Of a stretch of 64,000 nucleotides of DNA, positions 1 to 64,000 are shown in pieces. This DNA comes from Cynocephalus volans (taxonomy: Eukaryota; Chordata; Mammalia; Dermoptera; Cynocephalidae), in NCBI RefSeq assembly GCF_027409185.1, contig NC_084461.1, positions 187,834,001 to 187,898,000 on the forward strand, written 5' to 3'. The position numbers and the translations under genes were made by a program. How positions within the stretch are numbered: position 1 is the stretch's first letter; every line of letters starts with the position of its first letter. A model generated the notes under the pieces. The model was not told the DNA's origin. It did not search any database and was given only the letters and a program-made list of their open reading frames with translations.

Positions 1-133
1 ACTGAGGGAGTGCTGCTAACATCTAAAAGCCAGGGATGCAGTTAAACATCCTGCAATACACAGAACAAACTCCGGAGTTGTCTGGTCCAAGATGTCAACA
101 GTGCTGATACTGAGAAACCCTGGTCTATACTAT
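1..133 (+). repeat. MER5A DNA transposon, 5'-cut by window edge
   Basis: The sequence matches the second half of MER5A, a non-autonomous hAT-Charlie element. The same block appears complete at 5090-5330 and again at 10143-10370, for example the stretch around ctaaacatcctgcaatacac. The left part lies outside the window. Confidence 0.8.
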
Positions 134-135
134 GT

Positions 136-260
136 TGGGATCTAAGCTGTAAATTCAATTGTAAACTCTGTGAAATCAAGGGTCACAATGCAAGGCTCAA
201 TGTCTGGCTCACAGTAGGTGCTCAAAAAATGTTTGATGAATGAATAAATGAATACATGAA
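136..260 (+). repeat. L2-type LINE 3' end
   Basis: It reads like the L2 terminus: ggctcacagtaggtgctca followed by a decayed tgaatgaataaatgaa tail. It is an old mammalian repeat with no coding value. Confidence 0.6.
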
Positions 261-770
261 TGAATTGTCAAATGAAGGAATGGTTATGTATTTCATTTGT
301 TAGTAGGCCAAGTGCCTGGTACAGGGTCGTGTCACAGTGGCTGTTCAGTAAATGGTTATCAACATGTTCCTGTAAACATCCCCCTCTGGAGAGCCACCTG
401 TGCAGCACCTGGGGAATGAGGTCCTGGCTGGGGGACAGGATGGCCTTGCAGCTGTGGTTTGATGTTATGATGAATTGCTGTAGGAAGCCACATAGCGATG
501 GAGCAGAGAGTGTTTCCATGTTGTGAGGGACTCATAGTCTTCTCTTATGGCCCTCCTTATCTCATACTCTCAGCAGAGATGGGTTTAAAGGGGATGAGCT
601 GAGCCAGAACCTGTGGATGCAGCAGCTCCTCAGGAAAAGGAGGAAAAAATGAGCCCAAACTGAGGATCTTGTTAACAGCTCAAGGGTCAGGGCCTGTTTG
701 AATTAGAGATGGGGATGGGATTGGGGATGGGGGGGACTCTGCTTCATCATCATATCCTTTCTAATTCATT
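261..770. other. Intergenic stretch, no gene recognised
   Basis: Short ORFs on both strands overlap here, but none resembles a known protein. A trace of L2/MIR-like sequence is seen near 300-370 and a G-rich run near 715-735. Nothing else is supported. Confidence 0.5.
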
Positions 771-975
771 TATTAACAAATATTTATTGTGTGCCAGGGA
801 CTCTTTAGGAATATGTGAGTTAACAAAACAGACCAAAATTCCTACCCTCTTGGAGCTTATATTCTAAAGAAGCAGGATGAACTGTAGATTCACAAGCCAG
901 ATATATAGCATGTGAGAGGACCATGTGCACTGTGGAGAAAAATCAAGCAGGAAGGGAAGATAAGGTGAGTTTGGG
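771..975 (+). repeat. Ancient mammalian interspersed repeat, family not assigned
   Basis: It belongs to the class that opens like caaatatttattgtgtgcca and continues with 'cctaccctcttggagcttat'-like text. Relatives lie near 12020, 26763 and 34570. I recognise the class but do not assert a family name. Confidence 0.5.
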
Positions 976-1036
976 GTTAAACTTTTATTTTTTAAAATTA
1001 AGGTGAAATTCATATAACATGATATTAACCATTTTA

Positions 1037-1406
1037 TTTTATTTTTTAAATTTTATTTATTTTAAATTTCTCACTTAAAATTTTATTTATTAATATATAT
1101 TTTTTTACATTCTAAGATGTTACAGAGCAGTTGGGGGGAGGGGGAGAGAGGAAGGGGAAGGGGAAGGGAAATAGGGTGGGAGGAAGAGGAAGATGGGGGG
1201 TGTGGTTGAGGCCCATGACATGCCCCTCATTCTGGCAGGGGAGACCAGGGGGCTTCCAGCAGTGGCTCTGTCGTTGCTGGACTGGATGCAGATGTCAGGG
1301 GGGTGTGGTTGGAGCCCTTGGCCCCCCACTGCCCTGACTCAGGAGCCCAGGGAGTTCTGGTGGCGGCTCAGTGGTTGTCACTGGGCTGGTTGTGGATGTT
1401 GGGGAA
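1037..1406 (-). mobile_element. Retroposon with two ~100-bp monomers and A-rich tail
   Basis: An insertion with a perfect 13-bp target-site duplication, ATTAACCATTTTA, at 1024-1036 and 1407-1419. On the minus strand it reads two related units of about 100 bp (genomic 1298-1404, then 1194-1297, each containing ggggggtgtggttg on the + strand), a pyrimidine-rich tract, and an A/T-rich tail. The duplication and tail indicate L1-type target-primed insertion. The source family is not recognised; a truncated L1 5'UTR/3'UTR product or a composite VNTR retroposon are both possible. Confidence 0.7.
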
Positions 1407-1433
1407 ATTAACCATTTTAAAGTGAATGATTCA

Positions 1434-1627
1434 GGGCCGATCCTGGCTCACTCGGGAGAGTGCGGTGCTGGGAGCGCAGCAGCGCTGGGAGCTCCAAGGC
1501 CGCGGGTTCGGATGCTATATGGGGATGGCCAGTGCCCTCACTGGCTGAGCACGGTGCAGGCAACACCACACCAAGGGTTGCGATCCCCTTACTGGTCACA
1601 AAAAATAATAATAATAATAATAAATAA
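1434..1627 (+). mobile_element. CYN-like tRNA-Ile SINE, two-unit form
   Basis: The first unit starts gggccgatcctggctcact and ends near the gctatatggggatggcc block. The second unit carries aacaccacaccaagggttgc and ccccttactggtc, followed by an AAT-rich tail. Flanks repeat AAGTGAAYGATTCAG, so the insertion site is clear. It sits 15 bp beyond another insertion in the same L1. Confidence 0.85.
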
Positions 1628-2429
1628 AGTGAACGATTCAGTCGTGTTCAGTACATTCACACGAAATATATAATCATTCATTCATGTTGTGTAACTACCA
1701 CCTCTAACTAGTTCCAAAACATTTTCATTACCCCAAAAGGAAGCCCTATGTCAGTTAAGCAGTCACTCCCTATTCCTCCTCCCTCCAGCCACTGGTAACC
1801 ACCAATTTTTTTCTGTCTTTGTTTACCAATTCTGGACATTTCACATAAACGGAATCATACATTATGTGGTTTTTGTGACTGGCTTCTTTCACTTAGTATA
1901 ATGTTTTTGAGGATTATCCATGTTGTAGCATGGATTAGTGCTTCATGCCTTTTTACAGCTGAATAATATTCCATTGAGTGGATGAACCACATTTTACACA
2001 ACCATTCATCAGGTGATGGACCCTTGGGTTAATTACACCTTTGCTTGTTGTGGATAATGCTGCTATGAACATTCGGGCACAAGTATTTGCTTGAGGCCCT
2101 GCTTTTAATTTCTTTTGGGTAAAAACCTAAGAGTGGATTTGCTGGGAGAGATGAAGATTCCAATTTCTCCATATTCTAACCAACACTTGTTATTTTCCTT
2201 TTTTTGTTTTTTAGAAAATAGCCATCCTAATGGTACGAAGTGGTATCTCGTGTGGTTTGGATTTGCATTTCTCAAGTGTGAATCATTAGGTCTTGGGTAT
2301 GTTTACATGTGCTCCGTGGCCATTTGTATATCTTCTTAGAGAAATGTCTATTCAAGTCCTTTGCCCACTTTTGAAGTGGGTTGTTATCTTTTTGTTGTTG
2401 AGTTGTAAGAGTGGGGGTTGAAATTTCAA

Positions 2430-2565
2430 ATAGAGTGGTCTGAAGATGCCTCCCTGAGATGAGTTTAAAGTGAAGACCTTAAGAAGATGAGGGAACAAAC
2501 TACAGGGATATCTGGGAAGAGCATTCCAGGCAGAGAGAACAGCCAGTGCAAAGGCCCTGAGGCAA
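2430..2565 (+). repeat. Ancient repeat ('gagcattccaggcagaga' class)
   Basis: It contains gagcattccaggcagagag and gtgcaaaggccctgaggc, text of a very common old mammalian repeat. Related segments occur near 12570-12740 and 22400-22900. No family name asserted. Confidence 0.5.
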
Positions 2566-2679
2566 GTCACTTTCATTTGTCTGTAACTCTGTTTTCCTGC
2601 CTGAAAATGTGGAAGAATAAGACCATGAAGACTGTGCCACGTAGAATGTTAACAAATTATGAACACCTGGGCTTGCCCA

Positions 2680-2925
2680 TGGCATTTGAGCAAGATACTT
2701 CTCAGAGATTCAATTTGTTCATCTGCAAAATGGGTATAATAATCGTATCCACCTCATAGTGTCATCACAAGAATTTTAAAAAAAATCATATGAGGGTACT
2801 TTTAAAAGTTTGTGGAAAAATAGAAGTAAAAGATAATGTAAATCTTTCCATGAACTTTTTGAGGATACCTCGTATACCTAGCCAGGGCCTGGCACACAGT
2901 AGTGCTCAGAAATGTGTGGTTTGAA
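2680..2925 (+). repeat. MIR SINE, interrupted by a MITE
   Basis: MIR-type text (atctgcaaaatgggtataat; ctggcacacagtagtgctca) lies on both sides of the MITE at 2791-2872, showing that the MITE is younger than the MIR. Confidence 0.75.
2791..2872 (+). mobile_element. Palindromic mariner-like MITE, copy 1 of 7
   Basis: An 82-bp near-palindrome starting tgagggtacttttaaaagtt and ending tttttgaggatacctcg, flanked by TA on both sides (2789-2790, 2873-2874). The consensus terminus over all copies is close to CGAGGGTACTTCAAAAAGTT. TA target duplication points to the Tc1/mariner superfamily. In this orientation the core reads gaagtaaaagataatg. Confidence 0.85.
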
Positions 2926-3089
2926 CTCAGATCAGGAGGACTTCCAACCCTGAGACTTGAGGAAGAAAATGAGGATTTTCCCTCCTTTGTATGGGAGAGT
3001 CTGAGGGGTTTTATGGTGAGAGGCCTGTGGTCTGGCCTAGCCAGGCTATTTTCTCCTATTTCTGTTTTCAAAAGTATAATTTATTTAGA

Positions 3090-3295
3090 TACTAACACCA
3101 AGCAGGGGGATTAGAGTCGGAATCCCAGCTTTCACCTAGTGACTTTGGGCAAATTTCTTAACCTCTTTGAACTCAGGTTCCTCATTGTGCCCCAATATTG
3201 TGGACAGAATTCAAGATCATATATGTGTCCATAGGAAAATTAACAGATATCATGTATGTGAATGTTGCCAGCACATGGTAGATGCTCAAAAATAA
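3090..3295 (+). repeat. MIR SINE
   Basis: Contains ctttgggcaaatttcttaac and the downstream gcacatggtagatgctca block of MIR. Confidence 0.75.
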
Positions 3296-3389
3296 ATCTT
3301 CCTTCCTCTATTGCTTCATCATGTGTCTGCCCAGCAAATACCATTTTGGGCATTCGAAAAGACATGATTACTTTAAATCATATCTTCAA

Positions 3390-3590
3390 CACAAGTTGCC
3401 GTGATGGTTTTTTGGTGACAGGTAGAATGTGGGCTTTGGGGTCTCAAGTGAGAGTTCAGATCCCAGCTCTTGCACTTAATGGCTATTTGGACCTTGGGCA
3501 AGTGTCTTAACCTCTTTGAGCTACCCTACAAAGTAATTGTAAGAATCCAAAATAATTTTTGTAAAGCACCCAGCACCCAACAGGACTTTG
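3390..3590 (+). repeat. MIR SINE
   Basis: Nearly full MIR: gtagaatgtgggctttgggg, then accttgggcaagtgtcttaa, then a taaagcacccagcaccc end. Confidence 0.8.
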
Positions 3591-3774
3591 GGCCTCAGGG
3601 CCTCACGTGTTACTCTAGTATGAAGAAAAGGACAGGAAACCCTAGAAGTTTAGGTGTCAACGGAAAAACAGGAGAGAAAAATCCTAGACTATGTAAAAAC
3701 CCCTAAGAGCCTAGCAAGAGTGAAATCATAATGCGTGAGTTTCCAGCCCTAATGTTTCCCCCTCTAGAAAGAGC

Positions 3775-3900
3775 TAAGTGTCAGGAGCCCCCAGTTTGAG
3801 ACCCAGTTCTGCTCTTTTCCCGGCTAGCTCCATGCCCTTGGGCAAGTCCCTTCCCCTCTCTGCGCCTCAGTTTCCCAGGGGTCCCTCTCCAAGGACCGCT
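3775..3900 (+). repeat. MIR SINE fragment
   Basis: Contains cccttgggcaagtcccttcc and gcctcagtttccc, the MIR core. A 183-codon ORF running from 3778 through this repeat is a chance reading frame across MIR pieces. Confidence 0.7.
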
Positions 3901-4029
3901 TTCTCTCGGAAACAATCTGTGGTACCACTACTGACCGGCAGAGGACAGCAATGCACAAACATTTACTATGGAATTTTCTTGTCCTACTCCGGACAAGAAA
4001 ACTGTGGTGAAATAATAATAGTGGTATAT

Positions 4030-4345
4030 ATCATTCTTTTAAAAACAGCCTTATTTTATCCTCAGTGCATAGTCATAACAAGGTCTCACCACAGTATAGA
4101 TGAGGAAGCAGAACCTCAGAGCATAAGAAACATAACACGACCACATATAAGTAATCATCTGGTAATTTTGGTCACACCACATTCTAAATTCAGACTATTT
4201 GAATGGTATGAACACATTGCTGTTCGTCTGGGCTGTGTAGCATCGATAGTCCATTACCTGATTTATGGTTCACGGAGCACTTTCAATCCTCAGGGAATTC
4301 TCATCTTATTCTGCCCTGTTTACAGATGAACAAACAGGCTGCTAG
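4030..4345 (-). repeat. Antisense MIR-type fragments
   Basis: Two pieces with 'tagatgaggaagcagaacc' and 'ctgtttacagatgaacaaac', which read as MIR on the minus strand. They are weakly preserved. Confidence 0.5.
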
Positions 4346-5088
4346 AGGTTATGTTGTTTGGCTTAGCATTTTCTTAATCAGCTCTATCTTAGAGGCTGTT
4401 TGGTGGACTTCCAGAAATATTAGCTTAAAAACGACAGAACTTGGTGTGTTGCAGTAGTTTTGATGTGCTGAAGTGTAGTGGGTACCAGTCCAAATATTGC
4501 TCCTTGTTTTGCAAAAGGAATTAAGCCCCTTTCTCTGTCTCAGCATCTGCACCAAATTATTAGCAATTCCATGTGGAACTGGAATAGCTTGAGATCAACA
4601 GTGGTTCTTGAAAGGGACTATCAAACGATACACGTGTCCCCAACTCCAGTTTCTGATACCCACACCCCAGCCTCCCAGACAATCACTGTTTTTCATGGTC
4701 ATTTCATCTGTTTATGTGTACAATGACTTCAACAGACTCCTGGGTTGGATAAGATGTAACAGAAAAGCACAGTTCAAATGAGCTTAAACACATAAACACT
4801 AAAGAAAATTTTACTTCACATAACAAGTAAACTGCAAAGTGGCTAATGCAGCAATGCAATAACATCAGCAGATTCTCTTCATTGTTTCACCTTCATCACG
4901 ATGCTCTCGCCTCTGGGTTGCAAGATGGTAACTGCATTTCCAGACATCACATTCAGGTAAGGCAACATCCTGAGGAAGAGGAACCCTCCCTAGCTGATTT
5001 GCATCCACATCTTATTGGCCAGAAGTCGGTCACATGGCCCTTCCTACACCAATCACAAGCCAGGAGAATGAGATTGCCATGAAGGCTT
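4346..5088. other. No gene; unclassified old repeat in second half
   Basis: 4346-4780 shows nothing I recognise. From about 4790 to 5085 the text (gggttgcaagatggtaactg, cacatggcccttcc, accaatcacaagcc) looks like an old transposon or LTR fragment of the kind scattered through mammals, but I do not name it. Confidence 0.4.
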
Positions 5089-5089
5089 A

Positions 5090-5330
5090 CAGCTGTGGTT
5101 CTCAACCAAGGTGAATTTGTCCCCCAGGGGACCTTTGGTAATGTCTGGACACATTTTGGTTGTCAAAACTGGGGGGAAGGGGTTGTCACAGTGGGTGCTA
5201 CTGGCACCTAGTGGGTGGAGACCAGGGAAGCTGCTAAACATCCTACAACACACAGGACAGCCCCCACAACAAAGAATTATCCGACCCCAAATGTTAGTAG
5301 TGCTGAGGTTGAGAACCCCTGGTTTAGACT
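5090..5330 (+). repeat. MER5A hAT MITE, near complete
   Basis: It begins at tgtggttctcaaccaaggtg and ends at ggttgagaacccctgg, with the inverted hAT-type termini of MER5A. It contains ggtaatgtctggacacattt. This is one of three copies. Confidence 0.9.
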
Positions 5331-5769
5331 GATTGGGATTCACTCTCTAGTGCAGGAGTTGGGTTCGGGTCTGCCTCCATGAAGCACATGACCATGAAGA
5401 ACAGGAGAGAAGGCACCATACAAAATTGGAGTTTGGAGAGTTTGAAAGAGGAAAGGGAAACGGGTTTTGGAAAAGGAACCAACAGCCTTTGTTTTAAGCC
5501 CTGATGCTGTTAATTTAGCTGCTAGCGAGCTCTAACTAGCTCTGTGGCAGTGTGTGCCCCACTGCTGGAAGCTAGGGGGATATAACAGAATCAGCCCTTG
5601 GTTCTGGCCTTTCCATTGCTTATAGTCTAGCTGTTTAAACCAGACTTGCATTACTTCCTTTTTGCTATTGTCATTTGTATTTTTCCTCATTGCAGAAAAT
5701 ACTAAAAGGAATAAAGAAGCAAAGCCAGAATCACCCATAACTCTACCACTCAGAGATAGCTACTATTAG

Positions 5770-6080
5770 GCCTCATGGCCAGCTTAAGGTAACTGAGCTG
5801 GGCTGGAAGGAATGCTTCAGAAGCCTATGCCCTAACCAACAAGATGTTATCCGATCACTAGGGCTGTGTCACCTTGCACACCACTGATTTCAAAATTGCC
5901 CATTACTCTGCCAGAACCCTCAAAGCCTTATAAACCTCCTGCTTTCCTTTGTTTGGGGGAACTGATCTGACTCAGTCTCCCCTCCACGTTGGTGGAATAA
6001 AGGCTCTTGGTTGAAATGGTGCCTGGCTCAGGTCTCTCTCTCCCTTTTCTCCATCTCGCCGAACCTAACGGCTAATACTA
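5770..6080 (+). mobile_element. Solo LTR of an endogenous retrovirus-like element (probable)
   Basis: It has promoter-like TATAAA at 5929-5934, a polyadenylation signal AATAAA at 5996-6001 about 65 bp on, and a following CT-rich R/U5-like segment up to a cctaacg end. No internal retroviral genes flank it, so it would be a solo LTR. Exact ends and target duplication are uncertain. Alternatively it is an old LTR fragment of MaLR type. Confidence 0.55.
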
Positions 6081-6374
6081 ACAGTTTTTATTTCCTTCCA
6101 ATCTTGGCACTGTTTTCTTATTGTCACAATCCACACTAGTTATCTCCTCATGCATTCATCCAATCCACAGCTATAGAGCTGAGTACTGGTGTGTATGGTT
6201 CAGATTCTCACTGCACTAGGAGTTCCCAGAAGAACAATCTCATTGTAGCCTAGAGCAATTGAATTCAGGATGCTTGACCTGGGCCTAGAAGTTGATTTGA
6301 ATGGAGAAAGAGGGTAAAAGGATGGTCATCCAGTGAGAGGAAGGGCATGCTCCAGGAAGATTCTAGGTGTAATA

Positions 6375-6945
6375 GATATCTGGTTTTTTGGCTTCTACAA
6401 CATTCATCCCCTCTTCTGATAACAGCATCCAACTTTTCTTTGGAGGAGTCACTCCTCTGCCACTGTTAACCCTCAGCCCCTGTTTGGGTGGAGCTAACCA
6501 CACCCTCTGGATCCAGGTGGTCACATGACCTGAGCCTGCTCAATCCCTCTGGCCAATGATTGGCTCACAGGTGGGCACATAACTAGATCAGGCCAATCAA
6601 GACCAACGAGACTCAATTCCATTTGTTGGAACTGTCTGGATGGAGAAGCTCTACTTCTACTGTGTTTGAAGCTAATAAGATGGAGCCCATAGTTGCTAAC
6701 AGCTGTCGTGCCATCATGGATAGAGAGGCTGCTTGAAAATAAAGCAACATGTAAAGAGTAGAACTGAGATATGGAGAAAGAGTGGTCCTCAGATCCCTGA
6801 GGACAACCTTGGAGCTCCTCATCCTGTTGTGCTTAAAGTCCATGGCTCCTTTGGTTTTCCAGTTATGTGAACTAATCATTGCCCTTTTTTTTTTTTTTTT
6901 TTTACTTAAACCAACTTCAGTCAACCTTCCGCCTTTTGCATTTAA
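6375..6945 (+). repeat. Ancient LTR-class repeat, not named
   Basis: Contains gtcacatgacctgagcctg, tctggccaatgattggctca, and an A-rich aaaataaagcaac near 6738. The same class of text occurs at 16400-16910. A T run sits at 6883-6902. No gene is seen. Confidence 0.45.
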
Positions 6946-6964
6946 AAGTTCTAATACAACTTGT

Positions 6965-7150
6965 TGCCTGAAATATTGGAAAAAGTATTGGACTTAGAGT
7001 CAGAAGGACTTTGCTGTGCCACTAACCAGCTGTCATTGGATAAGTCACTTCACCTCTCCAGATTCAACCCTCTAAAATGGAGGAAATAAAATGTACCTCT
7101 TAGGTGGTTGGGAGAAATGAATGACCTTCTGTAAGTGACAGTGCTTTGTG
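6965..7150 (+). repeat. MIR SINE
   Basis: Contains ggacttagagtcagaagga, tggataagtcacttcacctc and ctctaaaatggaggaaataa. Confidence 0.8.
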
Positions 7151-8309
7151 AACATGAAAGGAAATAAACACGTAAGGGACTCATGAAATGGCAAGATTCC
7201 AAGAGAGTGTAAAAGGATGGTGAGCTAAAAGGTAAACTCAGATGCTGGAGAAACTAGCTGGTGGTCAAAGTGAGAGAAGTAGGGCAAATATAAGGAAGAT
7301 CATGGGCCCCTCTGCTCAACACTTTCCATTCCTCTATGATTAGTTTGTGAGACAAAGGAATTTTACTATAAGAAAAATAGGAGCACAAATGTGATGATAA
7401 CCATTGACTGACACTGGTTTTAGGATCAGAGACAATAGGAAGTAGTGAGGCTTGTGGCAAACTGGGCAGTGTATGCTCCATGGAAAGCAGGCAGCCTCTT
7501 CTCAGCTCCAGCCAATCTATACCACACAGTATGGCCAGATTTTCTAATTTTTCAAGGCAGCCCAGAAATCCGGATTTTTATGTGAATTATCTCAATTTTA
7601 AAATGTTGTCTCTCTCTCTCTTTTTTTTTTTTAACACATTGTGAGCCAAGTACAACTTATCTGTCAAATTTAGCCCGTGGGGATGCTAGTTTGTGGTCCC
7701 TTGCATAGGTGCAGTGAAGAAGCTTAGTTGGAAAGATGAGAGGGTGGCTGGTGAGGGAACGTCCTTACAAAACGAAGGGACAGGCAGAGAGTTCATCCAT
7801 CCTCTTCCGAAAAGAGAGATGTTCAGCAATTCCACAAACTTTCATACACATTCGTTCAATCCTGACATCAACCCTATGAGTTAGGGCAGGTTAACTTCAT
7901 CATACAGTTGGGGAAGCAAAGGTTCAAGAGTACCCACATTCACAAGCTAAAACGTAACGCCTCCAGGCTGCACTCTTTACCTCCTCACTGGTGGTGCTCA
8001 AGTTGGGGCTAACTCTGAAGATCACTAAGAAGCTCAAGACAGTGCAAGGAAAGTGAACTCTTTTGCTTAAAGGATGCCAACATGGCTTTGTTACCCACTG
8101 TGTCGCTGGTGACGTTTTCATCTCCTTGCCTTAAAGTGAATGCATCTAAGAGACAACGCTTGATGATGTGGCAGTCACAGAGGGAACTGCTCACACCTCC
8201 CTCTGGAGAGTCTGCCACAGAGAGCACAGTTGACTGATAGCCCTTGTTCCCACCTCTCTGGATCCACCAAGTTCATGTCAAGTCCATACTTCCCCTGCCT
8301 GCTCCCAGC
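7151..8309. other. Mostly unclassified intergenic DNA
   Basis: A possible old DNA-transposon fragment at 7535-7690 resembles 23195-23340 (both have a ggattttwatgt block). A MIR-like antisense piece lies at about 7830-7920. A (TC)n/(T)n tract sits at 7608-7632. No exon is supported. Confidence 0.4.
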
Positions 8310-8632
8310 CAGTGGCTGAGCACAGCAGGAGTACTGGTGTAGTCCTACTACTGCCTGACCTGGGATTTCTCTTGTAGGTGACTTTGGCTCAGGAGCCCCC
8401 CATCAGCCAGGTCAGAACGTTCTTAGAACTGCACTGTGGTCCAAGGCCCCTCCTGCCCACTCCTCCTTCCCTCTCTCCTTTCCCAGGTGTCAGCCTGGCA
8501 TCATGACATCACTGTCTGAAGACTCTCCTGCCCTTTATCTTTCACAGCCATTCCCTCAATAAATCTCTTGCAAGGCTAAGCCCATCTTAGCATCTACTTC
8601 TCAGAGGATTTGAATTATTAGAGCTGACTTGA
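8310..8632 (+). repeat. LTR-like repeat with polyadenylation signal
   Basis: Text ending in AATAAA (8558-8563) plus 'cttgcaaggctaagcccatc' and 'ctacttctcagagga' resembles the 3' end of old mammalian LTRs. The left edge is uncertain. Confidence 0.45.
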
Positions 8633-8633
8633 A

Positions 8634-9950
8634 TTTTTTTTTTTTTGCTGTTTTTATTTATTTATTTTAACATTTACTTGTACATATTTGTCGGGTACAG
8701 TGTTTTGATTCAATACATGTGTATACTGCACAACGATTCATTTAGGTAGACAGCATAGTTTTGTACCTGTTAGTCCACCATTTCTCCTCCCCCGCACCTT
8801 CTCCCTTCCTGGCCTCTGTAACCTTTAACCTTTATTCTACTCCCTACTTCTATGAGAACCTTTTTTTTTTTTAGAATCTACATATAAATGAGATCATGCT
8901 GCATTTGTCTTTCTGTGTCTGGCTTACTTCACTTAACATGATGGTCTCCAGTTTCATCCATGTTGCTGCAAATGACAGGATTTCATTCCTTTTTATAGCT
9001 GAATAGTATTCCATTGTGTACATAGACCACAGTTTTTATCCCTTCATTCGTTGATGGGCATTTAGGTTGACTCCTTCTCTTTGCTTTTGTGAACAGTGTT
9101 GCAATGAACAGGGGAGTGCAGGTGTCTCTTCGATATATTGATTTTACTTCCTTTGAGTGTATACCCAGTAGTAGGATAGCTGGGTCATAAGGTAGTTCTA
9201 TTTTTAATTCTCTGAGGAAACTCCATACTGTTTTCCTCAACAGCTGTACCAATTTACACTCCCACCAACAATGTAGGAGGGTTCCCTTTTCTCCACATCC
9301 TTGCCAGCATTTGTTATTTCCTGTCTTGTTGATAATAGCCATTCTATCTGAGTGAAGTGATATCTCATTTAGGTTTTAACTTGCATTTCTCTGATAATTA
9401 GTGATGTTGAGCATTTTTTCATATGCCAGTTGGCCATTTGTATGTTTTCTTTTGAGAAATGTCTGTTCAGGTCCTTTGTCTATTTTTTAATTTGGGTTAT
9501 TTGTTTTTTGCTGTTGAGTTGTTTGAGCTCTTTATATATTCTGGATTTTAGCCCCTTGTCTGATATGTAGCTTGCACACACTTTCTCCCATTCTGTAGGT
9601 TGTCTCTTCACTATGTTAATTGTATCCCTTGCTGTGCAGAAGCTTTTTAGTTTCATGTAGTCCCATTTGCCTATTTTTTCTTTAGTTGTCTGTGCCTTTG
9701 TAGTACTGTTCAAAAAAGCACTGCCAACTCCCACTTTGTGCAGCATTTTCCCTATGTTTTCTTCTGGTAGTTTCATAGTTTTCAGATCTTAAATTTAGGT
9801 CTTTAATCCATTTTGAGTTGATTTTTTGTACAGCAATAGGGGTCTAGTATCAATCTTCTGCATGTGGGTATCCAGTTTTCCCAGCATCATTTATTGAAGA
9901 GGCTGTCCTTTCTCCAGTGCATATTTTTGGCACCTTTGCACAGATGACTT
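8634..9950 (-). repeat. LINE-1, 5'-truncated, antisense (3'UTR and ORF2 C-terminus)
   Basis: The + strand begins with a T run (poly(A) tail of the element). On the minus strand 8983-9342 encodes the ORF2 cysteine-rich end ([19 protein letters not shown]), and 9480-9776 the upstream part ending in [11 protein letters not shown]. Frames are broken between these pieces, so no working ORF2 remains. The 3'UTR is purine-rich on the sense strand. It looks younger than the L1ME copies in this window. Confidence 0.9.
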
Positions 9951-9989
9951 CCATTTTGTGGAATGAGATAATGAAGTCTACAACCATCC

Positions 9990-10460
9990 AAACTCATCAA
10001 TTGTCAAGGAAATAGGGTTTTACATTGCAATGGTAAGGACCACAGGTTTTAGAATCATATAAACCAGGGTGTGAGTCCTGCTTGCCAGTGGCATAAAGTT
10101 TCTTCACCCCACACTGAGCCTCTATTTTCTCATCTGTTGAATCAGTGACTCCCCACCGGGAGTGACTTTGTCCCCCAGGAGACATCTTGCAATGTCTGGA
10201 GACATTTTTTTGCTTGTCTCAACTGGGGTGAAAGGAGGTGGTTGCTACTGGAACCTAGAAGGTAGAGGCCAGGGTCACTGCTAAATATCCTACAATGCAC
10301 AGAGCAGCCCCTCCACGATAAAGAATTTTCTGGCCCAAAATGGCCATACTGCTGAGGTTGAAAATCTTGTGTTAAATGGAGGTGATGATGATAGCTAAGT
10401 TGAAGAGCTGTTGTGAGCATCCAGTGGAAACTTTTGTTCAATATCTGTCATTTCTACCTT
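9990..10460 (+). repeat. MIR SINE, split by MER5A
   Basis: MIR text runs to ctattttctcatctgttgaat at 10143 and resumes with gttaaatggaggtgatgatg after the MER5A. The 8-bp host duplication is TGTTGAAT versus TGTTAAAT. Confidence 0.8.
10144..10370 (+). repeat. MER5A hAT MITE inserted in MIR
   Basis: Carries tctggagacatttttttgct and ctaaatatcctacaatgcac. The 8-bp duplication expected of hAT elements flanks it, one base changed. Confidence 0.85.
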
Positions 10461-10598
10461 TCCCCACCCTCCTTGTAAATGCCACAAGTGCCAGGACCAG
10501 ATGATTCTAGATCAGTGTTCTGTATCATCAACTAAAACATGGAAAGTGCTAAGTAAATTATTATTAATTGTTGAAATATTTAGGAAATAAGTGCAAAT

Positions 10599-10673
10599 CA
10601 ACAAATGGATCAAGAAGCTCCAGTGGCGCAATCGGTTAGCGCGCGGTACTTATATGACAACAAATGGATCAAG
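10599..10673 (+). pseudogene. Tailless tRNA-Ile(UAU) 5'-half retropseudogene with target-site duplication
   Basis: Bases 10617-10657 match the 5' half of the mammalian intron-containing tRNA-Ile(UAU): gctccagtggcgcaatcggt, the D arm, then anticodon TAT at about 10651-10653 and the start of the intron (tatatga). The A box (tggcgcaatcgg) is present and the B box and 3' half are absent. A perfect 16-bp duplication CAACAAATGGATCAAG lies at 10599-10614 and 10658-10673. There is no A-tail. This is the form of 'tailless' retropseudogenes moved by L1 machinery, with the RNA cut in the anticodon/intron region. It is not a working tRNA gene. Confidence 0.85.
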
Positions 10674-10730
10674 TCAAGGGTTCAGACACCCTTACTGGCC
10701 AGCCACCAAAAATAAATAAATAAATAAATT
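10674..10730 (+). repeat. CYN-like SINE, 3' fragment
   Basis: tcaagggttcagacaccctt and actggccagccaccaaaaa followed by (AAAT)n is the SINE 3' end. The 5' part is missing; the tRNA retropseudogene sits at its truncated edge. Confidence 0.8.
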
Positions 10731-10738
10731 GTAGCTAT

Positions 10739-10752
10739 GATTATTATTGTAT

Positions 10753-10784
<32 letters not shown>

Positions 10785-10785
10785 G
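10739..10785 (+). repeat. Trinucleotide microsatellite (ATT)/(ATC)/(CAG)8
   Basis: Eight uninterrupted CAG units at 10762-10785 follow ATC units. It is non-coding here. Confidence 0.95.
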
Positions 10786-10789
10786 CTGC

Positions 10790-11695
10790 ACCATCTTTCC
10801 AGCCCCTGGCTCAATGCCTGAGGCATAATTGGTAATTGGTCCTCAATATTTGTCGAATGAATAAATGAGACGTAAAGGATTAAACGGCTGATTTACATGC
10901 TTTGGAGAGAGATTGGAAGCTCTTGAGAAATAGGTGTGGTCTTTTCCTCTGTATTTTCAACAAGGAATTTTGAGACACTACTTTAAAGAATTGACCCCTC
11001 TGCCAAGCCATGAAGTGGGGGGCCTGACTCTTAAGTCATGGAGAGATTAGGATGCACATCTTGCTTAGCTGAGGCAAAAAGGAAAACGAGCCAGGTTTTT
11101 TACAAACTCTCTGTGAAACAAGAGCTGTTTGCAGGGCCCAGGAACACGCTCTGTCCCGTGTTTAATTTCTTCCATCTGTCTGGTATCTGACCTCTTCTGC
11201 CCTCTAAGCCATTGCCACATATTGTCTGCGTACGTTTCCATATAAGGTGATCTCTCTCTCTTCCTCTCTTTCCCCTCTCTGTGTTTCCTGCACTCTGTTC
11301 TCCCTCTCTCTGCCTTCCCTGGCGGACTCTGCTGTGAGGACGGATGGTTGGAGAGCGGGAAGGGGCAGGGGGCTGCCAAGGAATGTGGCAGGTTTATTTT
11401 TGTTCCTGCCGCATTCTTTGCCTAGCCTGCAGGCCCCAGCCACTTGGGGATGTCACATGCTGATAAGACAGTAGGGTGACTGAAATCTGTGTCTCAAATC
11501 CACAACACCCCAGGTGTGAGCCATCGTCACGGAGTTGAGGGGGGGCGGGTGTGGGAGAGTCAGGGACTCTGAGGTCATGGGACTTGCCTATTCCCACTGG
11601 ACTGTGTCTGGTTCCCAGAGAGACAAGTTTGATACTTCAGAGAAGCAATTGCAGGAACTGAGATCTGTAACCACCTAGGCTCATCTCTTTGCAAA
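10790..11695. other. Intergenic; L2/MIR trace, then unclassified
   Basis: 10800-10865 reads like an L2/MIR terminus (tcaatatttgtcgaatgaat). From 10870 to 11690 there is CT-rich sequence (11250-11320) and a G-rich run (11535-11550). ORFs on both strands overlap each other and show no protein signature. Confidence 0.45.
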
Positions 11696-11699
11696 ACCT

Positions 11700-11965
11700 A
11701 ACATCTACGGCAGAGTGGAGAAGAGCCAGGTGTCAGGGTGAAATTATTAGCTGTGTGACCTTGGGCAAGTTGCCTGATCCCTCTATGTTTCCTTCTCTGT
11801 CAAAATCATAAATCTTTTGATACTATTCTAGTATCATAGTGAAAATAAACTTTGTGAGGGAAGGGATTGTTGCCTATTTTGTTCCCTGTTGCTTCACCAG
11901 CCCCTCGAATGGTGCCTGGCGCACAGTAGGTGCTCAAATATGTGTTTAGAGAATTGAATGAGATA
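11700..11965 (+). repeat. MIR followed by L2 3' end
   Basis: 11745-11790 has tgtgaccttgggcaagttgc (MIR). 11855-11965 has ctggcgcacagtaggtgctc (L2). Confidence 0.7.
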
Positions 11966-12019
11966 ATGCTTTTAATTGCTCAGTACCCAAGAAATAATAG
12001 CTGATTCAACAATAATCTA

Positions 12020-12760
12020 CTCAACGGCAACCGATATTTATTAAGCATCTGTTAAGTACCAGACCATACTAGGTGCTGGGGCTACAGCAGTGAACAGGAC
12101 AGACACCAGGACAGTGAACAGAACAGAAGCTCAGGTCAGATGACTGAATGATGGGAGACATCAAGGGGAAGGGGAGTGTCCCATGAAGGAGAAATGGCAG
12201 CCAGCACTGGGGCCCCAGAAAGAGGGGAGTCTTCTTGGATGTTCTAGATGAGCTCCCAGCCAAATTCAGCCATATGAAGGACCCCAGGTGATACCACAGG
12301 AGCAGAAGACCTGCCCAGCTGAGCCCAGCTAACCCACAGACTTATGGGGGGAAAAATTGTTTTAAGTCTATACATCTGGAGCAGTTTGTTAAGAAGCAAA
12401 GAATATTTCTTACACAGTAATAGTTATATTTACCCTTATTCTTGTATGATATTTTCAGTTCTATTTCATTTCATTTTTTTAAAATGTTAATCAAGACCCA
12501 CTAAACTGATTTCAATACCCTCTGATAGGCCATGACCAACAGTCTGGAAAACATGGTGATGGAGATTGACTGGTAGATTGGTTACTTTCAGTAGGAGAGT
12601 CAGAAAAGGCCTCGCTGACAAAGAAACATTCGAGCGGGGACATTTGAATGAGGAGAGGAGCCAGGCTTGTGGAGAGACGGGGGAATAGTGGCCAGGTGGA
12701 AGAAACAGCAATGCAAAGGTCCTGAGGCTAGGACAGGTGTGGCAAAAAGGAAGCCAGTGG
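12020..12760 (+). repeat. Ancient interspersed repeats, two pieces
   Basis: 12030-12120 holds the ccgatatttattaagcatct class. 12570-12740 holds the aaggcctcgctgacaaag and aatgcaaaggtcctgaggc class. The interval between is unassigned. Confidence 0.5.
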
Positions 12761-12889
12761 TCAGGGTAGCCAAGAGAGAAGGGAAGACTGGGGCAAAATT
12801 AGGCCTATGCTGTGCAGCCCCTGGGGCTTCAGCTGTAGAGAGCGAAGACAACTTGGAAGACTTGGGGTAGACTGGTGCCTGACTGCTCA

Positions 12890-13320
12890 TCTTTTTTTTT
12901 AGTTGAGGTGAGATTCACATGACATAAAATCGACCATTTTAGAGGGAACAATTCAGTGGTGTTCGGTACAGAAACAATATTGTGCAATCATCACCTCTAT
13001 CTATTTTCATCACCCCAAAAGGAAATCCTGTACCCACTAAGCACTTGCTCTGCATTCACCCCTCTGCTTGGCCCCTGGCAACCACCCATCTGCATTCTGT
13101 CTCAATGGATTGTCCTATTCTAGATACTTCTTCTAAATGGAATCATGCACTATGTGGCCCTTTGTGTCTGGCTCCTTTCACTCCACATATTGTTTTCAGG
13201 GTTCAACCATGTTGTCGCACGTATCAGTAATTCCTTTCTTGTTATGGCTGAATAATATTCTGTATGTATATACCACAATTAGTTATCCATTCATCCACTT
13301 GCCCATCATTTTGATTCTAT
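12890..13320 (-). repeat. L1ME-type LINE-1, antisense
   Basis: A T run, then gtgagattcacatgacataa, the ccccaaaaggaaatcctg block, ggaatcatgcactatgtgg and ggctgaataatattctgta. It is the same family segment as at 976-2425. Confidence 0.85.
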
Positions 13321-13850
13321 AATTCCGTCTATGGCACTATTATAGATCTTGATCTAATGTCACCTGCCCATGAGGATGAGAAGGTCTTGGCAACAGTTTG
13401 TGCCCTGCTGCTCTTGGCCTTTTCTTGTCCCCTCCCATCAACCTTTTCCTGCATGATTCTGAGCTTCCTGATGGCCCAAAATGCAGCTCTACTGCCGGTT
13501 ACCCTTAAATACTCCCCCTGAATTCTATAAATACACCAAACATTCAGCTGGGAAAAAAAGAACTTGAAAGGCATCTGAAATGAAAATACACTTTTTTCCA
13601 TCACCGGTCAAATGTTTTCTCTCCATCTTCTCCTTCTTTGATTCTAGGGTAAGTACTTGGATTTTGAACCATTAACCCTACCTGGGTAAGAGAAAGGGTT
13701 CCTTGGTGAAGCCTGTGTAGGCAGAGAAAGCCAGACAGCAGGTTAATACTGGCCCTCCCATGTGCAAAAATCCCTTTGTCTCCTGCCTCAGCAGCCTGGT
13801 TTATAGTCCTTCTTTCAGAATCTGCTGAGCTGGGTTTCAGCCAGTTTAGC
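13321..13850. other. No gene or repeat recognised
   Basis: Pyrimidine-rich around 13380-13450. Overlapping short ORFs lack any signature. Confidence 0.4.
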
Positions 13851-13854
13851 AGGT

Positions 13855-14060
13855 TGGTGAAAATTACTTTGGAATCAGGTAGACCTGTGTTTAAATCTTG
13901 GCTCAGCCAGCTACTAGCTGTGAGAACTTAGGCCCTCTATTAGCTCTCCAGGCCTCAATTTCCTTAATCATAAAATGGAAAAAAAAAAAATACTGCCCTT
14001 TCAGACTTCTTGTGAACACTAAATGAGATGATGTAGGTGCAGGCAGTGTGCTGAAATGAA
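13855..14060 (+). repeat. MIR SINE
   Basis: Nearly complete: tttggaatcaggtagacctg, the caatttccttaatcataaaatgg core and taaatgagatgatgtaggtg, with an A run at 13979-13990. Confidence 0.8.
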
Positions 14061-14179
14061 ATTAGGCCTGACTCCATGCAATACCTGGAACTCCAGCTAC
14101 GAAAGAGTGAGGGCAACTTGGAAGAGGTGGGTGTTGATCAGTTGACTTCACAAGGTCTTATTACCCATCATTTTGATAG

Positions 14180-14600
14180 TATACTGCAATCTATAAAGAA
14201 TCAGTTTGCCTCTCCAGATCCCCACTCCACCATCTTCTGCCCTGCTGCTTGTCCAGGGATGTGGACCTGCATAGATAACCTCAAGGGAGCTCCCTTCCCC
14301 TCTGGCTCCTTGTTGGGTTTGGCCAATGGGAGGCCAGGCACAGGGTGGGAAGAGAGCAGGGTCAGGACTGGCTGCATCCAAAGGCTCCATATGGCTCCTC
14401 CATAAGGCTTTTGGTGCCTGTACCATTATTTTCCTGCTTCAGACTTAGGGGCGGCAATGGATGCCTTTGTTGCTGGTCCCTTGTTGGTTTCCCTAAACCC
14501 TGCCCACACCTTTATAATATAGTCCTTTATTAAGCTTTCTTCAACTGCCCAGACTGTGCAATCTTTATCCTGCCAGGATGCTGACTGGTACAGAGGTTAC
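14180..14600 (+). repeat. LTR-like ancient repeat
   Basis: Text such as gtccagggatgtggacctgc and atagtcctttattaagcttt, with a late 'cctgccaggatgctgac' end, matches an old LTR-type mammalian repeat I cannot name with confidence. Confidence 0.4.
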
Positions 14601-15110
14601 CAATTTTAGTCCATGACTCAGATTTGCAAGAAGAAGGACATTATTTTACTGTCTACCAAAATCCAACTCTGAGCTCCCATTCTGCTAGATTGCCGAGAAA
14701 CGTAATCTCATTACTGATCATCCACCCCTCACACACGTCCTGGGGGATGCCAAGCCCTTGGCTGTTTTGAAGGAACGAAGCTTTGGGCACCATCTGCAGT
14801 CTTCTGTCAATAGCGCACCCTAGTGACTGCTAGGTCACCCATCATGCTGGCTGCAGGTCCAATGGCATTGGTGCTTCCATGTCAGGCCTGGGACAAGGAA
14901 TGCTTTTCCTGGACTGGAAGCCACTGGATTCATACTGTGGCCTCCTGGGGTATTTCCTTCTTCTCAGGAGCTGCCCCAGACTTATCAACCTGTGACCCTT
15001 TTCCCACTCTCCTTAGCACCTCTCTTCTCTCTTCCCATTCTTGATGGTATAGCTCTCTCTACTCCCCTTGAGGATAACCAATGCAATCTCCCCCAAAGAT
15101 ATCAATATGC

Positions 15111-16065
15111 AAGATGTTACCCTATCTGGGGCTACTCTGTATGCTGCCTACTTTCTTTCATTTTTTTAAAACTAGGAAAAATGACCCAGATGCAGGAACA
15201 AATTCAGAAGTGGGTTATTCTGTTATCCATTAATTGTCATTGAATGCCTTTGCCACCTAGTTACTTATCAACCCATGATCCTTTACAGACCTACAGCTTC
15301 CATAGGAAGTACAGAAGTACTATGGGAAGTACAGCTTCTGATTTCCAACCTGCAAAAATCAATACAATGGAAATTGTTTCAAGAGGAGGGGGAATAGAAG
15401 GAGTACACATACAATGAATACGTGTATAAATTCTGACCCATATGTGAAGTATTTAACAAAGTTCCTGACATTCAGTAAGCCCTTAATAGGTGATGACATG
15501 ATTATTATTTGAACCCAGTAATAATGCTAGATGCATCCTGTATTTTGATCGAAACTGATAACCAAGGAGTTAATATGAATTGCATATTATTTTGGCTGCT
15601 CTACATTGCTCATTAACCTCATCAGTGATTTCCAGTCTTTGCAAACCACAGCGCATTTGCAAATACAAAACCCATAAAAAATAAAACTATTTGACAAAGA
15701 TGGAGTTGCAGGCACACATTTAATGAGAACCCTGGAATCTCATCCATTTAGTTTAATGTTTCACATACTATTTAGCCTTTTACCTTTTAAGAAAGCACAT
15801 TCTGCTGCTAAATGTACCCACAAGATTAAATTGCCAGAGCAGAGACAATTTAGGATATCTGCAAAACTTAATTCGGGTTTCTGCATAAATTTAATTTCTT
15901 TCACCTCCAAGTAACCTAGATGGCAAAAGCATTAAATGATGATTAATGGATAAAAGAATAACCCACTTCCGAATTTATTCCTGTGTCTGGGTCATTTTTC
16001 CCAGTTTTAAAAGAATGATATAAAGTGGGCAGTGTGCTGAGTAGCCCCAGATGGGATAACATCTT
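15111..16065. repeat. 157-bp inverted repeat (arms 15111-15267 and 15909-16065)
   Basis: The left arm (aagatgttaccctatctggg ... cacctagttactt) is repeated in reverse complement in the right arm (aagtaacctagatggcaaaa ... gggataacatctt). By hand count about 22 differences in 157 positions, so roughly 86% identical, mostly transitions. The spacer is about 640 bp and does not pair. This could be the long termini of a decayed DNA transposon or two head-to-head copies of one repeat. The family is not recognised. Confidence 0.85.
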
Positions 16066-16399
16066 GAATTCTGGCATTTGCTGAATACTCGTGCACAATC
16101 CAGAAATATCTCATGGTCAGGATGAAAGGTCTAAATTTAATACCAAAAACAGAAAATTGGCTTGGCTTCTCTGTACTCTGCACAGGAAAAGTTCTTGTTT
16201 GGAAGTTCTGAAATGAGAAGGGGCTGGAGACATTATGTTCACGACATCCTCAGATTTTCGTGGGGATCTGGAAGGTCTGCTCTTATCCCAAGACCTCATT
16301 TGGCCCCCAATGGAAGCCAGCATTGAAGAAAGATAATTTGTTGGAAGGAAATTGGGGAGAAGGTTCTCACTGAGAGAGATACTTTCTATAATAAGCATA

Positions 16400-16910
16400 G
16401 GTTCATTTCTGCTTCTTCTAATTTTTCTTACACAGACTTCATGATTTTATAGTTTTCTCTGACCACCTGTGTGAGACATGTGTTCTTTTGTTTGCACAAC
16501 ATCTCTACTTCTGGTAACAAAAATCCAGATCTTCCTTTTTTTGGAGTCACCCTCACCCAGTCTATTTCTATGGCCAACAGAATCATAACAATTGATTCAA
16601 GAATGGTCTGAGACACTACAGACTGATGAGAATTGGCCCTGGGAACTTGTTAAAACTACTGGAGAAAAGGCCCTACTTTTACAGAGGTTGCTAGGCTGAC
16701 AGAATGTAAACCTGCTGCTACTAGAAGCCCAATTCATAGGAAAATAGGGATGAAAGAGAGAGAGATGGATGGAGAAAGAATATCAAGATGACATCACCAT
16801 GCTCCTAGATCAAGCCATGCCTGAAGGTAGTAATATCCTTGGACTTCACAATTACATGAAATAATAATTCCTCTCCTTATTTTTTATCTTATACTAAACT
16901 GAGTCTTGAA
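16400..16910 (+). repeat. Ancient LTR-class repeat
   Basis: aaaactactggagaaaaggc, gctaggctgacagaatgtaa, gatgacatcaccatgctcct and a 'cttggacttcacaattacatg' end. It is the same class as 6375-6945. Confidence 0.45.
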
Positions 16911-17364
16911 AAACACTCTTTACCAGGAGTGATTTTTTTTTCCACTCTGAATAACTGCAGCAGAGAGAGGTTCACAACTGTGGATAGTCCTTGTAGTAAC
17001 TATACAGTTAAATAAGGAGGTTGGCCGGGGCAGCTTCCAGTCTCTCTCTCACCTTCTCCACAGCTCTCTTCACCCTCTCCTCCACTGGAATATGGTGAAC
17101 ATTTGAAGTCCATTCCATGTAAGCAGCATCTTATTATCAAAGAGCTTCTGATAAGAAACAGAATGAGAATTTTGGTGCTTTGATAGCAAGGGACAAGCAG
17201 GTTTCAATAGCAGGTCTGTTCTTACAACCAAAAACTTCTAAAGAATCCATATCTTGGGTTGACAACCATGGACACCCAAGAGGCCAAAAATTAACAAGAA
17301 TTGAATGGAAGAGAAACTCTAAGAATGAAAGCCCCTTTCCCCAATACCCCCTAATCACCTGACA

Positions 17365-17908
17365 TAGCCAACAGAATTTTTATCCACAAGAACGTGAAGG
17401 TATGTACACAAATGTTCACTGCAGCATTATTCATAACAGCCAAAAAGTGGAAACAACTCAAATGTTCATTAACAGATAAATGGACAAACAAAATGTAGTA
17501 TATCCGTAAAATGGGATATTATTTGCCTATGAAAAGGAATGAAGTACTGATACATGTTACAACATGGATGAGTCTTGAAAATATCATACTAAGTGAAAGA
17601 AGCCAGGAACAGAAGGCCACATATTATATGATTCTCTTAATATAAAATGTCCAGAAGAGGCTTATCCATAGAGATGGAAAGCATTAGTGGTTTCCTAGCG
17701 CTGGGAGTGGGGAGCTTTTCATTGCAAATTGGAGGGTGATGGACGTAGGGCTCAGGGTTTCTTTGGGGGTAATAAAAATGCTCTAGGATCAGACAGTTGT
17801 TGCACAACTTTGTGAATGTGCTAAAAGCCACTGAATTGTACACTTCAAATGGGTGATTTGTATGTATATGAATTATATCTCAATAAAGCTGTTAAAAAGA
17901 GAGAGAGA
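17365..17908 (+). repeat. L1M-type LINE-1 3' end, sense
   Basis: Contains ttcactgcagcattattcat, atgagtcttgaaaatatcat, tgaattgtacacttcaaatg and ctcaataaagctgtt before an AG-rich end. It is a standard L1 3' terminus. Confidence 0.9.
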
Positions 17909-18600
17909 GAATTGGGGTAGGAGTGGGAATCTTTCAAGAAAGGCTGTTGAATATGGCTGGAACTTTCCTTCATCTATTAAAAATGGAAAATATGGTTCAG
18001 TCATAAGATGTCTTTGGGGAGTTACACAGAAGACTCAACATAGTGCCTACAAAAAAAAAAAAAAAAAAGGCTTCACGGGTGGCTTGATCGGGACGTAATC
18101 AGCAATGCCTCTGCTGTTGTGAAATTGTTGCAGAGAAGTTCCCTAGATCCCTCAGTGAATCCACTTAAGGTTTTATCTTAAATGAATCAGAGCATGGTAG
18201 CAAATCTTCCTTTAGCTTATGTTTGGGTGCTGTAGATGGGCAGAGATCTAATATAGTCTCTCTGTTTTTGCTTCAAGTTGGGATATAAGCTTCTCAGTAC
18301 TCGTATATGGACCCCAGGAAGGGTGCTGACTGTCCTCAAATTCTTCCCTGTGTTCCAGAGCAACCATATTAAACATAAAATTCATCCAAGTTTGAGTGCA
18401 AAGAGCAAATTCATTGCTTACTTAAATTTACACAGGATTGCATTCTTATAACTGAAAAGTATAGTGTTTACATAACAGTAGCAACAGGTGAGGAGGAACT
18501 AAAAATGACTAGATAAGCCACTCTTATTTTTCTATAGCCCATATCTGTAGACCTTTTAGAAGGAGCAAATCCAACCACCTCAATTTTTAAAAAGAAGGGA
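17909..18600. other. No gene recognised
   Basis: A run of 18 A at 18051-18068 is not followed by a recognisable retroposon. The rest is unassigned. Confidence 0.4.
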
Positions 18601-18604
18601 AAAA

Positions 18605-18830
18605 AGGTAAAATGTCTTCAGTGCTTCCCAACGTTGGGCATTGTTCTAATCGCTTTAACTGTATCAACTCAATCCTCACATCTAACCTACTGAGGAAGGT
18701 ATTATTATAGCCACATGTTACAGATCAGGAAAGCTCAGAGAGGTGAGGAAATCTCCTAAGGCCACACAATAGCAGACCCAGGATTCAAACCCAGGCAGCC
18801 AGAGCTTCTCCTTACTTACCCAACAGGATC
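18605..18830 (-). repeat. MIR SINE, antisense
   Basis: ttacagatcaggaaagctcag and aggattcaaacccaggcag are MIR read on the minus strand. Confidence 0.8.
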
Positions 18831-19099
18831 AATTAATTATATAATCCATTGCACCAATCTTGTATTGTTTCTCCCAGGATAATTTAAGTTATTTAATTTT
18901 TCAAGGTTTCGAATGTTGCCTTCTCCAACTAATTGTGAGCATCTGTGGGCTGGGACAAATTTTAGTTTCTCTCCACGAGCCCTGCAGGCTACCTTTGCTT
19001 GATAGTTCCTTAACAGTCAGAAAGGAGCCAGCTATGAGACTGGTCTTGGAATGTTGTTTCCTCTACCCAAAAAACTCTCCTCTTTCCTGTTTGGTTAAT

Positions 19100-19395
19100 T
19101 TTTACTGATCCTTAAACATCACTCTGTCTGACAGAACCTTTCCTGTTAGTATGGCCTCTCAGCAACACCCTCCCCAGATAAACTTGGAGCCTTTCATCTG
19201 GGCTCTGTCATCATTAGGTCCTTTTCTTATTGCATTGTTCTCAGTTCTATTGGTGTTGCCTGTTTAATCATCTCTCTTCTTGCACTAGACTGTCAGCTCC
19301 ATGAGAACAGGAACCAGGTAAGTCCTGCCCTCCACTGTATTCCCAGGGCCAGCACAATGCAGGGTACATAGGAAATGCCTAATACTGTATGTAAT
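19100..19395 (+). repeat. L2 LINE 3' end
   Basis: ctagactgtcagctccatga, ccactgtattcccagggcca and gtacataggaaatgcctaat. Confidence 0.8.
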
Positions 19396-19839
19396 TTGTT
19401 ATTTTTTTTGTCATTGTAAGTCTGATGATAAATCTGTAGTTGGTTTCTCCTAAGAAGTTTGAGCAGGCAACTAAGTTTTCATGGTATGAGGAATTTGATT
19501 TTTTTTCTTCTCTTTTTTTCATTGCTAACTGATATCACAAAATACAGTGGTCTCCAGACTAGTAGGGATGGGTTCAAAATACCATTTGCTAAGTTCTCTT
19601 CCAAGCCAGCTAGTGCAATTCTGGGGTCTCTGTTCCAGTAGACTTCTAAACCTCATCAGTGATCTGGGCTCAAAGATCTCCCTGCCTATGGCATGAATTG
19701 TGAACTCCACGAGCACCACAAGGAGAACTTTGCCTAAAGAGAGCCTCTCAAAAGCCAAAAGGAGGCTTAGGGCATTTATTTTTTTTCCTTTTCATTTCAG
19801 GCTCTCAGCATATTAAAAATTACTGAATTTTAAAAAATT

Positions 19840-20435
19840 TATGCCACCACTGCCCCCTGGGCCCCACCGGGTCTTGAGGCATGAAGCCAAACCCAGTTGA
19901 AACCAGGTAAAGAGCACACCAAAAACACCATTTCAACGCAGGTAGCTCACCACAGCCACTGCAATTGCCACGGCTGCCGCAAAAGTGGCTAGTCTCTATA
20001 GCAGCAGTCACAGCCACTATGCAGATGGCATACCAGACTCTCAACTACTGCATTGACACAAGGAGAGGCACCAGTGAAGACCAAAAAAAAAAAAAAAAAA
20101 AAAAAGAAAAAAGAGGTCCTCTCTCTCCACAAAGGACACTCCAGAGTAATAGGAGAAGCATCTGCTTCACAATAATAGGGGAGGACTTGATCACAACTGT
20201 CTCAGTACTGGACAGATCATCTAGGCAACAAACCAACAGAGGAACACTTAATCTATCAGAGGGAGAGAACAAATCTATGGTTATTAGAGGGGGAGGAGGG
20301 GGGGAAAGGGAAGAGAGAGGGGAAGGGAAGAAGGAAGGGGAAAGGGGATTGGATAAAGGGCATAAAGAATAAGTATGATTTGTAACAATGAATATGCTAA
20401 TATAAATAAATAAGTAAATAAAAATTTGAAAAAAA
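19840..20435 (+). mobile_element. Internally deleted L1 copy: 5'UTR + ORF2 endonuclease piece + 3'UTR
   Basis: 19848-20169 matches in order the 5'UTR of the antisense L1 at 62640-62960 (shared ccaaaaacaccatttcaacg, ccacagccactgc, and the ccaga ctc ... tgacacaag block), with its A run expanded at 20081-20105. Bases 20170-20262 read in frame as an endonuclease-domain piece of L1 ORF2 (SVLDRSSRQ). From about 20263 it becomes L1 3'UTR with a purine tract (20288-20347) and an A-rich tail. ORF1, most of ORF2 and the reverse transcriptase are missing. This could be a retrocopy of spliced L1 RNA or a non-autonomous family. Confidence 0.75.
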
Positions 20436-20779
20436 ATTAATCCCCAGTACAGGCAATGTGATCCAATAATGTGACACAGAAGCTGAAATCTCTATGATGA
20501 ATGTGCCTTCTTTTAATCCTGTCAGAAACTCTCTACGATTGTTCCTATGTATAACCTAATTTGGAGATACTTATGTCAAAAACCTGAATTTGAAGCCCAG
20601 GCCAAATGCTTCCTCACCCAAGCCCCACCGGCCCTGCCTCAGGGGATGAAGTCCTCTTCCTTGTTTGGTGAATGAATGAATGGATGGATGAATGAATGAA
20701 ATAGCACACGTATTTAGCCTAAGTTAATCAACCAGAGTACTTTGTAAACTGCAAGTTGTAGGACATTCGGGAAGGTTAT
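20436..20779. other. Upstream flank of IFT81 promoter
   Basis: An L2/MIR-like end with (TGAA)n at 20668-20700. Otherwise unassigned. Confidence 0.4.
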
Positions 20780-21500
20780 TGTCACGAGCCTGTTAGGATA
20801 ATAGCCCCAATCGCTCCTGCCTCTCCGCGATGGCTCAGGACCAGCGAACCAACTTTTCTGTGAGCCCGATTCCTGTTCGCCTTTCCCCGCCCAGGACCCC
20901 GCCCCCAGCGCGCGCTCCCGGAAGCCCCGCGGAAACGCGCCAGGCCCTGCCGGAAGTGATGTAACGCCACGGCCTAGCAACCGTTGCGAAGGAGCTAGTC
21001 TCTAGATCCCACTTGAGCCTGTGCGCCTCCTAGGGGGTGGGGAATTGGTGTCGTGAGGAGAATTTGAGGTAACTTCGCCGACTCGCGGTCGGGAACTCCC
21101 CCGAACCTCGAAATAGGAGAGAACTCCCGCCCCCTCAAGGTTCCATTGCAGCATCTCGCAAGTGAAGGGGTCGCTGCGGTTAAGCCCCCAAATCGGGGGT
21201 GAGGCCCCTGGCGGGCCTCACCGGGATCCAGGCCGCTCCTTCGCGAGATGAACTATAATGAACCATCGGGGAGCCCACTGCAGCCCCCGCGAAGAGCCTG
21301 GTCGGGTGTGGGGGTCCGCTGTCCCCTGTCCCGAGCTGGGGGCGGGGGCAAGGGACACTATTTTGGGTTCTCCTAGGAGGCTGCGAGTCAGCGCTCGTGC
21401 CAGCCTGGGACCAAGGCAGCAAAGTTCCTGTCCCTAGTTGTGCCAGATAAAACGCACGTCCTGGTTTTAATTCCGTCCCCACCCCCTCGGGTTCTTATGT
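20780..21500 (+). promoter_or_regulatory. IFT81: CpG-island promoter of IFT81
   Basis: Dense CpG in an otherwise CpG-poor window, centred on 20870-21360. No TATA box. CCAAT at 20807-20811, GC box CCCCGCCCCC at 20897-20906, ETS-type CCGGAAG at 20918-20924 and CCGGAAGTG at 20950-20958, and a CRE-like tgatgtaac right after the second ETS site. An inverted repeat GCAACCGTTGC lies at 20977-20987. This is the usual make-up of a broadly active mammalian promoter. RFX factors drive many cilia genes, but no full canonical X-box (GTTGCC..GGCAAC) was found; the AGCAAC at 20976-20981 is one half-site. Confidence 0.8.
20985..21068 (+). other. IFT81: IFT81 exon 1, non-coding (start approximate)
   Basis: A consensus-like donor gag|gtaact lies at 21069, inside the CpG island and about 110 bp after the ETS site. 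No ATG of IFT81 is here. The first coding exon has 21 nt of untranslated sequence after its acceptor, so an upstream 5'UTR exon is required. The start is set by motif spacing only. Confidence 0.5.
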
Positions 21501-23660
21501 GGGTGAGTGCTTGTGAATTAGCGTGGAGATTTGCGCTGGAAGAGAGAGAATAATTGCTTTTGCTAATTTTAGAGCGCAAAGTCCACTGGGCACAGACAAC
21601 CTACCTGTTCAGTATATTTGTCCTTAGCGAGTGACCATTTGAAAGCTGGTGGGCTACTGGGTGTGGGGGGAATAAACCCAACTACGGGAGTTTCTTTCCC
21701 TTCCTGGTGATGTTTTATTAGTTTATCTAGATTTTTGGTTTGGTTTTATTTTTTTGAAAGGGATAAAAGGATAGACCTATAGATATTTCTGAATCATTTA
21801 AAATTAAATATATATGTGTGTGTGAAAGTTACGACGTGGACTTTTACTTAAAATACTTTTTAACAGTTACACCTCCGATGTGGATTTTTTTTTACGTCTG
21901 TAAAGGTTTTCCTTTTTACAGCTTGAAGGAAACCTCAGATTTATAAGCCAGACTGGTTACCCTTTCTGTCCTCTTTCGACTTATTTTTTAGCAATACTCA
22001 TAATTTTATCATCATTCTGGAGAATGATAGTATCTTTACATTTGATGTTTTCTAAATATCCAGCTCCACCCATCCAATGTAAAAAGCCCATTTCAGAGCA
22101 AAATGCTTGCCGCCACGACTTGTTTCAGTTTTTACTATTAGGGAGCACTGAAGTAATTTTTTCTTTAGTTCTTTTTTTTTTTTTTTTTTAGCAATTCATT
22201 TTTTTAAATTGCTAAAGTTAAAGCAGTTTATCTTGGTAAAGCGGTTTCAGCAATTAAGAAATCAGATATTCAATATTTTTTAAAGTTATGATCTTTCTCT
22301 TCACCAACCTGTTTTTATTTAGCCTTAGGTTTAGATTTTCTTCTGGTCTCGGACCTGTGAACAAATTCGTTCAGTTTAGTAGAAAAAGTCACTTTTAGAC
22401 GCACTGGGTGTTCAAAAATGGAATTGGGCACAGATACTGTCCTCAGGAATTTATAGTTTAGCAGAGAAGAGACAATGTGCACATAAGGAATTAGTACAAG
22501 GTAAAAAAAAGTAGCGCTAGAGAGAAGTGAGGATAAAGTCTGGTCAACTTGGAGGGCAGGTGCTGTGACTCTGCTGCAGAACCTGTTGGGTAGCTTGAGA
22601 AAGATTTCCTGGAGGAATTTGCATTTGGTGGGCAGGGCTTGAAAGTCAGTTGGAATTTGCACCTTTGGAGATGGGGGAAGGCAGAGCAGTCATTCTAGGC
22701 AGAGAAAACAGCATTAACTAAAGGCAGAGGTGGAAAATCTATTTTAAGGAGAAGTGACTGTTTCAATTGGCTGAAGTTTGAAAGGGTGAAAGGTGACAAT
22801 TTGGAAATAAAGTTGGGAAAGACTAAGTTGAGCTAGAGCATATAAAGTCTCGAAATCCATGAAGTTTGGACTTTATTTTGTACAGTATGAGACACCTACA
22901 AATGATTTGGAATGGGGAGAGGTGGAGACCAGAAGGCAGGAGACTGTTGCCATTCAAGGCAAAAGGAAATGAAGGCTTTAATTAGTCAAGAGTGGCAGAA
23001 TTGATGCCTAAGGACAAAAGGAAATGAAGACCATTATTAGTCAAGGGTGGCAGAATTGATGCCAAGCCAATAACAGAAATGGGTAAAGAATGCTTGGTGG
23101 AGGAGACCGAAACAAAACTGAAGAGCACTTGCCCAGCTAAAGTGTGTAGCCTCTCTCAGCTTCTGTTGGTTGTGACCAAGCAGGAATGTAGGCCTATGGT
23201 TGCCAAATCTGATTTTAAACAGAAACTGGAAGTCTGGATTTTAATGTAAAAATCTATCAATGTTTTAAATGTAGAATATTAATTTTTAAAAAAATTAGAA
23301 GCATGTCTGCAGGCTAATAGGTATTTAATCCCTGGGTAGAAATTGTGCAGCTGTATGGGAGAGATGCTTATGTAGGTAGGATTTATTCATTTGTCCATGT
23401 TAATTCAGATGACTGCTGTTACAGCAGATGCATATACAAAAACATTTGATGTTAAGTATTAACAGTATATACTGCAGCTTTTGTAATAAAGTCTTCATTC
23501 TCTGATATCTTTCAGCAAAATAGCCCTTTTCACAGCATTTTGTATGCCATGTAGAATTATGCTTTTCTTGCCTACTCCTATGAACTTAATTCTGATATTT
23601 TTCCCCAGAACTTTTGTTACCAATATTGAGGATTTTTTTTTCTGTATTTTTACTTTTTAG
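21069..23660 (+). other. IFT81: IFT81 intron 1
   Basis: 2.6 kb. 22400-22930 holds an old interspersed repeat. 22961-23068 is a 54-bp tandem duplication. A T run sits at 22170-22190, and an unnamed repeat at 23195-23340. The intron ends in a good tract and AG at 23659-23660. Confidence 0.6.
22961..23068 (+). repeat. 54-bp tandem duplication
   Basis: aaaaggaaatgaaggcttta at 22961 recurs at 23015 as aaaaggaaatgaagaccatt. The shared tail is gtcaagrgtggcagaattga. Confidence 0.85.
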
Positions 23661-45443
<21,783 letters not shown>

Positions 45444-47264
45444 TGAGGAATCTCATGGGACAAGCATATGGAGAATTGTTTTTGTTTGAAGCTGTTAATT
45501 TGACTTTCTTAGTTTGGATGTTAATAAAGAGAAGTTAATCTTATTTTATAAAACTTGTTTATTTGAAACTGAAAAGTCTTTTTACAATAATATTGCCATA
45601 TTCTTGGTATAAAATGACAGAGATCTTAGTGATTTTATGAGATAATGTTCCAAATTTTCAGTTTTTAATTAGTGAAGTTATATTAGATTTATTTATTATA
45701 AGTATTAAATTATAAAGGTGAAACAGTTAGGAACTAACAGTGAATACAAAAATTCTTATTTGTTGATAAAATGTATTTTCATAAAGGGCTAAGAAAATAT
45801 CATCACAAAGTTACTTTGTCAATAACGTGTATTTGGCCAATGGACTGGTATAATCTATGACCTCATCATAGATGCTTACAAGTTAAAAAGATACAATTCT
45901 ATCTTGCATTGCTATATACTTTAAATTTTGAACAATAATTTAACAGCTGTTGTTTCATTTATCCTTCTGTCAGACTCATAAGATTAGTAGGACAAATAAT
46001 ATTGTTGTTTATGGATGGCTAAACTCAAGCCAAAAACATAATTCCCCATCCCCTTTTCATAAAGTTAGCTCAAGAAAGAGTGAATGAATGCAACCAAATA
46101 TCTTGTCTTAGCTCAGTGCTTTTTTAGCAAATCAAGTGATAAGTCATATTTCAATTCCTAAACGTTGCCTGTCCTTTACCAACTCTTACAGGTTTTTAAA
46201 TTTTATATCAGCTACTAAACCTCAGCAAAAGCTAGTTTGAAAAGCTGCTCATGTCCAAACCTCATTTTCGGCTTTGAAAAATTATTGAATCCGTACTGTT
46301 ACAAATTGGCAGTGAACCTTTACTGTGCCAAACACAAATGAATTTTTCCCATAGTACCATTTTTCTCTGTGATGTTTCTGATTGTAGTCTCACAATACAC
46401 CTTTTAACTTGTTGGGGAAGTAGTAGATTTAGGGTATCAACACTTAATTGAAAAATTCCTTTGGCTTTTAACATCCACTTCCAGATTGCTTTAAGACATG
46501 GGAGTGTTTTAAATGATACTTGGAAGCCAACAGGATGTGCTTCATGATATCCTTGCTATCCAGGAAAATAAAAAAGATTAATTATGCAGCAATTTTGCTT
46601 TACAAGAGTACATGCTACCTCCTACCATTTGTATCTTTTCTTAAGAAATTTCTGCCCAATTGACAGGAAATACTAATTGCTCTGGCCACATTTGGCATGA
46701 ATAGTGCTTATAATTTAGTTATTAGATGTTCCCTCTATGCAAATGTGGGAGAAAAGAACTAGTGCCAAGTTATTGGCCTTTATTTTTGAGAAATAATGGT
46801 GAATGGAGAAGTATCTGAAAACAGAAAAAGCATATCTTTTTTTAGGAGCAGAAGATAACTTTGGAAATGGTACGGTCAACTTAATTTTTGAACAATGTCT
46901 GGTCAGAGACTAGGACAAATCAAGTAAATTGTTTGGCAGTTACTTATAAGAACAGAAGGTATTGGGGAACATTATGCATAATTTTATAAAGAACAAATCT
47001 TGGTAGATCAATTTTATTTTCTACTTTGATAAAGTGTTAGTCCATATGGACAGAAGGAAGGCAGTTTGCTATACTGAAAAATTATGTAATAGAGCTGGAC
47101 TTCATTGAGTTTCCTGATTTGGTATCACATGGTAATCACCAAAAAAATCATGTCCTTTGTCACCCATCTGTTAAAACAGCCAATGAGAAGGGTATTGAGA
47201 AGTAGAGGCATGGTGTTTGAGAAGAATACTATGCTAGGAATCCCATGCAGAATGAGAAAAAGAG

Positions 47265-47535
47265 GGGCTAACATTTATTGAGCCCTTCTTATGCAAAGCT
47301 CTATGCCAGATGCTTTACAAACATACATATGTCTTTACTTCTTGCGAGAGGTGTTATCATTTCCATTTTACAGTTGAGTGATGCTTAGGGAGATTATAGA
47401 TTCACACAGCTATTAAGTGGCCAAGCTGGGATCCAGGTCTCTCCCACATGTTTCTATTAGCCTTGAACAAATTACTTAATTTTTCTGAAGTTTCTCCATC
47501 TGTATAATGGGGCTGATTGCTCTTCATTTTCTTTA
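47265..47535 (-). repeat. MIR pieces (antisense, then sense)
   Basis: 47265-47440 (catttattgagcccttctta; ccattttacagttgagtgat) is antisense MIR. 47460-47520 has a sense MIR core. Confidence 0.7.
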
Positions 47536-47597
47536 GCAAAAGCACGTGAAATAATGGGTGTTAAGCTTCTGAGCTTCAAAGGCTGTTTGAACATCTG

Positions 47598-47661
47598 GCA
47601 CCTGAAAGTAATCCTGAAATACCTGAAAGTAAATACTGAAATACCTGAAAGTAAACCTGAA
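47598..47661 (+). repeat. Short minisatellite, unit cctgaaagtaa
   Basis: cctgaaagtaa occurs four times with variable spacers (cctgaaata, tactgaaata) in about 60 bp. Confidence 0.8.
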
Positions 47662-47689
47662 AGTGGGTGGTGTGGTTACCACGTGTACG

Positions 47690-47950
47690 AGGGCAATATG
47701 GTGGAGTGGTTAAGAGCACAGGCTCTAGAACTCAGTTGTTTGAGTACAAATACTGGATTTGCCATCTACCAGCTCCGTGACCTTGGGCAAGTTCCTTAGT
47801 ATCTTTGTACTATAAAAACGTCGACGTTACTAGTGCTGTATTTATCTTTTAGAATTATTTTAAGGATTAAATAATTGAATTGGTACCTATAGACTGCTTA
47901 GAATGGCACTAGGCACATATTAAGTGCTCATTGTGTTAGCTCTTAATATT
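47690..47950 (+). repeat. MIR SINE, near full length
   Basis: ggagtggttaagagcacagg, accttgggcaagttcctta and ggcacatattaagtgctca. Confidence 0.85.
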
Positions 47951-48139
47951 TCTATATTTTTGTCATTTGTGTGAAGAGTTTGAAAGCTTGAAGTATAGTT
48001 TACAGCTTAAAAATTGAAACTAGTATATCTCAGCCTGGGAGCAATTTAGTAGGAATACTTGTAAGTATGAAATAGTTTTTGTTTAGGGGTAAATACACAG
48101 ATTCAAGATGGGATAAAGTGGCACTGATGAGAGTTTTTT

Positions 48140-48480
48140 TTAGCTGCCATTCACTGAGCAGTTACTGTGTTCTCGGTCTTGAGTACTTTAAAAATGTATA
48201 CTCTTGGTGATGGTAGAACAATGTGAACGTACTTAATGCCACAAAACTGTACACTTAAAAATGATTAAAATGGTAAATTTTATGTTATGTATTACCCGAT
48301 ATATCCTAATTCATCCTCTCAAAAAACCTAGAGGTAAGTATTTTATAACCGAGGAAGTAGACTTAGAGAAATTTAAGTAACGTGCCCAAAGTCACACAGT
48401 GTGTTGCAGAGTAAGGATTTGAACCCAGATCTGAATGCCTCTGCAGCTGTGTTCCTAAGAGAATACTGTGCTATTTTGAC
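48140..48480 (-). repeat. MIR antisense with an L1 3'-end insertion at 48197-48297
   Basis: MIR parts (gccattcactgagcagttac; gtgcccaaagtcacacagtg) surround tgatggtagaacaatgtgaa ... acactTaaaaatgattaaaa, a typical old L1 terminus in sense orientation. Confidence 0.7.
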
Positions 48481-49464
48481 ATCTCCAAGGTAAATTTTAG
48501 GATTCATATTTGACTCAAAACAGGGCTACACTGTGTACAGTAATTAATTGGAAATTTTAGTTTGCTCAAAACTGTATGACAGCCATTGGTTTGGATGTAA
48601 AACTTCATTTCCTGATCATACATATGTCGTTGTTTGATCAGTCTTTTCTTGGAAAAATTTAGGAAATGACTGTTAAGAAGGATAAATGTAAAAAGTCCGA
48701 GACATACATAGTGATTTATATTCCTTTGTCATTTTCTTTTTAGAGGTCTGTTAGCAGTTTAAGTTTGGTAATGATGCTTCCTACTGCCATTAAAGTTAAT
48801 ATTCCAGATGTTACATTTTGTATAAGAATTTTAGCTCTTCTGATTGCAGATGACAAGTGCTATGGGCATTTGTTCTTCATTAGAGTTTTTCATTAGTATT
48901 TTCTTGATTTTCCTGATTAATAAAAGGTAGAGTGTCTAAAGTGTTTTTATTCCTTCTATACTTTGGTTATCATTTTAACATTTTATTTTTGTTGTATTGC
49001 CTTGCTTAGTGTAATACATAGGAATAAGCACAGGAATGTGTTTATCTCTTATTCCGCCAGAGTTCTGACATAGATAGGAATTTCTTGAACCCTTGAAATT
49101 GTCTTCTCTGTGATAAAGATATATTTTCTTGACTGTCTAGCCTATCTTGATTTCTTTCTCTTCACACTAGTATTTGTAGGTGATAAAAAGTTTAGGTTTA
49201 GAGACTACGCTCTCTTAATGTAACTAAAAAATGATAATAATGAATATTTAACTGTTTTCTGCATCTTGAAAGTTTTTATTGGATTTTAAGTATATCCTAA
49301 TTAATCATAAATCTGGTGGAATTGACAGTCTCAAAAATTTTGATTGCTGTTATCTCTGAAAGGAGAAGTCACCAAAAAAGTGCCATGGAGCTTTGCCCTT
49401 GATCCTGACCTGTTTGTTATTTTCATCAATAATTTAGATTAATACTTATAATTTAAGTTTATTA

Positions 49465-49660
49465 TGAAATTGCAGTGTGCCAAACATCATACTAGGTTTC
49501 TTCTGTACATTACCTCATTTATATCATTGTACAATTCTGAGATAGATACAATTATTATTCCTGGTTTTTACATACAAACTGAGGCACACAGAGAGTTTAA
49601 GCTAACTTGTCTGAGATCACATTGCTAGTAAGCAGTAGTACCAGGATTTGAATTGAGACA
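49465..49660 (-). repeat. MIR SINE, antisense
   Basis: ctgaggcacacagagagttt and aagcagtagtaccaggattt. Confidence 0.8.
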
Positions 49661-50134
49661 ATCAGTTCTAGAGACCTCAATAATTTTGTATATGACAGAA
49701 GCTAGAGGAAATAGTCAACCTGAGACAGATGCTAGAGTTACAGTTCAAAATCACCTGTTAGGTAGGAGCACTATGCTTAAACAAACAAATACCATTAATG
49801 GGATTATAAATATAATATGGTAGAATTTGAATATTGTCTGCCAGTTCATTAGTGATGCTGCTTTAAAAAATAAATAGAATACTACATTAATAAAAATGTA
49901 GTATTTTATTTATGGTCAAATTATGCTTGGAACATTATTTTACATTTTTGGTGTCATGTTTTAAGAGGAACATAATCATGCTGGAGTCCCAGATGAGGGT
50001 GACTAAAACAGATGAAAAGTCTGGAAACTTTCATAGAAAGAATTGATTAACTGAGAACCAAAGACTGAAGAAAGGCATAATAAATATTTAATGGCTTATG
50101 GAAAGGATAGTGTGCAAAAAAGAGTTAACACAGT

Positions 50135-50655
50135 AGGCCTGAAACTGCTGTCCCTAGAAAGGCCTGCTTGCAAGGTTGGCCTTTGGCTGGCACCTGGGAA
50201 CTTGGATTTTGGAAGGATTCCCACCATTCTCTCATAAAAATGGCTCACTGTGCCTAAAGTGTATGAAGAGTGTGGTTTATGTTGAGCACCTGCTTTGCTT
50301 CTGGGAGTCTGGTATTTTGGTATGGGCTTGGCAATGTGCTTACATGATCAGCTCCCTCTGAAAAACCTGGACACTAGGTTTCTAATGAGCTGTCCTGATT
50401 GGCATCATTTCACATGTTTTGTTACAACTCATTGCTGGAGGAATTAGATATGTCCTGTGTCATGACCACACTGGGAGAGGACTCTTGGAAGCTTGAGCCT
50501 GGTTTCCTCAAGACTTCACCCTATCTGCCTTTCCTCTTTGATGATTCTGCTTAGTATTCTTTCAGTGTAATAAATCATAGCCGAGACTATGACTATATGC
50601 TGAGTCCTCCTAATGAATCATGAAACCTGGGGTTGAGCTTGGGGACTCCCAGCAT
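50135..50655 (+). mobile_element. ERVL-type solo LTR (probable)
   Basis: aggcctgcttgcaaggttgg, tcacatgttttgttacaactc, cattgctggaggaattagat and tcagtgtaataaatcatagc (polyadenylation signal AATAAA at about 50569) are hallmarks of an old MLT2/ERVL-like LTR. No retroviral genes lie beside it. Confidence 0.65.
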
Positions 50656-50869
50656 AGATAGATCAGTATTTTTCTTGTTTGTTTGCAGGAAGGCAGAATT
50701 AGGATGAATGGATTATGATTAGAAAGAATATTTGAATGACTATAAGGAAACATTTCTACCACTTTCTTCAGTAATGGAGCAGGCTGCTTTGGTGAAGTAG
50801 AGTGCTCTACCATATTCTAACAAGCTGTATGAGGGATATTTTAGAAGTAATGTGTGCATTGAGTAGATG

Positions 50870-51165
50870 GGTTTTTTAATCTTAAAAAATCTGATTATAC
50901 AAGTAATACCTGAATACATTTTCATGGTATAAAAATCAAATAGTGCACATAAAGCAAAGTCCCCCTTGACTGCTTCCTACCCCCAATCCCAGTCCCTCAG
51001 TCTCTTTTCCAGAGAGAAACTACTGCTGCGAGTTTTGTATGTCCTTTCGGTCTTTTTTCTGGAGATAATACAGATATAGATAATACTGTTTTGTGGGTTT
51101 AAAAAAATATGAATGGATTATACTGTATTGTGCAACATGTCTTGGAGATTTTTCTGTGTCAGTAA
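50870..51165 (-). repeat. Old L1 3' fragment, antisense
   Basis: cctgaatacattttcatggt, tccagagagaaactactgct and the tgtgcaacatgtcttgg block. Confidence 0.65.
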
Positions 51166-51169
51166 ACGA

Positions 51170-51445
51170 AGAGGCTATTCTGTAGAGGTTAAGAGCATCA
51201 GCTCTTGAACCAGAACACCTATGTGCAGATCCCTGCTGTGCTACCTAGTAGCCATTCAACCTTAACATGTTATGTGCCTCCTCTGTACCTCAGTTTCCTT
51301 TTCTGTAGAGGGGGATAATAATAGTACTTACCACATAGGGTGGTTATGAGGGCTAAGTAGAGCTAATACAAGTAGACAATATACAAAAGTACCTGGCTTA
51401 TAGGAAACAATAAATATTACCTACAGTTATAATAGTAATTATTAT
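51170..51445 (+). repeat. MIR SINE, near full length
   Basis: gaggttaagagcatcagctc, ctgtacctcagtttcctttt and gggataataatagtacttac. Confidence 0.85.
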
Positions 51446-51534
51446 GCACTTTTTTTCACTTAATGGCTGCATTATATTCCATAGAACGAATGTACCAAAT
51501 TTATCACAACCAAGAATTCAGGGGTATCTGTTTC

Positions 51535-51770
51535 CTTTATTACTTAAAACTCTTCACTAGCTTTGATAAACAAAATGGGGCATATGCATACAATGGACTA
51601 TTTTTCAGCCATAAAAAGAAATGAATACTGATATATGTTACAATATAGATGTACCTTGAACACATTATGCTAAATGAAATAAGCCAGATACAAAAGGAAA
51701 AATATTATATGATATCACTTACATGAGTTATCTAGAATGGGCAAATTTATAGAGATAAAGTAGAATAAAG
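51535..51770 (+). repeat. Old L1 3' end, sense
   Basis: tcagccataaaaagaaatga and atgctaaatgaaataagccag. Confidence 0.8.
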
Positions 51771-52084
51771 TTTACTATTTTAAATTTAAATTTTGCCATT
51801 CTGTCAATATTTTGTTTTAATTTTCATTTTTCTTGATTATTGGTGAGATTGAGCCTCTATCCACATATGCATATATGCTTGGGTCACTTATATTTCTTCC
51901 ATCATTTACCTGTTGATTTTCTTTTTTCATTTTTTTTCCTGATGGATTGAATGTTTTTCTGATCAATTTATCATATTTTTACATATATTCTGGATATTAA
52001 TCTGGGCAGTTGTTTTCTTCTAGTTTTTCACTTGTCTCAGGTTTGTATATGATATATTTTGTCACACAGAGATTTTTTTCCCCT

Positions 52085-53580
52085 TTTTTAAAATAGCTTC
52101 ATTAAGATATAATTAACATACACTAAACTGGATATAGTTAAAATATACAACTTGGTAATATAGTCATGAAATTATCACCACAATCAAGATAGTGAGCATA
52201 TCTATCAACCCCAGAAGTTTTTTCGTGCCCTTTTGTAATTCCTTTCTCCCACTTCTCCCTGCCCCCCACCAAACCAACTACTGATCTGCATTTTCTAGAG
52301 TATTACACAAATAGAATCATATAATAAATGAGGGTACTTCAAAAAGGTCATGGAACGATTTGTATTGTCTTTTAATTTTATTTTTCCAGGAACTTTTTGA
52401 AGTACCCTCATTCTGTATACTCTTTTTTTGTGTGGCTTCTTTTATTCAGCATAATTATTTTGAGATTCATTTGTGTTGTTGTGTACATCAATAGTTCATT
52501 ATTTTTTGTTACAGACTAATATTGCATCATATGGATATACCAGTTAGTTTATTCATTCACCTGTTGGTGAACATTTGAGCTGTTTCCAGTTTTTGTCTAT
52601 TATAAATAAGTTCCCATAAACATTTATGTGCAAATCTTTGTGTGGACATATATTTTCTTTTCTCTTGAGCAAATGTTTAGTAGTGGAAAGGCTAGATCAT
52701 AGGGTAGGTGTATGTTTAATTTTTTTTTTGAGTGTGGTAAAATATACGTAACATAGAGTTTATCATTAAAGCCATTTATAAGCGTACAACTCAGCATTAT
52801 TAAGTAAATTCACAATTGTTGTATAGCCATCACCACTACTTGCAAAACTTAAAAAGAAAATCTGTACCCGTTGAACCGATATGTCTCCATTTGCCCTTTC
52901 CATTAGGCTCTATTTTACTTTGTCTGTATAAATTTGTCCATTCTGGATAACTCATGAAGTGGCATTACACAATATTTGTCCTTTTGCATCTGCCCTACAT
53001 TTTGTGTCCGTGCTACATCCATATTATTGCATATATCAGAATTCATTTCTTTTCATGGCTGAAAAATATTCCATTGTATGCCTATATCTCATTTTGTTTA
53101 TCCATTTATCTGTTGATGAACACTTGGGTTATTTCCACTTTTTGGCTATTGTCAGTAATGCTGCCGTGAACTCCAACATAAAAGTATCTGTCTGAATCCT
53201 TGTTTTCAGTTATTCTGGACATATGTACCTTGGAGAAGAATTGTTGGATCATATGGTTATCCTGTGTTTAACTTTTTACCCAGTGGCTGTACCATTTTAC
53301 ATTCTCACTCAATGTAAACCCAATACTCAAGGGTTTAATTTCTCTACATCCTCGCCAACACTAATTTTCCTTTTTTTAAAATTTTAGTCACCCTAGTGAG
53401 TGTGAAGTGGTATTACTGTGGTTTTGATTTGCATTTCCCTAATGACTAATGATGCTGAGCATCTTTTCATGTGTTTGTTGGCCATTTGTATATCTTCTCT
53501 GGGGAAATGTCTATTTAAGTCTTTTGCCAATTTTTTAATTGGTTTGTTTGCCTTTTGTTGTTGAGTAGTCTCCATGTTAA
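52085..53580 (-). repeat. Two L1ME-type 3' segments, antisense, first split by a MITE
   Basis: 52085-52725 (cattaagatataattaacat ... gaaaggctagatcatagg) and 52729-53580 (T run, gtggtaaaatatacgtaaca ... agtcttttgccaattttt). 53393-53575 minus encodes the ORF2 end (LAKDLNRHF). Both are decayed. Confidence 0.85.
52329..52410 (-). mobile_element. Palindromic mariner-like MITE, copy 5, inside an L1
   Basis: tgagggtacttcaaaaaggt ... aactttttgaagtaccctca, 82 bp. L1 sequence is continuous across it (atagaatcatata / ctgtatactc). Confidence 0.9.
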
Positions 53581-53837
53581 TTTTAATTTTTCAACATTTC
53601 CATCTCATTGTCTTTTTGCATTATATTAAGGATAAATTTTTTGGCGTAAGCTTCCAACATCCTCATTTGCTTTTTTAGCTGTTATCTTGTCATCATCAAT
53701 AATTTTATTTTCATGATAAAAATTTTAATTTCCAAGTGTAGCTGTAATAGTTTCTGGATATACTATGCTCTTCTTTTTAAAAATAATAGTTAAGTGTATT
53801 TTAACATATTCTAAATGTAGTTCTGTTTGCTGTAATA

Positions 53838-53907
53838 ATGAAAAGTTATTGGTTATAACTAATAACTTTTAGCTAATAACTTTTAACTTTATAACTAATA
53901 ACTTTTC
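53838..53907. repeat. Short repeated/palindromic block 'ctaataactttt'
   Basis: ctaataacttttAgctaataacttttaact...ctaataacttttc: three copies of the 12-mer, preceded by its partial reverse complement aaaagttattgg. Confidence 0.8.
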
Positions 53908-54180
53908 TTTGAGTTTAAAATTTCTTCATGGTGTTGGCTATCAAATGTTTCTTGATTTGGGGTTGCATATACCTTTTTTTCTTATTACTTCTGAGGATTT
54001 TTGAATGGAAGAGGGATTCTGGTATCTGTGTTAAGTCTTCCATCGAGCTCAAAACTCTTGTTATACTTTTTCAAGGAGCACCTGGGGTCTGAAGAAGTGA
54101 ATCAGTGGACAGCTGAGAAGTGTTCTAGACCCCTCTTTTGACTTCAACCACATCAGTTCCATTTTTATCTGAAGTATATT

Positions 54181-54236
54181 TGTGTGTATATAAAAATATA
54201 TCTGTATGTATATATATATATATACTTGTATATTGG
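54181..54236 (+). repeat. (TA)n-rich microsatellite
   Basis: gtgtatataaaaatatatct then (TA)9-like run to 54222. Confidence 0.9.
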
Positions 54237-55129
54237 GGTTCCACATAAGAATTTGTTGGAAAATAAAGTTTCATTGTTAAAAAAAGGTTTGAAAGTCACT
54301 GAACTAAATGATCAATCTAGAGTCCCTTCCAACACTAAGAATTCATTTCTGAGTATTTATTGTAAATTACTGCCTTAAAATGTGAATCTGTGCGTATAAT
54401 TTTTCTTTATTTTATCACCTATAAGAGAAACCAAATTTTAATTTTTAATTTGCTTTGTTGGATTCTGGTTAGAATCATCATGTGGTTGACTCTTAGGGCT
54501 TTATAAGTGCAAATTATTGCTTTTATTTTAAGTAACAATAACTTCAAATATTGAGACAGGATTTTAATATTAAATGACCTTATTTTTCCATATTTTGAAG
54601 TGTCTTAAAAATGTGTTAGAAATATCTTACTTTATACATAATTCAGTGTGGGAGGAGATAGAAAAACATAGTATTATAGCACACTATAATAGGTAATGGT
54701 TATAACTATGTCTCCAGGTTTCCAGTAAAAGGTTCATGTGATCAGTATGCTTTTTTAAAGATAACAGAAAGAACTTAGCTTAAGAGGCGTCTCTTCCAGG
54801 AAGCATATCAAGCCCACACCCCATGACCCTAGTCCTCCCGAAATACACTCTCATGGCACTCTTTTCTTGTGTGTTGTAATATACAGCACATTAGGATCAC
54901 TTGTTCAGTTTCTGCCTCCCCTAAGAAACCAGTAAGCTCCATGATGACAGCGGTATAGTTCCTGGTCACCACCATTTACTTAATACCAGGCACTTGGTAA
55001 AAGTGTAGAAAACCCGAATGAAAGCGTGTAATCTAATTTAGGTATAGGTTTTTCATTAGAAAAATGATAATATTAAAAATGTCTTGGCACTTCTTAGTAG
55101 GCTTCAGTTGATAAGAGAAGTTAATTATA

Positions 55130-55180
55130 CAAGGTACTTCAAAAAGTTCATTTTTCCACAAACTTTTTGAAGTACCATAG
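55130..55180. mobile_element. Palindromic mariner-like MITE, copy 6, internally deleted (51 bp)
   Basis: caaggtacttcaaaaagttc joined to tttttccacaaactttttga and agtaccatag; TA on both sides (55128-55129, 55181-55182). Only the termini remain, so orientation cannot be told. Confidence 0.85.
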
Positions 55181-55788
55181 TATGTACTCTTCATCCTAAC
55201 CATAGCTGTTTATTTCATTGTATAGATAAAGTTAGTTTTAAATACTTGATCACAAACTTAAATTTTCCATTTAATCTGGTGGTAGCCTCCAGTCATTTCT
55301 TCTGGTATGATCTTTGCCATTTCACAGGCAGCAATCTAAGCTTGAAGACTGTCTCACTTAATGGAAGAGCAAAGAATAGAGCCTGTGCCTTTAGTAGTAG
55401 TGCCATATGGGTGCTAATCTTTACTGTCTTAGTCACATTGATATCTCTGAATCTCTGATTTAATAATTTGAAAAAGCAAACTAAAAATCAGCCCTAATGA
55501 TGCAGTGCTAGTACCCTTCCCAGAGCTGTCATTCAAATGAATTCATGCCTTTTGGGTCTGCACTTTTTATAGCAAGAAATGAACCTCTGGTTAAGATTCC
55601 ATTGGCACTTCATGCATTGAAAAGTCATCCCTGGCTTATGGTATTTGGACATATAGTCTGTTGTGTTTTCTCCCCTGACCATTAACAAGAAGCCCAGCTG
55701 TTTTGCAGTTATAGCTACTTTTAAAATGTGCTTGGTCAAATAATATTTATAAGCAGGTTTAGAAAGGACCAACCAATTTATTCTACAG

Positions 55789-55911
55789 CTACTGTCAGAA
55801 ATCCTAGAGCTACGTTGCAAAGATTATGAAATCATCTTTAAATACTTCAAAGAGAAGCACAATGAAGATAAGGGAATCCTGGCAAGATTTGCTGCAGCTG
55901 TCAGGTCCTGA
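55789..55911 (+). CDS. IFT81: Candidate alternative last exon of IFT81 (40 codons + stop)
   Basis: An acceptor-like ttattctacag ends at 55788. Read in the phase left by exon 11 (phase 0), the next 120 nt are open and then hit TGA at 55909-55911. The reading is Lys/Glu-rich and begins LLSEILELRCKDYEIIFKYF. It would yield a 436-residue short form lacking the rest of the coiled coil. Human databases list a short IFT81 form (CDV-1) with a divergent end; whether it uses this exon I cannot say. No AATAAA is seen until the A-rich repeat near 56775. A 40-codon open stretch can arise by chance (about 15%). Confidence 0.25.
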   Translation, partial: LLSEILELRCKDYEIIFKYFKEKHNEDKGILARFAAAVRS

Positions 55912-56763
55912 AAAATTAGGAATCAAATTTTGACACTTGTAATTGAATCATCCACCCTTCTAAGTAAGCCCAGGCAAACCCATGGTATTTTTAGAATCTT
56001 TCAAATCACATTGTACTCTTTAGAGTTCATAGCAGGACCCAAGGCCCCTAAAATTTCCCAAGAGATGAAGCAAAACAGAATCAAATTTGGCTCAATTCAC
56101 TGTTATAGAAGTAGTGTATTATGCATGCAATCTAAGAAATGCCACAATTTTAATCCAAAATTTTAAAACTTTTCATAGTTGTTTTTTTTTTTTTTTCCTA
56201 TAGAGTTAACTGCTTGGGCAGCAGTTGAAACACCCATTAGAGATGGTAACAGCTGTGTGGTGGTGATTTGATTTATAATAGAAGCACAGAGACCTTGGCT
56301 GGTGTGATTAACTGTTTCACAGATGGATGTTCCTGTGCTACGGGTTTCATTTAAGACATACTTCTACCAGCATATATCATATTGCTTATTATAGATTCTC
56401 TCAAAAGAATGAGCAGTTAACTAGCCACTACCATATGTAGGTAATTACGTTGTTTATACTTGGCTTGTTGAGATTTTCTAATTTAGAGTTAAAAACGTAA
56501 TTCTAACAGGTTGGAAAAGGTTAAAATAGTATTTGTGTGTGTATTTATATGGCACTAGTTATGATGGGTGATTTGAAAAGACTGCTTTTAGCAGAAAACA
56601 AAGATTGCTTTGAAACATTTTTCTTGCCTTAAGACAAATAGCAGCTCTGAGACCAGACTTCAGGGAATCCAAATGATTTTTTGAAGTGTGACATGAAAAG
56701 ATGGCCTTTTCAGGTTTCTGCAAATCTGAATTCATATACAACATAAGACACTGACAAATAGGC

Positions 56764-56806
56764 AAAAAAAAAAAAATAATAATAATAATAATAAATAAAT
56801 AAATAA
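56764..56806 (+). repeat. (A)n(AAT)n(AAAT)n microsatellite
   Basis: A run, then seven ATA-type units and aaataaataaataaa. It holds several AATAAA hexamers. Confidence 0.9.
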
Positions 56807-57837
56807 AAATGTGACCTTTGGGCATATTCATGCTACTCTTAAACAGGTGGTGGTATTTCATCTCATGCCTAATTCCCTTGGGCCTAATCCTGTAGTTTTC
56901 TATGCTTATAAATCATCATTTGATGAAATAACTGACAAAGACGTGACTTAATTAAGAAGTGGAAAATAGCATATATGTTGGACTAAAAGGATTTAAGGCC
57001 AAAAGTACTCATTCTAGTCCAGCTTTTCTAACCTGCTGAACTTTGGTGAGTCGTATTAACTTCTTTATAGATTTCCTAGAACTTTTTTTAAAAAATAGCT
57101 CTTTGTGGTTCTTGAACAATGTAAAGTTTTTATTATATAGTTGTCTTGTAAAAGTCTCACAGCTGATTACTCTGAAAATAATTTTCATGCCAGATATGGC
57201 GGTCAAAATTTTCAGCAGAAGCAGAGATTCTTGTTTTTATCGAAATGTCTAGAATGATCTCTGTAATCCAGTCATTCTTTTGAGTTCTAGATATATTTGA
57301 AAAGCGTTTGTAAATGGTTGCATGTTTAGGGAAGTAAGCTGCGCCATTTATTTAAAAAGCTAGCCCAGATTTTGATCATTACTGTTAAAGGTTCTAAAAC
57401 ATTAAGTGGATAAAAAGGAAAAGAATATCTGTCAAATTCCATTTTGATCACAAAGGAGCTGAGTCTGTAAAATTGGTCCTGAAGCCAGAAGCAAACACTA
57501 TAAAGCATTATTCCATTACCAAAACCAAGTGCACACAGAGCTAAAGATTAGAGCTTCACACAATTGGATATTCTTTATACCATAAAGCATTAATCTTTTT
57601 GAGCTAAGCCTTTAGAATAATGACTGCTCTTTCATAAATGACAAATTTAGATTACAAATGTATATTGCTACAAATGATCAGTAATAACTGCTATAATGGG
57701 CTTTCCTTCCCAGTGGCAAGCTTTGTAGTTCACTTTAATAACAAATTTGTTTGATTGACCTGTTATAATACACTATGGGAAGCTTTTTCCTTAATGTTCC
57801 AAGGATTTGTTGCTTATCTCCTATGCCTGTAAAAATA

Positions 57838-58075
57838 ATTTTTTCCTTTAAAATAAGTATTTAATTATCTTTAAATAATTCCTTTAAAATTATTTGTTTT
57901 AAAATTATTCCTTTAAATATTTACTTAAAAATTATTTTCCTTTAAAAATTATTTTAAAGTTCTCTTAAAAATTATTGTCAACTCCTTTGGAATTTATTTC
58001 TTAAATATTTTAAAATTATTTAAAACATTTTATTATTTTTTAATTATTTTTTTCCTTATATAAAAAAAATTATTG
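57838..58075. repeat. AT-rich degenerate minisatellite
   Basis: Repeated variants of tttaaaattattt and cctttaaaa over about 240 bp, almost without G or C. Confidence 0.8.
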
Positions 58076-58089
58076 ATTTATTTTCTTGT

Positions 58090-58650
58090 TATCATAGAGA
58101 ATGTTCCTGAAAAGGAGGACTTGGAAGATAAATTTCTGAGAATCTTGTCTATTTGAAATTGTCTTTATTCCACCCTAACACATGATTAATAGTTTGACCG
58201 GGTAATAAATTGTGGCTGAAAATTATTTTCTTTGGGAATTTTGAAGGCATTGTTCTGTTTTCTTCTAGTATTCATTATTGCTGTGTGAGGCTGTTGTGAT
58301 TCTCAGACCTTTGGGTATGACCTTTTACTGTTATTGTTGTTACTTTACCTCTTGAAAGTTTTGTGATCCTCTCTTTATCTCTGACTTTCTCAATTTGTAA
58401 GATTATGGTTTTAAGTGTAACCCTTTTTTTTGTTCATTGAGCTAGGCATTCCATTGGTCCTTTTAACTTAGAACCTTATGTTATGCCCTTCAGTTCTGGG
58501 AAATTTTCTTGTATTATTTCTACTTGTTTGTGTTTTTCTGTTTTCTTCTGAATCTCTTATTGGTTATATTTGGGACCTACTAGATTGATTCCTTAATATC
58601 TATTTACTTTTAAGTGCTTAATTTTTAAAATTGTATGAATAGTAGGTGAA
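58090..58650 (-). repeat. L1/HAL1-like fragment, antisense
   Basis: aattgtctttattccaccct, ttttgaaggcattgttctgt and cagttctgggaaattttctt follow the order of old L1 ORF1-region antisense text. Confidence 0.6.
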
Positions 58651-58668
58651 AATGTGTTTTTATATATA

Positions 58669-58749
58669 CAAGGGTACTTCAAAAAGTTTGTGGAAAGATT
58701 TGTATTATCTTTTAATTCTATTTTCCACAAACTTTTTGAAGTACCCTTG
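58669..58749 (-). mobile_element. Palindromic mariner-like MITE, copy 7, best preserved
   Basis: 81 bp with perfect 28-bp terminal inverted repeats: starts caagggtacttcaaaaagtt, ends aactttttgaagtacccttg. TA duplications at 58667-58668 and 58750-58751. Confidence 0.93.
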
Positions 58750-58789
58750 TATGTATGTGTACGTGTATGTGTATTATATGCGGGAAGTA

Positions 58790-60900
58790 AAGAATAAAGA
58801 TGTCATGAACATGTATAGATTATCACCCAGCTTAAGAAAAAGAACCTTTGAAGTTGCCCATGTGCTCCTCCCCATCTCATTCTATTTCCACACTCAGAGA
58901 TAACCACCATCCTGAGCTTTGTATTTGTCATTCTTGACTTCTATTTATTGTTCAGCCACACATTTGTATCCCTAAACAGTTTATTGTTTAGTTTCCTAAG
59001 CAATAGGAAGCATACTCTGTGTGTTCTCTTGTTGCTTTTTTGCTTTACATTATTTCTTGAATGTATAATTGTTATTTTCACTATGTATATATTGTATGAG
59101 TATATAACAATCTGTTTTTCTTTTCTACTATTAATGGACACATGTCTCCCAGTGACTGTGAGTAAGAGTTTTTCCAGGGTAGTGTTTCCTAACATTTTTT
59201 ACTATATGACACTTACAGAAAGTAATAGGTTGTTTAGCATAGTGAGGTAAAGGGATAAGGCTGCTTATAGCTGAGGATGACTGGCAGGGAGTTCTTTGTA
59301 ATATCTCGCTCAGCTACTGAAAAGGCCAAGTGGATTAATATGTTGGCACACCCATAATATTTATGGTACATGAGTGTACTGGAACATACCCTATTTAGGA
59401 AAATCTGCTTTGGAGCAGTGCTACTCAAAGTGTGGTCTGAAGACTAATCCCAGTCCACAAACAATTAGTTATTAATTTGTGACCATATAAATTGAGAGGA
59501 ACATTTAGAAACCTTTATAGTCACTTGATACTGCCTCATTATTTTCATTACTTTATGAAAGTCTCCAGTCTACAAATTATTAGAAATTTTAAAAAACTGA
59601 TCCAGTCCTTCTTGACAGATAGTTTGAAGCCCTGCTATTTGTAGGAGTGGGACATAGAGTATTTGTATGGGACACAGAGTATGTCCCATGTCTATCAACT
59701 TTGGTAGATATGCCAAATTATTTTCCAAACTGTTGCTCTAAATTATATTTTTTCCTCTCTCAGTGGTATATAGGTGTTCCACTTCCTCCACATTTTCACC
59801 AACACTTGGTATTGAAGGACTTTTTATTTTTGCCAATTGGGTGGGTATGAAATTGGTATCTTATTGTGGTTTTAGTTTGTATAACTAATTTGATTACTAA
59901 TGAGATCAAAATCTTTTAATATGTTTGTTAGTCATTTGGGGTCTTCTCTTCTATGAAGTGCCTATTCAGGTATTTTATACATTTTTCTATTGGATTGTTT
60001 ACCTTTCTCTCATTGGTTTGTAAGTTTACTTTATATATTTTGGATACAAATTGCTTTCTGTTTAATGTGTTGCAAATATATCCTCCCAACTTGTGACTTA
60101 TATTCATCATCTTTTAATACATATTTTGATGAACAAAAGTTTTTTAGTCCAATTTATCAATCATCTGTTTTTCAGTTTATGCTTTTCTTGTGTCTTGTTT
60201 AAGAAATCCGTTTTTGTCCCGAAATCATAATGATACTTTCCCATATTCTACAAATTTTTTAGTTTTATCTTTCACATTTAAATCTATAATCCACTTGGGA
60301 TTGATTTTAATGTGTTATGAAGTAAGGGGTTCATTAATTGAAAAATCCATTCTTTTCCCTTAAATTTGCACTGCCAATTCTAACAAAAATCAAATTTTCT
60401 GGATGTGTGGCTCATGCTTGGCATTTTGTTCAATTGGTCAATTTGTCTGTGTGACAATATACCATACTCTCGTAATATCTATAGCTTTACAATAAATTGT
60501 GATATCTTCTAAGTGCCACCCACCCTGTCCCTACCTTGTTCTTCTTTAGAGAGTACCTTGGCTTTTCTTGACTTTTTACTCTTGCATTATAAATTTTGGA
60601 ATCAGTTTACAAGTTCTACTAAAAAACCTGTTAAAATTTTTATCAGAATTACATTGAATATGTGATCAATTTGAGGAGGATTGGCATCTATATGATATTG
60701 AGTCTTCCAATCCATGAACATGATAACTGTATTTATTAAGTCTTCTTAGATGGTCTTTCGGGAAAGTTTTATAATTTTCTCTATTTGTTTTATGCATCTT
60801 TTGTTAAATTTATTCTCAGGCTAACATTTTTTATGGAATTATAAAATTATATTTTTAACCCTTCTTTTTTTGCATCTTGAAATGCATTTGACTTTTACCA
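58790..60900 (-). repeat. Old L1 segments, antisense (3'UTR and ORF2)
   Basis: 58800-58960 (ccatcctgagctttgtattt) is L1MC-like 3' text. 59660-60880 is ORF2 (accaacacttggtattgaag; atagctttacaataaattgt; tcttccaatccatgaacatg); 59928-60110 minus encodes a worn ORF2 end (YLNRHF). 59090-59640 is less clear. Confidence 0.7.
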
Positions 60901-60974
60901 CTGTCTTTGTATACAGCAAAAAAATTGCTAAATTCACTTTTAAAAAAAAAAAGTTTTTATTATTATTATTTTTC

Positions 60975-61540
60975 CCCTTTGGTCATAAAACAAGTCTTAA
61001 TACATTTGAAAAGATTAAGATTATAGAAAGTATTTTCTCTGACCACAAGAAGGAAATTTAGAAAATTCACAAATATGTGGAAATTAAACAACACTCTCCT
61101 AAATAAACAAGGGGTAAAAAGAAAAATCACAGGGAAATTAGAGAGTACTTTGAAATACAAATCAAAGTACAACATATCAAAATTTATAGGATGCAGGGCT
61201 CATGCAGTGCTTAGAGGAAACTTTTTACTTGTAAACACTTATATTAAAGATAAGAAAGATCTCAAATCAGTAATGTAAACTTCTAGCTTAAGAAAATAGA
61301 AAAAGAAGGGCAAACTAAACTAAAAGTAAATATACGTAGGAAATAACAAAGATTACAACAGAAATATGTGAAACAGGGAATTAAAAAACGTTAAAGAAAA
61401 TCAACAAAACCAAAAGCTAATTCTTTAAAAAAGATCAGCAAAATTTGCAAACCTTTGTCTAGACTGACCAAGAAAAAAAAAAAGAGAGAGAGAAGACTGT
61501 AATTACTAAAATCAGAAATAAAGCAGGGGCATTATTACAT
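60975..61540 (+). repeat. L1 ORF2 fragment, sense
   Basis: atatgtggaaattaaacaac, ctcaaatcagtaatgtaaac and aaaatcaacaaaaccaaaag, with translated traces of the ORF2 segment between the endonuclease and RT domains. Frames are broken. Confidence 0.75.
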
Positions 61541-61579
61541 TGTCATTATGATTTTTTGTAGTGGTAAAATTTAATTTCT

Positions 61580-63076
61580 TTCTCTTTTTCATTTGCAGTT
61601 TTGTTCTACCAGTGGGTTTTGTTCTTTCTTGTGTATTCGTGATAGTGATTATCATTTTTTGGATTCCAGGTGCAGGATTTCCTTGAGTATTTTTTGTAGG
61701 GCTGGTTGTGTGGTGGTGAACTCCTGCAGTTTTTGTTTGTTTGGAAAATACGCTATTTTTCCCTCGTTTCTGAAAGATAGCCTTGCTGGGTATAGTATTC
61801 TTGGCTGACAGGTATTTTCTTTTAGTATTTTGAGTATATCATCTCATTTTCTTCTGGCCTGTAGAGTTTCTGTTGAGAAATCTGCTGTTAGTTTTATAGG
61901 GTCTCCCTTATAGGTGACTCGATGCTCTTCTCTTGCTTCTTTTAAGATTCCCTCTTTGTCTTTGAGCTTTGCCAAGATTATAATGTGTCCTGGAGAGGAT
62001 GTTTTTGGGTTGAATCTGTTTGGGAATCTTTCAGCCTCCTGGATCTGAAGGTCTTTTTCTCTCCCTATACCTGGGAAGTTTTCCATTATTATTTTGTTGA
62101 ATAGGTTTTCCATGCCTTTTCCTTTCTCCTCCCCCTCTGGAGCACTCATGATTCGAATAATTGTGTGCTTAAGGTTGTCTGCTAGCTCTCTTAAATTTTC
62201 TTCTTTTGTAAAATATTTTTTTCCTTTTGTTTTTTTGTCTCCCTGGGTTATTTCTAAAAGGCTATCTCAAGCTCAGAAATTCTTTATTCTGCTTGCTCTA
62301 GCTTGCTGCTTAAACTATCAGGTGTGTTTTTTATTTCATTGAGTGAATCTTTCAGTTCCATGAGTTCTGCTACATTCTTTTTAAAGATATTAATCTCTTT
62401 GTAAATTTCCTCTTTCATATCCTGGACTTTTTCCCCTCATTTCCTTATGTTGTCTGAGTCTTCTTGTGTCTTAGTAAGTTTCCTTAAGATTGTTGCTCAG
62501 AATTCCTTTCTACTCATTTCAAGGGTTTCTTGCTCTATAGTGTCTGGTATTTGAGAATTACTGTTTTCTTTTGGTGGTGTCATATTTTCTTGGGTTTTTG
62601 TATTTCTGGTATCCCTATGTTGAAGTCTGGTCATCTGGTGGAGCAGTTGCTTCTTCTGTTACTCTCGAGTGGGCTTTGAGGAGAGAGACATCCTCTTCTT
62701 TTTCTGATCTCTGCTGATGACTCTGCTTGTGTCAGTGCAGTCGAGTGTCTGGCAAGCCACCCACACAGTGGCTGTGGCTACTGCTGTGGCATCAAGCTGC
62801 TTTTGTGGCAGCCATGGCTGTGGCAGTGGCTGTGGTAGGCCACCCATGCAGAAGTGGTGTTTTTGGCATGCTGTTTCTTGCCTGATTCTGAGAAGAGGGG
62901 CTGACCATTGTCTCCTGCCTAGGACCCTGGGCTTGCTGTGCTTCTTGCCTGCTTCTGGGCAGAGGGGACTGGCCCTTGGCTCCTACCTAGGACCCTGGGT
63001 GTGCTCTGTTTCTTGCCCGCTTCTGGCACAGGGGGCAGACCCTTGGCTCCTGCCTAGGACCCCAGGCCTGCTCTCT
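61580..63076 (-). mobile_element. LINE-1 5' end: monomer-bearing 5'UTR and decayed ORF1, antisense
   Basis: Reading on the minus strand, 63076 to about 62640 is 5'UTR, with three tandem 67-68 bp units (62874-63075) then the region shared with 19848-20169. From about 62590 ORF1 runs: a Lys/Glu-rich coiled coil with stops, then the C-terminal nucleic-acid-binding domain at 62149-61844 (FPGIGREKDLQIQEAERFPNR; ends DFSTETLQARR). The ORF1 end continues to about 61620 in shifted frames. The element is broken; ORF2 is missing to the left. Confidence 0.85.
62874..63075 (-). repeat. Three tandem 67-68 bp L1 5'UTR monomers
   Basis: The anchor cctaggaccc recurs at 62918, 62986 and 63053. Each unit also has a cttctkggcasaggggs block. 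Confidence 0.9.
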
Positions 63077-63263
63077 AAATTCTCTTATCTTTAAATTCCT
63101 TTTAATTTTTCCATAAAGATAAGGATATGATATGTGAATAATGAGAATTTTACTTCTTTCTTTCTAATTCTTACATTTTTTATTCATTTTTCTTCCCTTA
63201 GTACATTGATTAGTTTCTTCAATATGAAAATGAATAGACATATGTAAGTGAGTATGTATGTAT

Positions 63264-63578
63264 AGTCATCCCTCATTATCCATGGGGGATTGGTTCCTGG
63301 ATACCAAAATCTGAGGATGCTCATGTTCCTTATATAAAATAGCTTAGTATTTGCATGTAACCTACATACATCCTCTCATAAACTTTAAATCATCTCTAGA
63401 TTATTTATAATACCTAATACAATGTAAATGCTATATAAATAGTTGTTTTGTTATATTGTTTTTTATCTGTATTATTTTTTATTGTTGTATTTTTATTTTT
63501 TAATTTTTTTGAATATTTTTGATCCATGGTTGGTTGAATCCATGGGTGCAGAACCCATGGATATGGAGAGCCAACTAT
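63264..63578. repeat. Tigger/MER2-class pogo-like MITE
   Basis: Starts agtcatccctcattatccat and ends gatatggagagccaact, with inverted termini flanked by TA. Interior ctctagattatttataatac and atgctatataaatagttgt match the Tigger3/MER2 group as I know it. Confidence 0.75.
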
Positions 63579-64000
63579 ATATATATTTGCATCCACACAT
63601 GGTTCTGTAGTTATTTCTGTATCTATCTGTGTTCATATATTATAAAACTGTTTCTAACCAACAGCCTACCCTGCAGGATTCTTTCTAGCTTTCCTCCTTT
63701 GCTTGTTTTAAAATATCCTCTCTGACATTGAGAAATTTGGCTTCCTTTTTTAGTATTATGTTTGCTTATTTGCTCAATTAACTTACTTGCTCGATTTAAC
63801 CAATCTACCAATTTCTCTAGTTTTTTCCTCTTTATACCAGCTCTGTGTCTCCACTCTGTCAACCCACATCTTCACCCTCTGTGCCTGTATTGCTCGTGTC
63901 TCCCTACTCCCTCCTTACCCTTTGTATCATCCTCAGCTGCCAGGCCTGATAGCCTGTGCCTCCATGTGGTTCCCCAGCCCCATCATTCCACATCCTTGGC

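Follow-up and report, generated by a model that had tools for sequence, protein, structure and literature searches.

A tailless retropseudogene, almost certainly derived from an unspliced tRNA-Ile(UAU) precursor, and its relatives in the genome of Cynocephalus volans

The window, that is the whole stretch of DNA analysed here, comprises 64 kb with 36.7% GC and lies at C2:187834001-187898000 of a 2.81-Gb assembly; its SINEs and a LINE-1 remnant point to a mammal. On its plus strand, a piece of tRNA-Ile(UAU) is bounded by two copies of a 16-bp target-site duplication, CAACAAATGGATCAAG, at 10599-10614 and 10658-10673, which match each other exactly (16/16 bp), as an earlier note drawn from the sequence alone had stated. 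The whole window contains 16 exact 16-mer pairs no more than 200 bp apart; 14 of them are not of low complexity and lie at six places (grouped by eye). In simulated first-order Markov windows (n = 100), two exact 16-mer pairs within 200 bp arose. Since such pairs are rare in the simulated windows, the perfect pair around the tRNA piece cannot be put down to chance.

Directly behind the left duplication copy lies AA (10615-10616, plus strand), the end of the 5' leader of the pre-tRNA. G10614, the last base of that copy, may double as the first base of the leader, which would then read GAA; the leader of the tRNA-Ile-TAT gene L043 of the same genome ends in ...gcggccgaa. Exon 1 follows with 38 nt including the anticodon TAT (10617-10654, plus strand), identical at 38/38 nt to the exon 1 of tRNA-Ile(UAU) printed in the available part of PMC12135372, and identical also to the genes L042, L043 and L044. 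The next three bases, TGA (10655-10657, plus strand), are the start of the tRNA intron, which in L043 begins TGACAGTG, and the CA that follows from 10658 is common to intron and duplication. After exon nt 38, the window thus reads TGACA where the mature tRNA has ATGCC, which indicates that sequence of other origin begins there. The match of TGA(CA) to the intron start of the genome's own L043 bears out the proposal of the earlier note that the piece ends inside the intron. The length of 41 nt given there holds for the 38 exon and three intron bases (five with the shared CA) and leaves out the leader AA. No A tail is present, as the RNA-derived part abuts the right duplication copy directly.

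ARAGORN finds no tRNA at this locus, its sole match in the window being at 24861-24937, and the 3' half of the tRNA is absent, so that the piece is not complete with a B box; a functional tRNA gene at the locus was rejected on these grounds. A scan of 10000-11400 against Rfam gave six matches up to an E-value of 5, none of them near its gathering score. Exact searches with the tRNA piece returned 0 stretches each for the 38-mer and the 30-mer in viral_contigs and for the 38-mer in genome_contigs.

Schmitz et al. reportedly dealt with tailless retropseudogenes in 2004. According to the accessible text of Noll et al. (2015, PMC5322556), these are 3'-truncated copies of tRNAs or pre-tRNAs with a complete 5' end, no A tail and a duplication of 8-35 nt, inserted at targets complementary to the last 2-18 nt of the RNA-derived part. 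The authors give 2,402 clear human cases, list unprocessed tRNAs among the sources and favour internal priming. Each of the structural traits is found here. The 16 bp of the duplication fall within the range given, and the window copy keeps 38 exon and 3-5 intron nt of a gene of 93 nt (length taken by eye on L043), the class minimum being at least 10 nt truncated and at least 30 nt long. The class requires an (almost) complete 5' end and, for tRNAs, tolerates as many as 20 nt of precursor; here the exon is present from nt 1, behind the leader end AA, which reads GAA if the shared base is counted. For the 3' end of the RNA part, a loop or single-stranded region is expected; the copy ends beside the anticodon loop, 3-5 nt inside the intron, a position that may agree with this. 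Folding covered the 43-nt piece alone, which shows no unusual stability (z 0.73). The available part of PMC2912911 adds a count of microhomology for 238 3' junctions already published for tailless tRNA copies. A human partial copy of 38 nt (GRCh37 chr7:44465584-44465621), listed in the accessible part of PMC4694795, likewise consists of a lone exon 1 of tRNA-Ile-TAT and is identical to the window copy at 36/38 nt, in a comparison without flanks. Nothing essential separates the locus from the tailless retropseudogenes, of which it is a further case; what differs is that the source here leads back to a particular tRNA-Ile-TAT gene in the same genome.

A comparison with the tRNA-Ile-TAT genes and introns of the species, as suggested before, was made by an exact pattern search of the 2.81-Gb genome, which found four places and may miss genes that differ in the pattern. 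Three of them (L042, L043 and L044) resemble genes, and the fourth (L041) is a retrocopy. Their introns begin with CGGCAGTGC.. in L042, TGACAGTGC.. in L043 and CAGCAGTAC.. in L044. The leader of L044 ends in GGA and that of L043 in GAA. With its TGACA and its leader end, ..GCGGCCGAA, the window copy fits L043, to which leader end, exon 1 and intron start all correspond. This gene lies on contig C18 (pattern match C18:56972114-56972154), at the same place as the search match L015 described below, and judging from these shared bases it is the likely source of the window copy. The presence of both its leader end and its intron start indicates that the copy derives from an unspliced and unprocessed pre-tRNA. 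When the intron sequence was sought by its letters in print, no tRNA paper containing it was found; a 12-letter match of an intron piece in the available text of a chicken bone paper (PMC10669906) was regarded as fortuitous.

The window copy is not singular but one of at least 40 in the genome. The sample was drawn from one DNA search as the best 40 scored matches of 318 first-look candidates, a number that may include other things, and it leans to well-preserved copies of L043 type because the query also contained SINE sequence and TGACA. These 40 matches comprise one gene (L015, the same as L043), the window copy and 38 other copies; the 40 copies read are 39 of these matches together with L041 from the pattern search. 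Even the lowest match listed has 44 bp at 100%, and more copies probably exist. The best flanking duplication measures 9-24 bp in all 40 (median 17) and is exact in 35, a family-wide tally that stands without a null; the shortest, 9 bp in L005, is weak alone, as shuffles at the window locus reached up to 10. Three copies have A-rich stretches at their borders (the duplication of L029 is A-rich, and those of L008 and L012 start with or near an A run), and since the A run stands in both duplication copies, it was read as target and not as tail. By eye, L008 (at about 1501) and L012 (at about 200) occupy nearly the same place in one apparent interspersed repeat (CTTC, then AAAAAGTTCATGG), possibly a shared target.

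The right duplication copy starts after RNA nt 35-41 in 38/40 copies, after nt 50 in L008 and after nt 69 in L041. At positions -3 to -1 before the exon, 37 of the 40 carry GAA and three carry GGA, although in several copies, the window copy included, these bases lie partly or wholly inside the duplication. From the intron bases and the overlap with the duplication, 35 copies were assigned to L043 and four to L044, with one ambiguous; those that break at or before nt 38 were placed by overlap alone. All three GGA copies (L023, L027 and L041) fall to L044, so that leader and intron agree on the same gene. L006 was assigned to L044 by two bases of the CAG-type intron, yet shows GAA at the leader position; in this copy the duplication extends up to the exon and so covers the leader. 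L041 (C4:148563887) is a tailless unspliced pre-tRNA-Ile(UAU) copy with the whole intron and a 16-bp duplication, TGGATTCTTATGCCTT. It ends in the T arm, in our reading where the variable loop meets the T stem and not in a loop.

The copies also bear on how the RNA was primed. When the best of the three genes is taken for each copy, the start of the duplication continues the pre-tRNA by at least 1 nt in 40/40 copies, with a mean of 2.9 nt. Random flanks given the same treatment yield a mean of 0.59, and the largest of 2000 resamplings reached 1.10. With L043 alone as reference, overlap is seen in 35 of 38 copies (L035 being left out for a core mismatch, and L041 not yet included in this pass), with a mean of 2.7-2.8 against 0.38 in the null; the copies lacking overlap are L006, L027 and L032, the last owing to an exon mismatch. 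Such an excess is what priming of reverse transcription within the RNA, at a nicked target, would be expected to produce. In the window copy itself the overlap is 2 nt (CA), at AAAT/CAACAAA, which is weak alone but within the 2-18 nt known for the class. The nick context AT/CAACAAA agrees by eye only in part with the published consensus TT/WAAAAWW, at six of nine positions, or at seven of nine if the nick is placed one base further on.

The locus is almost certainly a tailless retropseudogene for which an unspliced, leader-bearing pre-tRNA-Ile transcript served as template and was primed internally. The exon match of 38/38, the duplication and the missing A tail agree in this with the main claim of the earlier note. 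The template would have been a Pol III transcript of the tRNA-Ile-TAT gene on C18, still unspliced and with its leader on, and its leader end, its exon 1 and the first bases of its intron are all seen in the copy. The enzyme was most likely the LINE-1 reverse transcriptase, judging by how long the duplications are and by the literature. A nick at the target may have left a DNA end able to pair, through its last bases, with the CA of the intron; reverse transcription would then have started inside the RNA and run to its 5' end, as 40 copies of the same build suggest. Repair of a staggered second cut would account for the 16-bp duplication observed.

An alternative template is a tRNA half cut by angiogenin, RNase T2 or the splicing endonuclease, in place of a whole pre-tRNA primed internally. 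The length of the piece fits a 5' half, a cut within the anticodon-intron region of a pre-tRNA is possible, and the available text of PMC13174262 proposes halves as the source of its 21 tRNA/LINE-1 chimeras. In those chimeras a tRNA 5' half (there nt 1-37) was likewise inserted by the LINE-1 machinery; however, it is joined to LINE-1, mostly antisense, whereas the window copy stands alone between its own duplication. Several observations make a cut half unlikely. The RNA was not mature, since its 5' leader is present, and cleavage at splicing would have removed all of the intron bases that are seen. Fifteen copies break after nt 38, and in 12 of them the duplication opens with TGA, as does the intron of L043, so that the intron was most likely present at priming and the splicing-endonuclease product, which ends at nt 38, was most likely not the template. 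Moreover, the ends vary over several neighbouring positions and follow the target sequence, and L041 extends beyond the intron; its entire intron and retained leader point to a whole unspliced pre-tRNA, internally primed. The accessible part of PMC5322556 also reports that such cut RNAs were sought for 5S and U2 and none found (data not shown there). Where the source had earlier been given as pre-tRNA or a cleaved half of it, the first option is thus supported by leader and intron; the second, although possible, is not needed to explain copies whose ends follow the target.

The right duplication copy overlaps the 3' part of an older SINE (10670-10729, plus strand), related to tRNA-Ile and ending in an (AAAT)n tail, which belongs to the target region and lies outside the inserted piece. 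From about 10670 on, this sequence resembles the other tRNA-Ile-related SINE copies of the window in nhmmer matches and when the joined flanks are aligned. Where its 5' edge lies is uncertain, as the aligned flanks put some bases further upstream against the SINE too. A dimeric tRNA-Ile-related SINE lies at 28780-28975 of the window. A tailed tRNA-related SINE at 38279-38461 (insert 38297-38443), with a perfect 18-bp duplication, AAAAAAACAAGTATCATG, at TTTTTT/AAAAAAA, stands in contrast to the tailless copy described here.

This neighbourhood had raised the question of template jumping, in which reverse transcription would have begun on the SINE tail and jumped to a tRNA-Ile(UAU) RNA, so that both parts entered jointly. 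The tRNA piece does lie at the edge of the SINE and in register with its missing 5' half, the two halves aligning with a complete SINE, which may explain the attention given to it, and chimeras of tRNA halves and LINE-1 are reported in the part of PMC13174262 available. Nevertheless, we consider joint entry very improbable. The 16-bp duplication brackets the tRNA piece alone, with a repeat score of 16 that 0/500 shuffles reached. No direct repeat was found around the composite of tRNA piece and SINE (score 6.0, matched by 309/500 shuffles), nor a duplication of the SINE's own at the locus (404/500 shuffles score as well). The SINE-like CAAG at 10670-10673 falls within both duplication copies, so that the target most likely contained the SINE part already, and the other copies read, whose surroundings are unclassified, also have their duplications around the tRNA piece alone. 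The tRNA piece thus most likely entered a SINE that was already in place, either within it or at its edge. The intact exon 1 would also fit what is left of a formerly complete tRNA gene, or a duplication at the DNA level, but this is scarcely credible with the duplication sitting exactly at both ends and with 40 copies that end at nt 35-41 (38 copies), 50 (one) or 69 (one), each with its own flanking duplication.

The age of the insertion was bounded from above. In 75 lineage-sites no difference is seen, so that at the upper 95% bound there are 0.04 substitutions per site. The mammalian rate is near 2 substitutions per site per thousand million years, which with this bound puts the age under about 20 million years. 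Without the 3' half and hence without the B box, the piece is most likely functionless and unable to spread.

Taken alone, the locus is real but ordinary and adds little beyond what is known. The family, however, shows that pre-tRNA still unspliced and carrying its leader reaches the machinery of retroposition. It also offers a natural test of internal priming, since its copies are well preserved, go back to a single traceable pre-tRNA and have kept leader, intron bases and clean duplications. In the open-licence literature, no tRNA-Ile family of this kind was announced in the titles and beginnings of abstracts listed. Tentatively, and leaning somewhat against it ourselves, we suggest that one pre-tRNA-Ile(UAU) gene may have seeded a large lineage-specific family, perhaps of hundreds of tailless copies, since the intron start UGACA would form a loop unusually well primed by nicked targets. 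If this is true, the copies would record both the transcription start of the pre-tRNA and the rule by which LINE-1 primes on folded RNA.

Other features of the window were recorded as well. When 10 of its 19 open stretches were scanned, a remnant of the RNA-binding domain of LINE-1 ORF1 (PF02994, E 3.7e-21) was found on the minus strand at 61847-62266. Two interleaved direct repeats of 15 and 17 bp with a spacing of 55 bp, resembling a diverged tandem duplication, lie at 22960-23063, and at 62871-63062 there are diverged tandem repeats spaced about 67 and 135 bp apart.
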